This document shows, piece after piece, positions 1 through 61,779 of a DNA stretch of 61,779 nt. A model generated the notes under the pieces. The model did not search any database. It worked only from the letters and a program-made list of their open reading frames with translations, and was not told the origin of the DNA. This DNA comes from an uncultured Eubacteriales bacterium (GTDB taxonomy: Bacteria; Bacillota; Clostridia; Oscillospirales; Oscillospiraceae). Positions within the stretch are counted from its first letter, which is position 1. Each line of letters starts with the position of its first letter. The stretch covers positions 1-61,779 of the forward strand of contig ONBX01000015.1 in assembly GCA_900316205.1 (NCBI GenBank), given 5' to 3'. The position numbers were made by a program, and so were the translations under genes.

Positions 1-97
1 TACATCTTTTGTCTCTTGGGGCTTGACTTTTAATAGTTAGTCTTCACAATCCCCCCATGCGTGTCCAAGCTTGGCCGCACAGGTTTGTCTACAGTCT

Positions 98-124
98 GAT
101 CCCCCGGCCGATGGCCGGGGGATC
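98..124 (+). terminator. Rho-independent terminator-like hairpin
   Basis: A perfect 12-bp inverted repeat (98-109 and 113-124, arms GATCCCCCGGCC) with a 3-nt loop is followed on the plus strand by a T-rich run (TTTCTTTT). The U-tract points to termination of plus-strand transcription. No plus-strand gene is visible in 1-97, so the transcript either enters from outside the window or is a short RNA. The ABC transporter on the minus strand ends 20 bp away and may also use the hairpin, but lacks a T-run on that side. Confidence 0.6.
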
Positions 125-143
125 TTTCTTTTGTGATTCTGTA

Positions 144-3059
144 TTATTCGGTGCGCAGGGCCTCCACCGGATCCTTCTTGGCGGCGAGTCCGGAAGGGAT
201 CAGGCCGGCGATAAAGGTCAGGAACACGCTGATGCCCACAAGCACCGCGCCGCCAACCGGCGGCAGGGTGGAATTCAGCGCCTTGATGCCGGTGAGGTCA
301 TGGACGATGATGTTGATGGGGATATTCAGCAGAAGTGTGATCACGATGCCGATAACGCCGGCAGTGAGACCGATGATAAAGGTCTCGGCGTTGAAGACCC
401 GGGAGATGTCCCGCTTGGAAGCACCGATGGCACGGAGAATACCGATCTCCTTGGTGCGTTCCAGCACGCTGATATAGGTGATGATGCCGATCATGATGGA
501 GGACACCACAAGAGAGATGGCAACGAAGGCGATGAGCACATAGCTGATGACATTGATGATGGTGGTGATGGAACTCATCAGCAGGGCAACCACATCGGTA
601 TAGCTGATCTGGTCTTCCTCGGAAACGGACTCATTGTAATGCTCGATGGCTTCGGCGATGCTGTCCTTGTTTTCGAAAGAATCTGCATAGATATTGATGG
701 TACTCGGGGTCTGCAGATCCACATAGCCCAGGGTCTTCAGCGTATCCTTCAGCGTGCTGGTGGAATAGACGGGAGGCATGGCGTTTTCATAGATCCAGAG
801 GTAATCATCCTCCTCCAGAGACAGAAGCTGGAAATCCTCGGCAAGCTCCTCGTCTGTCAGATCCTCGTAGAGCTCCCGCATCTGGGCTGCGTATTGGGTT
901 TTGGCCTGCTCGCCAACCATCTGGCTCATGTAGCTCATGAGCATATCATCGTCCATCTGCGTGAGCATGGAGGCGTATTCCGGGTAATAGGTCAGGATGT
1001 TTTCCTCGATCTCTTCCCGGGTGGTGCCCTCCATCTGCTCGTCGATCATCTCCTGCAGGTAGGATTCGTCCGGCTCGCACATGTACTCGATATAGAGATC
1101 GGCAAGCTGCTCGGTATCCGCAGCTGCGATATACTCCCGGGCGGCGTCTGCCTTGCGGCTCTTGGTCATGGCCTCGTCCTCCCGGTCAAGGAAGGGCAGG
1201 CCGGTAAAGACCTCGTGTTCCGGGTCCTCCAGCTGCCGGCGGATCAGATCCTTCTTGGCGCTTTCCTCCGAGATATACTCCACCAGCGCATGGGGATAAC
1301 CCACAGCGCCGGAGAGCATGCCGGAAAGCGCTTCGCCGTCCTTGCGGATGATGCCGACAATGCGGATCTCCAGGCCGTTATTATAGAGCGTCTTCAGGCC
1401 CAGCTCCTCTTGCGTCAGATCCAGGTACTCCCCGGTCTCCTCGTTATACTGGAACTGGTCCGCAGGATAGATATAGCGGAAGGATTTGCCGCAGACCTCT
1501 TCATAGCTCCAGCTCTCCACCGTGGCGTCCATCTCTTCCGCCGCCATCATGAGCTGCATATTCTCCGCAATGGAATCATTGGCTTTCAGGCCAAGAGAAT
1601 AGAGCACCAGGTCCGAGACCTCGTTATTCTCGTTGACGATCAGGACGGTCTCGTTATAGGCTTCCGGCCAGCGACCGTAGAGGACTTCATACTGCTGCTT
1701 GAGAAGCGGGTTGATGAGCTCCCCGTTCTCCCCCGGCAGCATCTCCTGCCAGACATTCAGTGTGCTGAACATCTGCCCGTAAGTGGAGAAATAGGAGGAA
1801 TAGTCCCCGCCAAAGGAGGAGGACATCGCCGTCTGCATGATCTCAACCGCGTCGGTCTTGCCGATATGGCCGTTCACATCCTCCGCATAGGGTGTCAGAT
1901 CCACATCATAGCTGTACTGGACTGAGCTGATATACTGGCGGATCTCGCTGTTCTCGTCCTCCAGATAATTCCGGAAGGCGGCAAGGTTGTTGGACTCTCC
2001 TTCCGAGGAAAAAAGAGAGTTTATCATGTTATAGAGAATGGCGCTGGAATAGACCGCGTCCTTCTCGTGTCGGTAGTTGGCGGTTTCCGCCTGGGCGCCC
2101 ATCATGGAGGCCATCATGGTGGTCATATCCACGGTCTCAGCCTGGATGGTGATGGGATAGCTGGAAAGCGTGTCCTCCTGGACCTTGTCGATATAGTTCT
2201 GGATGCCGTTGGAGAGGGACATGATCAGCGCAATGCCGATGATGCCGATGCTGCCGGCAAATGCCGTGAGCAGGGTCCTGGCCTTCTTGGTCATCAGATT
2301 GTTCATGGAGAGAGAAAGCGCGGTGAAAAAGCCCATGGAGGTCTTTTTCCCGATGGGACCTTTGTTCTCCGCCTCCTCAACATCAAAGGGATCGCTGTCA
2401 TCCACGATGAGCCCGTCCTTCAGACGGATGATGCGGCTGGCATAGGAGTTGGCAAGCTCCGGGTTGTGGGTCACCATGATGATGAGCTTGTCCTTGGCGA
2501 TCTCCTTCAGGATCTCCATAATCTGCACAGAGGTGTCCGAGTCCAGGGCGCCGGTGGGCTCATCCGCAAGGAGAATATCCGGATCATTCACCAAAGCACG
2601 GGCAATGGCCACGCGCTGCATCTGGCCGCCGGACATCTGGTTGGGCTTCTTATTGAGCTGATCACCCAGGCCCACCTTTTCCAGCGCCTGGGTGGCTCTG
2701 GCCCGGCGCTCGGAAGCACCGACGCCGGAAAGGGTAAGCGCAAGCTCCACATTGGCCAGTACCGTCTGGTGCGGGATCAGGTTATAGGACTGGAACACAA
2801 AGCCGATGGAGTGGTTGCGGTAAACGTCCCAATCACTGTCGGTAAAGTTTCTGGTGGACTTGCCGTTGATGACAAGATCGCCGGAATTGTACTGGTCCAG
2901 GCCGCCGATGATATTCAAGAGGGTGGTTTTTCCGCAGCCGGAGTGGCCCAGGACAGCAACAAACTCGTGCTCCCGGAAGCTCAGGTCTACGCCTTTCAGC
3001 GCGTGGACGGAAAAATCTCCCACAGTATAGTCTTTTTTGATAGAAACAAGCTTGAGCAT
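144..3059 (-). CDS. ABC transporter, fused ATPase and FtsX-type permease
   Basis: This 971-residue protein is a MacB/YknYZ-like transporter with ATPase and permease in one chain. Residues 1-225 form the ATPase: Walker A GHSGCGKTT at 38-46, signature MSGGQ at 142-146, Walker B ILLADEP at 162-168 and the H-loop His in THNPE near 198. A membrane segment follows at about 262-284. Next comes an extracytoplasmic region of more than 500 residues, rich in Asp and Glu, and then three membrane segments in a C-terminal FtsX domain. The MacB class is a mechanotransmission type that acts on periplasmic or cell-surface substrates, such as peptides, antibiotics or lipoproteins; the substrate here is unknown. 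No partner gene adjoins it. The start has a GAGGGAG-type ribosome binding site. Confidence 0.9.
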   Translation of the reverse strand: MLKLVSIKKDYTVGDFSVHALKGVDLSFREHEFVAVLGHSGCGKTTLLNIIGGLDQYNSGDLVINGKSTRNFTDSDWDVYRNHSIGFVFQSYNLIPHQTVLANVELALTLSGVGASERRARATQALEKVGLGDQLNKKPNQMSGGQMQRVAIARALVNDPDILLADEPTGALDSDTSVQIMEILKEIAKDKLIIMVTHNPELANSYASRIIRLKDGLIVDDSDPFDVEEAENKGPIGKKTSMGFFTALSLSMNNLMTKKARTLLTAFAGSIGIIGIALIMSLSNGIQNYIDKVQEDTLSSYPITIQAETVDMTTMMASMMGAQAETANYRHEKDAVYSSAILYNMINSLFSSEGESNNLAAFRNYLEDENSEIRQYISSVQYSYDVDLTPYAEDVNGHIGKTDAVEIMQTAMSSSFGGDYSSYFSTYGQMFSTLNVWQEMLPGENGELINPLLKQQYEVLYGRWPEAYNETVLIVNENNEVSDLVLYSLGLKANDSIAENMQLMMAAEEMDATVESWSYEEVCGKSFRYIYPADQFQYNEETGEYLDLTQEELGLKTLYNNGLEIRIVGIIRKDGEALSGMLSGAVGYPHALVEYISEESAKKDLIRRQLEDPEHEVFTGLPFLDREDEAMTKSRKADAAREYIAAADTEQLADLYIEYMCEPDESYLQEMIDEQMEGTTREEIEENILTYYPEYASMLTQMDDDMLMSYMSQMVGEQAKTQYAAQMRELYEDLTDEELAEDFQLLSLEEDDYLWIYENAMPPVYSTSTLKDTLKTLGYVDLQTPSTINIYADSFENKDSIAEAIEHYNESVSEEDQISYTDVVALLMSSITTIINVISYVLIAFVAISLVVSSIMIGIITYISVLERTKEIGILRAIGASKRDISRVFNAETFIIGLTAGVIGIVITLLLNIPINIIVHDLTGIKALNSTLPPVGGAVLVGISVFLTFIAGLIPSGLAAKKDPVEALRTE

Positions 3060-3073
3060 AGAGACTCCCTCTC

Positions 3074-3102
3074 TTGACAGGTTCAGGAAACTGCGGTAGA
3101 AT
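3074..3102 (+). promoter_or_regulatory. SigA promoter of the tRNA-Arg gene
   Basis: TTGACA (3074-3079), a 17-bp spacer and TAGAAT (3097-3102) lie 26 bp before the tRNA. The match to the housekeeping consensus is nearly perfect, as expected for a stable RNA gene. Confidence 0.85.
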
Positions 3103-3128
3103 GCTTAGGCTTCGTAAAGAAGCGATCT

Positions 3129-3205
3129 GCCCACGTAGCTCAGCAGGATAGAGCGACCGCCTCCTAAGCGGTAGGTCGGAGGTTCGAATCCCCTCGTGGG
3201 TGCCA
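3129..3205 (+). tRNA. tRNA-Arg (anticodon CCT)
   Basis: The cloverleaf folds from an acceptor arm GCCCACG paired with CGTGGGT, a D-arm GCTC/GAGC, an anticodon arm ACCGC/GCGGT around CT-CCT-AA, and a T-arm with TTCGAAT. CCA is encoded at 3203-3205. The anticodon CCT reads AGG. The T-stem as read has one A-C mismatch (GGAGG against CCCCT), a small oddity. The gene has its own promoter and terminator, so it is a single-gene unit. Confidence 0.95.
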
Positions 3206-3209
3206 GAGA

Positions 3210-3228
3210 GCCGCGCCTTGTGCGCGGC
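3210..3228 (+). terminator. Terminator of the tRNA-Arg unit
   Basis: A 7-bp GC-rich stem (GCCGCGC with GCGCGGC) and a 5-nt loop, followed by TTTCTTAT. Confidence 0.85.
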
Positions 3229-3326
3229 TTTCTTATATTAGCACAGCTTTTTTGTTTTGTCTCGCATGAGATGATTATTTTATGGACTGTTCATAATTCT
3301 TTGGCAGAATTTGTTCCTTGAAAGTG

Positions 3327-3362
3327 ACAACACCCCGGGATATCATGATCCCGAGGTGTTGT
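3327..3362 (+). promoter_or_regulatory. Hairpin that covers the ribosome binding site of the next ORF
   Basis: Two 15-nt arms (3327-3341 and 3348-3362) pair with one C-A mismatch around a 6-nt loop. The right arm contains GAGGTG (3353-3358), the Shine-Dalgarno sequence of the ORF that starts at 3366. If the RNA folds as drawn, translation would be occluded. The short T-run after it is too weak to call a terminator with confidence. Confidence 0.5.
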
Positions 3363-3365
3363 TTC

Positions 3366-3620
3366 ATGAAAAGAAAGATCCGGAAAACGGTGCGGCGGAT
3401 CCTGGAGGCAAAAAAACTGAGCTGGTCTTTCCTGATCCGCAGTCTGCAGGCATGCTGCCTGCTCCTGCTGCTGACAGTCGTATTTCTGCTTCAGGGCGAA
3501 CAAAGCGGTGAGCTTCGTCATCTGCAGACGGCTTACATATGCAGGGATCTGTCCCAACTGGCTCTGCTTCTTGGCGCGATCATTCCTCCCTGTCTGGAAG
3601 AGCTTCTCGGCAAAGCTTGA
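3366..3620 (+). CDS. Hypothetical small membrane protein
   Basis: An 84-residue protein with a very basic N-terminus (MKRKIRKTVRR) and one clear membrane segment at about residues 26-42 (runs of Leu and Val). It ends with a second mildly hydrophobic stretch. I do not recognise the family. GAGGTG lies 7 nt before the ATG, inside the hairpin just upstream. The gene runs tail to tail into rnmV and overlaps its 3' end by 41 bp, which is unusual and weakens the call. No upstream start is preferred because the ribosome binding site fits this ATG. Confidence 0.5.
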   Translation: MKRKIRKTVRRILEAKKLSWSFLIRSLQACCLLLLLTVVFLLQGEQSGELRHLQTAYICRDLSQLALLLGAIIPPCLEELLGKA

Positions 3621-4188
3621 AGAAGTCCTCCCGGCTCATCAGGGCGTTGAGCACATCCAGCATAGCTTCACTGCTGAGATGTTCCGGAAGATCCAGCCGC
3701 CTGAGCAGCGTGTGACGCTTCTGCCTGCTGCCCTCGCCGCCGCTGAGTCCCAGGAAGTAGAGATCGGCCTTGGTGATCCGTGCAGAGGCCGCGGTCTCCT
3801 GCTCCTCTCCGACGAAATGGGCCCCGGCCCGGCGCAGGGCCTCCAGCAGGATTTCCGGGCGCATGCCTTCCACCCCAAGCTTCCCCTCCTTGGACGGGGA
3901 GGCTTTTCTTTTTTCCTTTCCGTAAAGGTCCGGAACATAGGCCTGCTTCAGTTTTTCCGGCGGAAGGATACCTTTCAGGTAGTTTCGGATCACAAAGCCG
4001 GCGCCGTCGGAGTCTGTCAGAATGATGAGGCCGCGCTGCTCGGCAAGCTTTTGAAAGAGCTTCCGCCTCTCTTTGTCGTGGAAGATGCCAAAGCCGGAGG
4101 TTTCCAGAATCACAGCGTCCACAACCTGGCTCAGGGTGTTTTTGTCATACTTCCCTTCCACGATGATGACCTCTTCAATTTTGACCAT
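3580..4188 (-). CDS. rnmV: Ribonuclease M5
   Basis: RNase M5 cleaves the 5S rRNA precursor in low-GC Gram-positive bacteria. The 202-residue protein opens with a TOPRIM domain: the acidic motif VEGKYDK near residue 11 and the paired Asp motif TDSDGAG near residue 58. The C-terminal half matches the usual length of the family. The ATG follows GGGGGAGAGCG. It overlaps the end of holA by 14 bp and is the last gene of a comEC-holA-rnmV run on the minus strand. Confidence 0.92.
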   Translation of the reverse strand: MVKIEEVIIVEGKYDKNTLSQVVDAVILETSGFGIFHDKERRKLFQKLAEQRGLIILTDSDGAGFVIRNYLKGILPPEKLKQAYVPDLYGKEKRKASPSKEGKLGVEGMRPEILLEALRRAGAHFVGEEQETAASARITKADLYFLGLSGGEGSRQKRHTLLRRLDLPEHLSSEAMLDVLNALMSREDFFKLCREALPDREE

Positions 4189-5221
4189 CGCTCTCCCCCG
4201 CTGCGATCCGTACGACCAGTTCCTTGAAGATTTCCCGGTCGTCTCCGCCGCTGCTCTTCAGGCGGTAGTCCGTCTCCGCGCAAAGCTCCACCGCTTTTTT
4301 CAGCTGCGGCAGGGTGTAACCTCTGGCTGCCTGCATGAGCTTTGTGACCTGGAAATCATACTTGCAGCCGCTCACTTCCTTCACATAGGCAGCGCCCAGA
4401 TTTTGGGCCTGCGCGAGTTTTGCAGCATAGAGTCTCCGCATCTGCAGTCCAAGCATGCCAAGCATGGCAATGGGCTCGTTGTTCTTATCGGACAGCAGCT
4501 CCGAAAGCGTGGCCAGCGCGTTATTGAGACTCTTCTGGGAAATCTGATCGGTCATGGTGAAGATCACAGCCTCGGGAATATGGTGTGCCACCGCCTCCAC
4601 ATCGGAGACGGTGACGCGCTCCCCTTTTGCATAGGCCGCGATCTTATCGATCTCGGGGATCAGGCGGTTCATCAGATCGCCGCTGATAAAGATGAGACGC
4701 TGAGAGGCATCGAATTCGATACTCTTCCCCAGGGCGGCAAAACGCTTTGCGATCCACTTTGTCAGTTCATTTTGCTGCTGCTGGGTAAATTCGATCTCCT
4801 CGGCGATGGCACGCAGCTTTTTGATCTGCTTGAGCCGACCATCCGGCTCAAAATCAGCTCCCTGAACGAAAACCACCGTGCAATAATCAGGAATATCCGC
4901 CAGGGTCTTCAAGATAGCGTCCGTGTCTTTCAGACGGTTCAGATCCACACCGCGAAGCTCCACCAGAGTACGATCCGAGAGGAACGGGATGGCGTCCACA
5001 GCCTGCTGCAGCTCAACAGCATCCAGTTCAGGGCCGTTCAGCCTCTTATAGCTGAAGCTGTCGTCCCCGTCGGGAAGACAAAGAGACTTGATCTGCGTCA
5101 GAAAATGCTCCCGCAGATAGTCCTCCGGACCCCAGAGCAGATAGATCGGCTGCGGGCCTCTTTCTTTCAGCCTGCGCAGGACGGACTGGTAATTCAATTT
5201 TTCATCATTCTTTTTTGCCAT
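4175..5221 (-). CDS. holA: DNA polymerase III delta subunit
   Basis: HolA is the clamp-loader delta subunit, which opens the sliding clamp at replication forks. The protein is 348 residues when started at the ATG at 5221 (MAKKNDEKL). A longer frame to 5386 exists, but it runs inside comEC and has no family support. The N-terminal segment QPIYLLWGPEDYL is typical of delta and lacks a P-loop, as in the family. The central and C-terminal helical domains match the usual length. It begins directly after the comEC stop and overlaps rnmV. Confidence 0.93.
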   Translation of the reverse strand: MAKKNDEKLNYQSVLRRLKERGPQPIYLLWGPEDYLREHFLTQIKSLCLPDGDDSFSYKRLNGPELDAVELQQAVDAIPFLSDRTLVELRGVDLNRLKDTDAILKTLADIPDYCTVVFVQGADFEPDGRLKQIKKLRAIAEEIEFTQQQQNELTKWIAKRFAALGKSIEFDASQRLIFISGDLMNRLIPEIDKIAAYAKGERVTVSDVEAVAHHIPEAVIFTMTDQISQKSLNNALATLSELLSDKNNEPIAMLGMLGLQMRRLYAAKLAQAQNLGAAYVKEVSGCKYDFQVTKLMQAARGYTLPQLKKAVELCAETDYRLKSSGGDDREIFKELVVRIAAGESDGQN

Positions 5222-5222
5222 A

Positions 5223-7487
5223 TCAGTTTCCCAAAAAGATCTCGACCGTTCCGTTGATGTCGGTACGATAGATGCGGTACCCGTATGCGGACAGGCGTTC
5301 CAGGGTTTCGTAGGTCGGGTGCCCGTAGGTGTTGTAGCCAACGCTGATAAGGGCGGTATCCGCGCCGATGCTGCCAAGAAGCTCACCGGAGCTGGAGTAG
5401 CGTGAGCCGTGATGACCCACGATCAGAAGCTCCAGATCCCGGAGCGGGTATCTGGCTAAAAGGTCCTTCTCTGCCTCTTTTGGCGCATCACCAGTGACGA
5501 GCATGTCAAAACTGTTGATGGAGCAAAGCATCATCATGCAGCGCTCGTTGGCTTCACCCTGCCCGGAGGGAGCAAAAAGCCGAACGCGGATGGAGCCGAA
5601 ATTCCGTTCTTCCTCCTGCGAAACATAGTGCACTGCCGTCCCGTGTCTGGCGGCAGCTTCCAGGATCTCCTCCAGCATGCCGTCTTCATCGTCCACATCA
5701 GCGGGAAGGATCAACTGCCGGACGGGGAGCATGTCCATCAGCATGGTGACACCGTTGCAATGATCCGCGTGCAGATGGGTCAGGAGCAGAGCGTCCACCT
5801 GCTTGCGCCCGCCGGAAATCAGATAGGACCCGGTACGCTCGCCGGCGTTATCGAGAGTATAGATGCTGCCGCAATCGATGACAAGGGTCTCTTCCCCCTG
5901 CAGGAGCACAAGGCTCTGTCCCTGGCCCACGTCCACCGCGGCGATGATGCCGGAGGGTCTGTCATAATGAAGGCGTGCCGCCAGGAGCAGAAGTGCCAGC
6001 ATCCCGATGGAAAGCAGTGCAGGAAGGAAAAAGCGAAGCCAGGTTTTGAGTCTGCTGAAGGCAAAGAGCAGCGCCAGCGAGTAGACAAGAAGGACCCAGA
6101 GATAGGAGGGCAGCGAGCGCAGATAGAGCATGGCAAAGGAAAAGGAAGACACGCCCCTTGCCACAAGGAAGAGATACCGGGCAAGCCAGGAGACAAGCCA
6201 GGCGGCAGCAATCCCCAGCGGCTGAAAGATCACGCCCAGCAGACAGCTCAGATATCCGCCGCTGAAACAAAGTGAGACTGCCCAAAGGCCCAAAATGTTG
6301 GTGACGGGTGAAAGAAGAGAAATCGCGCGAAAATGCAGCACCATAAGCGGCGCGGAAAAAGCCAGCACCGCAAGAGAGCTTGCGGTAGTGGATATGGGTC
6401 CGCGGAGCCGCTCGGCCCAATGCTCCGGCAAAAGGACGGAAAGGCCGTTATTGAGGCGTTCAGAAAGAAAGAGGATGCCCGCCATGGCGGAAAACGAAAG
6501 CTGGAGCCCCACACTTCCGGCAGCATAGGGATTGGCCAGCAGGATCATACCCAGGGCTGCGGACAGGGATGTGAGGGGATCGTTTTCCCGGTTGACCATA
6601 GGCGCGATGAGCAGAAAGCTCTGCATCACGGCGGCCCGCACAGCGGAGGCCGGCGCACCGGTGATACAGACGAACAGCCACACAAGTCCCAGGCAAAGCA
6701 GCGATGTTGAGCGGGTTTTGCCAAGCAGCAATTGAAGCAATCCGACCAGGAAAGCGATGTGCATGCCGGAAACCGCAACAATGTGCAGAAAGCCCGCTCT
6801 GTTCATGGCAAGATACAAGCTTTGATCCTGATAGAGATCCTGCTTGTCACCCAGCATGAGAGATTTCATAAAAGCGGCGGTATCCGCAGGGAAAAGCCGT
6901 TCTACCTGAGAAGCAATCTGCTTTTGCAGCCAGAGCGGAAAATACCGGAGTCCGATCTTTCCGGGGATCCGTTCCGGCGCAGATTTGGCATTTCCAGTCA
7001 AATAAACGCCCCGGGCCAGATAGGAATCATAGCGCTCTCCGTAGCGCTCATCCGCGCGTTTCAAGCGGGCAGAGCAGCAAAGCATATCGCCGGGAGAAAA
7101 GGTGGAGAGCGCATCACCATCAGCGTAAAGAACAATCTTCCCCCCGGGAAGATCGCTGCCATCCAGACGGATCTCCACTCTGGCGTAGTCCTCAAAGATC
7201 TGCGGATAGGCGCATACCTCACCCCGGATGTCTATGGTCTCCCCATCCAGGGAGAGTGCCGGACGAAGGGTAAACTGCGCACGCAGGAAAAAGAGCAGGA
7301 AGCCGAAGGCTAAGGCAAACGCGGAGATCACAAATCCACGAAGCCAGCGCTGCCCGGAAAGGAGCAGCGGCAAGCCGCAGAGTGCGAATCCAGCAGCAAG
7401 CCAGGGAAGGATGCCTGCCGGCAGCAGATAACAGGCCAGGAAAATCGCAGCGGAAAAGCTGAAGCATGCGATCGCGAGCTTGCGCAA
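5223..7487 (-). CDS. comEC: ComEC/Rec2 DNA uptake channel
   Basis: ComEC is the membrane channel that carries single-stranded DNA into the cell during transformation. The 754-residue protein has N-terminal membrane segments, a DUF4131-type OB-fold region (about 30-160), the multi-spanning competence domain (about 190-490) and a C-terminal metallo-beta-lactamase domain with the motif THLHADHCNG. The start is a TTG at 7487, because an in-frame TGA lies four codons upstream. The order comEC-holA is conserved in Firmicutes. The gene looks intact, though no pilus or DprA genes are in the window, so natural competence is not shown. Confidence 0.93.
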   Translation of the reverse strand: MRKLAIACFSFSAAIFLACYLLPAGILPWLAAGFALCGLPLLLSGQRWLRGFVISAFALAFGFLLFFLRAQFTLRPALSLDGETIDIRGEVCAYPQIFEDYARVEIRLDGSDLPGGKIVLYADGDALSTFSPGDMLCCSARLKRADERYGERYDSYLARGVYLTGNAKSAPERIPGKIGLRYFPLWLQKQIASQVERLFPADTAAFMKSLMLGDKQDLYQDQSLYLAMNRAGFLHIVAVSGMHIAFLVGLLQLLLGKTRSTSLLCLGLVWLFVCITGAPASAVRAAVMQSFLLIAPMVNRENDPLTSLSAALGMILLANPYAAGSVGLQLSFSAMAGILFLSERLNNGLSVLLPEHWAERLRGPISTTASSLAVLAFSAPLMVLHFRAISLLSPVTNILGLWAVSLCFSGGYLSCLLGVIFQPLGIAAAWLVSWLARYLFLVARGVSSFSFAMLYLRSLPSYLWVLLVYSLALLFAFSRLKTWLRFFLPALLSIGMLALLLLAARLHYDRPSGIIAAVDVGQGQSLVLLQGEETLVIDCGSIYTLDNAGERTGSYLISGGRKQVDALLLTHLHADHCNGVTMLMDMLPVRQLILPADVDDEDGMLEEILEAAARHGTAVHYVSQEEERNFGSIRVRLFAPSGQGEANERCMMMLCSINSFDMLVTGDAPKEAEKDLLARYPLRDLELLIVGHHGSRYSSSGELLGSIGADTALISVGYNTYGHPTYETLERLSAYGYRIYRTDINGTVEIFLGN

Positions 7488-7513
7488 GAGCGCTCACCAC
7501 ACTTTCGAAAAAA

Positions 7514-7535
7514 CCGCAGAGAAGGATCTCTGCGG
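7514..7535. terminator. Bidirectional terminator
   Basis: A 9-bp stem (CCGCAGAGA with TCTCTGCGG) and AGGA loop, flanked by an A-run and a T-run. It separates the HIT gene from comEC, so comEC needs its own promoter or read-through. Confidence 0.85.
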
Positions 7536-7549
7536 TTTTTGATTATAGG

Positions 7550-7894
7550 TCAGAGGATCTTTTCGCTGAGCTTTACGCCGCCGATGAGGTGAAAATGCAG
7601 ATGCATCACAGTCTGTCCGCCGTCTTCGCCGCAGTTGTTGATGACGCGGAAACCGTTCATCAGGCCCTCCTGCTTTGCGATTTTGGCGATGGCTTCAAAG
7701 CACTTGGCAACATAGAGGGAATTCTCCTCGTTGATGCCGCGAGCGCAGCAGATATGCTTCTTGGGAACGACCAGGATGTGCACCGGAGCCTGGGGATTGA
7801 TATCCCGGAAGGCAAAAACATACTCATCCTCGTAGACCTTTGCGCTGGGGATCTCCCCGGCGATGATCCTGCAGAACAGACAATCTTGATCCAT
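7550..7894 (-). CDS. HIT family purine nucleotide phosphoramidase
   Basis: A 114-residue histidine-triad protein of the Hint branch, which hydrolyses AMP bound to amines or phosphates in the cytoplasm. It carries CxxC near the N-terminus (CLFC at 5-8) and the catalytic triad HLHFHLI near residue 98. The length is normal. The ATG has GAGGAAATACG before it. It sits 12 bp after alaS and is probably co-transcribed from the alanine T-box promoter. The precise cellular substrate is unknown for most bacterial members. Confidence 0.93.
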   Translation of the reverse strand: MDQDCLFCRIIAGEIPSAKVYEDEYVFAFRDINPQAPVHILVVPKKHICCARGINEENSLYVAKCFEAIAKIAKQEGLMNGFRVINNCGEDGGQTVMHLHFHLIGGVKLSEKIL

Positions 7895-7906
7895 CGTATT
7901 TCCTCC

Positions 7907-10543
7907 TCAGAATTTACTTGCCACAAAGCCTTCCACGGCGGAAAGGGCTTCCTTCAGCTTGCTAATGTCGTTGCCGCCGCCCATGGCGGAATCGGGCTTG
8001 CCGCCGCCCTTGCCGCCGGCAATGGCGGTAATGTGCTTGATGATATCGCCGGCACGAATGCCCTTTGCCACGGCATCCTTGCCGCAAACGCACTGGAAGG
8101 TGATCTTCTCCCCGTTCACGGCGGAGATGACCGCGACCACAGCGCTGTCCTTATCCCGCAGGGCATCGCCCATCTTGCGCAGAGCAGCAGCATCGCACTC
8201 GCCCTGGCTGCAGGTGACCACATGCAGCCCGCCGATATCCTTCGCGTTTTTCAGCAGATTGTCGGCGCCGCCGGCAGACTCCTTGTCCTTGTACTGCTGG
8301 ATCTGACGTCTGGCTTCCTTGAGTTCCGCAGTCTGCTGCTCCACCTTCTGGAGCATATCGGCGGGATTGGCCTTGAACAGCGCGGAGACAGCAGAGATCG
8401 CCTCGATATCCCGGTGGAGGGTCTCCAGGGTCCGAAGGCCTGTGGTAGCCTCGATGCGGCGTACGCCGGAAGCTACGGAGCCCTCGGAGCAGATGTGGAA
8501 AAGGCCTGCCTTGGCGGTGTTGCTCAGGTGGGTGCCGCCGCAGAGCTCCACACTGTAATCGCCCATGCTGACCACGCGGACCACGTCGCCGTACTTCTCA
8601 CCAAAGAGAGCGGTGGCACCGCTCTTGCGGGCCTCTTCGATGGGCATCTCTTTGGTGTTGACAGCAAGGCCTTCCAGGATGGCTGCATTCACCGCTTCCT
8701 CGACCTGCTTGAGCTCCTCGGCAGTCACAGCGGAGAAGTGCGTGAAGTCAAAGCGGAGGAAATCCGGCTCCACCAGAGAGCCCGCCTGGTGCACATGGTC
8801 GCCCAGCACATCCCGCAGAGCCTTCTGCAGCAGGTGGGTGGCGCTGTGGGCGCGGGCGATGGAAGCGCGGCGCTTGGCGTCATAAGAAGCGGTGACCGTG
8901 TCGCCCAGCTTCAGGACGCCCTCCCGGAGGATGCCGGTGTGCATATACTTGCCGCCCTTGTTCTTCTGCACGTCGCTGACCTGGAAGCAGACGCCCTCGG
9001 CGGAAAGGGTGCCGTGGTCGGCCACCTGGCCGCCCATCTCGGCATAAAGGGTGGTGCGGTCCAGAACGATGATGGCTTCGGTCCCGGCGGGGATCTCCTC
9101 CCGGAACTCCCCATCGGCAACGATGGCAAGGACCTTGGCCTGGATCTGCTGCTTGTCATAGCCTTCGAAAACGGTCTCGGGGATTTCCTTGCCGAAGCTG
9201 ACGCCGGCCCAGCCCAGATCGCCCAGAGCGGCCCGGGCCTCGCGGGCGCGGACGCGCTGCTCCTGCATGAGCCGCTTGAAGCCGTCCTCATCCACGGTCA
9301 TGCCCTCATCGGCGCACATCTCAATGGTCAGATCGATGGGGAAGCCGTAGGTGTCATAGAGCTTGAAAGCGTCGGCGCCGGAAAAGGTGCTCTCCCCTTT
9401 TGCCTTATGCTCGGCGAGCATATCGCTGAAGATCTTCATGCCGGCGTCTATGGTCTTGGCGAAGTTCTCCTCCTCGGTCTTCACCACGCGAGTGATGTAA
9501 GCCTTTTTCTCCCGCAGCTCGGGATACTGGCACTCGTTCTCATGAATGACAGTATCGATGACCTCATAGAGGAAGGGCTCGTTCACACCAAGGAGCTTGC
9601 CGTGGCGGGCAGCCCGGCGAAGCAGGCGGCGCAGCACATAGCCCCGGCCCTCGTTGGAGGGCAGGACGCCGTCGCAGATCATAAAGGTGGCAGAGCGGAT
9701 ATGGTCGGTGATCACGCGCAGAGACACGTCCATCTTGTGGCTCTTGCCGTAGTAGGCGCCGGTGAGCTCGCTGACCTTGTGGGTGATGTTCATCACGGTG
9801 TCCACATCGAAGAGGGAGTCCACGTCCTGGCAGACAACGGCCAGACGCTCCAGGCCCATGCCGGTGTCGATATTCTTCTGCTTGAGTTCGGTGTAGTGGC
9901 CTTCGCCGTCGTTATCGAACTGAGAGAAGACGTTGTTCCAGACCTCGATATAGCGGTCGCAGTCACAGCCGACAGTGCAGTCGGGCTTGCCGCAGCCGTA
10001 TTTCTCACCGCGGTCATAGTAGATCTCGGAGCAGGGGCCGCAGGGGCCGGCGCCGTGCTCCCAGAAGTTATCTTCTTTCCCGAAGCGGAAAATGCGCTCC
10101 GGGGCGATGCCGATCTCCTTGTTCCAGATCTCAAAAGCCTCATCATCATCCACATAAACGGAGGGATAGAGGCGGTTCGGGTCCAGACCCACCCAGTCGG
10201 GGCTGGTCAGGAATTCCCAGCTCCAGTGGATGGCTTCCCGCTTGAAGTAATCACCGAAGGAGAAGTTGCCCAGCATCTCAAAATAGGTGCCGTGACGCGC
10301 GGTTTTGCCGATGTTCTCGATATCGCCGGTGCGGATGCACTTCTGGCAGGTGCAGACCCGGTGCCGGGGAGGCTCCTTCTCGCCTTTGAAATAGGGCTTC
10401 ATGGGTGCCATGCCGGAGTTGATGAGCAGAAGGCTGGCGTCCCCCTGCGGGATCAGAGAGAAGCTGGGGAGGCGAAGATGCCCTTTGCTTTCGAAGAATT
10501 GCAGAAACATTTCACGCAGTTGATTGAGTCCGTACTTTTCCAT
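7907..10543 (-). CDS. alaS: Alanyl-tRNA synthetase
   Basis: AlaRS charges tRNA-Ala and edits mischarged Ser and Gly. The 878-residue protein has full family length. The class II aminoacylation core is at the N-terminus (RHGTYFEMLGNFSFGDYF). The editing domain has its zinc site, HSATH near 570 and CGGTH near 667. The C-terminal oligomerisation domain ends GGGKPDSAMGGG. The start ATG is preceded by GAGG. Expression is set by the T-box leader directly upstream, so uncharged tRNA-Ala should turn it on. Confidence 0.97.
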   Translation of the reverse strand: MEKYGLNQLREMFLQFFESKGHLRLPSFSLIPQGDASLLLINSGMAPMKPYFKGEKEPPRHRVCTCQKCIRTGDIENIGKTARHGTYFEMLGNFSFGDYFKREAIHWSWEFLTSPDWVGLDPNRLYPSVYVDDDEAFEIWNKEIGIAPERIFRFGKEDNFWEHGAGPCGPCSEIYYDRGEKYGCGKPDCTVGCDCDRYIEVWNNVFSQFDNDGEGHYTELKQKNIDTGMGLERLAVVCQDVDSLFDVDTVMNITHKVSELTGAYYGKSHKMDVSLRVITDHIRSATFMICDGVLPSNEGRGYVLRRLLRRAARHGKLLGVNEPFLYEVIDTVIHENECQYPELREKKAYITRVVKTEEENFAKTIDAGMKIFSDMLAEHKAKGESTFSGADAFKLYDTYGFPIDLTIEMCADEGMTVDEDGFKRLMQEQRVRAREARAALGDLGWAGVSFGKEIPETVFEGYDKQQIQAKVLAIVADGEFREEIPAGTEAIIVLDRTTLYAEMGGQVADHGTLSAEGVCFQVSDVQKNKGGKYMHTGILREGVLKLGDTVTASYDAKRRASIARAHSATHLLQKALRDVLGDHVHQAGSLVEPDFLRFDFTHFSAVTAEELKQVEEAVNAAILEGLAVNTKEMPIEEARKSGATALFGEKYGDVVRVVSMGDYSVELCGGTHLSNTAKAGLFHICSEGSVASGVRRIEATTGLRTLETLHRDIEAISAVSALFKANPADMLQKVEQQTAELKEARRQIQQYKDKESAGGADNLLKNAKDIGGLHVVTCSQGECDAAALRKMGDALRDKDSAVVAVISAVNGEKITFQCVCGKDAVAKGIRAGDIIKHITAIAGGKGGGKPDSAMGGGNDISKLKEALSAVEGFVASKF

Positions 10544-10559
10544 GTGTTTGTTAATCCTC

Positions 10560-10779
10560 TCAAATAAAGATACCCCTGTCCCGGAAAGGAACAGGGGCGA
10601 AATAAAGTTCGCGGTACCACCCTGATTCGCCGCAAACGCGGCCTCTCAGCGCCCTTAACGCGGGCTTACGCCCCGGTCCTCCCGGGGTGGCTCCGAAGTG
10701 GCCGCCGGGGAGAGCATGAGACCTCGCACCGCCCGATCTCTCTCTGAAATGCCTTGTTCCGGCTCGTTTCGTCAACGCC
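10560..10779 (-). promoter_or_regulatory. T-box riboswitch for alaS
   Basis: The minus strand carries the T-box core AGGGTGGTACCGC (10611-10623). A terminator follows, with arms CCCCTGT/ACAGGGG (10573-10597) and then a T-rich run. The stem I region holds AGAGAG and GGTGCGAG elements typical of T-boxes. A GCT triplet at 10713-10715 is a reasonable alanine specifier, though I assigned it by eye. Uncharged tRNA-Ala would stabilise the antiterminator and allow alaS to be transcribed. Confidence 0.9.
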
Positions 10780-10785
10780 GATGTA

Positions 10786-10813
10786 ACTATACCATAAATG
10801 CCTGAATTGTCAA
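10786..10813 (-). promoter_or_regulatory. SigA promoter of the alaS leader
   Basis: TTGACA (10808-10813), 16-bp spacer and TATAGT (10786-10791) on the minus strand, placed just upstream of the T-box stem I. Confidence 0.8.
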
Positions 10814-10819
10814 GGAAAA

Positions 10820-11017
10820 TCACAGTTTCCTGCCGCACCACGGGCAATACCGGATACGAATAAAAGCCTCGCCGCCGTCATGGATCGGGATCCCATAGCA
10901 GTGCGTTTCCTCGGAAAAAATCATGACACGATCCGGGCAGGCAAAGGGATCCTCGTGCTCCGGACAGCGATAGGTCAAATGATATTGCATCTCTTCGCAG
11001 CAAAAGGGATCCGTCAT
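10820..11017 (-). CDS. Small Cys-rich protein, DUF6980-like
   Basis: A 65-residue protein with a pattern expected for metal binding: CC at 6-7, C at 18, C at 27 and a terminal CPWCG. It resembles small DUF6980-type proteins (CCEEM, CPEHED, IHDGG, YCPWCG). The function is unknown. Its ATG overlaps the stop of the U32 gene in an ATGA, so the two are translationally coupled. The gene ends 7 bp before the -35 box of the alaS promoter. Confidence 0.8.
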   Translation of the reverse strand: MTDPFCCEEMQYHLTYRCPEHEDPFACPDRVMIFSEETHCYGIPIHDGGEAFIRIRYCPWCGRKL

Positions 11018-12234
11018 GCCGAGACACCCTCCCGGGTGATCTTCCGTACGATCGACAAAGCGGGAGCCTGCACCGGCAGCTTCATGCGATATCGCATCAT
11101 CACGAGCTTCGTTTCAGTCAGCGGCGTACCTGCCTCATCAAAGAGCTCTCCAGCCGTAAACGGGATCGGCGCCCCTTTTGGGAGCAGCAGTTCCAGCGCG
11201 TCTCCCGGGGCGATCTTGTTGCGCATCGTAAGGGTGGCCCAGGCGTCTTCCCCGCAGTCCTCCACCACAGCGGCCACAGAAGCGTCAGAGGTATAGGTGA
11301 CCTTATCGTAGCTCTCGCCGGGCTGGTCAAAGTAAAAACCGGTGGTATAAGGTCTGTGGCTGATCTTGTCCGTCTCTGCCACCCAGAGCGGGTCCAGGGG
11401 CTTTCCGGCCAGGGCCTCGTCCAGAGCGTGGCGATAGGCGTTGGTAACGACTGCCGTATAGTAGGCAGACTTCATCCGGCCTTCGATCTTCAGGCTGGTG
11501 ACGCCGGCGTCCAGAAGCTCCGGCAGATGCTCGATCATGCGCATGTCCCGGGAGTTCATGATAAAGGTGCCCCCGTCCTCGCTGATCTCGAAATACTGCC
11601 CGGGACGGGTCTCTTCTACCAGATGATACTTCCAGCGGCAGGGCTGTGCGCACTGCCCACGGTTTGCGTCACGCCCGGTCAGATAATTGGAGAGCAGACA
11701 GCGCCCGGAAAAGCTGACACACATGGCACCGTGGACAAAGGCCTCGATGTGAAGCTCCTCCGGGGTATTGTCCCGGATCTTCCGAATGTCCTCCAGGGGC
11801 GTCTCCCGGGCCAGGACTACCGTGTCGGCACCAAGGGCGTGGAGGGCATTGGCTGTGGCGCTGTTGATAACGCCGAACTGCGTGCTCACGTGCCTTGCAA
11901 CCTTGGGTGCATGGCGCTTGGCAAGCTCCAATACGCCCAAATCCGCAATGATCAGAGCATCCACGCCGGCGTCCTGCAGGAATTCCAGATATCCGGGCAG
12001 CACCCGCAGCTCCTCCTCCCTGGGAAGGGTGTTGCAGGTCACATAGATCTTGACGTATCTTGCATGCGCATATTGTACGGCCCAGCGGAGATCCGCATCG
12101 GAAAAGTTCACCACGCTGGAGCGCATGCCAAACTGGCGTCCGGCAAGATACACGGCGTCCGCCCCGTAAAAGATGGCCATTTCCAGCCGCTCCCGGTCGC
12201 CGGCCGGGGACAGCAGTTCCACTTTACGCTCCAT
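11014..12234 (-). CDS. Peptidase U32 family protein, tRNA hydroxylation (TrhP-like)
   Basis: A 406-residue U32 family protein. Members of the closest branch (TrhP/YrrO) are not proteases in the usual sense: they help make 5-hydroxyuridine at the tRNA wobble base. Diagnostic motifs are ELLSPAGDRERLE at the N-terminus, GADAVYLAG, the Cys-rich stretch SGRCLLSN to GQCAQPCRW, and SLKIEGRMKS. The Cys residues are known to bind an iron-sulfur cluster in the family. I start it at the ATG at 12234 (MERKVELL), 11 nt inside the mltG end, because the longer frame only adds antisense-like residues. Which of the U32 subfamilies it is remains inference. Confidence 0.88.
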   Translation of the reverse strand: MERKVELLSPAGDRERLEMAIFYGADAVYLAGRQFGMRSSVVNFSDADLRWAVQYAHARYVKIYVTCNTLPREEELRVLPGYLEFLQDAGVDALIIADLGVLELAKRHAPKVARHVSTQFGVINSATANALHALGADTVVLARETPLEDIRKIRDNTPEELHIEAFVHGAMCVSFSGRCLLSNYLTGRDANRGQCAQPCRWKYHLVEETRPGQYFEISEDGGTFIMNSRDMRMIEHLPELLDAGVTSLKIEGRMKSAYYTAVVTNAYRHALDEALAGKPLDPLWVAETDKISHRPYTTGFYFDQPGESYDKVTYTSDASVAAVVEDCGEDAWATLTMRNKIAPGDALELLLPKGAPIPFTAGELFDEAGTPLTETKLVMMRYRMKLPVQAPALSIVRKITREGVSA

Positions 12235-13543
12235 AGCCCTGGGATGCGACGAACTCGTCAAACTCATAACTGTTGGTGAAGAACCGATGAGTACCGGTTT
12301 CCTCATCCAGCGCGTAGTAATAGTAACTGGTGCTGGCGGGATTCAGTGCCGCCTTGATGGAAGCAAGACCCGGGTTGCAGATGGGTGTGGGCGGCAAGCC
12401 GACCCGGTCACGGGTATTGTAGGGGCTGTCTTCTGCCAGCATGGCGGCGGTGGGTGCGCCTTCGTGTTCGGGATGCACATACAGGATCGTGGCATCAATG
12501 CCGAGCGGCATGCCCGTGTTCATACGGTTCATGATGACAGAGGCGATCAGCGGCCGCTCCTCGTCGTTGGCAGCTTCCTTCTCGATCATGGAGGCGATGG
12601 TAATGATATCCCGGATCTCCATGCCGCTATTTTCCAGCTGGACCTGTAGATCGTCGTTAAAGACATAGTGGAAAGTCTCCAGGAACTTGTTGATGGCGCT
12701 GGCAGGCTGCATGTTCACATAGAACTCATAGGTGTCCGGGAACAGGTAGCCCTCCAGACGGCTGGCGTCTCCGTCCTCCAGCTCCTCCAAGAAGCTGTAC
12801 TTGAACTTGTAGGAAGCGGCGGCATCCATCAGCTCATCAAAATCGCTGACGCCGTTCTCCTCCAGCAGAAGGAACATCTGCCGCATGTTGAGGCCCTCGG
12901 GGAAGGTGACCTTCACCGTGAGCGCACCGCCGGAATAGGGCGTCATGTGCTGGATCAGCGCGCGATAGTCATAGGAGGAGTGCAGCTCGTATTCCCCGGG
13001 GGCAAGCTTGGTATCCGCATGGGAGAATTTGCAGAAGGCGTTGAAGAGCCATTTATACTCGATCAGGCCCGCGTCCTTCAACACGTCCGCCACATAATCC
13101 ATATCCGCATGGGTCACGCGCTTGGTCCCGTCTGGATTGCCATCCTCGTCATACTTGGCGACAGTCTCATACTCGAAGATGTTCATGGGCAGAGACACGG
13201 TGGCCGTGATCGTTTTCTTGTTCAGCGCAAGCATGTCGCTGGCCGCCATCCAGCCGAGGCAGGCCAGCACCAGGCTCAGGCAGATGATAAAAAGGAAGTA
13301 CATCACGCCGCCGAGGCAGCCGGAGCGGTATTCATGGCTCTGCCGGATCGGGCGGTAATCCCGCTCAGATTCGGCATCTCCGGTGTAATTGGCAGCCTGG
13401 CCCCGGCTTTTGTTCAGCAGCAGACGGTCCACCGGGTTATGCGCTTGCTTGCCGCTGTGAGAAGGCGAAGAGACCTTCTCATCGGTTCGGGACTGGACGC
13501 TCCCCTCATATAGCTCATACTGTTTATCGAAATCTTCGTTCAT
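12224..13543 (-). CDS. mltG: Endolytic murein transglycosylase MltG
   Basis: MltG cuts nascent glycan strands and so ends peptidoglycan polymerisation. The 439-residue protein has a long cytoplasmic N-terminus of about 95 residues rich in charged residues, one membrane segment (YFLFIICLSLVLACLGWM), a LysM-like region and the YceG catalytic domain. Key motifs are EGYLFPDTYEF, ASMIEKEA with the catalytic Glu, and LPPTPICNPG. CAGGAGGTCCCTG precedes the ATG. It leads a three-gene minus-strand run with the U32 protein and the DUF6980-like protein, an arrangement seen in other Clostridia. Confidence 0.95.
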   Translation of the reverse strand: MNEDFDKQYELYEGSVQSRTDEKVSSPSHSGKQAHNPVDRLLLNKSRGQAANYTGDAESERDYRPIRQSHEYRSGCLGGVMYFLFIICLSLVLACLGWMAASDMLALNKKTITATVSLPMNIFEYETVAKYDEDGNPDGTKRVTHADMDYVADVLKDAGLIEYKWLFNAFCKFSHADTKLAPGEYELHSSYDYRALIQHMTPYSGGALTVKVTFPEGLNMRQMFLLLEENGVSDFDELMDAAASYKFKYSFLEELEDGDASRLEGYLFPDTYEFYVNMQPASAINKFLETFHYVFNDDLQVQLENSGMEIRDIITIASMIEKEAANDEERPLIASVIMNRMNTGMPLGIDATILYVHPEHEGAPTAAMLAEDSPYNTRDRVGLPPTPICNPGLASIKAALNPASTSYYYYALDEETGTHRFFTNSYEFDEFVASQGYGA

Positions 13544-13573
13544 CAGGGACCTCCTGGGGTCATTCGGAAAGGT

Positions 13574-13602
13574 AACCGCAGTGCATCAGACTGCATAGGA
13601 TA
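13574..13602 (+). promoter_or_regulatory. Possible SigK-type sporulation promoter
   Basis: AACC (13574-13577), a 16-bp spacer and CATAGGATA (13594-13602), which fits the mother-cell SigK -10 consensus CATANNNTA, with AC in the -35 region. It lies about 100 bp before the Cys-rich mini-protein. No SigA-type promoter is evident in the same interval. This is pattern matching only. Confidence 0.4.
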
Positions 13603-13667
13603 GTCTGAACGGCGGGGAGCCGCCGTACCAGATTCTTCTTCAACGCGCCGCCGGATCCGCATGGCGG
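13586..13667 (+). other. Run of inverted repeats ahead of the mini-protein
   Basis: Three potential hairpins follow one another: TCAGACT/AGTCTGA (13586-13608), ACGGCGG/CCGCCGT (13609-13626, 4-nt loop) and a GCCGCC/GGCGGC pair near 13645-13667. Together they suggest a structured 5' leader or small RNA. The first hairpin overlaps the possible -10 box, so not all of it need be transcribed. Confidence 0.45.
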
Positions 13668-13703
13668 CCGCGTATTCTTGGATTGCGGAGAAAGGAAGCT
13701 GCT

Positions 13704-13844
13704 ATGTTCTGCAACAACTGCAATAACGGCGTTTGGATCATCATCCTGATCATCCTGCTCTTCGGCTGGGGCGGCAGTGGTTTCGGCTGCGGCTGCGGCT
13801 GCGACAACAACAACGGCTGTGGCTGCGGCTGCGGCTGCAACTGA
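13704..13844 (+). CDS. Cys/Gly-rich membrane mini-protein (46 residues)
   Basis: The frame opens MFCNNCNNGVW, continues with a hydrophobic segment of Ile and Leu (about residues 10-20), and ends in an alternating Gly-Cys tail. It has nine Cys in 46 residues, seven of them in the GCGC-type tail split by DNNN. The ATG follows GGAGAAAGGAAG, a good ribosome binding site, and a strong terminator lies 22 bp after the stop. Small proteins of this build (YjcZ-like in general form) occur in spore coats of Firmicutes. A coat or metal-binding role is inference. Confidence 0.75.
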   Translation: MFCNNCNNGVWIIILIILLFGWGGSGFGCGCGCDNNNGCGCGCGCN

Positions 13845-13865
13845 TCAGGATCAAGAAAAGATCCG

Positions 13866-13883
13866 GGGCCTCTTCGGAGGCCC
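13866..13883 (+). terminator. Terminator with UUCG loop
   Basis: A 7-bp stem GGGCCTC/GAGGCCC closed by a TTCG tetraloop and followed by TG and a run of eight T. It ends the mini-protein transcript; the T-run abuts the tmk stop codon. Confidence 0.9.
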
Positions 13884-13890
13884 TGTTTTT

Positions 13891-14559
13891 TTATAAGGCC
13901 GAACGAAGGATGCTGTAGATCTCCTCGTTCTTCTCGTCCACGTCCCGTTCCAGGCCGTCCTTCATAAAGGGGATCCTGGTCCAGCCGAAGAAATCCGCGG
14001 CACGCTCCGCCGTGCGGAGGCAGCGTCGCAGGTATTCGATATCCTGCTCGTGAATATCCGCGTGAGTATGGTTCTTGGCCTCCCGCCTCCGCATACGGGC
14101 CAGGGAGGTCTCGATATCCACATCCAGGTAGAGCACAAGATCCGGTCTGGGCAGGCCCATCTTTTCATATTCCAAATCGCTGAGCCAGCGGAAGAAGTCT
14201 GGCAGTTCCTCATCAGAGAGCTTCGACCCCTGGTGCACCGCGTTGGAGGTGGTGTAGCGGTCGGAGAGGAAGAGTCCCCCGCTTTCGTAGGTGGAGCCCC
14301 AGTCCTTCTTATAGGAGGCAAATCGGTCCACCGCGAAGAAGGTGGACGCGGTATAGGCGTTCACATCATCCGGATGGGTGCCGAATTCGCCGGCAAGATA
14401 CATCCGGATCAAAGCGCTGCTGTCCTGGTCATAACGGGGAAAGACAATGTGATTATAGTCGATTCCGTCATTTTCCAGTCTGGCGCAGAGACGGCGAAAC
14501 TGAGCGGACTTGCCGCTGCCGTCAATGCCCTCCAGAACGATCAGTTTTCCTTTGTTCAT
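13891..14559 (-). CDS. tmk: Thymidylate kinase
   Basis: Tmk phosphorylates dTMP to dTDP. The 222-residue protein has a P-loop GIDGSGKS at 11-18 and the motif SDRYTTSNAVHQG, containing the DR pair that contacts nucleotide. It is the long variant seen in some Clostridia, where the C-terminal part carries an insertion rich in charged residues (RRREAKNHTHADIHE). The ATG follows AGAGGATAGAAGC. It lies 12 bp after the sirtuin gene. Confidence 0.92.
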   Translation of the reverse strand: MNKGKLIVLEGIDGSGKSAQFRRLCARLENDGIDYNHIVFPRYDQDSSALIRMYLAGEFGTHPDDVNAYTASTFFAVDRFASYKKDWGSTYESGGLFLSDRYTTSNAVHQGSKLSDEELPDFFRWLSDLEYEKMGLPRPDLVLYLDVDIETSLARMRRREAKNHTHADIHEQDIEYLRRCLRTAERAADFFGWTRIPFMKDGLERDVDEKNEEIYSILRSAL

Positions 14560-14571
14560 GCTTCTATCCTC

Positions 14572-15288
14572 TCAGATCTGACTGAATACCTCTCCGATGT
14601 TGGCGTGGATCACAAGATCCGCGTAGCTGTCGTATGGCGTGGCGCTGCGATTGACCAGGACAAGCTTGCTGCCCCGATAATAGTTGATGAGACCCGCGGC
14701 AGGATAGACGTTCAGGGACGTTCCGCCGACGATCATGATATCGGCCTGGCGAATATAGTGGATTGCTTCGGACATGATGTCCTGATCCAGGGGCTCCTCA
14801 TAAAGAACGATATCCGGCCGGATGACGCCGCCGCAGCTGCAGCGGGGAACGCCCTCACCGTGGTTCATCTCCTCTGCGGAGAAGGGCTTGCGGCAGCGGG
14901 AGCAATAGGCGCGCAGAATACTGCCGTGCAGCTCCAGCACCTTTTTGCTGCCGGCGGCCTGATGGAGCCCGTCGATATTCTGCGTGATGACGGCCCGGAG
15001 CTTTCCTTCCTCTTCCAGCTGGGCGAGACGTTTATGGGCGCGGTTAGGCTGGACGCCGTCAATGACGAGCTTTGCCCGGTGGAAGCGGTAGTATTCCTCG
15101 GGATAGCGCTCGAAAAAGCTGTGGCTCAGAATGGTCTCGGGCGGATATTTCCATTTCTGGTTGTATAGCCCGTCCACACTGCGGAAATCCGGGATACCGC
15201 TCTCCGTGCTGACACCTGCGCCGCCAAAGAAAACGATGTTGTCGCTCCCGGCGACCCAGTCTTTGAGCTGCATGATCTTATCATCCAT
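14572..15288 (-). CDS. NAD-dependent protein deacylase (sirtuin)
   Basis: A sirtuin of about 238 residues that removes acyl groups from lysine using NAD. It shows GGAGVSTESGIPDFRS for NAD binding, TQNIDGLH, the catalytic His in LHGSI, and four zinc Cys in two pairs (CSRC and CSCGG). Three in-frame ATG codons lie close together (15309, 15300, 15288). The last is best placed behind AAAGGATGGGA, so I use it. It is probably co-transcribed with tmk. Deacetylase versus other deacylase activity cannot be told from sequence. Confidence 0.92.
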   Translation of the reverse strand: MDDKIMQLKDWVAGSDNIVFFGGAGVSTESGIPDFRSVDGLYNQKWKYPPETILSHSFFERYPEEYYRFHRAKLVIDGVQPNRAHKRLAQLEEEGKLRAVITQNIDGLHQAAGSKKVLELHGSILRAYCSRCRKPFSAEEMNHGEGVPRCSCGGVIRPDIVLYEEPLDQDIMSEAIHYIRQADIMIVGGTSLNVYPAAGLINYYRGSKLVLVNRSATPYDSYADLVIHANIGEVFSQI

Positions 15289-15380
15289 ATCGAGTCCCAT
15301 CCTTTCCATTGGTTTTCAGGATATTATACACCGTGGACGGGAAATAAGCAAGATAACAGCCTATGAAGAATTCATAAGAT

Positions 15381-15573
15381 GAAAAGGGGCTGTCTCAAAA
15401 GTCCATAAATGAACGTAGGGGCGGCTACCAGCCGCCCGCGCGGTAATATGTCAAAAAATTAGAAATGTGAGGCGCATTCGTTTGTGCTGCTTCAAACCAG
15501 CTCTGCCGGGCGGCTGATAGCCGCCCCTACGGCACTTTTTCCGCCTTACCGCATTTTGAGACAGCACCTTTTC
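15381..15573. repeat. MITE-like palindromic element with nested inverted repeats
   Basis: The 193-bp element has 20-bp terminal inverted repeats (15381-15400 and 15554-15573) that differ at one base. Inside are 24-bp inverted repeats (15415-15438 and 15507-15530, one mismatch) built on GGGCGGCT. It has no reading frame of note. Together with its flanks it fills the 300 bp between the sirtuin and the cyclodeaminase-like gene. It resembles a non-autonomous transposable element or a mobile intergenic repeat. I could not find a second copy in the window. Confidence 0.75.
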
Positions 15574-15588
15574 TGATAAAAGAAGAGA

Positions 15589-16194
15589 TCAAGCTTCCAG
15601 CTTTTCAATAACGCGCTTATAGAGCGGGTCGATCTCCTGCAGCTGCAGCTCATTCTCCCGGCGGATCACATAGCGGCGGGTGTCCTCGGTGCTGAGATCG
15701 CCCCAGTAGATGCAGACCCGCATGCAGGCGCGGATCGCGGCATAAGCCAGGTCCGCGCTCTCCGCAGCAAAGTGTTTCGCATCAGAGAGACAGAGGACGG
15801 ACAACTCTTCCAGCAGCTCCAGCTCCTTTTCCATCATGCAAACGATCTCGCTGCAGACGGCGCCGGCGGTCTGGGTAGCGGCCTCGATCTTGCGGGGATC
15901 AGCCTCTTTCAGCGCCCGGCGATAGGGGCCGCGGGCCTTCACATCCTCGTCGATGAGATTGACCATATAGGTGCGCAGGATCTCGGCGTTGCGGACGATG
16001 TATTCCACCCGCTCGTTTTCGGGGAGTTCTTCCTTCGTAAGCCTGGCTGCACGCTCCAGAAGCGCGGCGGAGACGGCTGCCGTCATAGCGGCGCCGCTGC
16101 CGGTCTGGGCACGGCTTTCGGGATCGGCAAGAGCCTTGGTAAAGTCCTCCGCGTCCTTTTTGCGGAAGATCTCGATCTTAATGGATTCTGCCAT
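15589..16194 (-). CDS. Cyclodeaminase/cyclohydrolase (FTCD_C) family protein
   Basis: A 201-residue all-helical protein of the formiminotransferase-cyclodeaminase C-terminal family. It keeps the family pattern near the N-terminus, but as TGSGAAMTAA (31-40) instead of the PGGGSVAAL of the fchA product at 59230. It is therefore a divergent paralogue. The family converts formimino-THF to methenyl-THF or hydrolyses methenyl-THF. Whether this member keeps that activity is unclear, because the Gly-rich loop is changed. The ATG follows GAAAGGAGCATCAAC. It lies 13 bp after prfC. Confidence 0.8.
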   Translation of the reverse strand: MAESIKIEIFRKKDAEDFTKALADPESRAQTGSGAAMTAAVSAALLERAARLTKEELPENERVEYIVRNAEILRTYMVNLIDEDVKARGPYRRALKEADPRKIEAATQTAGAVCSEIVCMMEKELELLEELSVLCLSDAKHFAAESADLAYAAIRACMRVCIYWGDLSTEDTRRYVIRRENELQLQEIDPLYKRVIEKLEA

Positions 16195-16207
16195 GTTGAT
16201 GCTCCTT

Positions 16208-17800
<1,593 letters not shown>

Positions 17801-17902
17801 TTTTGCTTCCTTTCTGATTTTCGGGATAAGATAGGGGAAGAAAAAATGGACTTATGGCGGTGTTAACATACATTTTCATCCAATCTTTTCTGTAATCGGT
17901 TT

Positions 17903-17931
17903 ATGTTACCATATCTTGTGCAAAAAAGCAA
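17903..17931 (-). promoter_or_regulatory. Candidate SigA promoter of prfC
   Basis: TTGCTT (17926-17931), 17-bp spacer and TAACAT (17903-17908) on the minus strand, about 100 bp before prfC. Both boxes depart from consensus. Confidence 0.4.
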
Positions 17932-17964
17932 AGCATTTATCACTTTTCACAATACTTAAAAAAC

Positions 17965-17993
17965 TTGACAAATTGCAAAAAAGAGACTACATT
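17965..17993 (+). promoter_or_regulatory. SigA promoter of the TPP riboswitch-thiT unit
   Basis: TTGACA (17965-17970), 17-bp spacer and TACATT (17988-17993), ending 14 bp before the aptamer. Confidence 0.8.
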
Positions 17994-18006
17994 AGCATAG
18001 CAATCA

Positions 18007-18131
18007 GATGGGTGCTGGGTGATCCCGGCTGAGACGGAGTAATGGAGCTCTGAAACCATGGAACCTGATCCGGGTAATGCCGGCGTAGGAAACGGAGAAG
18101 CGTCGACAGGTTCTTTTTGCGGGAACCTGTC
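18007..18131 (+). promoter_or_regulatory. TPP riboswitch with transcription terminator
   Basis: The aptamer has the conserved CTGAGA near 18029, ACCTGATC and GGTAATGCCGGCGTAGGAA (18063-18091). A terminator hairpin follows with 9-bp arms GACAGGTTC/GAACCTGTC (18105-18131) and CTTTTGTTT. Binding of thiamine pyrophosphate should stop transcription of thiT. This is a standard off-switch and strongly supports the thiamine role of the gene downstream. Confidence 0.95.
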
Positions 18132-18182
18132 CTTTTGTTTCCCCGCTTCCAAAAAAAAAGAAAACTGGGAGGAAACAAAATC

Positions 18183-18743
18183 ATGAAATCCAAACTCACC
18201 CTTCGCGCACTGACGGAAGGCGCGATCCTGATCGCCGCCGCTCAGGTACTGAGCTACCTGAAGCTGTGGAGAATGCCCTGGGGCGGCAGCATCACGCTGG
18301 CCATGGTGCCCATCATTCTCTATGCGGTTCGCTGGGGCCTCGGGCCCGGTCTGCTGGCCGGTTTTGTCTACGGCGTGATGCAGTTCATGTTCGACGGCGG
18401 CATTTCCATCGGTTGGGAGTCCATCATCGGGGACTATCTGCTGGCCTACCTGGCCCTCGGCTTTGCCGGTCTTGCCCATGACAAGAAGGGCGGCATCTTC
18501 ATCGGCACCGTGATCGGCGGTCTCTGCCGCTTCCTGGTGCACTATGTGGTCGGCGCCACCATTTGGGGCGAATACATGCCGGAGACCTTCTTTGGCATGA
18601 CCATGCACAGCCCCTGGTTCTATTCCCTGCTCTATAACCTGGCCTACATGCTGCCCAACATCATCATCTGCCTTGTGGTCTTTGCCCTGCTTTGGGTCCC
18701 CATGCGCAAGTACCTGACCGGCGCCGACCTGAAGAAAGCCTGA
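18183..18743 (+). CDS. thiT: Thiamine transporter ThiT (ECF S-component)
   Basis: A 186-residue membrane protein with about six hydrophobic segments. It matches the thiamine-specific S-component, including the N-terminal LTEGAILIAAAQVLSYLKL and the Gly/Trp-rich loop (GWESIIGDYLLAY). It binds thiamine outside and works with a shared ECF energising module that is not in this window. I chose the ATG at 18183 behind GGGAGGAAACAAAATC rather than the upstream one at 18117, which lies in the terminator. Control by TPP agrees with the call. Confidence 0.95.
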   Translation: MKSKLTLRALTEGAILIAAAQVLSYLKLWRMPWGGSITLAMVPIILYAVRWGLGPGLLAGFVYGVMQFMFDGGISIGWESIIGDYLLAYLALGFAGLAHDKKGGIFIGTVIGGLCRFLVHYVVGATIWGEYMPETFFGMTMHSPWFYSLLYNLAYMLPNIIICLVVFALLWVPMRKYLTGADLKKA

Positions 18744-18766
18744 AATACTTCACCAGGCATAATGCG

Positions 18767-18793
18767 ATCCCCCGGAGTTCAGCTCCGGGGGAT
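18767..18793. terminator. Bidirectional terminator between thiT and tyrS
   Basis: An 11-bp stem ATCCCCCGGAG/CTCCGGGGGAT with a 5-nt loop, followed on the plus strand by TCTTTTATTT. It separates the convergent genes. Confidence 0.85.
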
Positions 18794-18797
18794 TCTT

Positions 18798-20021
18798 TTA
18801 TTTCAGGATGACCTTGTTGAAATTCTTTTTGCCGCGCTTGAGGATGACGCCGTTTTTCAGTTCCTCCGCCGTGAAGCTCTTACCGATATCGGTGACCTTC
18901 ACGTCGTCCACGGTGACGCCGCCCTGCTGGATGTTCCGGCGGGCGTCGGACTTGGTGGTGCAAAGACCGGTCTTCACCAGCAGGCTCATCAGGTCGATGG
19001 CGCCGTCAATGAGGTCTGCATCCGTAAGCTCGGTGGTGGGCATGTTCTCGCTGCTGCCGCCGCCTGCAAAGAGCGCCTTGGCGGAAGCCTCCGCTTTTTT
19101 TGCCTCCTCTTCGCCGTGGACCATGGAAGTCAGCTCAAAGGCCAGGATCTCCTTGGCCCGGTTCAGTTGGCTGCCCTCCCACTTGGCCATCTCGTCGATC
19201 TGCTCCAGGGGCAGGAAGGTCAGCATGCGGATGCATTTGAGAACGTCCGCATCCTCCACATTCCGCCAGTACTGGTAGAAGTCGTAGGGGCTGGTCTTAT
19301 TGGGGTCCAGCCAAACGGCGTTGCCGGCGGTCTTGCCCATCTTCATGCCGTGGGAGTCGGTGAGCAGGGTGATGGTCATGGCGTGGGCGTCCTTGCCCAG
19401 TTTCTTGCGGATGAGCTCCGTGCCGCCCAGCATGTTGCTCCACTGGTCATCTCCGCCAAACTGCATGTTGCAGTTGTAATGCTGGAAGAGGTAGTAGAAG
19501 TCGTAGCTCTGCATGATCATGTAGTTGAACTCAAAGAAGCTCAGGCCCCGCTCCATGCGCTGCTCGTAGCACTTGGCCCGCAGCATGTTGTTCACAGAGA
19601 AGCAGGCGCCAACCTCCCGCAGCAGCTCCACGTAATTGAGGCTCAGCAGCCAGTCGGCATTGTTTACCATCTGGGCCTTGTCGGGGCCGAACTCAATGAA
19701 CTTCTCCATCTGACGGCGGAAGCACTCGGCGTTGTGGTCGATGTCTTCCCGGGTCAGCATCTTGCGCATGTCGGTGCGGCCGGAGGGGTCGCCGATCATG
19801 GTGGTGCCGCCGCCGATGAGGGCGATGGGCTTGTTGCCAGCCTGCTGCAGGCGCTTCATCAGCGTCAGCGCCATGAAGTGACCGGCGGTCAGGCTGTCGG
19901 CGGTGCAGTCAAAGCCGATGTAGAAGGTAGCCTTGCCGGCGTTCACCATCTCGCGGATCTCTTCCTCATTGGTCACCTGGGCGATCAGCCCGCGGGCGAC
20001 CAGTTCTTCATAAATACCCAT
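18798..20021 (-). CDS. tyrS: Tyrosyl-tRNA synthetase
   Basis: TyrRS charges tRNA-Tyr. The 407-residue class I enzyme has the HIGH-equivalent TADSLTAGHF near residue 41 and the KMSKS-equivalent KMGKTAGN near 230. A C-terminal S4 domain includes KSDARRNIQQGGVTVDD. AAAGGAGATAGATGCAACT precedes the ATG. It is 18 bp downstream of the C_GCAxxG_C_C gene and has no promoter of its own, so both genes depend on the Tyr T-box. Confidence 0.96.
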   Translation of the reverse strand: MGIYEELVARGLIAQVTNEEEIREMVNAGKATFYIGFDCTADSLTAGHFMALTLMKRLQQAGNKPIALIGGGTTMIGDPSGRTDMRKMLTREDIDHNAECFRRQMEKFIEFGPDKAQMVNNADWLLSLNYVELLREVGACFSVNNMLRAKCYEQRMERGLSFFEFNYMIMQSYDFYYLFQHYNCNMQFGGDDQWSNMLGGTELIRKKLGKDAHAMTITLLTDSHGMKMGKTAGNAVWLDPNKTSPYDFYQYWRNVEDADVLKCIRMLTFLPLEQIDEMAKWEGSQLNRAKEILAFELTSMVHGEEEAKKAEASAKALFAGGGSSENMPTTELTDADLIDGAIDLMSLLVKTGLCTTKSDARRNIQQGGVTVDDVKVTDIGKSFTAEELKNGVILKRGKKNFNKVILK

Positions 20022-20039
20022 AGTTGCATCTATCTCCTT

Positions 20040-20432
20040 TTACAGATTCTCTTTGATGATCTCTTCGGCATGCTGCGCCGCCCAGGCGATCAGCTCGTCA
20101 CAGGGGACGCCGCTGCGCTTCAGATCCTGGCAGCGGATGCAGCCGAACTGCTTGATAAACCCCCGGTTCATGGCCATGGTGAGCTTTGCGATCTTTGCTC
20201 TGGCCTCCCCGTCTTCCCCGTTGGCATAGGGGAACGCAAGGCCCAGCGCCATCACCGCGCCGGACGCCGCGCCGCAGATCTCCCCGCAGCGTACGCCGCC
20301 GCCAAAGCCGCCGGAAACGGAAAGGGCGGTCTTCTCGTCCAAACCCGTATAACTGCCGAGCGCCGCAAGCACGCTCTGGGCGCAGTTATAGCCGCGGCCT
20401 CTCAGACGCAGGGCTTCCTCCTGAATGCTCAT
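20040..20432 (-). CDS. C_GCAxxG_C_C family redox-type protein
   Basis: A 130-residue protein with the family signature: a Cys in YNCAQSV, then CGEICGAASG with the GCAxxG-like spacing, and C-terminal Cys pairs (FGCIRCQDL and PCDEL). These proteins are thought to be redox or metal proteins; none has a firmly known role. The start is the ATG at 20432, right behind GGGAGGATATGAG. Longer frames run into the T-box terminator. It is the first gene after a T-box of Tyr type and is followed by tyrS. Confidence 0.88.
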   Translation of the reverse strand: MSIQEEALRLRGRGYNCAQSVLAALGSYTGLDEKTALSVSGGFGGGVRCGEICGAASGAVMALGLAFPYANGEDGEARAKIAKLTMAMNRGFIKQFGCIRCQDLKRSGVPCDELIAWAAQHAEEIIKENL

Positions 20433-20446
20433 CTCATATCCTCCCA

Positions 20447-20712
20447 TAAAAACGAAAATCCCCCTGTCCTTTCGGACAGAGGGCATAAAATGCGGTACCA
20501 CCTCTGATTCGCTCCATCCTCACAGAAGGAGCCTCAGGGAGTCAAGGACTCCGGACGCTGTATCGGGCGCACCCGTCGCAGCCTACCCACCGTTTTGGCT
20601 TCAGCCGCGCCGCTCCGAACGGTACTTCACGCGCTCCCCTCTCCCCCTTCCACCGACTGGGGGCTCTCTTTGCAGGAATGAGCGCGCTACTTCTGTTCTT
20701 CCTCGCGTTTAC
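20447..20712 (-). promoter_or_regulatory. T-box riboswitch (probably tyrosine)
   Basis: The minus strand has AGGTGGTACCGC (20492-20503) and then a terminator with 10-bp arms (20460-20469 and 20474-20483) and GAAA loop, followed by ATTTTCGTTTTT. A TAC triplet at 20622-20624 in the expected 3' side of stem I is a plausible Tyr specifier. tyrS downstream supports it. The specifier was picked by eye. Confidence 0.88.
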
Positions 20713-20718
20713 CCGTGC

Positions 20719-20747
20719 ATTATACAAAGTCTTTTTCATGCTGTCAA
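20719..20747 (-). promoter_or_regulatory. Consensus SigA promoter of the Tyr T-box operon
   Basis: TTGACA (20742-20747), 17-bp spacer and TATAAT (20719-20724). Both hexamers match the consensus exactly. Confidence 0.9.
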
Positions 20748-20786
20748 GAGGGCTTTTCGTGGATTTCTGAAATGCACGTGCCCCCC

Positions 20787-20815
20787 TTGAAGGAAAACAT
20801 GATGCATGATAGAAT
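20787..20815 (+). promoter_or_regulatory. SigA promoter of the PH-like protein gene
   Basis: TTGAAG (20787-20792), 17-bp spacer and TAGAAT (20810-20815), 28 bp before the ATG. Confidence 0.65.
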
Positions 20816-20843
20816 AAGTCTATGACAAAAGAGAGGTGATACC

Positions 20844-21383
20844 ATGGATCAGGACAACACCCTATGGATACGACCTTATCTGGAAGCCGGGGAGCAGATC
20901 CTATGGCTGGGAAAGCCGGAAAAACTCCATCTTCTCTCGGCCCAGGATGTCTTTCTCATTCCCTTCAGCCTTCTTTGGTTTGGCTTTGTCGTTTTTTGGG
21001 AGATTGCCGCATTCCGCATGGGAGCGCCCTGGTTTTTTCCTTTGTTTGGCGCTTTCTTCGTCATGATCGGATTGTACCTTACAGTCGGACGTTTTCTCTG
21101 GAAGGCCTATGTACTGAGACATACGCTCTATGCTATAACGGACAGGAAGACGCTCATTCAACACGGGAATCGCGTTGAAGTCCTTCTAAGGTATGAATGT
21201 CCTCCCCTGTCCGTCACGCAATACCGGGACGGGACCGGCACCATCCATTTTTCTTCGCCTTCTTCCATGCTCTTCAGACGCTCCCTTTCTCCAAACCTGA
21301 GAGAATGGCACATGCTCCACGGCGTCTCCCAGCCGGAGCGTCTTCTGCGTCTGCTCAACAGCGACACGGATTCCTATATCTGA
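20844..21383 (+). CDS. Membrane protein with a bacterial PH-like domain
   Basis: A 179-residue protein. A short N-terminal strand region (LEAGEQILWLGKPEK) is followed by two membrane segments (about 36-56 and 62-82). A C-terminal beta-rich part holds YAITDRKTLIQHGNRVE, the pattern of bPH2-type domains. The function is unknown; such proteins sit at the inner face of the membrane. The ATG follows GAGAGGTGATACC. The gene has its own promoter and terminator, so it is monocistronic. Confidence 0.75.
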   Translation: MDQDNTLWIRPYLEAGEQILWLGKPEKLHLLSAQDVFLIPFSLLWFGFVVFWEIAAFRMGAPWFFPLFGAFFVMIGLYLTVGRFLWKAYVLRHTLYAITDRKTLIQHGNRVEVLLRYECPPLSVTQYRDGTGTIHFSSPSSMLFRRSLSPNLREWHMLHGVSQPERLLRLLNSDTDSYI

Positions 21384-21426
21384 ACGCAGCGGGAAGAACC
21401 AAAACAGAAACAATCCACGAATGGAA

Positions 21427-21455
21427 CGAGCGGCAAGCACACAGCTTGCCGCTCG
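21427..21455. terminator. Bidirectional terminator
   Basis: A perfect 12-bp stem CGAGCGGCAAGC/GCTTGCCGCTCG with loop ACACA between the convergent PH-like gene and recN. A pyrimidine-rich run follows on the plus strand. Confidence 0.8.
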
Positions 21456-21461
21456 TCTCTC

Positions 21462-23144
21462 TTATTTCTGTGCCGCCTTGAAGCGTTCCGCGGCTTCCAG
21501 CTGCTCCTCCGCGCTGGCCAGAGTCGTGATGGTGACGTTGTCGCCTCCGTGGAGGCGGGCCAGCTCCATGCGCTGCCCCTCCCGGTCCAGTTTCGTCACA
21601 TCGGTATAGGTGCGCCCGTTCCGCTCTTCCTTGGCGATGAGATAATGGCTGTCGGCCATGGCGGCGATCTGGGGCAGGTGCGTCACACACATGACCTGCT
21701 TGCCCCGGGAGACGGAATAGAGCTTCTCCCCTACCCGCTGGGCGGCGATACCGGAAACGCCGGTGTCGATCTCATCAAAGATCATCGTTGCCACCGGATC
21801 ATGCTCGGCAAAGACGTTTTTCATGGCCAGCATGATGCGGCTCAGCTCACCGCCGGAGGCGATGCGGCTGATGCGTCCCAGCTCCTCTCCCGCGTTTGCA
21901 GACATGAGGAAGCGGATCTGGTCGGCGCCGTTGGAATCAAAACCAGGCTCCCCTTCCAGAGGCGCAAACTCCACCGCGAAACGCACGGAAGGCATATTCA
22001 GCTCCCGCAGCTCCCGGACGATGCGCTCCTGCAGGTCCTTCGCCGCGGTCTGACGCTTCTCCCGCAGGATCTTCGCGGCCCGACGGCACTGCTTTTTCTG
22101 CTCCTCAAGCTCACGCCGGAGCTTGGCGCTGCGTTCATCGGCATACTCGATCCGGTCCAGCTTTTCCCGGCACTCGTCCAGATACAGGAGCAGCGCTTCC
22201 TCATCCCGACTGTACTTGCGCTCCAGCTTGTTCAGAAGAGAGATCCGCTCTTCCAGACGGTCGTATTCCTCCGGGGAAAAGTCCAGGTTTTCCCGGAAGT
22301 CTCGCAGGGTCTCCGCCGCGTCAGATAGTGAAAAGGCAGCCTCATGGATAGAAGAAACCGTTTCCTCCAGCTCCGGAACAAGAGCGGCGGCCTTTCCCGC
22401 ATAGTACTCTGCGTTTTCCGCCATGGAAACGGCGTTGTCTTCGTTGGCATAGAGCAGGCGCAGAGCCTCGTCCAAAGCCTCGGTGAGCTTCTCGGAATTG
22501 CGCAGCAGGTCACGGCGGGCAACAAGGCTGTCCTTCTCCCCAGCTTTCAGTTCCGCGCGCTCCAGTTCGGCGATCTGATAGCGCAGGCTCTCGCTGAGCC
22601 GCTCCTTCTCCACCTGGTCCATGTTGAGCTGTTCCAGTTCCTTCCGGAGCGTCCGGTACTGCCGGTATTCCTTCCGGTACGCCTCAAGCTCCGGCTGAAG
22701 CTCGCCAAAGGAGTCCAGATAAGCCATGTGGCGGCGTTCGTCCATGAGCTGGCGGCCGTCGTTCTGCCCGTGAATATCCACCAGCAGCGCAGCAAGCTCC
22801 TTGAGCTGGGCCGCTGTCACAGGGTTGCCGCAGATGCGGCAGCTGCTTTTGCCGTCGGAGAGGATGCGGCGCTGGAGGATCAGCTCCTCTTCGGGATCGA
22901 TCTCGTTCTCCCGCAGCCAGTCCTCCGTACCGGACACGTCGAACACGGCGGTGACCAGGGCTTTTTCCGCCCCGCGGCGCACCAGCTCCCGGCTGACGCG
23001 CTCCCCCAGCACCGCGCCGATGGCGTCGATGACGATGGATTTGCCCGCGCCGGTCTCACCGGTGAGGATATTGAGCCCCGGTTCAAAACGGATATCCGCC
23101 CGTTCGATGACGGCTATATTCTCGATATGCAGCTCGTTGAGCAT
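21462..23144 (-). CDS. recN: DNA repair protein RecN
   Basis: RecN is an SMC-like ATPase in double-strand break repair. The 560-residue protein has Walker A GETGAGKS at 29-36, two long coiled-coil stretches (about 150-230 and 270-370, rich in Glu, Arg and Leu), and a C-terminal ATPase half with signature SGGELSRIMLA and Walker B MIFDEIDTGVSG. It is the last gene of the long minus-strand block that begins with spoIIIAA. In many Firmicutes recN is preceded by argR; here nadK takes that place. Confidence 0.96.
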   Translation of the reverse strand: MLNELHIENIAVIERADIRFEPGLNILTGETGAGKSIVIDAIGAVLGERVSRELVRRGAEKALVTAVFDVSGTEDWLRENEIDPEEELILQRRILSDGKSSCRICGNPVTAAQLKELAALLVDIHGQNDGRQLMDERRHMAYLDSFGELQPELEAYRKEYRQYRTLRKELEQLNMDQVEKERLSESLRYQIAELERAELKAGEKDSLVARRDLLRNSEKLTEALDEALRLLYANEDNAVSMAENAEYYAGKAAALVPELEETVSSIHEAAFSLSDAAETLRDFRENLDFSPEEYDRLEERISLLNKLERKYSRDEEALLLYLDECREKLDRIEYADERSAKLRRELEEQKKQCRRAAKILREKRQTAAKDLQERIVRELRELNMPSVRFAVEFAPLEGEPGFDSNGADQIRFLMSANAGEELGRISRIASGGELSRIMLAMKNVFAEHDPVATMIFDEIDTGVSGIAAQRVGEKLYSVSRGKQVMCVTHLPQIAAMADSHYLIAKEERNGRTYTDVTKLDREGQRMELARLHGGDNVTITTLASAEEQLEAAERFKAAQK

Positions 23145-23159
23145 GGCAAAAGCCTCGCT

Positions 23160-24005
23160 TTATCTCAGCTTTTCGTAAGCGATGTCGTAAAAACTCTTCG
23201 TTCCCAGATCCGCCATCAGCGTATAGTGGGGCGAGCGGCGGACGATGATCTCATCCCCGCCGGTCAGATCTGCCACGGAAATACCGTCCACTGCAAGATA
23301 CGCCCGTCGTCCGTGGAGACGCTCCGCCGTGACGGTGACCGTCCGCTGGGGATCCAGCACGAAAGTCCTGGCGCCCATGACGTGGGGACAGATGGGACTG
23401 ATGATGATGTTCTCCGCCTCCGGTTCCACGATGGGGCCGCCGGCGGACATGGAATAACCGGTGGAGCCTGTGGGGGTGGAAAGAATGATGCCGTCGCCGG
23501 AGAACTGGGACACCCTGTCCCCGTTACAATAGGTGGTCATGCCGATGCAGTCGCCATAGCCATGAAGCACCACGTCATTCAAGGCGTGGTCCCGACAAAT
23601 GACTTCACCATCACGCTGCAGCTCCACCTCAAGCATCATGCGTTTGGAGAGACGATACTCCCCTCTCGCCGCGGGGACGATCTTATCCAGATCCTCCGGC
23701 TCCAGATTGGCCATAAAGCCCTTAGTGCCCAGGTTGATGCCCAGCATGGGGATGGATTCGCTGCGCAGCTGACGCACCACAGACAGGATAGTACCGTCGC
23801 CGCCGATCACGATGGCAAGAGTGCAATCGGAAGCAATATCCGTAAGCTTCTGATACTGCAGATCCTCGGGCAGGGCCTCCGGCTCATCCTCGGCAAAGAC
23901 AGGGCAGATGGCGCAGGAAAAGCCGGCCTGCTCCAGTCGAGCGACACAATCCCGGGTAAGCTTCAGATCGAGATCACGAAACGGATTGGGACAGAGAGCG
24001 ATCAT
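23160..24005 (-). CDS. nadK: NAD kinase
   Basis: NadK phosphorylates NAD to NADP. The 281-residue protein has GGDGT at 68-72, the DAL-like DGIILSTPTGSTGYSMSAGGP motif and the DGISVADL segment near the C-terminus. TTAAAGGAGGAGATCCCC precedes the ATG. It lies 14 bp after tlyA and 15 bp before recN, in the same operon. Confidence 0.95.
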   Translation of the reverse strand: MIALCPNPFRDLDLKLTRDCVARLEQAGFSCAICPVFAEDEPEALPEDLQYQKLTDIASDCTLAIVIGGDGTILSVVRQLRSESIPMLGINLGTKGFMANLEPEDLDKIVPAARGEYRLSKRMMLEVELQRDGEVICRDHALNDVVLHGYGDCIGMTTYCNGDRVSQFSGDGIILSTPTGSTGYSMSAGGPIVEPEAENIIISPICPHVMGARTFVLDPQRTVTVTAERLHGRRAYLAVDGISVADLTGGDEIIVRRSPHYTLMADLGTKSFYDIAYEKLR

Positions 24006-24019
24006 GGGGATCTCCTCCT

Positions 24020-24814
24020 TTAAAATGCCTCGTGAGAGGCTTTCACCACCGCGGCCGGATCCACCGGCTCTGCGTCATAGTCCCCGTTTTTCAGCCAACA
24101 GATGTATTCGATGTTGCCTTCCGGCCCTCGGATGGGAGAATAGTCCAGCCCCATAACGGAAAAGCCGATGGAAGGCGCAAAGTCCAGGATTCCGCGCACC
24201 ACTTCCTCGTGCACGGCGGGGTCCCGCACCACGCCTTTTTCCCCGACTTCTTCCCGCCCGGCTTCAAACTGGGGCTTGATGAGACAGATATAATCGGCGC
24301 CGGGCTTGAGCAGCTCCTTTACGGCGGGAAGCACCAGACGGATGGAGATAAAGGAAACATCCATCACCGCAAGGTCCAGCTCCTCCGGGATCTGTTCCTT
24401 TGTGATATAGCGGAGATTGGTGCGCTCCAGATTCACGACCCGATCATCCGAGCGCAGCTTCCAGGCCAGCTGCCCGTAGCCCACATCCACGGAATAGACC
24501 TTGGCCGCGCCGTGCTGCAGCAGCACATCGGTAAAGCCGCCGGTGGATGCCCCGCAGTCGATGCAGACCTTGCCCGCAGGATCCACGGGAAAGACCTTCA
24601 AGGCCTTATCGAGCTTGTAGCCGCCCCGGCTCACGAAGGGCAGGGCGTCACCCCGCACCTCCAGCTTCGCCTCCGGGTCCACCGGCATACCGGGCTTATC
24701 GGCCTTCTGCCCGTTCACATAGACAAGACCGCTCATCACAGTTGTCTTGGCACGTTCCCGGCTCTCCGTATAGCCGCGATCGAATACGAGCTGGTCCAAA
24801 CGTACTTTTTTCAT
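24020..24814 (-). CDS. tlyA: TlyA family rRNA methyltransferase
   Basis: TlyA-type enzymes put 2'-O-methyl groups on cytidines of rRNA. The 264-residue protein has an N-terminal S4 RNA-binding domain (1-60; KVRLDQLVFDRGYTESRERA) and an FtsJ-like methyltransferase domain with DCGASTGGFTDVLL for S-adenosylmethionine. The catalytic Lys is in LIKPQFE. The ATG overlaps the dxs stop as ATGA. Haemolysin annotations of this family are historical and not implied here. Confidence 0.93.
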   Translation of the reverse strand: MKKVRLDQLVFDRGYTESRERAKTTVMSGLVYVNGQKADKPGMPVDPEAKLEVRGDALPFVSRGGYKLDKALKVFPVDPAGKVCIDCGASTGGFTDVLLQHGAAKVYSVDVGYGQLAWKLRSDDRVVNLERTNLRYITKEQIPEELDLAVMDVSFISIRLVLPAVKELLKPGADYICLIKPQFEAGREEVGEKGVVRDPAVHEEVVRGILDFAPSIGFSVMGLDYSPIRGPEGNIEYICWLKNGDYDAEPVDPAAVVKASHEAF

Positions 24815-26658
24815 AGCTTTGTTTGCTCACAGAGCTCTGCAGCAGCAGAGGCAATGCTTTCCGCATCGATCCATGCATCCCGCATCAGAAGCTTGCGATC
24901 GCCGTGAGCTACGATCCCCTTACCCAGGTTCAGAAGGCGCGCAGCCTGGAATGGGATCCTCTTTTCACAGGCCTGGCTCAGAATCCGGGAGCCGAGGCAG
25001 CCGGCAGCGCAGACCTCTTCCGCCGCAATGAGATGTCCCGTCTTTTCCAGGGAAGCCAAGGTCACAGGATAATCCTTCTGCGTGATCAGGTTGATCTTCA
25101 CGATCTCCGCGGAGATCCCGCGGTTTTCCAGGATCCGGGCTGCTGCCAGCGCCTCGTTGACCATGATACCGCAGCAGACGATGGTCACGTCGGAGCCTTC
25201 CCGGATGAGCTGTTCTTCTTCCCGAGATGCCGTCTGATATTCTCCTTCTCCTCCTCTGGGATACCGCAGCGCCACGGGGCCCTGCATTTCGGAGATTGCC
25301 ATCTCCATCTGTTCCCGCAGCTCCGCAAAGGAAGCCGGGCACAGGATCTGCATACCGGGAACCGTCCCCAGGTAGGCCAGATCGAAAATGCCGTGATGGG
25401 TCTCTCCGTCGCTGCCGACGATGCCGGCCCGATCCACGCCGAAGACCACGTGCAGTCCCTGCAGGGACACATCGTGGATCATCATATCAAAGCCCCGCTG
25501 CAGGAAGCTGGAATAGACTGCAAATACCGGCGTCATTCCCTGCTTGGCCATGCCGGCGGCAAAGGCGACGGCATGCCCCTCGGCGATGCCGGCGTCCACA
25601 AAGCGGCCGGGAAAGCGGCGGGCAAACTGATCCAGGCCGGTTCCCGAGGCCATAGCCGCCGTGATGGCAACGATCTTTTTATCCCGTTCCGCCATGGCGC
25701 AGAGATTCTCGCCAAAAGCCTCGGAAAAGCAGGCCCCGCTTTTTTGGATCTCTCCTGTCACCGGGTCAAAGGGTCCGACGCCGTGATAGAGCTCGGGATG
25801 CGCCTCCGCATAGGGGCAGCCCTTCCCCTTCTTCGTGAGCACATGGACCAGAACAGGCTTTTGCATTTCCTTCGCCCAGCGGAGCACACACTCCAGCTGG
25901 CGGATATCGTGTCCGTCAACCGGGCCCATGTATTCCATGCCAAGGGCGCTCAGCATATTATCGGGAAGGACGCGGGATTTCACCCACTCCTTCACGTTGT
26001 GATTGAAGTGATAGAGCCCGGGAGCGTGCGAAAAAGCCTCCCGGTAAAAGCGCTTGAATTCAAAGTATCCCGGTCTCACCCGCATTCTCTGCAGCAGAGA
26101 GGCCGTGCCTCCCACGTTGGGATCGATGGACATGTTGTTGTCGTTCAGGATCACGACCATGGGCTCTCCGCTGGCAGCGACATTGGTCAGTCCCTCATAG
26201 GCAAGGCCGCCGGTCATGGCGCCGTCTCCGATCACGGCGGCAACGCTGTAAGCCTGGCCCTGGAGGGTCCGGGCCTTGGCCATACCCAGGGCAACGGAAA
26301 CCGAGTTGGAGGCGTGGCCCGCCACAAAGGCGTCGTCCACCGCCTCACAGGGCTTGGGGAAGCCGGAGATGCCTCCATACTGGCGCAGGGTGGAAAAAGC
26401 CTCCCTGCGTCCGGTCAAAATCTTATGCACATAACTCTGATGACCCACATCGAAGACGATCCGGTCCTTGGCGGAATCGTAAACCCGGTGCAGGGCCACC
26501 GTTAATTCCACAGCCCCCAGATTGGACGCAAGGTGCCCGCCGGTTTTGGATACGTTCTCGATCAGGAAGCTGCGAATCTCTCCGCACAGCGCCTCCAGCG
26601 AGCCCTCCGGCAGCTTTTTTACGTCTTCCGAGCAGCTGATGCTTTCCAATATACTCAA
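24811..26658 (-). CDS. dxs: 1-deoxy-D-xylulose-5-phosphate synthase
   Basis: Dxs makes DXP from pyruvate and glyceraldehyde 3-phosphate, the first step of the non-mevalonate isoprenoid pathway. At 615 residues it is complete. Thiamine pyrophosphate is bound by GDGAMTGG at 144-151 and the NDNNMSI segment; HLASNLG at about 42 and the HHGIFDL region near 390 are typical. The start is a TTG at 26658 behind CGAGG. The neighbour ispA works in the same pathway. Confidence 0.96.
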   Translation of the reverse strand: MSILESISCSEDVKKLPEGSLEALCGEIRSFLIENVSKTGGHLASNLGAVELTVALHRVYDSAKDRIVFDVGHQSYVHKILTGRREAFSTLRQYGGISGFPKPCEAVDDAFVAGHASNSVSVALGMAKARTLQGQAYSVAAVIGDGAMTGGLAYEGLTNVAASGEPMVVILNDNNMSIDPNVGGTASLLQRMRVRPGYFEFKRFYREAFSHAPGLYHFNHNVKEWVKSRVLPDNMLSALGMEYMGPVDGHDIRQLECVLRWAKEMQKPVLVHVLTKKGKGCPYAEAHPELYHGVGPFDPVTGEIQKSGACFSEAFGENLCAMAERDKKIVAITAAMASGTGLDQFARRFPGRFVDAGIAEGHAVAFAAGMAKQGMTPVFAVYSSFLQRGFDMMIHDVSLQGLHVVFGVDRAGIVGSDGETHHGIFDLAYLGTVPGMQILCPASFAELREQMEMAISEMQGPVALRYPRGGEGEYQTASREEEQLIREGSDVTIVCCGIMVNEALAAARILENRGISAEIVKINLITQKDYPVTLASLEKTGHLIAAEEVCAAGCLGSRILSQACEKRIPFQAARLLNLGKGIVAHGDRKLLMRDAWIDAESIASAAAELCEQTKL

Positions 26659-26683
26659 AACAAAACCTCGTTTCGCCTGTATC

Positions 26684-27553
26684 TCAGCTTTTTCTCACCG
26701 CGAGAGAATCTGCCAGGGCATCCAGAAACGCGGTGTCCGAAAAATGACCGGAGAGCGCATCCTTGGCCGCAGCCGTCAGTTTCAGGACCATTTCCTCACA
26801 CTTCTTCTCCCCATACAGGGCCATATATGTATTCTTACTCTCTTCCTGATCCGAACCGATGGGTTTCCCCAGTTCGCCCTCCGTGCTCAGCACGTCCAGC
26901 ATATCGTCCCGGATCTGGAAGGCCATGCCCAACGCCGCGCCGTAACGGGCTGCGGCCTCCTCCTGGGCCTCCGTTCCGCCGGCGGCAGCAACGCCCATCA
27001 GGCAGGCCGCCGTGAGCAGCGCGCCGGTCTTGCGGCTGTTGATCTCATCCAGGTCCTGGGCGCTGAGAGGTTTCCCCTCACCCAGCATGTCCAGATACTG
27101 CCCCCCGCACATGCCGTCCATGCCCACGGCATTGGCCAGATGCATGGCGCAGCGGGCGCGGCGCTCTGCGGAAAGCGCGCTGCGAAGGATGGTGCCGAAG
27201 GCCTCGGCCTGCAGGGCGTCCCCAGCGAGGGTCGCCGTGCATTCGCCGTATACCACATGGTTGGTGGGTCTGCCCCGGCGCAGCTCGTCATTGTCCATGC
27301 AGGGCAGATCATCGTGGATCAGGCTGTAGGTATGCAGCATCTCGATGGCGCAGGCTGCCGGCAGCGTCTCTTCGAAATTCCCGCCGCAGACACGGCTGAA
27401 CTCCAGCACCAGCGTAGGCCGGATCCGCTTGCCTCCGGCAAGGAGACTGTAGCGCATGGCTTCCGCCAGGCCGCAGACCGGATAGTCCTTCGGGCAGAGA
27501 AAGCTCTCTTCCAGGGCCCGGTCAACGATCTCTTTATACTCCTTCGCTGTCAT
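26684..27553 (-). CDS. ispA: Polyprenyl synthetase (farnesyl/geranylgeranyl diphosphate synthase type)
   Basis: The enzyme joins isopentenyl diphosphate to allylic diphosphates. The 289-residue protein has the first Asp-rich motif DDLPCMDND near residue 78 and the second, DDMLD, near 215. Start ATG at 27553, directly behind the xseB stop with GAGGATGAGG as ribosome binding site; an upstream ATG at 27571 overlaps xseB. Chain length specificity cannot be read off safely. The order xseA-xseB-ispA-dxs is the usual Firmicutes one. Confidence 0.93.
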   Translation of the reverse strand: MTAKEYKEIVDRALEESFLCPKDYPVCGLAEAMRYSLLAGGKRIRPTLVLEFSRVCGGNFEETLPAACAIEMLHTYSLIHDDLPCMDNDELRRGRPTNHVVYGECTATLAGDALQAEAFGTILRSALSAERRARCAMHLANAVGMDGMCGGQYLDMLGEGKPLSAQDLDEINSRKTGALLTAACLMGVAAAGGTEAQEEAAARYGAALGMAFQIRDDMLDVLSTEGELGKPIGSDQEESKNTYMALYGEKKCEEMVLKLTAAAKDALSGHFSDTAFLDALADSLAVRKS

Positions 27554-27554
27554 A

Positions 27555-27785
27555 TCAGGCCTCATCCTCAAAGGGCAGCTCTTCCGGCTGCCGGTCTGCG
27601 CCCTTGCGCAGCTTTACGACCTTCTGCTCCGCGCTCTCCAGCATCTTGCTGCAGGATGTGAGCAGGCCGGTCCCCTCTTCAAACAGGGCCAGGGAATCGC
27701 TCAGGGGCAGATCTCCCTTCTCCAGGTGGCGCACGATCTCGTCAAGCCGCTGGAGGGACTGCTCAAAGCTCATCTTCTCAGCCAT
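27555..27785 (-). CDS. xseB: Exodeoxyribonuclease VII small subunit
   Basis: A 76-residue protein with the family motif SFEQSLQRLDEIVRHLEKGD and the helix LPLSDSLALFEEG. It forms a complex with several copies per XseA and degrades single-stranded DNA. AAGGAGAATGAACC precedes the ATG. Its start is 3 bp after the xseA stop. Confidence 0.95.
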   Translation of the reverse strand: MAEKMSFEQSLQRLDEIVRHLEKGDLPLSDSLALFEEGTGLLTSCSKMLESAEQKVVKLRKGADRQPEELPFEDEA

Positions 27786-27788
27786 GGT

Positions 27789-28997
27789 TCATTCTCCTTC
27801 TATGATGGTTTCTACCCGACAATCTGCCGTGCCGTCCAGGAAACGGACGGAAAGCTCCTGCCCAGGCTGCAGGTCTTTCACGCTCTTCAGGATCGTGCCG
27901 TCTGCATCGGAACTCACAGTATAGCCCCGGGACAAGACCCGAAGCGGGCTCATGGCATCCAGTGCGGCGCCAAGCTTCACAAAGCTTTGGCGTTTGGCGG
28001 CAAGCTGCCGCTCGGATGCGGCCAGGAGCCGATCCCGAGCCCGATCCAGATCCATTCGGCGGTTATCCAGATAAACGCCGGGATCCGTCAAAACCCGCTT
28101 GCTCTTTAAAGCATCCAGCCTTTGGGCCAGGCTTTTCAGCATTTTCTCCATGGCCTGCCGGCTGCGGATCTCGTAGTTTTGCAGTCCGTCCTGCATCTCA
28201 TGCCAGTCCGGAACGGCGATCTCAGCGGCGTTGGAGGGCGTGGAAGCCCGCCTGTCCGCCACATAGTCGGATATGGTGACGTCAGGCTCATGGCCCACAG
28301 CGGAGATCACCGGGATGCGCGAAGCGTAGATGGCGCGGGCCACCCGTTCATCGTTGAAAGCCCAGAGATCCTCCAGTGACCCGCCCCCGCGGCCGGTGAT
28401 GATGAGATCCGCGACCTGGAACTCATTGGCATAGCGGATGGCGCCGGCGATCTCCGCAGGGGCTTCCACCCCCTGCACCCGGACAGGAAGTAAGATCACC
28501 TTCGTCATAGGCCAGCGATGACCCAGAATACGGATCATGTCATGAATGGCGGCGCCGGCGGAGGAGGTGATGATGGCGATCTTCTCCGGGAAAGGCGGCA
28601 GCGGCTTCTTATGCGCGGTATCAAACAAGCCCTCGGCAGAGAGCTTGGCCTTCATCTGCTCAAAGGCCACCTGAAGGTCTCCCATGCCCTCGGGCATGAG
28701 CGCAGTGCAGCTCAGCTGATAGGCCCCGTCCCTGAGATAGACGCTGACCCGACCGAAGGCGGTGACGCTCATTCCGTTTTCCGGGCGAAAACGGAGCTTC
28801 ATAGCGCTGTATTTGAACATCACACAGCGCAGACTGCTCTCCGCATCCTTCAGCGTGAAATAGTGGTGCCCGGAGGGATAGATCTTGTAGTTGGAAAGCT
28901 CACCCCGGACGCACACGTCCATGAGCAGCTCATCCCCGTCCACAAGATTTTTTACATATTGGTTGAGCTCTGTGACGCTGAGAGCGCTTCTCTCCAT
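27789..28997 (-). CDS. xseA: Exodeoxyribonuclease VII large subunit
   Basis: The catalytic subunit of ExoVII, 402 residues. An N-terminal OB-fold (about 1-100; LSVTELNQYVKNLVD, then GHHYFTLKD) binds DNA. The catalytic core has ITSSAGAAIHD, the RGGGSLEDLWAFNDE motif and VGHEPDVTISDYVAD. A long helical C-terminus follows. AGGAGTAAGCC precedes the ATG. Confidence 0.96.
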   Translation of the reverse strand: MERSALSVTELNQYVKNLVDGDELLMDVCVRGELSNYKIYPSGHHYFTLKDAESSLRCVMFKYSAMKLRFRPENGMSVTAFGRVSVYLRDGAYQLSCTALMPEGMGDLQVAFEQMKAKLSAEGLFDTAHKKPLPPFPEKIAIITSSAGAAIHDMIRILGHRWPMTKVILLPVRVQGVEAPAEIAGAIRYANEFQVADLIITGRGGGSLEDLWAFNDERVARAIYASRIPVISAVGHEPDVTISDYVADRRASTPSNAAEIAVPDWHEMQDGLQNYEIRSRQAMEKMLKSLAQRLDALKSKRVLTDPGVYLDNRRMDLDRARDRLLAASERQLAAKRQSFVKLGAALDAMSPLRVLSRGYTVSSDADGTILKSVKDLQPGQELSVRFLDGTADCRVETIIEGE

Positions 28998-29000
28998 GGC

Positions 29001-29462
29001 TTACTCCTGCTCTTCTGTCGGAAACTCTCCCCGCATGAAGCCGCCCAGAACGCCGTTGACAAATGCGACGGTGTCGGGATCATCGTAGTTCTTGTCCAGC
29101 TCCACGGCCTCGTTGATGGCGGCGGCGTTGGGGATATCCTCCATATAGAGGATCTCACAGATGGCGCAGCGCATCACGGCAAGGGCCGTGCGGGAGATCC
29201 GCTCGATCTTCCAACCTCTGGCATAGCGCTCGATAAAGCCGTCGATCTCGCTGCGGTTTTCTGCCGTGAGGCGGGTGAGCCTGCGGATGTAGTCAAGCTG
29301 GGAATCGTCCGGATACTCGCTGCAGAGCTCCTGCTCCACAGCCAAGGTATCATAATGCTCCTGATCAAAGAAGCTTTCCAGCAGATCCTCGGGGTCAAGC
29401 TTGGCGGCTGCAGCGGCAAAGCTGAGCTGGATCGCCAATTCTCTGGCGGCCGATCTCTTCAT
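29001..29462 (-). CDS. nusB: Transcription antitermination factor NusB
   Basis: NusB binds boxA RNA with ribosomal protein S10 and prevents early termination of rRNA transcription. The 153-residue helical protein has SRTALAVMRCAICEILYMEDIP and the typical AINEAVELDKNY stretch. CTGAGGAGATCAGATT precedes the ATG. It lies between the Asp23 family gene and xseA, as in other Firmicutes, though folD is missing from the usual order. Confidence 0.93.
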   Translation of the reverse strand: MKRSAARELAIQLSFAAAAAKLDPEDLLESFFDQEHYDTLAVEQELCSEYPDDSQLDYIRRLTRLTAENRSEIDGFIERYARGWKIERISRTALAVMRCAICEILYMEDIPNAAAINEAVELDKNYDDPDTVAFVNGVLGGFMRGEFPTEEQE

Positions 29463-29481
29463 AATCTGATCTCCTCAGTCT

Positions 29482-29844
29482 TTATTTCTCAAAGGCGATG
29501 CCGGTCACGTGCACGTTGACCTCCACCTGCTCCAGGCCGGTGGTTGCCTGCACGGCGGCCAGCACCTTCTCCTGCACCTGCCGGGCGACCTTGACCACGT
29601 TGCTGCCGTAGGAAACGGTAAGGATCGTATCCACAACGACCTTTCCCTCCACAAACTGGACTTTGACGCCCTTGGTCAGCGTGCGGATGCCAAGCAGCTC
29701 GGAAATCTCTGCGCCGGCGGTGTTGGCAAGGCCGGCTACACCCTCCACCTCCAGAACGGCGTTGCGCACCATGCTGGCGATGACATCCTCCGAAATGTTG
29801 ATGCTGCCGTTGGGCTCCTGGCAGGTAATATAATTCTCTCCCAT
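29482..29844 (-). CDS. Asp23/Gls24 family envelope stress protein (YqhY-like)
   Basis: A 120-residue protein with the family core INISEDVIASMVRNAVLEVEGV and KVVVDTILTVSYG. In Bacillus the same position holds yqhY, whose loss perturbs lipid synthesis. The role is probably in cell envelope or membrane homeostasis. CAGGAGGAACCGTC precedes the ATG. The acc genes usually found beside it are absent. Its leader holds two palindromes (described separately). Confidence 0.9.
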   Translation of the reverse strand: MGENYITCQEPNGSINISEDVIASMVRNAVLEVEGVAGLANTAGAEISELLGIRTLTKGVKVQFVEGKVVVDTILTVSYGSNVVKVARQVQEKVLAAVQATTGLEQVEVNVHVTGIAFEK

Positions 29845-29877
29845 GACGGTTCCTCCTGAACACGAAAATGCGTGGGT

Positions 29878-29925
29878 GCATCGAATCGATGCGCAGATCC
29901 TGTAATCTTCATTTGCTCAAATGAA
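29878..29925 (-). promoter_or_regulatory. Two palindromes in the leader of the Asp23 family gene
   Basis: GCATCG-AAT-CGATGC (29878-29892) and TTCATTTG-CT-CAAATGAA (29908-29925) are perfect dyads in the 140 bp between the spoIIIAH terminator and the gene. They look like operator sites or small hairpins. The binding protein is unknown, and I found no convincing SigA promoter beside them. Confidence 0.45.
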
Positions 29926-29984
29926 TTCAGAGTATTTTAACACAGAACTCCGCAAAAAGAAAGAGGAATCGTAAAAAAGCATGT

Positions 29985-30021
29985 GAAAAACGCGAGAGAG
30001 TTTTCCTCCCCCGCGTTTTTC
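29985..30021 (-). terminator. Terminator after spoIIIAH
   Basis: Arms GAAAAACGCG and CGCGTTTTTC with a 17-nt loop that holds a further partial stem (GGGGAG/CTCTCT on the minus strand). The T-run is part of the right arm. It probably separates the sporulation operon from the Asp23-nusB operon. Confidence 0.7.
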
Positions 30022-30044
30022 ATGGCTTATACCCCCGGAGTCTT

Positions 30045-30584
30045 TCAGGCCCGCACTTCGATTATGCTGAGCTGGGACGCCTCAAATTCCGTCTCCCTGC
30101 AAACGACCTCGGTGATCCGGGCGACCGACTCCTCGCTCAGGCCGTCAGAAGGAGCGGGCACCGCCACCGTTACGCTGCCGCTGCCGATGTACACCACGCA
30201 ATCCGCAAAGCCCTTGGCCAGCAGCAGGTTTTCCAGCTGGCTCTCCTTCATGGAGCTTGCCGCCATGACGCTGATGGCGTTCATGGCGCTGTCGATGGTC
30301 TCTTGAGAGGCCGCTTCCGAGGTGGCCGCCGTCTGCAGCAGCTCCAACGCCTCATCCCGGGAGGTCTGTCTGGTAAGTCTGGCCTCGGCAAAATAGGCGT
30401 TGGCGCCGGCTGCCACAGTCTGATTGTAGGCCGCTTCCGCACTGCTGCGCGCCTCGTCCATGGCCTGCACCATCTCCGCATCCGGCTTGCCCCAGCGTTG
30501 ATTGTAGGACCAGTTGAGCGTTACGGCCGCACAGACAAAGAGCAGCACGGCAACCATGGTGATATTCCGTTTCCTGTTTTTCAT
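30045..30584 (-). CDS. spoIIIAH: Stage III sporulation protein AH
   Basis: SpoIIIAH sits in the mother-cell membrane and binds SpoIIQ across the intermembrane space, forming part of the feeding-tube channel. The 179-residue protein has a membrane segment at 10-30, a charged helical linker (EARSSAEAAYNQT) and a YscJ/FliF-like ring-building domain at the C-terminus. The start is the ATG at 30584, 10 nt behind GGGAGG. It is the last gene of the complete spoIIIA operon. Confidence 0.93.
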   Translation of the reverse strand: MKNRKRNITMVAVLLFVCAAVTLNWSYNQRWGKPDAEMVQAMDEARSSAEAAYNQTVAAGANAYFAEARLTRQTSRDEALELLQTAATSEAASQETIDSAMNAISVMAASSMKESQLENLLLAKGFADCVVYIGSGSVTVAVPAPSDGLSEESVARITEVVCRETEFEASQLSIIEVRA

Positions 30585-30599
30585 GAGATGCATTCCTCC

Positions 30600-30929
30600 C
30601 TAAGTTTCATCCGCCAATTTCAGGACTGTGATCCGATCTGATCCGAAGCCAGTATATGAGCCAATGGCCCGAATAATATCCAATTTCACCTGTGGATCTT
30701 CCGCTCCTGTACAGGCCACCACCACGCCCTTTTCGGAGATCAGGACCATTGCCCGCCCCACGCCTCTGGTATTGCTCAGGATCTCCTGCATGCGTTCCCC
30801 GGGATCCTCGGGCAGTGCGGCGTCCTGGGAGCCGGAGGGCAGAAGCATCAGGAAGAGGCCGATGAGCAGGATCAAAAGCGGCAGTTTGAGCTTTGGAACA
30901 ATAGAGGCAAGTTTTGTTTTATGCTCCAT
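30600..30929 (-). CDS. spoIIIAG: Stage III sporulation protein AG
   Basis: SpoIIIAG forms a large ring in the mother-cell membrane channel. This member has only 109 residues, about half the length of Bacillus SpoIIIAG: one membrane segment (18-34), a short linker and the ring-building domain (VGRAMVLISEKGVVVACTGAED). I start it at the ATG at 30929 (MEHKTKL), which overlaps the end of spoIIIAF by 11 bp. The short form may lack the extra beta-ring region of the Bacillus protein. Confidence 0.9.
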   Translation of the reverse strand: MEHKTKLASIVPKLKLPLLILLIGLFLMLLPSGSQDAALPEDPGERMQEILSNTRGVGRAMVLISEKGVVVACTGAEDPQVKLDIIRAIGSYTGFGSDRITVLKLADET

Positions 30930-31401
30930 CTGTTCTCCATTCCTGCCTGCTCCGGGGGATGCCAAGCTCCGTCTCCAGAATCGAAGAGAGCAGGTTTTTT
31001 TGCTGCTCCTCCGTTTTGCCCGTGAGCACCGCCCTGTGCGGAACCCAGATCCCTTCCATGCTCCATTGCGCCGTCACCGATACATCCTCCAGATCGATTT
31101 GCATTTGCCTGGCTTTGTTCAGAATATATGTCCTGCACTCGTCCTCTATGACAGTGCGCTGCAGCTCGTCGCGAATCCTCTCCGCATCCTGTAAAAATGC
31201 CTCCTCCCGTTGACGGAGCCGGGCCGACTCCAGCGCCAGGGTATCCCAATCCGGTTCCCGGACATAGCGGAAAAGAGCAGAAAGCAGCACCACCGAGCAT
31301 ACAAAGCGCATCACGCGTTTTTCTCTCCCTTCCGGCACCAGGTTCGTCACCAGTGCGCAGAAGACAGAGAGCGCGCACAGAATTTTCACGATCTTTTCCA
31401 T
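30919..31401 (-). CDS. spoIIIAF: Stage III sporulation protein AF
   Basis: A 160-residue protein with two N-terminal membrane segments (about 4-20 and 31-46) and a soluble C-terminal domain of the same ring-forming type as AG and AH. The start is the ATG at 31401, one base after the spoIIIAE stop. A frame extended to 31605 only reads antisense to AE and is not used. Confidence 0.9.
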   Translation of the reverse strand: MEKIVKILCALSVFCALVTNLVPEGREKRVMRFVCSVVLLSALFRYVREPDWDTLALESARLRQREEAFLQDAERIRDELQRTVIEDECRTYILNKARQMQIDLEDVSVTAQWSMEGIWVPHRAVLTGKTEEQQKNLLSSILETELGIPRSRQEWRTDGA

Positions 31402-31402
31402 C

Positions 31403-32497
31403 TCACGCAGCCATCCTGATGCCGGACATGAAAGAATAAAAAAGCATGACCCCGTAGCAGCCCACCAGGCCCAGCAGCATGCCCATAGCATTCCCCGCAG
31501 TTGAGAGGAGACCAGCGTATGCATCACAGCTGCCCATCTCTGATAGCGCAGCTGCCGCTTTGAGCAGCAGCATTTTGGCAAGAAGCAAGCCAAAGGGTGC
31601 GGCACAGATGGCGCAGACCGCGATCAGGCAGAAAACGCCGGCAGAGTTCTTGATCACAGAAGCCGCTGCCAGCATGGTGGATGCAGAGTCGGAAAGGATG
31701 CCGCCCACCACGGGAAGCAGCGTGGAGATCACCGATTTTGCGGCCTTCACCGCCACTGCATCAGCACTGCCGGATATGACCCCGGAGAGGCTGATATAGG
31801 TACAGAAGCCGCCGGTAAAGAGTGTCATTGCGGTGACGATGCACCATTTCAAAAGCCTTTCTGCGGCCTTCAGGAAAGCATTCCCGGCAAGGCTCAGTGT
31901 GATGCCGACAGAGAGATATGCAGAAATCAGCGGCAGAAGGATCCGCTGCGAGAGCTCCATAAAGAGATTCGACGCGAAGCATACGGAGGCATACTTTACA
32001 GTGGCGGAGACGCTGGCACCGCAGGATGCCACCGCCAAAAAGAAGGCCGGAAATGCAGCTTTTCCGTAATCGGAAAGACGATAAAGCGTGTCCCGGGCTT
32101 CAGGGATCACACTCTCGGCACTGCCGGCCAGGAGCAGAGCTGCCGAGCAGCAGGCGGCCATCTCAGCGAAGTTGGTGACTCTGCGATCTTGCGACAGGAT
32201 CCCGGCTATGCTGCAGAGAGCTGCAATCATCACAAGCTTCCAGGCAAAACCAAGCTCTCTTTTTGCCGAGGACAAAAGCGCCTGCAGAAAACGATCCCAG
32301 AGGCGGGCAAGGGCGCCTTCGGCGTCATAACTTCCGTCCAGGCTCAGTTCACCGCTTACGCTTCTTTCCTCTTCCCCCAAGGCGCTCTCCACCCGGATGA
32401 TCTCCGTTCTCCGGGCCGTCTCCTCCTCGATATCGGCTTGTCCACGCAGGGCGGGAGAAGACAGCATCAGCAGCAGGCACAAAAACGCACGCTTCAT
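31403..32497 (-). CDS. spoIIIAE: Stage III sporulation protein AE
   Basis: A polytopic membrane protein of 364 residues with a signal-like N-terminus (MKRAFLCLLLMLSSPALRG), a charged region of about 60 residues, and eight or so membrane segments. It is a permease-like part of the SpoIIIA-SpoIIQ channel. Its ATG overlaps the spoIIIAD stop as ATGA. The longer frame to 32659 is rejected for lack of family support. Confidence 0.93.
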   Translation of the reverse strand: MKRAFLCLLLMLSSPALRGQADIEEETARRTEIIRVESALGEEERSVSGELSLDGSYDAEGALARLWDRFLQALLSSAKRELGFAWKLVMIAALCSIAGILSQDRRVTNFAEMAACCSAALLLAGSAESVIPEARDTLYRLSDYGKAAFPAFFLAVASCGASVSATVKYASVCFASNLFMELSQRILLPLISAYLSVGITLSLAGNAFLKAAERLLKWCIVTAMTLFTGGFCTYISLSGVISGSADAVAVKAAKSVISTLLPVVGGILSDSASTMLAAASVIKNSAGVFCLIAVCAICAAPFGLLLAKMLLLKAAAALSEMGSCDAYAGLLSTAGNAMGMLLGLVGCYGVMLFYSFMSGIRMAA

Positions 32498-32883
32498 CCC
32501 AGGCCCCCCATCGATTTCAAAATACTCATCAGCAGCGGCATCACAACTCCCAGGGAACAGACCGCTCCCGCGAATTCCACAGCGGAGGCGGCTGCATTCT
32601 GAGAAGCGTCCCGGCAGCTCTCCGAAGAAAAGCGGCTCACGACGGAAATGGCAAGGCATTTGAGGATCGGCGCGATCAGGCTCTCCCCTTCTCCGCCGAA
32701 AATCTGACGCAGCAGCTTTCGCAGGGACGCGAAGCCATCCAGGATCCCCAGGGATGCGGCGAGGATCCCTACCGCGCAGATCGCCCCCAGCAGCAGCGCC
32801 CCCTCCGGGTTATGGCGTTTGATCAGCAGGCCCAGGACAGCCGAGAGGAGCGCTGCCGATGCCGCCTTCATCACAAGCTCCAT
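32494..32883 (-). CDS. spoIIIAD: Stage III sporulation protein AD
   Basis: A 129-residue protein with four membrane segments, start ATG at 32883 just after the spoIIIAC stop. The motif LIKRHNPEGALLLG is typical of the family. AC and AD are related and are thought to form part of the export platform in the mother-cell membrane. Confidence 0.92.
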   Translation of the reverse strand: MELVMKAASAALLSAVLGLLIKRHNPEGALLLGAICAVGILAASLGILDGFASLRKLLRQIFGGEGESLIAPILKCLAISVVSRFSSESCRDASQNAAASAVEFAGAVCSLGVVMPLLMSILKSMGGLG

Positions 32884-32884
32884 T

Positions 32885-33079
32885 TTACAGATCAAACAGG
32901 GTTTTGATCAGCGTAAAGAGCTCGCTGATCTTCCGCACCACCATCATGAGAACCACCACCAGCGCTGTGATGGTGGTCATCAAAGCCTGTTCTTCACGGC
33001 CCGAGCGCTGCAGCAGGATATTCAGCACCGCGACCAGAATTCCCACCGCAGCGATTTTAAAGATCAGATCAACATCCAT
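32885..33079 (-). CDS. spoIIIAC: Stage III sporulation protein AC
   Basis: A 64-residue protein with two membrane segments (8-23 and 34-48) separated by QRSGREEQA, the standard size and form of SpoIIIAC. It lies 9 bp after spoIIIAB. Confidence 0.93.
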   Translation of the reverse strand: MDVDLIFKIAAVGILVAVLNILLQRSGREEQALMTTITALVVVLMMVVRKISELFTLIKTLFDL

Positions 33080-33088
33080 GTTTCCCTT

Positions 33089-33598
33089 TCAGTATAGCAG
33101 GATCACAAGCAGGGCACTCAGACTGAAGCTCAGGCCAAGAGTCACTCTTCTATCGGAAGGATACGTGCTTCTTTGCAGTTGCCACTGCTCTTTGAGGTAG
33201 GAGATGCAGGCATCCAGGAAGCGCAGCTGCAGCTCCAGATCAAACCTCCCCAGCTCCCCGCCGAGCTTTCGGATCTCGGCCTGCGTATCAAGTGCAAGCC
33301 AGGGACAGGTATCTGTCAAGGCCTTGTCCCAGATTTCTTCAAAGGAGTGTTCGCCCAGGTCATGGAAGCCGTCACGGACAGTTGATAAGAATGCTTTCCC
33401 GATCCCCTTGGCATGCGTATATGCCCTCTCGATCCCAAGGTCAAGGGGGATGCCGCCGGAGGAGAGTTCTCCCCGCAGAAGCTCCAGCGCTGCGGCCAGG
33501 GAACGATAGCCATCCTGCCGCTGTTTCTTCTCCCGCAGCAGCAGAACGCCGCCCAGAGAGGCCGCAGTCATAATCAAGATTGCTCCCAGCAGCTTCAT
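33089..33598 (-). CDS. spoIIIAB: Stage III sporulation protein AB
   Basis: A 169-residue protein with membrane segments at both ends (5-21 and about 152-168) and a helical core (LAAALELLRGELSSGGIPL). The arrangement resembles type II secretion protein F, and AB is thought to work with the AA ATPase. The ATG overlaps the spoIIIAA end by 4 bp. Confidence 0.93.
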   Translation of the reverse strand: MKLLGAILIMTAASLGGVLLLREKKQRQDGYRSLAAALELLRGELSSGGIPLDLGIERAYTHAKGIGKAFLSTVRDGFHDLGEHSFEEIWDKALTDTCPWLALDTQAEIRKLGGELGRFDLELQLRFLDACISYLKEQWQLQRSTYPSDRRVTLGLSFSLSALLVILLY

Positions 33599-34461
33599 GA
33601 GTCAAAAACCTCGAGGCGATATTCTCTTCCGGCTTTCTCAGCCCGTACAAACAACAGACGGGAAAAGAATCCTCGATCCAACAGCTGCCGATAGGCGGGC
33701 CTTTTCCTTAAATCCTCCTTGCATCCGGCGTGAGCGCTTGCCAAAATCCCGACGCCGCAGCCGCAGATTTGCGCGATAGCCCCCGCGTCTTCCTCCCGGG
33801 TGATTTCATCCATGGCAATGATCAAGGGGTTCATCCCGCGCAGCAGCATGAGAGTCGCCCTCTCCTTGGGGAGTCCGATGAGGGCGTCTGTACAGCGCCC
33901 CAGATCGAAGGCCTGTCCTGCCTCGTCCAGGGAGGCAAGCTCATTTCGTTCGTCCGCTACCCCCACGCGGTAACCGTTATCGGATAGTCTGCGGATCATT
34001 TCCCGCAGGGCTGTAGTCTTCCCGGCCCCCGGAGGTCCGACCACAAGGGTATTCTGAAAGCCCTCACGCAAAAGCGCATCGATCTGCTCCCGGCAGATGC
34101 CCCGGCACTCCCGCGGAATGCGGACAGCAAGAGAGCTCACGTGACGAAACACGCTTGTCTTACCCTCTGCCATGGCGGCCATACCGCAAACGCCGATACG
34201 GATGCCCCTGAAGTTGACAAAGCCTTCCGAAAGAGAGGACTGGGCCGCGTGCAGAGAGGCTCCCGTTGCTTTCTCCAGGATCCTGAGCAGGTCGGTTTCC
34301 GTCACGCCATCACGGGAAAAGGGTAACTCTTCCCCCCGCAGCAGAAGGCTTGGCCTTCTGCCTGTACGAAGGCGGATCTCTTCCGCTTCCCGGATTCGAA
34401 GCCCCACAGCCTCTCTCCAGTGCGCGGGCAGCAGACTCAACGCCAGCGCTTCCTTGTCCAT
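33595..34461 (-). CDS. spoIIIAA: Stage III sporulation protein AA (ATPase)
   Basis: The 288-residue ATPase that drives the SpoIIIA apparatus, similar to type II/IV secretion ATPases. Walker A GPPGAGKTT is at 142-150, followed by DERNELAS and the Walker B-like LIIAMDEITREEDA. The N-terminal domain carries EIRLRTGRRPSL. It opens the operon; a SigE-type promoter lies just upstream, as expected for mother-cell expression. The ribosome binding site (GGGAAG) is weak. Confidence 0.95.
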   Translation of the reverse strand: MDKEALALSLLPAHWREAVGLRIREAEEIRLRTGRRPSLLLRGEELPFSRDGVTETDLLRILEKATGASLHAAQSSLSEGFVNFRGIRIGVCGMAAMAEGKTSVFRHVSSLAVRIPRECRGICREQIDALLREGFQNTLVVGPPGAGKTTALREMIRRLSDNGYRVGVADERNELASLDEAGQAFDLGRCTDALIGLPKERATLMLLRGMNPLIIAMDEITREEDAGAIAQICGCGVGILASAHAGCKEDLRKRPAYRQLLDRGFFSRLLFVRAEKAGREYRLEVFDS

Positions 34462-34479
34462 CCCATCACTTCCCGATCC

Positions 34480-34507
34480 AATCTATGCGCGGCGGCGGGA
34501 TTTATTC
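34480..34507 (-). promoter_or_regulatory. Probable SigE promoter of the spoIIIA operon
   Basis: On the minus strand GAATAAA (34501-34507), a 13-bp spacer and CATAGATT (34480-34487), one mismatch from the SigE -10 consensus CATACANT. The position, 19 bp before the spoIIIAA ATG, agrees with control by the mother-cell factor known for this operon. Confidence 0.55.
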
Positions 34508-34536
34508 TTGAAACTGCCTTGGGACTGTGCTATGAT
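34508..34536 (+). promoter_or_regulatory. SigA promoter of the membrane protein gene at 34570
   Basis: TTGAAA (34508-34513), 17-bp spacer and TATGAT (34531-34536). It starts immediately beside the divergent SigE-type boxes of spoIIIAA. Confidence 0.75.
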
Positions 34537-34569
34537 ACAAAAAGATTCAAGAGTTTGGAGGATCCTCTT

Positions 34570-35037
34570 ATGGAAATGAAGATCATGCTCAGCGGTGCGC
34601 TGGTTCTGGGAGGTTTTTTGTGGAGCTATCTGTTCCTGCGCCAGTTCCTGTTCAATCTTCTGGTTGCCAACCCCCTCATTAAAAAAATGAACAGCCTCCA
34701 GCCGGAGCTCATCGGTGTGGGCGCCAAGCGCTATACGATGATCTCCAATCTGGTCAGCATCCTTGTGGGCGGCGCCATCGCCTTTGCAGTGCTGTACTTC
34801 TGCCCGCTCTATATCAAGATCTCCTTTGCCGTCGGCGCAGTGGCAGCCTTTCTGTTCATCTTCTTTCGTACCAAGCCGGAAAACCGGGAGAGCTTCGAGC
34901 TCTTCACCAACGCCTATTACCGCTTTGTACCCGATGATGAGCTGCGCACCCTGCTTTACAAGAAGGAATACAAAAAGATCAAAGCCCGCCTGCGGGAGAT
35001 GGACATTCAGGGCAATTTCGTTCCGGAATTCAAATGA
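34570..35037 (+). CDS. Hypothetical membrane protein (three segments)
   Basis: A 155-residue protein that I do not recognise. It has membrane segments at about 5-32, 60-80 and 84-98, with a 20-residue amphipathic stretch (PLIKKMNSLQPELIGVGAK) between the first two. A charged cytoplasmic tail follows (ELRTLLYKKEYKKIKARLREMD). TTGGAGGATCCTCTT precedes the ATG. It is monocistronic, with its own SigA promoter and terminator, and diverges from spoIIIAA. Expression is expected in growing cells. Confidence 0.75.
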   Translation: MEMKIMLSGALVLGGFLWSYLFLRQFLFNLLVANPLIKKMNSLQPELIGVGAKRYTMISNLVSILVGGAIAFAVLYFCPLYIKISFAVGAVAAFLFIFFRTKPENRESFELFTNAYYRFVPDDELRTLLYKKEYKKIKARLREMDIQGNFVPEFK

Positions 35038-35053
35038 TCGGACGGATAAAAAA

Positions 35054-35073
35054 ACGGCTTCGAAAGAAGCCGT
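35054..35073. terminator. Terminator with GAAA loop
   Basis: An 8-bp stem ACGGCTTC/GAAGCCGT, GAAA loop, A-run before and seven T after. Serves the membrane protein gene and probably the converging HAD gene. Confidence 0.88.
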
Positions 35074-35106
35074 TTTTTTATCCGTTGTTATTGTTATCCG
35101 TATATA

Positions 35107-35670
35107 TCAGGTTTCAGGCCAGGGACTCAGCACTCCTTTTTTCACAAGCCAGGCGTGATCTGCCAGCTTCGCCAGCGGAGTATCAGACTGAGAATCGGAA
35201 TAGAAATTCTCAATATGCCCGTCCGGAACCTCCAGGCGGAAGCGGCGGACCTTTTCCTCGTCATGGCAGTTGAGACCGTGGATCTTCCCGGTATAGGGAT
35301 TCATGGGCGTGGCAATAAGGGATACGCCAAGCTCCTCGCAAATAGGCCGCAGCAGGAAATCCGGAGAAGCGGAAACGATCAGATCATCGCTGCGCTTTTG
35401 TTCCAGATACCAGGACTCCAGATTTTGCCGATGCTCAGCCCAGAACTCCGAGACGATGCGCTCCACGTCGTCCAGTCTTGGAAGGAAGGAAAAGGCCTGC
35501 TCTTTGAGTTCCTTCGTCTCCGCCTTTCGACGGAGAGCCTGGATGCCGGTGGCAGTCACTCCGGGAAGGCAGTGAAGCACAGCCCGCGGATAATGCCGCA
35601 GACAGTACATCACAAAGCAATAGGAGCTGTCCGGCTGGAAGATGGTCTGATCAAAATCGTAGACATTCAT
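35107..35670 (-). CDS. HAD-IB family phosphatase
   Basis: A 187-residue haloacid dehalogenase-type phosphatase of the SerB-like IB group. The catalytic DFDQT (residues 5-9) has both Asp; motif II is SASP near 100; motif III/IV is FYSDSQSDTPL near 155. Members act on phosphoserine, phosphocholine, nucleotides or lipids; the substrate here is open. GAGGGATCCTGCTT precedes the ATG. It lies 19 bp after the P-type ATPase homologue and is probably in the same operon. Confidence 0.88.
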   Translation of the reverse strand: MNVYDFDQTIFQPDSSYCFVMYCLRHYPRAVLHCLPGVTATGIQALRRKAETKELKEQAFSFLPRLDDVERIVSEFWAEHRQNLESWYLEQKRSDDLIVSASPDFLLRPICEELGVSLIATPMNPYTGKIHGLNCHDEEKVRRFRLEVPDGHIENFYSDSQSDTPLAKLADHAWLVKKGVLSPWPET

Positions 35671-35689
35671 AAGCAGGATCCCTCGCAGT

Positions 35690-37660
35690 TTATTTGAGTC
35701 CGAAGCTGCGCAGGCTGTTGATCATGGAAAGCGCCGTGGAGACAGTCCCCAGGAAAGCAGCCACAGGAATGGAGATTGAGCCAAAGAGGGCAAGGATCAG
35801 GACAAGACACTTCACAGCCGACAGCAGCCCCAGGTTCTCCCAAAGGATCAGGCGCATACCGCGGGCGATGCGCATGGAAACAGGCAGCTTTTCGATGTCC
35901 CGGTCCAGCAGCAGGATGTCAGCCGCATCCGCCTCGTCCCAGGCATGCAGAGCATCCAGCGCAAGACCCACGTCCGCCGCCTCCAGCATGGGGACGTCAT
36001 TGACTCCATCTCCCACGAAGCCCACACTGGTCCCTTTGCCTTTGCCGGAGATCAGATAGCGGATGGCGGAGACCTTGGCGTCAGGCGTCAGTTCCGTGCG
36101 AAGCAGGTCAAAGCCCAGGGAAGAAGCAAGGGGGCGAGAGGAAGAAAGCACATCCCCCGTCAGCATCACAAGCTGCTGAACGCCCTGACTTCTCAGTTCC
36201 TCCAGCGCATCAAAGGCGCCTTCTCTGGTCTTGTCGGTGACCAGGATATGGCCCCAATAGCGGTTTTCCACCGCCACATGGATGGCAGAACCGGCCCGGG
36301 AGGGCACGGTATAACGAATGCCGTGCTCCTGGAGCAAATAGGCGTTGCCCACATAGACATGCCGCCCTTCGATGAAGGCGCTGACGCCCCGGCCGGGGAT
36401 CTCCTCCACCTCCAGCACGCTCTCCGCAACATCAGGCGTCCAGTTGGCAGCCAGTTTCAGAAGCTGGGCAATGGGATGGCGGGAATAGCTCTCAGCCGCA
36501 GCGGCGATGGCCAGAAGATCCTCCGCGCCGCAGCCGTTGGGAAATACACCTGTAATTTCAAATCGACCGCCGGTAATGGTGCCGGTCTTGCCGAAAACCA
36601 TCGTTTTTGTCTGAGCCAGGATCTCCAGGCAATCGTGTCCCTTGCTGAGGATGCCGTTGAAGATCCCGCTCATCTCACCGCCCAGGCAGGCCAGAGAGAC
36701 GGAGATCATCAGCGCGCTGGGAGAAGCCGCCAGCAGGAAAATCACCGCGCGCCGAAGATTCGGCAGCCACTGGCCGGTGATCACAGAAGGCACAAGCAGA
36801 AGCAGCAGAGCAAGCACGCCCACGACCGGTGCGAACCAGGTGCAGATCCGGTCGGAAAGCCGCTCCTGGGTGGTCTCATACCGGGCGGCATCCTGCACAT
36901 CGCGCAAAAGGCTGGCCGCAGCGGACTCGCCGAAAGGCTTTGTCACCTGCACATCGATGACGGCGCCATGGTTGACGCTGCCGGAGAAGACCCGATCCCC
37001 GACGCCGCAGGTATGGACGGTGCTGTTCCCGGTCAGGATCGAAAGATCCAATTCCGTCACACCGGATACGATGGTCCCGTCCAGCGGGACGACTTCCCCG
37101 ATCCCGACGCGGACGATCTGCCCGGGATCGACGGTCTCGGGCATGACCTCGGCGGTCTTGTCTCCGATCAGAAGCTTTGCCTTTTCCGGCAGCTTATCCC
37201 GCATCAGGTCAAAGGCAGCGTCCGCTCTGGCCAGGGCATAGGACTCGAAGACCTGGGCAAGTCTGTAAAGGATCGCCGCGATGGCGGCGCCGGCTTCCTC
37301 ACCGATGCAAAAGCCGCCTATGATACCGAGCAGGACCAGAACATCCTCCTCCGGCAGCTTTCTGTTCAGTGCATCCTGCAGGATCTGAAGGATTCGGGGC
37401 AGGAAGGCAAAAAACGCCGCAAGGGCATAGATCAGCACAGAGACCGCATGCGGAACCGGCAGCAGGATGCCCGCCATAAAGAGCAGCGTTGCCGCTATGA
37501 CGAGAAACATCTCCTGCACGGAGAACACGCGGTTGTAGCGTTTGGGTTTATAATGGATCTTCTCCCGCTTGAAGAGCTTTGGAAGCTCCGGAACGCGGAA
37601 GGAGGGCAGCTGTATCTTGAACTTGTTTTTATGTTCGGAAGGCGCAAAGTGCCTGGCCAT
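35690..37660 (-). CDS. P-type ATPase homologue lacking catalytic residues
   Basis: A 656-residue protein with the full architecture of P1B metal pumps: a basic N-terminus, membrane pairs, actuator domain, phosphorylation and nucleotide domains, and a C-terminal membrane pair. The phosphorylated Asp of DKTGT is Gly here: the codon at 36592-36590 is GGC, giving FGKTGT with G357. The actuator TGES is TGNS (N212). The metal-binding CPC of the pore is SPS (313-315). The nucleotide-domain SRHPIAQ and hinge GDGVNDVP remain. Three lost motifs argue against a working pump, but the frame is intact. The start is the ATG at 37660, not the GTG at 37669, from the GGGG ribosome binding site. A regulatory or scaffold role is inference. 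Confidence 0.88.
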   Translation of the reverse strand: MARHFAPSEHKNKFKIQLPSFRVPELPKLFKREKIHYKPKRYNRVFSVQEMFLVIAATLLFMAGILLPVPHAVSVLIYALAAFFAFLPRILQILQDALNRKLPEEDVLVLLGIIGGFCIGEEAGAAIAAILYRLAQVFESYALARADAAFDLMRDKLPEKAKLLIGDKTAEVMPETVDPGQIVRVGIGEVVPLDGTIVSGVTELDLSILTGNSTVHTCGVGDRVFSGSVNHGAVIDVQVTKPFGESAAASLLRDVQDAARYETTQERLSDRICTWFAPVVGVLALLLLLVPSVITGQWLPNLRRAVIFLLAASPSALMISVSLACLGGEMSGIFNGILSKGHDCLEILAQTKTMVFGKTGTITGGRFEITGVFPNGCGAEDLLAIAAAAESYSRHPIAQLLKLAANWTPDVAESVLEVEEIPGRGVSAFIEGRHVYVGNAYLLQEHGIRYTVPSRAGSAIHVAVENRYWGHILVTDKTREGAFDALEELRSQGVQQLVMLTGDVLSSSRPLASSLGFDLLRTELTPDAKVSAIRYLISGKGKGTSVGFVGDGVNDVPMLEAADVGLALDALHAWDEADAADILLLDRDIEKLPVSMRIARGMRLILWENLGLLSAVKCLVLILALFGSISIPVAAFLGTVSTALSMINSLRSFGLK

Positions 37661-37701
37661 ATTCTTCACCCCTATTTTGGGCTTCTCTCTTCATACGGGA
37701 T

Positions 37702-37730
37702 ATTGTACTCTTATTTTGCCCGCAGGTAAA
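37702..37730 (-). promoter_or_regulatory. Candidate SigA promoter of the P-type ATPase homologue
   Basis: TTTACC (37725-37730), 17-bp spacer and TACAAT (37702-37707) on the minus strand, about 40 bp before the start. Confidence 0.55.
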
Positions 37731-37857
37731 GACATAATTTGCAGTATTTTCTCGATTTTCACCTTCACGACCACAAAATATAGCGTTTCTCCCGTTCTGT
37801 TCTCGTTTCAGCTGCGCCTTTTGACCTCAATATCCATCTTTTTCTTGTGCCGACTTT

Positions 37858-37889
37858 GCATATCTTTCGGTTCTCCGCAAAAGATATGC
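37858..37889 (+). other. Inverted repeat ahead of the SASP gene
   Basis: GCATATCTTT (37858-37867) and AAAGATATGC (37880-37889) form a perfect 10-bp inverted repeat with a 12-nt gap, 40 bp before the SASP start. GCATA could be a forespore SigG -35 box, but I see no matching -10 at the right distance. Apart from this and the promoter of the ATPase homologue, the 260-bp interval shows nothing more. Confidence 0.4.
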
Positions 37890-37929
37890 ACGGGCAAAAA
37901 CCCAAATTGATCGGAAGGAGATGCAACAC

Positions 37930-38130
37930 ATGTCTACCAATTCCAGCAATCATCTTGTGAACCCCGCTGCCCGCGAGGCCATGGACAAGTTCAAGATGGA
38001 AGCCGCTTCTGAGGTTGGCGTCAACCTGAAGAACGGTTACAACGGCGAGCTCACCAGCCGCCAGGCCGGTTCCGTCGGCGGCCAGATGGTCAAGAAGATG
38101 ATCGAGGCCTATGAGAACGGCATGAAGTAA
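37930..38130 (+). CDS. Small acid-soluble spore protein, alpha/beta type
   Basis: A 66-residue SASP that coats and protects spore DNA. It has ASEVGVNLKNGYNG, the region cut by the germination protease, and the conserved GSVGGQMVKKMIEAYE C-terminus. The N-terminus is Asn/Ser rich, as usual. The start is the ATG at 37930, 9 nt behind GGAAGGAG; an ATG at 37921 abuts the ribosome binding site. Expression in the forespore is known for the family. Confidence 0.95.
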   Translation: MSTNSSNHLVNPAAREAMDKFKMEAASEVGVNLKNGYNGELTSRQAGSVGGQMVKKMIEAYENGMK

Positions 38131-38149
38131 GCTTCGGCTTGCAAAAAAG

Positions 38150-38180
38150 ATTGCAGGAAAGATTTTATCTCTCCTGCAAT
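38150..38180. terminator. Terminator between SASP and YolD-like genes
   Basis: Arms ATTGCAGGA and TCCTGCAAT with a 13-nt loop; A-run before, six T after. Confidence 0.75.
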
Positions 38181-38183
38181 TTT

Positions 38184-38660
38184 TTATACTTCCGTGTCAA
38201 GTCCGTCTGTGATCGGGCCGCGAACAGAAAGAATACGAGCAATGTCCAAGGTGGCATAGAGACCGCCTCTCCCCTCCCGTCGGTTCAGGATGATCTTCTG
38301 TTCTGCCAGGTCGATCCGGCGGACGCTTTCCTTGATCTGACGATAACTTCCACCTGTTTTGCGCTCGTCCGGCACAAAGACCGTGAAACATACCTCCGGT
38401 TGTTCCCCCGCCTCAATGGCTTCGCCGATCCGCTGCAGCTTCCGGTTCAGCAGTTCCCTGGCGTTTTCATCCAACTCCGTCTCCTCCTCTGTGACGCGCT
38501 CCTCCTCATCGATCATATCAAAGAAGCCAGCCAGAGCGTCATAGGCGGAAAACTGGGCCGCCCGGTCCGGCAGCGGCATGTGGGCCCGCTTTTCGGACTG
38601 ATGATGGGGGTGGTGCAGAATATCCGCGTATACGATCCGGGGATCCTCCGAGGGCTCCAT
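38184..38660 (-). CDS. YolD-like protein of the SOS operon
   Basis: A 158-residue protein with the pattern seen beside Y-family polymerases in Clostridia: HPHHQSEKRAHMPLPDRAAQFSAYDAL at the N-terminus, an acidic helix, and a C-terminal beta part (VCFTVFVPDERKTGGSYRQI). YolD-like proteins are thought to act with UmuC-type polymerases. The ATG follows AAAGGGGGAGCGCGGAT. It is the fourth gene of the lexA operon, 18 bp after the polymerase. Confidence 0.8.
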   Translation of the reverse strand: MEPSEDPRIVYADILHHPHHQSEKRAHMPLPDRAAQFSAYDALAGFFDMIDEEERVTEEETELDENARELLNRKLQRIGEAIEAGEQPEVCFTVFVPDERKTGGSYRQIKESVRRIDLAEQKIILNRREGRGGLYATLDIARILSVRGPITDGLDTEV

Positions 38661-38678
38661 ATCCGCGCTCCCCCTTTC

Positions 38679-40262
38679 TCACTCGCCTGAGCGGTGGCCG
38701 CCGATCTGGGCGTTTCGCTCGATGGTGGTGCCGCCCTCCAGGAAGTTCATTCCCTTCAGCACGGCGTTCTTGCCGTATTTCTGCTGGATCAGCAGGGTCG
38801 CCTGCTGCATCCTCCGTTCCTTTTCGTCCGCAGCCTGCTCCTCCGCCCGCTGTTTTTCCAGTGCCTCATAATCGGTGAAGAGGTCCAGCTGCTCCGGCCC
38901 CTCCTGCGGCGCGTCCTTTTCCGGCAGGACCGCGGCCGCGATATTCACTCTCCGGATCAGCAGATCCGGGTCCACCGTCCGGTCGAAGATCTCCAGCATC
39001 GTCTTCATGATCCGCCGGGTGCTGTTGGTATAGCGGTCCAGATTTCCGGTACCGTGGGCGTGCTGAGGACTGGGGCGGCCGTAATAGTCCAGGCCCACCT
39101 TCCCCGCATAGCGTTTGCCCGTGGTTTTGACGGCGTAGACCGTGTCGGTCAGGCCTCTTCCCGGGATCAGCACCTGCAGGCTCTCCCGGTCATAGCCGAT
39201 GCTGAGCTCAACCTTCTTTGTGACAAGGCCCTGCCGCACCAGGTCCAGGGTCAGAAGCTCCGTCATCTCCTGTACGATGAGCCGCCCCTTTTCCCAGGTA
39301 TAGGGCTCCTTCAGCACCTGACCGGAGCTGAGAGAATTGGACTGGGGCTTATACTGCTTGATCAGCGGGATCGTGGTGGGCTCCCAGCCCCAGGCGTGGT
39401 CGATGAGCAGCTCGGCATTGATCCCCATCGCCGCGTAGAGCGCGTCCTCGTTCGTTTCGCTGAGCCGGGCCACATCTCCCATGGTGTAGCAGCTCAGCTT
39501 CTCCAGCCGCCTTGCCGTGCCTCTTCCCACCCGCCAGAAGTCTGTGATGGGCTTGTGGCACCACAAAAGCTCCCGGTATCGCTGCTCGGTCAGCTCCGCG
39601 ATGCGCACCCCGTCCTTGTCCGCGGGAACGTGCTTTGCCACGATGTCCATGGCCACCTTGGCAAGATAGAGATTGGTCCCGATGCCGGCTGTGGCGGTGA
39701 CGCCGGTGGTATAGAGCACCTCCCGGATCATGGTCATGGCAAGCTCTCTCGCGCTCATCCGATGGGTCTTCAGATAGCGGGTGGCGTCGGCAAAGATCTC
39801 GTCGATGGAATAGACCACGATGTCCTCGGGTGAGATATATTTGGTGTAAATAGAGAAGATTTTGGCGCTGTACTGCTCATAGAGCTTCATTCTGGGCGGC
39901 GCCACGAAATAGCCAAGCTCCAGAGAGGGATCTTCCTCCAGGGCTTTGGCGTCAAAGGAACTGGTGACGAAGCCATAGTTTCCGTTTTCGTCCCGCTGGG
40001 CTTTCCCCTCCCGGATGGCCCGGGCCAGACGCTCGGCGTTCACTTCCTTCACCCGCTGGACCACTTCAAAGAGCCTTGCTCTGCCGGAGATGCCGTGGGC
40101 TTTGAGGGAGGGCGTCACCGCAAGGCAGATGGTCTTCTCCGTCCGGCTGGGATCCGCCACCACCAGGTTGGTGCGAAGCGGGTCAAACTTCCGCTCCACG
40201 CACTCCACGCTGGCGTAGAAGGACTTCAAGTCGATGGCAATATAGATGTGGTCTCCTTCCGT
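38679..40262 (-). CDS. Y-family DNA polymerase (UmuC/DinB type) with apparent ACG start
   Basis: A translesion polymerase of about 527 residues. The active site includes AIDLKSFYASVEC and the paired acidic residues in YSIDEIFAD; the palm, thumb and little-finger domains follow, with a Glu/Gln-rich tail. The conserved N-terminus (HIYIAIDLKSFY) lies upstream of the first standard start codon, a TTG at 40229 that would cut the catalytic Asp away. From the stop at 40296 to this TTG no ATG, GTG or TTG is in frame. An ACG at 40262 sits 9 nt behind AAGGAGG, exactly where an ATG is expected, so I start there. Either ACG is used or the gene carries a start mutation. Confidence 0.85.
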   Translation of the reverse strand, partial: TEGDHIYIAIDLKSFYASVECVERKFDPLRTNLVVADPSRTEKTICLAVTPSLKAHGISGRARLFEVVQRVKEVNAERLARAIREGKAQRDENGNYGFVTSSFDAKALEEDPSLELGYFVAPPRMKLYEQYSAKIFSIYTKYISPEDIVVYSIDEIFADATRYLKTHRMSARELAMTMIREVLYTTGVTATAGIGTNLYLAKVAMDIVAKHVPADKDGVRIAELTEQRYRELLWCHKPITDFWRVGRGTARRLEKLSCYTMGDVARLSETNEDALYAAMGINAELLIDHAWGWEPTTIPLIKQYKPQSNSLSSGQVLKEPYTWEKGRLIVQEMTELLTLDLVRQGLVTKKVELSIGYDRESLQVLIPGRGLTDTVYAVKTTGKRYAGKVGLDYYGRPSPQHAHGTGNLDRYTNSTRRIMKTMLEIFDRTVDPDLLIRRVNIAAAVLPEKDAPQEGPEQLDLFTDYEALEKQRAEEQAADEKERRMQQATLLIQQKYGKNAVLKGMNFLEGGTTIERNAQIGGHRSGE

Positions 40263-40295
40263 GGCTTCTCCCCTCCTTTCGGTACACGCCTTGCT

Positions 40296-40586
40296 TTACA
40301 TGGCGGCGCACTCCACCCACCAGCGGCCCAGGCGGCTGCCGAACATAGTGCTGGTGCGCTCAAAGAACAGATACTTTTCTTCTCCGTGGATGATCACGGT
40401 GTAACAATCCCCGATGCGGCCCTGCTCCATGGTGGAGGCGGGGCGAAAGTCCCGGATGGCGTCGATCTTGAAGCTGCGTCCGTCCTCCCAGATGATGGCC
40501 TTGGGGGTCACGGCGCCGGTGGCGTCAAAATCGGAGTTGACCTTTACATAGACCTTACGCGGCGGTACTTTATGCGCTGTTTTCAT
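40296..40586 (-). CDS. Conserved small protein of the lexA-polymerase cassette
   Basis: A 96-residue protein from the ATG at 40586 (MKTAHKVPPRKVYV), behind GGAGGGAAGC. It is rich in beta strands, with IIWEDGRSFKIDAI and YTVIIHGEEKYLFFE, and ends in RWWVECAAM. I know similar proteins from LexA/UmuC cassettes of Clostridia, but the function is unknown; a resemblance to DUF6504 proteins near DinB in other phyla is possible but not shown. It lies between lexA and the polymerase gene. Confidence 0.78.
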   Translation of the reverse strand: MKTAHKVPPRKVYVKVNSDFDATGAVTPKAIIWEDGRSFKIDAIRDFRPASTMEQGRIGDCYTVIIHGEEKYLFFERTSTMFGSRLGRWWVECAAM

Positions 40587-40597
40587 GCTTCCCTCCA

Positions 40598-41239
40598 TCA
40601 GTCTCCGGGAAAGCTCCCGTCTCCCCCTTCAAAGCTGTGGTAGACGCCGATGGCCACGCCCTGGATCTCCAGCTCGTTCACAATGATGTCCGGATAAGCT
40701 TCCCGATCCGGATTGCAGGAGCGCAGGATGAAGCGCTGCTCTCTCTCATCCATCAGCAGCTTTTTCAGGTTGTTCTTCCCATCCGAAAGGGCAATGACCA
40801 GATCCCCCGGCCGGGCAGTCTTCTGCCGGCGTACGATCACATAGTCCCCGGGATGGACGCCAACGCCGATCATGCTCTCCCCCTTGGCGATGAGGGCAAA
40901 GCACTCTCCCTTGCCCACCATGCACTCCGGCATATGGATATACTCGATAAAGCGTTCTTCCTCCTCCTGCCCGGGACCGCAGGCCACCGTGCCCAACACC
41001 CGCAGGATGCGCTTGGGACTCACATGATCCAGATCCTCGGTCCGGGCGCTGCGGCGCTGCCCCTCATAGAGAAAGTCCCCGCTCTCCTTCCACTCTACCA
41101 GATAGCGGTGAACAGAGCCTGCCGGGATCCCCGTTCCCTTTACGATGTCCCGTTCGCTGGGCAGCCGGTCATGCTGCAGATAATACTGCCGCAGGAACTC
41201 TGCGATCTGCTCCTTCCGGGAGCTCAGACTGGCACGCAT
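40598..41239 (-). CDS. lexA: LexA repressor
   Basis: The SOS repressor: an N-terminal winged helix (about 1-65, SRKEQIAEFLRQYY) and a C-terminal S24 peptidase domain. The catalytic Ser is in KGESMIG and the Lys in NNLKKLLMDE. The self-cleavage site reads TVACGPG, so the bond is Cys-Gly as in UmuD rather than the usual Ala-Gly of LexA. The start is the ATG at 41239 behind AAAAGGGG; a GTG three codons earlier abuts the ribosome binding site. It probably represses itself and the three genes downstream. Confidence 0.93.
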   Translation of the reverse strand: MRASLSSRKEQIAEFLRQYYLQHDRLPSERDIVKGTGIPAGSVHRYLVEWKESGDFLYEGQRRSARTEDLDHVSPKRILRVLGTVACGPGQEEEERFIEYIHMPECMVGKGECFALIAKGESMIGVGVHPGDYVIVRRQKTARPGDLVIALSDGKNNLKKLLMDEREQRFILRSCNPDREAYPDIIVNELEIQGVAIGVYHSFEGGDGSFPGD

Positions 41240-41263
41240 CTCCAACACCCCTTTTCAGTATTT

Positions 41264-41278
41264 GGAGCTATTCGCTCC
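41264..41278. promoter_or_regulatory. Palindromic operator downstream of the lexA promoter
   Basis: GGAGC-TATTC-GCTCC, a perfect 5-bp dyad with 5-bp gap, at about +14 to +30 of the lexA transcript. It is probably a LexA site. It differs from the known Firmicutes box of the GAAC-N4-GTTC type. Confidence 0.6.
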
Positions 41279-41292
41279 ATTCTTACAGTCTC

Positions 41293-41321
41293 ATCATACT
41301 CCACGGTCCTGGCTTTGTCAA
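41293..41321 (-). promoter_or_regulatory. SigA promoter of the lexA operon
   Basis: TTGACA (41316-41321), 17-bp spacer and TATGAT (41293-41298) on the minus strand, bracketed by the two GGAGC palindromes. Confidence 0.85.
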
Positions 41322-41329
41322 GCAGAATT

Positions 41330-41344
41330 GGAGCGTTTTGCTCA
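41330..41344. promoter_or_regulatory. Second palindromic operator beside the lexA -35 box
   Basis: GGAGC-GTTTT-GCTCA, one mismatch from the dyad at 41264, 9 bp upstream of the lexA -35 box. The same half-site and spacing suggest the same repressor binds both. Confidence 0.5.
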
Positions 41345-41378
41345 TCTTTATCTGTGGAAAGAAAATCGCGTCCCCATC

Positions 41379-41407
41379 TTGTTTCCCGGCGGGAAAGGCA
41401 TTATAAT
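41379..41407 (+). promoter_or_regulatory. SigA promoter of moaA-mogA
   Basis: TTGTTT (41379-41384), 17-bp spacer and a perfect TATAAT (41402-41407), 53 bp before moaA. Confidence 0.75.
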
Positions 41408-41459
41408 GGTTCAAAAAGCGAAAGTACACCGCAAACTAGGGCCGAAGGAGGCAAAGCCT

Positions 41460-42413
41460 ATGATCGATCGCTACGGAAGGGAGATCCGCTATCTCCGTCT
41501 CTCAGTGACGGAGCTGTGCAATCTCCGCTGCCGCTACTGCATGCCGGAGGACGGCGTGTGCAAAAAGCGGCATGAGGAAATGCTTACCCAGGAGGAAATG
41601 CTTTCCGCCATCCGGGCGGCGGCCTCTCTGGGCATTAAAAAGCTGCGCCTCACCGGCGGCGAGCCTCTGGTCAAGCCCAATATCGTAAGCCTCTGCCGGG
41701 GCGCTGCCCAGACTCCCGGCATCCGGGAGGTCTGTCTCACCACCAACGGAACGCTCCTGCCCGTTCTGGCGAAGGAGCTGCGGGAGGCGGGCGTGGATCG
41801 GCTGAACATCAGCCTGGATACTCTGGATGCCGAGAAGTATCACTATATCACCCGGCGCGGAAAGCTGGAGGAGGCTCTGCGGGGCATTGAGGCGGCTCTG
41901 TCGGCGGGCTTTGAAAAGATCAAGCTGAACACCGTATTGATCGGCGGCTTCAACGACGGGGAGATCCGCGCTCTGGCGGAGCTGACGAAAGCCTATCCCA
42001 TAGATCTGCGCTTCATTGAGCTGATGCCCATGTACGACAGCGGCGATTTCGGTCCCGAGGCCTTCATCCCCTACACCGTTGTGACCGACACCCTGCCGGA
42101 GCTGGAGCCCCTGCCGGCGGATGGCAGTGTTGCCAAACTCTATCGGCTCCCCGGCGCCAAAGGTCGGGTGGGCCTTATCAGTCCGGTCAGCGCCCACTTC
42201 TGCGCAAGCTGCAACCGGATCCGCATCACGGCGGACGGAAAGATCAAGCCCTGCCTCCACTCCCCGGACGAGCTGAGCATCAAGGGGCTTACAGAGGAAG
42301 AAATGGTGCAGATGCTGCGCCGGGCCATCCTGGAAAAGCCCAAGTGGCACGGAGAGCTCTCTTACAAAGAGCGCAGCCACGCCAACCGCAACATGAACCA
42401 GATCGGCGGATAA
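41460..42413 (+). CDS. moaA: GTP 3',8-cyclase MoaA
   Basis: A radical SAM enzyme that starts molybdenum cofactor synthesis by converting GTP to 3',8-cyclo-GTP. The 317-residue protein has the SAM cluster motif CNLRCRYC (Cys 20, 24, 27), LTGGEPL, and the second cluster CASCNR plus the Cys in IKPCL. It ends in the Gly-Gly (QIGG) needed for activity. The ATG at 41460 follows GAAGGAGG. mogA is next; moaC and moeA are not in the window. Confidence 0.95.
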   Translation: MIDRYGREIRYLRLSVTELCNLRCRYCMPEDGVCKKRHEEMLTQEEMLSAIRAAASLGIKKLRLTGGEPLVKPNIVSLCRGAAQTPGIREVCLTTNGTLLPVLAKELREAGVDRLNISLDTLDAEKYHYITRRGKLEEALRGIEAALSAGFEKIKLNTVLIGGFNDGEIRALAELTKAYPIDLRFIELMPMYDSGDFGPEAFIPYTVVTDTLPELEPLPADGSVAKLYRLPGAKGRVGLISPVSAHFCASCNRIRITADGKIKPCLHSPDELSIKGLTEEEMVQMLRRAILEKPKWHGELSYKERSHANRNMNQIGG

Positions 42414-42425
42414 GGAGGAACGCAC

Positions 42426-42923
42426 ATGAGCTATACAGCAGCAGTCATCACCGTAAGCGACAAAGCCTCCCGGGGCGAGCGGGTAGACACCAGCGGCCCG
42501 GCAGTCAGGAAGATCCTGGAGGACGCAGGCTTTGCGGTCGTCCACACCTCCGTGGTGCCGGACGAAACGGAGCAGATCCAGGCGGAGCTGATCTCCTGCG
42601 CCGATGAAAAGAAGATTTCTCTCATCATGACCACCGGCGGCACCGGCTTTTCTCCCCGGGACGTGACCCCGGAGGCAAGTCTCGCCGTCATTGAGCGGGA
42701 AACCCGGGGCATCCCGGAGGCCATGCGCTGGGCAAGTCTCCAGATCACCCCCCGCGGCTGTCTGAGCCGCAGCGTGGCGGGCATCCGGGGCAGCAGTCTG
42801 ATCGTGAACCTGCCCGGCAGCGAAAAGGCCGCAAAAGAAAACCTGCTTGCGGTCATTGAAGCCATCTGCCACGGGATGGATATGCTGGCCTCCCCCGGCT
42901 CCACGGACCACCGTCACGGCTGA
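42426..42923 (+). CDS. mogA: Molybdenum cofactor protein MogA/MoaB
   Basis: A 165-residue molybdopterin adenylyltransferase-type protein. Motifs are TTGGTGFSPRDVTPEA, which binds the cofactor, and GSSLIVNLPGSEKAAKEN. AAGGAGGAACGCAC precedes the ATG, 12 bp after moaA. The family splits into MogA and MoaB, which cannot be told apart safely; MogA is the likelier role beside MoaA. Confidence 0.9.
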   Translation: MSYTAAVITVSDKASRGERVDTSGPAVRKILEDAGFAVVHTSVVPDETEQIQAELISCADEKKISLIMTTGGTGFSPRDVTPEASLAVIERETRGIPEAMRWASLQITPRGCLSRSVAGIRGSSLIVNLPGSEKAAKENLLAVIEAICHGMDMLASPGSTDHRHG

Positions 42924-42939
42924 TCCGAATACTGAAAAA

Positions 42940-42974
42940 GAGAATGCGTGAACAAGCTGCGTTCACGCATTCTC
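42940..42974. terminator. Bidirectional terminator after mogA
   Basis: A 14-bp perfect stem GAGAATGCGTGAAC/GTTCACGCATTCTC, 7-nt loop, A-run before and TTTTTATT after. Separates mogA from the converging nuclease-like gene. Confidence 0.9.
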
Positions 42975-42977
42975 TTT

Positions 42978-43748
42978 TTATTGCAGAAAGCCCAGATATT
43001 CGTCAAAGACGTTAAAGAGCATGTCGCCGGAGCAGACCGGAAGCAGCTGGTCTTTTTTTCCGATGGGCACAAAATCGAAAAGCTCCCTGGCGCCGGTCAG
43101 CACCAGGACGGGAATGATCTCATACTGCGGGCCGAAGACGATCTCGAGATAAGGCACATATTTGGCGGCCTGCTCCACTTCTTCCGGATCAAGGTCCTTT
43201 TTCATCTTGAATTCCAGGGAAAAGACCCGGTCTTCGGTGATCACAAGCACATCCGCGTAGATGCGAACATACCGGGATCGCTTCAACCGGAGTTCAAAGG
43301 CAAGCTGCCAGGAAAGGCAGCTCTCCCCGATCATGCTCTGCAAATCAAGAAACAGCACGCGGATCTGCTCCCGGGTGTCCAGGAAGGAGTGGGTCAGGCC
43401 GCGGGCGTCGGAGAGGCTTCTTCCGATGTTCCGACAGCCCTCCCGCAGCGCGGCAAGCCACTCCTCCTCCGAAAGAGAAAGAAATTCGTCGGCTGTGGAA
43501 AACCAGGCCGCGAATTCCTGCAGGCCGGTGTGATCCGGGCTCTGCCGCACGATCCCGTGCCAGCGATAGTCCCGGTCCTGCCAGCAGAGCTCCTTCATCA
43601 GCGGGGAGGAATACAAAATAGAATTGACCGTTCCGTGGTCAAGGTCCAGTTCTTTTGCGATCTGGCGTGCTTTCAAACCATCGCCTCGGCAAATAACCGC
43701 GCAGACCGCTCTCTCCAGTGCGTTGTCCTCTGTTACGCCGCGGCTCAT
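42978..43748 (-). CDS. Winged-helix protein with PD-(D/E)XK nuclease-like core
   Basis: A 256-residue protein of unknown function. The N-terminus (about 8-65) looks like a winged helix: LKARQIAKELDLDHGTVNSILYS. The C-terminal half has IYADVLVITEDRVFSLEFKMKK, where D, E and K are spaced as in PD-(D/E)XK nucleases, and a later LEIVFGPQYEIIPVLVLTG stretch. It overlaps the Mbeg1-like gene by ATGA, so the two are coupled. It is the last gene of the uvrA operon. A nuclease role is inference from the motif. Confidence 0.7.
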   Translation of the reverse strand: MSRGVTEDNALERAVCAVICRGDGLKARQIAKELDLDHGTVNSILYSSPLMKELCWQDRDYRWHGIVRQSPDHTGLQEFAAWFSTADEFLSLSEEEWLAALREGCRNIGRSLSDARGLTHSFLDTREQIRVLFLDLQSMIGESCLSWQLAFELRLKRSRYVRIYADVLVITEDRVFSLEFKMKKDLDPEEVEQAAKYVPYLEIVFGPQYEIIPVLVLTGARELFDFVPIGKKDQLLPVCSGDMLFNVFDEYLGFLQ

Positions 43749-44935
43749 TTGCCCTCTTCCTCTTCCACGGACTGCTCCGCTGCCTGTGCCTTTGCCCGGC
43801 GCTCCAGCACCTGGTTCTGCCAGTTCTGGATTTCAGCCAAAAGCCAGGCGGAAAAGCCTTTCTGGGATATGGCGTCATACCGGTCCCCCAGGATGGCGCG
43901 CTTGGGCAGGTCCCCCAGGGTTTTGCGCGTGACCTTGCTGGAGGAGAAAAGCTTCACCAGGATGGCCTCAAAGCCTCCCACGCCCCGTTCCTCGATCTCG
44001 TCCAAAGTGGCGGCGCCGTCCGCCGCAAGAGCATCAAAGAGTTCACCCACGAAGATGCCCCGGTCCTCCTGGGAGATCCCGCCGATCCAGCGGTCCAGCA
44101 CCTCGTTGATCCAGACACTGCGGGGGTTCGGCCCCTCCGCAAGGAGAAGCTTTCCGTGATCGATGCCCCAGGTGTCAAGACTGTGCTGCACAAAGCCGGA
44201 GGCAGAGGACTGGACGATGCGGCTGTCGGTGATCTGCGGCTCGAAGAGCTTGCCCACAATGGAGAAGGCCGGCAGGATCCTGGTGGCCTTGGCGTCGATG
44301 CGCCGGATGGCGCTGTCGTCCATCACCTCGGGACAGATGCCGGGTCCGTCCAGAAGGTACAGATGCGCCACCCGCTCCCAGGCAGCCTCCGGCAGCATGC
44401 ATGCGGCATAGAGCGAAAGATTTCCGCCCTTGGAGTGGCCTCCAATATAACAGGGTTTCCGGCTTTTCAGCGCATTGGAGGCATATTCCGCCGCAAGACG
44501 CTGGGCCTCTGTAACGGTAAAGCTGATGCGGAAATCCTCCTCCCAGCCCGCCAGAGAATCATCCGTACCGCGAAAGGCGATAAAGCGAAAGTCCGGCGCA
44601 CAGAAGGTCACCGCGGCAAACTGCAGCGGCGGATCCTGGCGGTAGAGATCCAGATAGTCCCGCATGAGAAGCGTGCCGTAGCGCTCGGAGCGGGCGGCGC
44701 ATTCCAGGATCTCCCGAAAGCCCCGGCCCCGGCCCACCAGCATCACACGCACCTTGTCCTCTTCCACAAGGCGCAGACTCTCCCGCAGGGGGAGCCTTTT
44801 CTTTCTGCCCTGAAAAAGGGGTGAAAAATCAAAATAGGAGAGCATGCAGAGCACCAGGGCGTCCGCCTCGTTGAAGGGCAGAGCCTTGAAGGAGACGTCT
44901 CCCATCCACTTGATATAATCTATAGGATGATCCAT
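43745..44935 (-). CDS. Mbeg1-like alpha/beta hydrolase (DUF2974)
   Basis: A 396-residue protein with the lipase-like nucleophile motif GGHSKGGNLSLYAA near residue 168, and FIAFRGTDDSLAGWEEDF before it, typical of the family. A long C-terminal helical region with a Glu-rich end follows. The substrate is unknown; members are usually soluble cytoplasmic proteins and common in gut Firmicutes. TAAAGAGAGGCATTT precedes the ATG. It lies 12 bp after recD2. Confidence 0.88.
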   Translation of the reverse strand: MDHPIDYIKWMGDVSFKALPFNEADALVLCMLSYFDFSPLFQGRKKRLPLRESLRLVEEDKVRVMLVGRGRGFREILECAARSERYGTLLMRDYLDLYRQDPPLQFAAVTFCAPDFRFIAFRGTDDSLAGWEEDFRISFTVTEAQRLAAEYASNALKSRKPCYIGGHSKGGNLSLYAACMLPEAAWERVAHLYLLDGPGICPEVMDDSAIRRIDAKATRILPAFSIVGKLFEPQITDSRIVQSSASGFVQHSLDTWGIDHGKLLLAEGPNPRSVWINEVLDRWIGGISQEDRGIFVGELFDALAADGAATLDEIEERGVGGFEAILVKLFSSSKVTRKTLGDLPKRAILGDRYDAISQKGFSAWLLAEIQNWQNQVLERRAKAQAAEQSVEEEEGK

Positions 44936-44947
44936 AAATGCCTCTCT

Positions 44948-47170
44948 TTACTCGATGCCGCAGGCGGCACGAAGCCGCACCCGCAGGGCGCAGTAGCGCT
45001 TGCTGGGACGGTAGTTGTCCACCATGCGATAGGCGATGGCGTCGTCCCCCACCAGGATCAGAAGCTCCTTGGCGCGGGTCACGGCGGTATAGAGTACGTC
45101 TCTTGTCATCAGCATGGGCGCGCTGTTTCCCAGCGCCAGGATCACGGCCCGGTATTCGCTGCCCTGGGCCTTGTGGACTGTCATGGCCCAGGCGTGTTCC
45201 AGCTCCAGCAGCGAGTCGAAGCCGTATTGGGCAATGCGCCCGTCAAAATCCACGGTAAGCGTCTCTTCCTCCAGGCTGATCGTCAGGATGCGGCCAATGT
45301 CCCCATTGTAGATGCCCATACCCACGTTGGTGTTGCTCTCGTTATGCCACAGGATATCGTAGTTGTTCCGGATCTGCATGACCCGGTCCCCTTCCCGGAA
45401 GGTCACATCGCCGAAGGCCTTTTCCTTCTTCTCCTTCGCTGGCGGGTTCAGGGCTTCCTGCAGACGTTTGTTGAGATTGGCAGTTCCCAGTTCCCCCTTC
45501 CGCGTGGGAGAGAGGACCTGAATCTCAGCAGCGGGAATATGCATTTTCCCGGGAAGCCTTACAGCGCAGAGCTCCACCACCGTGTCCACGGTGCTGCCCG
45601 CCTGCATACGCTTCAGCCGGAAGAAGTCCCCGGCGTTCTCGGAAAAATTCGGGTGCTCACCCCGGTTGATCATATGGGCGTTGCGCACGATGCGGCTTCC
45701 CTCATTCTGCCGAAAAATCTCGGTCAGGCGAACGGTGGGGATCACGCCGCTGCGGATCAGGGCGGAGAACACATTGCCAGGGCCCACGGAGGGCAGCTGA
45801 TCCGCATCCCCCACCAGCACCAGCCGAGCCGAGGGCGGCAGGGCCTTCAGCAGCGCGTCCATCAACTGAATGTCCACCATGGAGCACTCATCCAGGATCA
45901 CCGCGTCGCATTCCAGTCGATCGTCCTCATTCTTGGTAAAGGCCACGTGCTCCCCGTCTTCCTCAAACTTGGCGCCGAGGAGACGGTGCACCGTGGAGGC
46001 CTCCTGGCCGGTAAGCTCCGTCATGCGCTTGGCCGCCCGGCCGGTGGGTGCGGTCAGCAGCGTCCGGATCCCCAGGCGCTCGAACATGGCCAGGATGGCC
46101 CGAATGGAGGTGGTCTTGCCGGTGCCGGGGCCGCCGGTGATGACCACCACCTGGTTGTTGAGCGCCAGGCTCAGGGTCTGCCGCTGCATGGCGGCATAGC
46201 GGATCCCCTGGCTCTCCTCCAGCTTGCGGATGATGGCCTCCAAATCCACATTCTCCCGGAAGGCACCTTTTACCATTCCGGCAAGACGAGCTGCCGTGTC
46301 CGCCTCCACCTCATAGAGCTCCGGCAGATAGCAGGCCTTGCAGCCGGCGATTTCCTCAAAGTGCAGGAGTCCCGCTTCGATCAGCTCCTCGATGCTCTCC
46401 TCCACCCGCTCCGGCTCCACGCGAATAAGCTCCGAGGTCACGGCACAGAGCTTTTCCCGGGGAATGAAGCAATGCCCGTTTCCCAGGTTGTGCCGCAGCT
46501 CGAAGAGGACCGCGGCGTTTACCCGACTGCGGTTCTGCTCGTCCAGGCCCATGTCCAGAGCGAGTCTGTCGGCCTCGTAAAAGCTGCCGCCGATATGGGT
46601 GGCGGCCAGGATATAAGGATTCTCCCGCAGCAGGTCCAGGGCCTTGTCGCCGTAGTACTTGTACATCCGCATGGCCAGCACCGGGCGGAGCTCGAAGGAG
46701 CAGATAAACTCCATCAGTCTCCTGACGCCGGTCTGCTGCCGGAAGCGCTTGGACATCTGCTTTGCCTTCTGCAGGCTCACACCCTTGATGCTTGCGAGCT
46801 TTTCCGGCTCATTTTCCAGCACATCCAGGCTCCGATTGCCAAACTGCCGCACGATGAGGGAGGCTGTCGCCGGACCGATCCCCTGCACCGTGCCGGAGGC
46901 CAGGTACTGATAAATGGCGGTCTCGTCGGTAGGCAGCATGCGCTGGGCAAACTCGGCCTTGAACTGCCTGCCGTGGACGCTGTGGGTACTCCACATGCCG
47001 GTGGCCAACAGGGTCTCGCCGGGGGCGGCAAAGGGAATGGTTCCCACCACCGTCACGGTCTCGTCGTTTTCATTGCGCAGACGCAGGACCGTATAGCCGT
47101 TTTCTTCGTTTTTATAGATTACCGAGTCAACGCAGCCGCTGAGCTCGGTCAGTTCCCGTTCCTGATCCAT
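44948..47170 (-). CDS. recD2: ATP-dependent RecD2-like DNA helicase
   Basis: An SF1B 5'-3' helicase of 740 residues in the RecD2 group, which works without RecBC. An N-terminal OB-like region ([21 protein letters not shown]) and helix-hairpin-helix segment are followed by the helicase core with Walker [10 protein letters not shown], Walker B DECSMVD, and HKAQGSEY near the C-terminus. The start is the ATG at 47170 behind GAGAGGAGCC, 22 bp inside the uvrA end. It links repair of DNA ends to the excision gene uvrA. Confidence 0.94.
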
Positions 47171-50016
47171 TCCGGCTCCTCTCGCGCTGCGTCTTCCAGC
47201 AGCGGCTTCAGAAACTGTCCCGTATAGCTCTCCTCGCAGGCGGCGCAATCCTCCGGCGTACCGGCAAAGACCAGGGTTCCGCCGCCGTCGCCGCCCTCAG
47301 GCCCCAGGTCGATGATGTGATCTGCCACCTTGATGACGTCCAGATTGTGCTCGATCACCACAACGGTGTTTCCCGCATCGGTGAGACGGTTCAGAATATC
47401 AATAAGCTTGTGCACATCGGCAATGTGCAAGCCTGTGGTGGGTTCGTCCAGCACATAGACCGTACTGCCCGTGCTGCGCTTACTGAGCTCTGTTGCCAGC
47501 TTCACCCGCTGGGCCTCGCCGCCGGAGAGTGTGGTGCTGCTCTGCCCCAGCTTCACATAGCCCAGACCCACATCGTAGAGAGTCTGGATCTTGTTCAGAA
47601 TCTTCTGCTGGTTTGCGAAGAAGGAGCAGGCCTCCTCCACCGTCATATCCAGCACATCCGCAATGTTCTTTCCCTTGTAGCGCACCTCCAGCGTCTCCCG
47701 GTTATACCGCTTGCCGCCGCAAACGTCGCAGGGGACGTAAACGTCCGGCAGGAAATGCATCTCAATCTTCACAAGACCGTCGCCTGAGCAGGCCTCACAG
47801 CGGCCGCCCTTGACGTTGAAGGAGAAGCGTCCCTGACCGTAGCCACGGAGTCTTGCGTCCTGGGTGGATGCGAAAAGATCCCGGATGTCGTTGAAAGCAC
47901 CGGTATAGGTAGCGGGGTTGGAGCGAGGCGTGCGGCCGATAGGACTCTGGTCCAGGGCAATGACCTTGTCCACCGCTTCCATCCCCTCAATGCCGGCGCA
48001 TTTGCCGGGACGCAGCTTGCTGCGGTTTTTCTCCACCGCAAGGGTCTTATACAGGATCTCGTTGATCAGTGAGGATTTGCCGCTGCCGGAAACGCCGGTG
48101 ACGCAAATGAGCTTACCCAGCGGAAGCTCCACATCAATGTTTTTCAGGTTATTCTCCGCCGCACCCCGGATGATCAGGGACTTGCCGTTTCCCTTCCGTC
48201 TCTGGCTGGGAATGGGGATGCGCTTTTTTCCGCTGAGATACTGGCCTGTGACGGATTCCGGCACGGCGCAGATATCCTCCAGGCTCCCCGCCGCCACGAC
48301 TCTGCCGCCGTTCACGCCGGCGCCGGGGCCGATGTCCACCACATAATCCGCTGCCCGCATGGTCTCCTCATCGTGCTCCACCACGATCAGCGTGTTGCCA
48401 AGATCCCGCAGCTGACGGAGAGTATTCAGGAGCTTGGCGTTGTCCCGCTGGTGCAGGCCGATGCTGGGCTCATCCAGGATATAGAGTACGCCCATCAGGC
48501 TGGAGCCGATCTGGGTGGCCAGACGGATCCGCTGGCTCTCACCGCCGGAGAGGGTGGCTGCCATGCGGGAGAGGGTGAGATAACCCAGTCCCACACTCTG
48601 CAGAAAGCTGAGACGGGAGCGGATCTCCTTCAGGATCTGGGCGGCGATCATGCTTTCCTTCTCGCTGAGCTCCAGCGCGTTTACAAAGTCCAGACACTTT
48701 GTGACGGAGAGCTCCGTGAACTGTGCGATGTTCAACCCGCCCACCGTAACAGCCAGAGCGGATTTCTTGAGCCGTTTGCCGCCGCACTCCGGGCAGGGCG
48801 TCTCGGACATGCACTCCTCGATATCCGCCCGCATGGAGGGGCTCTGGGTCTCCCGATAACGGCGCTCCAGATTGTTGATCACGCCCTCGAACTCCCGGCG
48901 GATCACGCCAAAGCCCTCGGCTTTCTCATAGCGCAGCTGCAGAGGCTCTCCGCGCGTGCCGTAGAGGATGGCGTCGATGCCCTCCTGGGGGATATTCTTG
49001 ATGGGATCCGTGAGCTTGAAGTGATAACGCTTGGCCAGGGCGTCAAAGTACATCTTGGAGATGGTGTCTCCCCGCACATTGCCCCAGCCGCTGGCGGTGA
49101 TACCGCCGTCCATAATGCTGAGATTGGGGTTCGGGATAATGAGGGCCGGATCGATCAGCATCTGCATGCCCAGGCCCGTGCACTTGGGGCATGCGCCGTG
49201 GGGATTGTTGAAGGAGAAGAGTCTGGGCGTCAGCTCCTCGATGGAGATGCCGCAGTGCTCACAGGCGTAATTCTGAGAGAAGGCGATCCTTCTGTTTTCA
49301 CTCACCAGATCGACGATCATCAGGCCTCCGGCAAGAGAAAGCGCCGTCTCCGCTGAGTCGGTGAGGCGGCGGGAGATCTCCTTCTTGATCACAAGCCTGT
49401 CCACCACGATCTCAATATCGTGCTTCTTGTTCTTTTCCAGCTTGATTTCCTCGGAGAGATCATAGGCGATCCCGTCCACCAAAGCCCGGACGTAGCCGGA
49501 CTTTTTTGCGTCCTCCAGCACCTTCACATGCTCGCCCTTTTTCCCACGGATCACGGGAGAAAGGATCTGGATCCGGCTGCCTTCGGGAAGGGCCATGATC
49601 TGGTCCACGATCTGGTCAATGCTCTGCTGGCGGATCTCCCGCCCGCACTTGGGGCAGTGAGGCACGCCGATCCGCGCCCAGAGAAGACGCAGATAGTCGT
49701 AGATCTCCGTCACGGTGCCCACCGTGGAGCGGGGATTCTTGGAGGTGGTCTTCTGGTCGATGGAAATAGCCGGAGAGAGGCCGTCGATATAATCCACGTC
49801 TGGCTTGTCCATCTGACCCAGGAACATTCTGGCATAGGAGCTGAGACTCTCCACATAGCGCCGCTGTCCCTCGGCATAGATGGTGTCAAAGGCCAGGCTG
49901 GACTTGCCGCTGCCGGAAAGGCCGGTGACCACCACCAGCTTGTCCCGCGGGATGGAAAGGTCGATATTCTTCAGATTGTTCTCTCTTGCGCCCTTGATGG
50001 TGATGTATTCCTGCAT
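47149..50016 (-). CDS. uvrA: Excinuclease ABC subunit A
   Basis: UvrA finds damaged DNA in nucleotide excision repair. The 955-residue protein has two ABC ATPase modules (Walker [10 protein letters not shown] at 32-40 and GVSGSGKSS near 640), signatures [12 protein letters not shown] and [12 protein letters not shown], and zinc sites (CPKCG, CSGDG-type). The start ATG is preceded by a weak site (GGAGC). uvrB and uvrC are absent here. It has its own promoter and leads a four-gene operon. Confidence 0.97.
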
Positions 50017-50087
50017 GCTGTGCTCCTTGCCGCGGCCTGTGTTCTGGCCGCATTTGAAAATGCCTTGGTATGAAACTTAACTTGTTA

Positions 50088-50116
50088 ATTATACTATTTT
50101 CCCCGCAGCTTTTCAA
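50088..50116 (-). promoter_or_regulatory. SigA promoter of the uvrA operon
   Basis: TTGAAA (50111-50116), 17-bp spacer and TATAAT (50088-50093), about 75 bp before uvrA. No copy of the GGAGC palindrome seen at lexA is present here. Confidence 0.8.
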
Positions 50117-50168
50117 CAAAAATCGTAGCACAGAACCGCACTCTCTTTTCCATTTCCGAAGGCCGTGC

Positions 50169-50186
50169 ACTTTCATACTCGAAAGT
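50169..50186. promoter_or_regulatory. Palindrome upstream of the hutH promoter
   Basis: ACTTTC-ATACTC-GAAAGT, a 6-bp dyad with 6-bp gap, 9 bp before the -35 box of hutH. A candidate operator or activator site; the protein is unknown. Confidence 0.45.
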
Positions 50187-50195
50187 AGTTTTTCC

Positions 50196-50224
50196 TTGCT
50201 TTTAGGCTGCGGTTGATGTACAAT
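50196..50224 (+). promoter_or_regulatory. Candidate SigA promoter of hutH
   Basis: TTGCTT (50196-50201), 17-bp spacer and TACAAT (50219-50224), 66 bp before the start. Confidence 0.6.
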
Positions 50225-50290
50225 GATGAAGCTTAAAATGATTCTTTCCCCAACAGCATCATTTTTGAAATGAAGAGAGGCACAGGAAAT

Positions 50291-51856
50291 ATGGACCAGG
50301 CGAAAACCATTTCTGCGGTATTTCTGGACGGTCACCATCTTACGCTGGAAGACTTTGTTGCGGTGGCCCGCTATGGCGCCCCCGTCCGGCTGACCGAGGA
50401 GGCTCTAACTGCGATCCGCCGTTCCCGGGACCTGGCGGAGAAGATCATGCGGGAGCATCGCGTGGCCTACGGGATCACCACCGGCTTTGGCGATTTTGCC
50501 ACTGTGGCCGTTCCCGAGGAGATGAGCAGCCAGCTCTCCACCAATCTGGTCCTCAGCCACTGTGTCGGTACCGGCGATCCCTATACCGAAGAAGAAGTCC
50601 GGGGCATGATGCTTCTGCGCGCCAATGCTCTCTGCGCCGGCGTCAGCGGCGTGCGCCCGGTGCTGGTCCAGCGTCTGGTGGAGCTTTTGAACAAGCATGT
50701 GACTCCCTGGATCCCGCAAAAGGGTTCCCTTGGCGCATCCGGCGATCTGGCCCCTCTGTCTCACATGGGTCTGGTGCTGCTGGGCCGGGGCCAAGCCTAT
50801 TATGAGGGAGAGCTTCTCCCCGGGAAGGAGGCCCTGAAACGCGCCGGGATCGAACCTTTGGATACTCTGGTCAGCAAAGAGGGCCTCGGCATCACCAACG
50901 GCACCTGCGCTATGACCAGCGTAGGCGCGCTGCACCTCTATGATACCATTGCCGCCGCCAAGTTGGCGGACCTCATCGGTTCGCTTACCCTCACCGCCCT
51001 CACCGGTCAGCTGGACGCTTTTCAGGATCGGATCCATCAGGTTCGCGGTCAGGTTGGTCAGATCCGGGTTGCCCGCAACCTCCGCCTTCTTACCCAGGGC
51101 AGCGAGATCCTGCAAAACGCCCAAGGTGACCGGGTGCAGGACGCCTATGCCCTAAGATGCATGCCCCAGGTGCACGGCGCCGTGCGGGATGCCCTGGACT
51201 TTATCCGCTCCCGGGTGGAGATCGAGCTCAACGCCGTGACAGACAATCCGCTGATGTTCCTGGAAGATGAAGCGGTGATCTCCGGTGGAAACTTCCACGG
51301 GGAGCCCATGGCCCTGCCCTTCGATTTTCTGGGCATCGCCTGCGCGGAGCTTGCCAGCATTTCCGAGCGGCGCATCGAGCGCATGGTGAACGCCGCCCTT
51401 TCCAATGGACTGACCCCCTTCCTCACCACCGAGGCAGGACTCAACAGCGGCTACATGATCGTGCAGTATTCCGCAGCCTCCATGGCCTCGGAAAACAAGG
51501 TACTGGCCCATCCTGCAAGCGTGGATTCCATCCCCTCCTCCGCCAATCAGGAGGACTTCGTCTCCATGGGCACCACCGCCGCCCGCAAATCCGGGCAAAT
51601 TTTGGAGAATACCCGTTCGGTGCTGGCCTATGAGCTGCTCACCGCCTGCCAGGCGGTAGACATTCGCCGCAGGCTCGGCACCCACGGGCAGGGCCTCTCC
51701 CCCGTTCACGAGGCGATCTTCGCGCATGTGCGGGAAAAAGTAGCCTTCATGGAGCGGGACCGGGAACTCTGGCCCGATATCCTTCAGGTGGAGCGCATGG
51801 TCCGAAGCGGAGAACTCTTAGACATCGCAGAAGAGCTGGTCCCCGAATTTGAATAA
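50291..51856 (+). CDS. hutH: Histidine ammonia-lyase
   Basis: HutH removes ammonia from histidine to give urocanate, the first step of histidine breakdown. The 521-residue protein has the Ala-Ser-Gly triad (149-151, in GSLGASGDLAP) that forms the MIO cofactor, and YGITTGFGDFA near the N-terminus. The start is the ATG at 50291 behind an AGGAAAT site; an ATG at 50270 is less well placed. It is a single-gene unit, with its own promoter and terminator, apart from hutU-hutI. Confidence 0.96.
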   Translation: MDQAKTISAVFLDGHHLTLEDFVAVARYGAPVRLTEEALTAIRRSRDLAEKIMREHRVAYGITTGFGDFATVAVPEEMSSQLSTNLVLSHCVGTGDPYTEEEVRGMMLLRANALCAGVSGVRPVLVQRLVELLNKHVTPWIPQKGSLGASGDLAPLSHMGLVLLGRGQAYYEGELLPGKEALKRAGIEPLDTLVSKEGLGITNGTCAMTSVGALHLYDTIAAAKLADLIGSLTLTALTGQLDAFQDRIHQVRGQVGQIRVARNLRLLTQGSEILQNAQGDRVQDAYALRCMPQVHGAVRDALDFIRSRVEIELNAVTDNPLMFLEDEAVISGGNFHGEPMALPFDFLGIACAELASISERRIERMVNAALSNGLTPFLTTEAGLNSGYMIVQYSAASMASENKVLAHPASVDSIPSSANQEDFVSMGTTAARKSGQILENTRSVLAYELLTACQAVDIRRRLGTHGQGLSPVHEAIFAHVREKVAFMERDRELWPDILQVERMVRSGELLDIAEELVPEFE

Positions 51857-51874
51857 ACCCTTTTCCAACGAAAT

Positions 51875-51919
51875 TGCAAAAAGCAGGCGTGGCCGCAGCG
51901 GTCACGCCTGCTTTTTGCA
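51875..51919. terminator. Terminator between hutH and the AraC gene
   Basis: Perfect 17-bp arms TGCAAAAAGCAGGCGTG/CACGCCTGCTTTTTGCA (51875-51891 and 51903-51919), which carry the A- and T-runs inside the stem. Confidence 0.88.
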
Positions 51920-51985
51920 TTGTCCTGGTTTTTGCGAGTCTGGATCCGATGCTCGCCGTCGCATGCACAGGCGAAATGGAATCAA

Positions 51986-52891
51986 TTACTGCTCCCTGCT
52001 GACGGGCAGCCAGATCTCACAGTAGTGGGAATTGTTTACCTCTTCATTTCCCTCTTCAAAGGGCCAATGGATCACGCCAAGCTCCGGGGCGTCTCGCAGA
52101 ACATACCCGGAAGAAGGCAGCCACTCCGTCACGATCCGACGGCGCAGATCATCCACCAGGTTCGTCGGGTACTTGCAGCGTTCCGTCTCGCAGACAACAT
52201 ACAGTCCCGCAGGTATCTCCAGGTGTGTGTACCGCTTGGCAAAATCACCGAGGTCTTCATCAAAATCCTCCAGCGCCCATTTGGGCATCAAATAAGCGAA
52301 GTAGAAGTCATAGCCGTTGTCTCCAAAGTTTGTCATGACGGTATAGATCGTTTCGTGGATCCGGCTCCGTCCCTCCAGAACGTACTGGTCGACCCGTGTT
52401 TCGCAGGCAAAGTAATGATCCTGATCCTTTTTATCGATGGGGTCCCCCGAAAAGCGCCGCTTGAAACCGGTCAGCAGCATGGCGGGCTTCTCTTCCAATT
52501 TGTATTGCATGTCGTTTCCTCCTTCAAGAGTCACTTTAATGTTCAGGCGGGAAAATGAATGCAGCATGGCTCCGTTGCCGCGCGCCTGCGACGGAGTAAT
52601 GCCGTGGAAGGCCCGGAAAGCCTTGGTAAAACTGTCGGGACTGTCATAGCCGAATTCCAGCGCGATGTCCACCACTCGTTCGCTCCCGCTTGCGAGCCTG
52701 GATCCCGCAACGCTCAGTCTGCGGCTGCGGATATATTCCCCCAGTGTATAGCCGCACAGGATACTGAACACACGCTGAAAGTGGAAGTTCGAGGAAAAGC
52801 CCTCCCGTGCAATGACATCGGGATCCAGCTCATCGTTCAGATGCGCCTCGATGTAGTCAATGGCCCGCTGTATTCCGGTGATCCAATCCAT
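51986..52891 (-). CDS. AraC family regulator with GyrI-like effector domain
   Basis: A 301-residue regulator. An N-terminal pair of AraC helix-turn-helix units (about 5-105, ending GITPSQARGNG) is joined to a C-terminal GyrI-like domain that binds small hydrophobic or amphipathic molecules. The start is the ATG at 52891, 7 nt behind GGAGGG. It sits between hutH and the fhs-hutI genes but points away from both control regions, so a role in histidine use is possible but not shown. Many members with this build sense drugs. Confidence 0.9.
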   Translation of the reverse strand: MDWITGIQRAIDYIEAHLNDELDPDVIAREGFSSNFHFQRVFSILCGYTLGEYIRSRRLSVAGSRLASGSERVVDIALEFGYDSPDSFTKAFRAFHGITPSQARGNGAMLHSFSRLNIKVTLEGGNDMQYKLEEKPAMLLTGFKRRFSGDPIDKKDQDHYFACETRVDQYVLEGRSRIHETIYTVMTNFGDNGYDFYFAYLMPKWALEDFDEDLGDFAKRYTHLEIPAGLYVVCETERCKYPTNLVDDLRRRIVTEWLPSSGYVLRDAPELGVIHWPFEEGNEEVNNSHYCEIWLPVSREQ

Positions 52892-53025
52892 CGTCATCCC
52901 TCCTGACAAGAGAAGTATAACACAAGCGACTGCCGGCGTCCCGATTATTTGTGCGATTGCGAAACGGGTGGAAAATGCGCTCCTGCAGAACCGACATTCG
53001 GACCACGGCTGACAAGGAAAAGGGA

Positions 53026-53055
53026 GGGAGGCAGCTTCTTTACGAAGTGCCTCCC
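53026..53055 (-). terminator. Terminator after fhs
   Basis: GGGAGGC/GCCTCCC arms extended by CTTC/GAAG with a short loop; CCCTTTTCC follows on the minus strand. The rest of the 190-bp interval between the AraC gene and fhs shows nothing else. Confidence 0.65.
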
Positions 53056-53079
53056 TTGCAGCTCATTTTTTTGGAAGAA

Positions 53080-54756
53080 TCAGAACAGACCGGAGATCAC
53101 GCCGTTTTCGTCCACGTCGATGCGCTCGGCGGCAGGGACCTTAGGCAGACCCGGCATGGTCATGATATCACCGGTGAGGGCCACGATGAAGCCCGCGCCG
53201 GAGGCGACCTTCAGATTCCGCACGGTGACGGTAAAGCCCTTGGGGGCTCCCAGAAGCGTGGGATCATCGGAGAAGGAATACTGGGTCTTGGCCATGCAGA
53301 TGGGCAGCTTGTCAAAGCCCAGCTCGGTGATCTGCTTGAGCTGCTTTTTGGCGTTGCCGTCCAGCTCCACGCCGTCGGCATGATAGATGCGCCTGCAGAT
53401 CTGCTCCAGCTTCTTCTCGATGGGCTGGTCCAGCTCATAGGTAAAAGAGAAGTTGTTGGGCTCTTCGCAAAGCCGGACCACTTCCTCGGCCAGGGCGATG
53501 CCGCCCTCGCCGCCCTTGCCCCAGACCTCGCTGAGGGCAACATTGACGCCCAGTTCCTTGCACTTTTCCTCCACCAGCTTGAGCTCCGCCTCGGTGTCCG
53601 TGGGGAAGCGGTTCACCGCCACCATGCAGGGGACGCCCCAGACGTCCTTCACGTTGCTCACATGCTGCAGGAGGTTGGGCAGGCCTTTCTCCAGGGCCTC
53701 CAGATTCTCGGCGCCAAGCTCGGTCTTGGGCACGCCGCCGTGATACTTGAGGGCGCGCACGGTAGCCACAACCACGATGGCAGAGGGGTGGAGATTTGCC
53801 ATGCGGCACTTGATGTCCACAAACTTCTCCGCGCCGAGGTCCGCGGCAAAGCCGGCCTCGGTGACGGTGTAGTCACTGAGCTTCAGGGCAAGGCGCGTTG
53901 CCATGACGCTGTTGCAGCCGTGGGCGATGTTGGCGAAGGGGCCGCCGTGCACAAAGGCGGGAGTTCCCTCCAGGGTCTGCACCAGGTTGGGCTTGATGGC
54001 GTCCTTCAGCAGGGCCGTCATGGCGCCCTCTGCCTTCAAGTCGTGGGCAGTGACGGGCTTTCCGCCGTAGGTGTAGCCGACGACGATGCGGGCCAGGCGA
54101 GCCTTCAGGTCCATCAGGTCGGAGGCCAGGCACAGCACCGCCATGATTTCACTGGCCACGGTGATCTCAAAGCCGTCCTCACGAGGCACGCCCTGCATCC
54201 GGCCGCCCAGGCCGTCCACAATGTGGCGCAGCTGCCGGTCGTTCATGTCCACAGCCCGTTTCCAGGTGATGGCCTTAGGGTCAATGCCGAGGGAATTGCC
54301 CTGCTGAATGTGGTTATCCAGCATGGCGGCCAGCAGGTTGTTGGCCGCGCCAATGGCGTGGAAGTCGCCGGTAAAGTGGAGGTTGATATCCTCCATGGGC
54401 ACCACCTGGGCATAGCCGCCGCCGGCGGCGCCGCCCTTGATGCCAAACACAGGTCCCAGAGAAGGCTCACGCAGGGCAACCACCGCGTTCTTGCCGATGC
54501 GGCGCAGGCCGTCGGTGAGGCCCACGGAAGTGGTGGTCTTCCCTTCTCCGGCGGGGGTGGGGGTGATGGCGGTCACCAGGATCAGCTTGCCGTCGGGACG
54601 GTTCGCAAGCTCCTTGAGGAGGCTGGGGTCCACTTTGGCTTTATAATTGCCGTACTGCTCCAGGTACTGATTTTCAATCCCCGCGATGCGGGCGATCTCG
54701 GTAATTTTGCGCAAGCGGCAAGCCTGCGCGATTTCGATGTCACTCAAATAGGCCAC
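53080..54756 (-). CDS. fhs: Formate-tetrahydrofolate ligase
   Basis: Fhs interconverts formate, ATP and THF with 10-formyl-THF. The 558-residue protein has the P-loop [10 protein letters not shown] near residue 67 and [23 protein letters not shown]. The start is a GTG at 54756 behind AAGGAGGACGGCTAC, 17 bp inside the end of hutI. Its coupling to hut genes suggests it works in reverse here, turning the one-carbon unit from histidine into formate and ATP. Direction is inference from context. Confidence 0.95.
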
Positions 54757-55990
54757 GTAGCCGTCCTCCTTGTACTTTTCCTTTTTTGATGACGATTCTT
54801 GTCAGATTGCTTCCCATGCGGTAGCCGAGCGTGTCCAGATCCGGCGCGTCCCATACCACAAGATCCGCAAGCTTTCCTGTTTCAATGCTGCCGATGCTCT
54901 CCGCCCGGTTGATGGCGGCGGCAGCGTTCAGTGTCACGCCGGTGAGCATTTCCTCCGGCGTCATCCGATAGCGCAGACAGCCCAGATTCATCACGAATTG
55001 CAGGTTCAGGCTGGGGCAGGAGCCGGGGTTAAAGTCCGAGGCCAGGGCCACCGGGACCCCGGCGGAGATCATATCCCTCACCGGCGCGTAAGTGGAACCC
55101 AGATAGAAGCTGGTGGCAGGCAGGCAGCAGGCAACGGTACCGGCCTGGGCCATAGCTACGATCCCTTCGGTTGGGCACACGATCAGGTGCTCGGCAGAGA
55201 TTGCGCCGACCTCTTTTGTCAGCTGAGAACCGCCGATGGGGTCGATCTCGTCCGCGTGGATCTTGGGGATCAGGCCGCAGCGCTTGCCCGCTTCCAGGAT
55301 GCGTTTGGATTCCGCAGCGGTAAACACGCCCGTCTCACAGAAGACGTCACAGAATTCCGCAAGCTTTTCCTCCGCAACTCTGGGGATCACCTCGTCGCAA
55401 AGGAGCCGAAGATACGCTTCCCGATCCTCCCGATACTCGGGGGGCAGTGCGTGGGCGCCCAGGAAGGTGGCCGCCAGATCCATGGGGTGTTCCTCATCCA
55501 GACGCCGGATCACCCGGAGCTGCTTCAGCTCCGTCTCCAGATCCAGTCCGTAGCCGCTCTTGGCCTCCGCCGTGGTGACGCCAAGCTCCAGCATCTCGTC
55601 CAACGCATCGCAGGCCTTCTCGAAGAGCTCGTCCTCCGTGGCCTCCCGGGTAGCCTTCACGGTGGAAAGGATGCCCCCTCCCGCCGCCAGGATCTCCAGA
55701 TAACTCACGCCGTGAAGTTTTAGGGCAAGCTCATTCTGCCGCCATCCGCCGAAGATCAGATGGGTATGGGCATCCACCAGCCCCGGCGTCACAAGACAGC
55801 CGGCCGCGTCGATCCGTCTCGCCTCCTCAACGGGAGGCTCCCCCGTTCCCAGTGCGGAAATTCTGCCGTTTTCACAGAGGATCCAGGCGTCTTTCAGGAA
55901 GCGAATGCTTCCCTGGGCCGCTCCCCCTCTGGCCTGTCGTCCCTCCGGGCTTGCCAGAAGGCCGATGTTTGTAACAAGGGTTCTTTCCAT
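54740..55990 (-). CDS. hutI: Imidazolonepropionase
   Basis: HutI opens the imidazolone ring to give N-formimino-glutamate. The 416-residue amidohydrolase has the metal motif [20 protein letters not shown], the His in KIHADEI and the Asp in [21 protein letters not shown] precedes the ATG. It lies 70 bp after hutU and overlaps fhs by 17 bp; the three form one operon. Confidence 0.96.
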
Positions 55991-56060
55991 AGCTGTCCTT
56001 TCCGGAGAGGGCCTTCGGATGCGCGCGCTCTCCGACGATTCAGTCCTGTACCCTTCTTGC

Positions 56061-58079
56061 TTACTTCTTCATGCCTTTTACGGCTTCTTCCACGATGGCG
56101 TCATCCGCCACATAGGGCATGGTGATGTGATCCTGACCTGCGTACATCTTGTTGTACTCCGCGGCGGTGGTCATGGCGTTCTCGTTCCTTGCCCAGCTGC
56201 GCCGGGCAACACCCACCATGGTGTCCCAGGGCATGGACATTTTCAGGATCTTGTCCACCCGCTCGGAGCCGTCCAGCACCATGCCGAAGCCGCCGTTGAT
56301 GGCCCGGCCGATGCCGGTGCCGCCGCCGTTGTGGAGCGCGATATAGCTCATGCCGCGGGCAGCGTTTCCGGCGAAGCACTGGGTGGCCATCTCCGCCATG
56401 ATATTGGAGCCGTCCTTGATGTTGGAAGTCTCCCGGAAGGGTGCGTCGGTGCCGCCAGTGTCGTGGTGATCCCGGCCCAGGATCACAGGGCCGATCTCTC
56501 CGTTGCGGACCATTTCGTTGAACTTGAGGGCGATATTCATGCGGCCCATGGCATCCTGATAGAGGATGCGGCACTGGGTGCCCACCACCAGCTTGTTCTC
56601 CTGGGCGTCCCTGACCCAGACATAGTTGTCATAGTCCTGATAGCGCCGGTTGTGTTCCTTGATGTACTCGGCTGCAGCCTTATCGGTCTTCTCCAGATCC
56701 TTGGGGTCCCGGCTCAGGCAGCACCAGCGGAAGGGGCCGTAGCCATAGTCGAAGAGGCAGGGTCCCAGGATGTCTTCCACATAGGAGGGGAAGACAAAGC
56801 CGTCCAGGTCGTTTTCACCGTTTTTGCAGATGGACTTGACGCCGGTATCGTACACCGCTTTCAGGAAGCTGTTGCCATAGTCGAAGAAATAGGTGCCCCG
56901 CTCGTGAAACTTCTCAATGAGCTCGATGTGGTGCTGCAGAGACTTGTTCACCAGCTCCCGGAAGTCCTCCGGGTCCTTGGCCAGCATCTCGGTGCGCTGC
57001 TCAAAAGTAAGCCCCTGGGGGCAGTAACCGCCGTCGTAGGGCACATGGCAGGAGGTCTGGTCGCTCATCAGATCCACGTGGATATCCTTCTCCAGCAAAT
57101 ACTCCAGCAGGTCCACCACGTTGCCGTGGTAGGCCACAGCGCAGCCCTTGCCTTCCTTCTGATGCTCCAGGGCGATTTTCACAGCCTCGGCAAGATCGTC
57201 GGTCCGGTGGGTGACCCAGCCCTGCTCAAAGCGGGTCTGGATGCGGCTGTCGTCCACTTCGGCGATGATGGATGCCACGCCCACGATAACGGCAGCCTTG
57301 CCCTGAGCACCGCTCATGCCGCCAAGACCGGAGGAAACAAAGAGCTTGCCCGCAAGATTGCCGTCCTGGGGAATGCCAAGCTTCAGGCGTCCTGCGTTCA
57401 GCAGGGTATTGAAGGTACCGTGGACGATGCCCTGAGGTCCGATGTACATCCAGCCGCCGGCGGTCATTTGGCCATAGTTGGCAACACCCAGAGCGGCGGC
57501 GCGGTTAAAGTGCTCCTGATCGTCAAAAGCGCCGACCATCAGGCCATTGGAGATGATGACCCTGGGCGCCAGCTTGTGGGAGTGAAAGAGTCCCAGAGGA
57601 TGACCGGACATGACCACCAGGGTCTGCTCGTCTGTCAGTTCCTCCAGATACTTTTTGATGAGCCGGTACTGCATCCAGTTCTGACAGACCTGTCCGGTCT
57701 CGCCGTAGGTGACCAGCTCATAGGGATAGAGGGCCACGTCAAAGTCCAGGTTGTTGTCGATCATGACCTGGATGGCTCTGCCCTCGATGCACTTGCCCTT
57801 ATACTGGTCGATGGGCTTGCCGGAAAGCTTCCCCTCGGGGCGGAAGCGGTAGCCGTAGATTCTGCCCTTCTCCTCCAGCTCCTGAGCAAATTCCTTTGCC
57901 ATCTGAGCGTGATGGTCCGGGTGGATATAACGCAGGGCGTTTTTGATGGCCAGGGCCTTGTCCGCCTCGGAGAGCTTGGACTCTCTTCTGGGGGCGCGGC
58001 GATAGCCGGGATCCATTTTGGGGTATTCCGGGAGTTCATAATCAAGCTTGATGGTCATGGCTTCATCTGCCAGATTCAT
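56061..58079 (-). CDS. hutU: Urocanate hydratase
   Basis: HutU adds water to urocanate, using tightly bound NAD. The 672-residue protein is the long form found in many Firmicutes and eukaryotes. It has SSGLGGMSGAQGKAA, the Gly-rich MTAGGWMYIGPQG and SDQTSCHVPY. The start is the ATG at 58079 (MNLADEAM) behind AAGGAGATCGACACC. It leads the hutU-hutI-fhs operon and diverges from ftcD. Confidence 0.96.
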   Translation of the reverse strand: MNLADEAMTIKLDYELPEYPKMDPGYRRAPRRESKLSEADKALAIKNALRYIHPDHHAQMAKEFAQELEEKGRIYGYRFRPEGKLSGKPIDQYKGKCIEGRAIQVMIDNNLDFDVALYPYELVTYGETGQVCQNWMQYRLIKKYLEELTDEQTLVVMSGHPLGLFHSHKLAPRVIISNGLMVGAFDDQEHFNRAAALGVANYGQMTAGGWMYIGPQGIVHGTFNTLLNAGRLKLGIPQDGNLAGKLFVSSGLGGMSGAQGKAAVIVGVASIIAEVDDSRIQTRFEQGWVTHRTDDLAEAVKIALEHQKEGKGCAVAYHGNVVDLLEYLLEKDIHVDLMSDQTSCHVPYDGGYCPQGLTFEQRTEMLAKDPEDFRELVNKSLQHHIELIEKFHERGTYFFDYGNSFLKAVYDTGVKSICKNGENDLDGFVFPSYVEDILGPCLFDYGYGPFRWCCLSRDPKDLEKTDKAAAEYIKEHNRRYQDYDNYVWVRDAQENKLVVGTQCRILYQDAMGRMNIALKFNEMVRNGEIGPVILGRDHHDTGGTDAPFRETSNIKDGSNIMAEMATQCFAGNAARGMSYIALHNGGGTGIGRAINGGFGMVLDGSERVDKILKMSMPWDTMVGVARRSWARNENAMTTAAEYNKMYAGQDHITMPYVADDAIVEEAVKGMKK

Positions 58080-58158
58080 GGTGTCGATCTCCTTCCCTTC
58101 TGAAGCTTTTTTCCTGTGGAAAAAGCCTGTGAACATGCAGGCAAATGCCTAACAATTA

Positions 58159-58187
58159 TTTATATCATTATTCCGTCCCCAGCGCAA
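58159..58187 (-). promoter_or_regulatory. Candidate SigA promoter of hutU-hutI-fhs
   Basis: TTGCGC (58182-58187), 17-bp spacer and TATAAA (58159-58164) on the minus strand. Confidence 0.6.
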
Positions 58188-58226
58188 GAGGAAGAGGACG
58201 AAAAGCGCAGAAAAGCACAAATTCTC

Positions 58227-58255
58227 TGGACAGGAAGGACGCTCTGTGATAGACT
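58227..58255 (+). promoter_or_regulatory. Weak candidate promoter of ftcD
   Basis: TGGACA (58227-58232), 17-bp spacer and TAGACT (58250-58255), 52 bp before the start. Both boxes deviate from consensus. Confidence 0.4.
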
Positions 58256-58260
58256 TTTTC

Positions 58261-58277
58261 TGGAAATCACATTTCCA
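58261..58277. promoter_or_regulatory. Palindrome between hutU and ftcD
   Basis: TGGAAAT-CAC-ATTTCCA, a perfect 7-bp dyad just after the candidate ftcD -10 box, where a repressor would block transcription. It differs in sequence from the palindrome at hutH. Confidence 0.45.
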
Positions 58278-58306
58278 CCATATTTGAGGATTCGGAGGAA
58301 TGGATC

Positions 58307-59218
58307 ATGGCAAAGCTTGTGGAATGCATCCCCAATTTTTCTGTGAGCCGGGAGAAGGACGAAAACGTTTTTCAGGCTCTCGTCGACACGGCCAATGCCG
58401 TTCCCGGCTGCACCCTTTTCGACGTGCAGAGCGACGGCAACCACAACCGCTGTGTTTTCACTTTGATCGGCTCTCCCGCATCCATCGAGGAGGCGGCATT
58501 TCAGCTGGCGAAGAAGGCAGTGGAGACCATTGATATGACAAAGCACGAGGGGCAGCACCCCCGCATGGGCGCTGTGGATGTGATCCCCTTTGTCCCCCAG
58601 ATGGATGTGAGCGTCGAAGAGTGTGTGGAGATTTCCAAGCGGGTGGCGCAGCGCTGCTGGGACGAGCTGGGGCTCCCCTCTTTTCTGTATGAGGACTCCG
58701 CCACCCGCCCGGAGCGGAAGAACCTGGCTTCCTGCCGCAAGGGGCAGTTTGAGGGCATGCCGGAAAAGCTGCTGCAGCCCGACTGGGCGCCGGACTACGG
58801 CGAGCGGAAGATCCACCCCACCGCCGGCATCACCGCCATCGGCGCGCGGATGCCGCTGATCGCCTTCAACGTGAATCTGGACACTTCCGATGTGGAGATT
58901 GCGAAGAAGATCGCCAAGGCCATCCGGGGCTCCTCCGGGGGCTTTCGCTCCTGCAAGGCCATCGGCATCATGCTGGAGGAGCGGAACATCGCCCAGGTCT
59001 CCATGAATATGGTGAATTTCGAGGACACGCCCCTCTACTACGCCTATGAGATGATCCGCGCCCTGGCCGATCGCTACGGCGTGCGCATCATCGGCAGCGA
59101 GATCGTGGGCCTCACCCCCGCCAAAGCGCTCATCGACTGCGCGGAGTTTTACCTGAAAATCGAAAATTTCAACTGCAAGAACCAGATCATGGAATACCAC
59201 CTGATCGACATGGAATAA
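58307..59218 (+). CDS. ftcD: Glutamate formimidoyltransferase
   Basis: FtcD moves the formimino group from formiminoglutamate to THF, releasing glutamate. The 303-residue protein is the transferase domain alone, with VECIPNFSVSRE at the N-terminus and the catalytic-region HPRMGAVDVIPFVP. CGGAGGAATGGATC precedes the ATG. The cyclodeaminase activity is supplied by the next gene, instead of by fusion as in mammals. Confidence 0.95.
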   Translation: MAKLVECIPNFSVSREKDENVFQALVDTANAVPGCTLFDVQSDGNHNRCVFTLIGSPASIEEAAFQLAKKAVETIDMTKHEGQHPRMGAVDVIPFVPQMDVSVEECVEISKRVAQRCWDELGLPSFLYEDSATRPERKNLASCRKGQFEGMPEKLLQPDWAPDYGERKIHPTAGITAIGARMPLIAFNVNLDTSDVEIAKKIAKAIRGSSGGFRSCKAIGIMLEERNIAQVSMNMVNFEDTPLYYAYEMIRALADRYGVRIIGSEIVGLTPAKALIDCAEFYLKIENFNCKNQIMEYHLIDME

Positions 59219-59229
59219 GGAGGTAAATC

Positions 59230-59874
59230 ATGGATCTTGCCGAACGCTCCGTCCGGGACTTCGTGGATACCGTAGCTTCCGACGCGCCCGCCCCCGGCGG
59301 CGGCTCCGTGGCCGCGCTGGAGGCCTCCATCGGCGCAGCGCTCACCGGAATGGTAGCCTGCCTCACCCAGGGACGGAAAAAATACGCGAAATTTGCAGAG
59401 AACGCCGCAACGGTTCAGGCACATGCCGAGGACCTGCAGAAAAGGCTTCTCTCCCTCATGGATGAGGACAGCGAAGCTTTCAACCGTGTGAGCGCAGCTT
59501 TTTCCCTGCCGAAGGATACCGATGAGGAAAAGGCCGCCCGCTCCTCCGCGATCCAGGATGGACTCAAGGGCTGCACACGGACGCCCATGGAAATGATGCG
59601 TCTCTGTGAGGAGGCGATTTCCCTGGCCTCCGATTTTCTGGAAAAAGGCTTTAACCAGAGCTCTGCCAGCGACCTTGGCGTTGCCTTTCTCTCCCTGAAA
59701 AGCGCTATGCAGGGTGCCTGGCTCAACGTGCTCATCAATCTCTCCTCCATCAAGGACCCGGATTTCGTCCGGGAGAACCGGGGTATAGGAGAAGCGATCC
59801 TGCAGCGTTCCCTGCCTCTTGCCGAAGAGGGCTATGCAAAGGTCCTTGCCATCGTTCAACCGCAGCAGATGTAA
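59230..59874 (+). CDS. fchA: Formimino-THF cyclodeaminase / methenyl-THF cyclohydrolase
   Basis: A 214-residue helical protein with the family motif PAPGGGSVAAL at 20-30. It converts formimino-THF to methenyl-THF, or hydrolyses methenyl-THF to 10-formyl-THF, the substrate for Fhs. AAGGAGGTAAATC precedes the ATG, 11 bp after ftcD. A divergent paralogue lies at 15589-16194. Which of the two activities dominates cannot be told from sequence. Confidence 0.92.
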   Translation: MDLAERSVRDFVDTVASDAPAPGGGSVAALEASIGAALTGMVACLTQGRKKYAKFAENAATVQAHAEDLQKRLLSLMDEDSEAFNRVSAAFSLPKDTDEEKAARSSAIQDGLKGCTRTPMEMMRLCEEAISLASDFLEKGFNQSSASDLGVAFLSLKSAMQGAWLNVLINLSSIKDPDFVRENRGIGEAILQRSLPLAEEGYAKVLAIVQPQQM

Positions 59875-59887
59875 AAGGAGAAACCCG

Positions 59888-60937
59888 ATGAAAAAGCTGA
59901 TGAGCCTGCTATTGATCATCCTTGTGCTTGTTTCGTTCTCTCTGCCGGCCAATGCCCAGGGAACCGGCACAGAGCCTCAGCTTGTGGTTTCCACTGTGGA
60001 GGCCATGCCGGGAGACGAGGTATCCGTCACCATTACCATCCGCAACAACCCCGGCATCGGGGTCATCAACCCCAAGTTCGTCTTCGACAGCAGCCGCCTC
60101 CAGTGGCTTGGCTATGAAGAAGGCGGCCTGAAGGGCTGGACCGTGACGGAGAAGGCAGGCGTATGGCTCGGAACCGCGGACAGCGATTATAACGGCGTGA
60201 TCCTGACGCTGCGCTTCAAGGTCCTGGATACCGCTCAGGACGGGCTGGCGGAGATCCGCCTCGTCTGCGGCGACGGGGACGCCTATAACTATGCCGAGCA
60301 GCTCATTCTCTTTCAGCTGATCAGCGGCGGCGTCCAGGTGGGAAAGCAGGCCCACGAGCACAGCCCCGCTCCCGAGACGAAGGAGAACGAAGTCGTTCCC
60401 GGCTGCACCAAGCCCGGCAGCTACGACGCTGTGGTGAAATGCCTGGAATGCGGCGCCGAGATCAGCCGCGTCACCGTCCCTGTCCCCGCCACCGGCCATC
60501 ACTATGACCTTCCCAGATTCCAATGGAGCGAGGATCTCAGCGAGGCTTCCGCCTACTTCATCTGTACGGAAAAAGACGACGTGCAGGAGGTAGAGGCAGC
60601 GGTCAGCCACAGAACGGTCTCCGACGGGGAGGAGTACACCGCCTCCGTTACTTTCCAGGGAAAGCCTTACAGTGAAAGCAAGATCCGATCCGCCGACGGC
60701 TCCGAAAAAAACAACGTTCAGAACACCGTAGCCCCTGCCGCCGTTGAAGAATCGGCCTCCCCTGCTGAGGCCGGCTTGTCTCCCGAGGCAGCTGCCGATG
60801 CAGCCTCCCCTGCGGCAGAGCTCGCCGTCGGCCGCAGCTTCCCTGTTTTCCCCATCGCTGTGGGCTGCTGCCTCATCGCCGCTCTCGTGATCCTGCTGAT
60901 CCGCAGATCCCGCCAAAGCAAGAAGAAAAAGAAATGA
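59888..60937 (+). CDS. Membrane-anchored cohesin-domain protein
   Basis: A 349-residue exported protein: signal peptide 1-23 (cleavage after ANA), a cohesin domain at about 30-152 (MPGDEVSVTITIRNNPGI to ILFQLISGGVQV), a Cys-x2-Cys repeat module of about 45 residues (PGCTKPGSYDAVVKCLECGAE), a Ser/Ala/Pro linker, and a C-terminal membrane segment (319-338) with a basic tail. Cohesins bind dockerins, so it may hold partners at the cell surface. AAAAGGAGAAACCCG precedes the ATG, 13 bp after fchA, so it may be transcribed with the hut genes. The convergent gene carries a dockerin. Confidence 0.85.
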   Translation: MKKLMSLLLIILVLVSFSLPANAQGTGTEPQLVVSTVEAMPGDEVSVTITIRNNPGIGVINPKFVFDSSRLQWLGYEEGGLKGWTVTEKAGVWLGTADSDYNGVILTLRFKVLDTAQDGLAEIRLVCGDGDAYNYAEQLILFQLISGGVQVGKQAHEHSPAPETKENEVVPGCTKPGSYDAVVKCLECGAEISRVTVPVPATGHHYDLPRFQWSEDLSEASAYFICTEKDDVQEVEAAVSHRTVSDGEEYTASVTFQGKPYSESKIRSADGSEKNNVQNTVAPAAVEESASPAEAGLSPEAAADAASPAAELAVGRSFPVFPIAVGCCLIAALVILLIRRSRQSKKKKK

Positions 60938-60968
60938 CCTCTGCGTCATCCCGCAAGGATAATTGATA

Positions 60969-61010
60969 CAAAAGCTCCCTCCGGTTTTCCAAAACCGGAG
61001 GGAGCTTTTG
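60969..61010. terminator. Bidirectional terminator between cohesin and dockerin genes
   Basis: Perfect 20-bp arms (60969-60988 and 60991-61010) built on AAAAGCTCCCTCCGGTTTT, with A- and T-runs inside the stem. Confidence 0.9.
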
Positions 61011-61017
61011 TCATGGA

Positions 61018-61440
61018 TCACTCCAAAATCACATCCTGCTGCGCGAAATGCTTCCGCATCCGCACCAGGTCCAGAATATCGACAGCCGTATCGGCATTCA
61101 CGTCGGTGTTGCCTTCCACGATCTTCGGCTCCGCGCCCACCAGGTATTTCCGCAACCTGATGAGGTCAATGATGTCGACCTCTCCGTCCCCATTGGCGTC
61201 TCCCGCCGTGTGGGGAACAAGTGTCACGGTGCCGGAGGCAAGATCGAACAAAACGCTTTCCTCATGGAAATTGCCCGCCTGCAGCTCCGCAATACCGATG
61301 GCGGTGGTTTCTGCTGCCGCCTCCTCCTTCACAAGGAAGCGAAGCTTTATCAGCGTGCCGGATCCGGTCTGATCCCGGTCGCTGCCCCATTCCAGAACAG
61401 CTTTCTCTGTGTTTGTCTCTGGAACCTTCAGCCGGTTCGA
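61018..61440 (-). pseudogene. Fragment of a cohesin-dockerin gene cut by repeats
   Basis: The 140 C-terminal residues hold the second half of a cohesin-like fold (LIKLRFLVKEEAAAETTAIG to ASGTVTL) and a complete type I dockerin: GDANGDGEVDIIDLIRLRKYL and NTDVNADTAVDILDLVRMRKHF, the two calcium loops with Asp/Asn in place. Upstream of 61440 the frame stays open to 61608, but reads only through repeat DNA, giving RSFGSAQDD-type residues with no signal peptide. The 5' half has evidently been lost or displaced beyond the window by the repeats. Without a signal peptide the product could not reach the surface. Confidence 0.65.
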
Positions 61441-61443
61441 GAG

Positions 61444-61475
61444 GTCGTCATCCTGAGCGGAGCCGAAGGATCTCG
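61444..61475. repeat. Dispersed-type intergenic repeat at the break point
   Basis: The stretch containing CATCCTGAGCGGAGCCGAAG, just before GATCTC, matches a repeat I know from many gut Firmicutes genomes, whose translation gives FGSAQDD. It lies exactly where the dockerin gene loses homology. The recognition is from memory and was not tested against a database. Confidence 0.55.
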
Positions 61476-61495
61476 CCCCCCGGTGCTCGCCCTTT

Positions 61496-61779
61496 GGCTC
61501 CCTCATCGAGGGAGCTGTCGCGGCGGCTTGCCGCTGTGACTGAGGGGGCTTCCCTGCGTAGGGAGCGATCCCCTGATCGCTCCGTCTCCTCCGCATAAGG
61601 ACAGTCATCGTGTCAAGGAAAACATATATCAGCCGCTCGCCCTTGGCTCCCTCATTGAGGGAGCTGTCGCGGCGGCTTGCCGCCGTGACTGAGGGAGCTC
61701 CCCTGCGTAGGGAGCGATCCCCTGATCGCTCCGTCTCCCCCGAATAAGGGCAGTCATCGTGTCAAGGAAAACATATATC
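61496..61779. repeat. Tandem 149-bp repeat with hairpins (second copy cut by window end)
   Basis: Unit 1 (61496-61644) and unit 2 (61645 to the end of the window) are near identical, with a period of exactly 149 bp shown by GGCTCC at both starts and AAACATATATC ending at 61630 and 61779. Each unit has GCTCCCTC/GAGGGAGC, GGCGGCTTGCCGCC-type and GGAGCGATC-CCCT-GATCGCTCC dyads. Units differ at a few bases, some in compensating positions. Such hairpin repeats are typical of Oscillospiraceae intergenic DNA. More copies may lie outside the window. Confidence 0.85.

Follow-up and report, generated by a model that had tools for sequence, protein, structure and literature searches.

A P1B-type ATPase homologue without pump residues is maintained beside a HAD phosphatase gene in a rumen bacterial genus

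P-type ATPases are defined by an aspartate that is phosphorylated during their cycle. A rumen bacterial group keeps, under selection, an ex-pump membrane protein of this family, which by its sequence is probably a sensor or scaffold beside a phosphatase. We favor the reading, at a probability of roughly 60%, that this pseudo-P1B-ATPase is a non-hydrolysing, ATP-binding sensor or scaffold that would most likely work with the HAD phosphatase encoded next to it. This study adds the clade, the inversion of its conservation relative to intact pumps, the HAD partner, and a relative of the gene pair in which the pump is intact. A literature search, covering few subscription papers, returned nothing on P-type ATPase pseudoenzymes among the matches listed.

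The clade is present in at least 74 related genomes, its Asp position has changed at least nine times, and its cytoplasmic head is the best conserved part, so that it offers a natural series on a pump-less head that can be compared with a related gene pair in which the pump is intact. The findings also caution against labelling such genes cadmium or zinc exporters, a name found in some public records.

Catalytic motifs in the window protein and its clade

The gene lies in a 61,779-nucleotide stretch of DNA from an uncultured Eubacteriales bacterium, referred to here as the window (Table 1). Its reading frame (35690-37669, minus strand) is uninterrupted over its full length, and the ATG at 37660 is the likely start because the upstream GTG falls within the ribosome-binding sequence GGGGTG. 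The product, or window protein, matches the Pfam families E1-E2_ATPase (4.9e-33) and Hydrolase (2.2e-22) and scores 380.5 bits (cut-off 346.25) with NCBIfam TIGR01525, heavy metal translocating P-type ATPase. With a profile score above the curated cut-off and a full-length fold, it is a member of the P1B subfamily by descent.

Table 1. Features of the window at and around the pseudo-ATPase gene
Feature	Position	Strand	Remarks
Pseudo P1B-type ATPase gene	35690..37660	-	656 aa from ATG 37660; 659 aa from GTG 37669
Gly codon GGC (FGKTGT) replacing phosphorylated Asp of DKTGT	36590..36592	-	
TGNS replacing TGES, actuator domain	37022..37033	-	
SPS replacing CPC metal site	36716..36724	-	
HP motif, nucleotide-binding domain, retained	36473..36478	-	clade: H 65/71, P 70/71
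GRG (GxG), nucleotide-binding domain, retained	36386..36394	-	clade: G426 66/71, G428 71/71
GDGVND hinge, intact in window gene, changed in other members	35996..36013	-	clade: first Asp 45/71, last Asp 55/71
HAD-IB family phosphatase gene	35107..35670	-	19 bases downstream of pseudo-ATPase gene; catalytic residues intact
-35-like element TTTACC	37725..37730	-	identical in 8 aligned upstream regions
-10-like element TACAAT	37702..37707	-	17-base spacer; TAGAAT or TAAAAT in some of 8
Alpha/beta-type SASP gene	37921..38130	+	divergent neighbour; probably no functional partner
152-aa membrane protein gene	34579..35037	+	convergent; no family above Pfam cut-off
spoIIIA operon	30045..34461	-	IIIAA by Pfam

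In P-type ATPases the Asp of DKTGT is phosphorylated, the Glu of TGE serves dephosphorylation, and CPC binds the metal. The first-pass annotation had reported FGKTGT, TGNS, and SPS in a full-length open frame, and all three replacements were confirmed, the Gly codon GGC being read at 36592-36590. As an enzyme, the window protein is thus excluded from the P-type ATPases by the absence of both the phospho-Asp and the TGE Glu, from the P1B metal pumps by SPS in place of CPC, and from the Zn/Cd pumps among these by Gly641 in place of the Asp in M6 (FGD/FAD in intact Zn/Cd-type pumps). This M6 Asp, which we take to be a metal ligand of Zn/Cd pumps, is invariant in 11 aligned active pumps other than CopA and retained in 19/71 members of the clade; its loss from the window protein is an additional missing pump residue that had been overlooked. 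Judged by sequence, the window protein is left with no residue for the usual phosphoenzyme, no actuator Glu, and none of the known metal ligands.

A homologue search found 1547 proteins, and the window protein together with the 120 of them that were listed (43-99% identity) forms a set of 121. Among these 121 the phospho-Asp position is Gly in 119 and Ser in 2 and never Asp, both CPC cysteines are present in none, and the actuator Glu is present in 11. Within the same set of window protein and 120 listed homologues, K361, E393, P399, G428, and both Asp of GDGxND are found in 121/121, and H398 in 104, with Asn in the rest. Public assemblies also hold the gene without the Asp, at 92-93% identity. 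Because the Asp is absent from all 121 listed sequences and from the public assemblies, sequencing error or chance is ruled out. The motif alignment proposed in the first-pass annotation yielded no close homologue with DKTGT, TGES, and CPC, and the nearest intact relative found, at 38-40% identity, belongs to another genus. When the pattern F-G-K-T-G, which is blind to other replacements, was searched in 295 genomes of the order, among which the window's own genus is sparsely sampled, it matched in 7, and the sole P-type gene was the window's own.

Within the host genus, 100 of 102 genomes are matched at E 1e-60, most of them twice; where both matches were examined, one is the pseudo gene and the other an intact pump. 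A locus survey took in stretches around most pseudo genes, with 25/102 genus genomes outside it, and gave 74 loci in which a HAD-IB gene follows the pseudo-ATPase gene on the same strand. From these, 71 full-length members were counted, excluding one with a split frame (L008), one at a contig edge (L046), and one of 586 aa (L047). The Asp position of the 71 members is D in 28, G in 20, E in 9, S in 7, N in 5, C in 1, and T in 1. The actuator Glu is retained in 8/71, and in 3/71 it coexists with D, without CPC. Both CPC cysteines occur once, in L040, with SGD for TGE and GDA for GDG; D, TGE-Glu, and CPC were found jointly in none of the 71. H398 is N or S in 6/71. Motif loss is therefore a property of the genus-wide clade, reached in varied ways. 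Since 28/71 members retain the phospho-Asp, 3 of them with the actuator Glu, phosphorylation or the movement of another ion may still be possible in some.

Three further kin (L148, L152, and L051) were tallied separately, as no HAD gene was found behind them; their Asp position is Asn, Asn, and Gly, respectively. L148 and L152 (genomes G379 and G328) form the earliest branch of the clade, with TGD, CLS, and a retained M6 Asp, and G379 carries a HAD gene at another place. The gene of L008 (G369) is in two frames, through decay or an assembly slip.

Selection and the distribution of conserved residues

The dN/dS of the window gene is 0.058 and 0.059 against two near species and 0.055 between those two, compared with 0.073-0.102 for the intact P1B pump of the same three genomes; the neighbouring Y-family polymerase gene gives 0.046-0.065 and the HAD gene 0.041-0.079. 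The comparison with active pumps that the first-pass annotation had called for thus indicates purifying selection. In absolute terms the pseudoenzyme evolves faster (dN 0.039-0.043 vs 0.012-0.022 for the intact pump), and its low ratio reflects a high dS (0.67-0.77 vs 0.16-0.21). In pairs with the more distant genome G352 the ratios are similar (0.19-0.25 for the pseudo gene vs 0.20-0.23 for the pump), those of the pseudoenzyme being unreliable because dS is near or above 1, and protein identity is 66-67% vs 86-88%. With its catalytic residues lost and its fold and purifying selection kept, the protein qualifies by sequence as a pseudoenzyme. The proposal that it is a selected pseudoenzyme, and no product of decay or error, is supported by the homologues, by dN/dS, and by the tree described below.

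Mean pairwise identity by domain was compared between the 71 pseudo members and 11 active rows; 12 active rows had been picked for D, TGE, and CPC, so that their motif counts hold by construction, and the CopA (L031) was excluded from the 11. Identity in pseudo versus active proteins is 0.26 vs 0.54 in membrane helices 1-4, 0.31 vs 0.66 in helices 5-6, and 0.28 vs 0.59 in helices 7-8; it is 0.38 vs 0.57 in the actuator domain, 0.49-0.51 vs 0.59-0.61 in the P domain, 0.51 vs 0.46 in the N domain, and 0.38 vs 0.56 overall. In intact pumps nothing but the N-terminal tail is less conserved than the N domain; in the pseudo clade the N domain shares the top rank with the second part of the P domain, and it is the membrane part that is least conserved after the tail. 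Constraint is inverted relative to intact pumps.

Individual residues show the same trend. Those invariant in the membrane parts of the 11 active pumps are kept at >=90% in the pseudo clade at 0/19, 0/32, and 1/17 positions, compared with 14/20 in the N domain, 10/21 in the actuator, and 5/13 and 9/37 in the two P-domain parts. Change has reached the head too, and the P domain is much altered, as its second part keeps only 9/37. E393, K361, T362, G428, G441, D506, and K532 are each present in 71/71 members and N442 in 70/71. Twelve positions have become newly near-invariant, 11 of them in the cytoplasmic head (including P456, F486, D487, R493, F520, and Y538) and one in the tail (H7). The hinge GDGVNDVP, described in the first-pass annotation as kept, is so in the window protein but not clade-wide, since its first Asp is replaced in 26/71 members; what is kept best is the nucleotide-binding head. 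Such a pattern would be expected if the protein needed its nucleotide-binding head and an anchor in the membrane and could do without a path for transport.

It is unlikely, on this evidence, that transport is retained, whether as an ATP-gated channel or facilitator or as a pump for another substrate in the Asp-keeping members. The open frames, the eight long membrane helices of the predicted structure, and the Asp-keeping minority just described would be in line with it, but a shared substrate path should conserve membrane residues, the membrane part has lost nearly all pump-invariant positions, and the usual turnover is impossible in the Gly clade. Quite unlikely, too, is a dead regulatory subunit that pairs with and tunes the cell's own intact P1B pump. 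The same genome does hold such a pump (L030, with DKTGT, TGES, and CPC), and two strong matches are present in most genomes of the genus, but the membrane part, where subunit contact is expected, has diverged most, the two genes are on separate contigs (C43 and C53), and such intact pumps occur in other families as well (L024, L025, and L029).

The phosphatase gene, its neighbourhood, and the origin of the pair

The HAD residues D5, D7, T9, S102, K140, D159, and D163 are found in 74/74 genus loci and in 61/61 sequences of a wider alignment; because its catalytic residues are invariant, the HAD protein is expected to be an active phosphatase. Only TIGR01488, the general profile of the HAD-IB subfamily, scores above its cut-off, the specific profiles remaining below theirs. 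A search against PDB sequences gave no match up to E 0.1, and a fold search returned an unknown-function protein first, followed mainly by phosphoserine phosphatases. This HAD occurs in 20/147 genomes of the order and 39/200 of the family, counts that include the window's own genome in both sets and three further genus members in the family set.

Of the 74 genus loci, 48 and the split-frame L008 have the HAD gene directly behind the pseudo-ATPase gene and 2 have it at a middle distance. A nitroreductase-like gene (about 170 aa, assigned by eye) lies inside the pair in 23/74 loci (L036, L118, L126, L138, and others). Among 20 HAD loci from other genera, 2 are preceded by an intact P1B pump (genus g234) and 3 have a PEG-motif P-type ATPase behind (genus g185); no P-type gene was found beside the HAD gene in the other 15, for some of which the stretches are short. 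The three g185 loci (L186, L187, and L188), in which the HAD gene precedes an unrelated PEG-motif ATPase with DKTGT, are a second link between HAD and P-type ATPase genes. No HAD gene was found behind 12 intact pumps, six of which (L024, L025, L026, L029, L030, and L031) have flanks of at most about 1.5 kb. Co-conservation of the HAD gene could be operon inertia, given the 15/20 outside loci without a P-type gene and the 23/74 interrupted pairs.

A quick tree of 86 rows, built without the catalytic motif columns, places the members and the three HAD-less kin on one branch separate from intact pumps (SH-aLRT 99). All 20 Gly members fall within a single clade (100), with the long-branched L051, also Gly, outside it, and the Asp position changes at least nine times over all 86 rows. 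In a careful tree of 36 rows, picked from these 86 and two g234 pumps, the g234 pumps branch as sister to the pseudo clade (bootstrap/SH-aLRT 99/97), which itself receives 100/100. In one g234 locus (L194, same family), an ArsR/SmtB regulator (ArsR by NCBIfam), a P1B pump, and a HAD gene stand in a row; the pump has TGEA, CPC, DKTGT, GDGVND, the M6 Asp, and a His-rich N-terminus. In the window region, as judged by eye, there is no ArsR gene. The other, at a contig edge (L191), has the end of a pump with TGES, CPC, DKTGT, and GDGIND, then HAD. Because an intact g234 pump paired with HAD is the sister branch, a working pump operon appears to have given rise to the pseudoenzyme. On the simplest reading of these sequences, the gene pair would already have existed with a working pump before pump function was lost.

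The position of the gene by a SASP gene, a HAD gene, and spoIIIA, pointed out in the first-pass annotation, holds as adjacency, but no functional link to sporulation could be demonstrated. A SASP gene lies within 1.5 kb in 38/74 loci, spoIIIAA is on the stretch in 41/74, and either is present in 58/74, with many stretches ending at contig edges; spoIIIA members other than IIIAA are presumed from gene order. In many loci the 152-aa membrane protein gene is conserved between spoIIIA and the HAD gene. It is improbable that the pseudo-ATPase is a sporulation protein with ties to the spoIIIA operon and the adjoining SASP gene: the 58/74 loci speak for it, but the convergent gene parts the pseudo-ATPase gene from spoIIIA, the upstream element TTTACC-17-TACAAT, labelled as a promoter by eye, fits a housekeeping promoter in 8/8 regions, and the sister operon has an ArsR regulator. 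Since the gene has its own housekeeping-type promoter-like site and is separated from spoIIIA, the neighbourhood is probably incidental, an inherited gene order. That the gene is in decay, or stems from a chimeric bin or sequencing error, has next to no probability, since the split frame of L008 and the faster evolution relative to the intact pump are outweighed by full-length open frames in 71 others, dN/dS of 0.055-0.059, and the absence of the Asp from all 121 listed sequences, and for the window gene the homologue counts and dN/dS refute it.

A proposed mode of action and known systems

The sensor or scaffold reading would begin with a Zn/Cd-type pump gene with a HAD-IB gene behind it, in which pumping was lost in the ancestry of the genus and the protein retained. 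The window protein would bind ATP (or ADP), at a site whose E393 and G428 are present in 71/71 members, and would not hydrolyse it. In animal P-type pumps, mutation of the Asp to a neutral residue makes ATP binding tighter; our literature search found no text on Asp mutants with raised ATP affinity. Removal of the charge of the Asp should, if it has any effect, strengthen ATP binding and keep the protein in an E1-like state, and the structural model of the window protein is a candidate for such a state. The cytoplasmic head would then act as a membrane-anchored nucleotide sensor or scaffold. Its newly conserved face would be available to a partner, most likely the HAD phosphatase, and the pseudoenzyme would control how active this partner is or where it is located. 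Asp-retaining members without TGE could be phosphorylated but could hardly release the phosphate, so that their cycle would also be stopped; alternatively, these members may have residual activity, and it is this possibility that most weakens a single account of the whole clade. More tentatively, the proteins could be a family of natural P-type "receptors": within this one genus, a pump operon would have been turned into a non-cycling membrane ATP/ADP sensor that controls HAD through the new head face. Several paths would have led there, with the Asp replaced by Gly, Glu, Ser, Asn, Cys, or Thr, or with TGE lost and the Asp retained.

A second P1B-like protein, about 545-640 aa long and reduced further still, was observed at G000:C65:43480-45144 (L032:1441-3108, minus strand) and at 13 genus loci (L168-L180). 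No actuator domain could be aligned in 14/14, and DKxG is retained in 13/14; GDGxND has become YANGxE and similar, and the HP motif is SEQPFAK-like. Its dN/dS to a near species is 0.068, and near-full-length matches, judged by length only, also occur in further genera of the same family, g234, g185, g228, g172, g214, and g209.

The structure of the window protein, for which 81 of the 121 sequences were aligned after removal of near-copies, is predicted to have eight long membrane helices, and its modelled fold matches P-type ATPase structures over 600 residues. With the ZntA-type P1B (Zn/Cd/Pb) ATPases (PDB 7qbz and 4umv) it shares the whole fold, the domain order, the nucleotide-binding domain, and TIGR01525; it differs in lacking the phospho-Asp, the TGE Glu, CPC, and the M6 Asp, and the membrane residues of the pumps are unconserved. 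KdpB of the KdpFABC complex, which hydrolyses ATP, is a lower fold match. KdpB belongs to the P-type ATPases, has no typical ion-binding motif itself, and retains DKTGT, unlike the window protein (PMC3573892). The intact g234 pair resembles the pseudo pair in gene order, P1B then HAD, and in its HAD proteins (49-51% identity); it differs in its intact pump motifs and, in L194, in the His-rich N-terminus and the preceding ArsR gene. Engineered ATP7B C983S/C985S/D1027A (7xun and 7xuk), in which C983 and C985 presumably correspond to the CPC position and D1027 to the phospho-Asp, shares the Cys-to-Ser pair at CPC and a small neutral residue for the phospho-Asp, and the predicted model superposes on 7xun at 3.4 A over 605 residues. 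The ATP7B mutant is laboratory-made and carries Ala, whereas the window protein is natural, fixed in its clade, and carries Gly.
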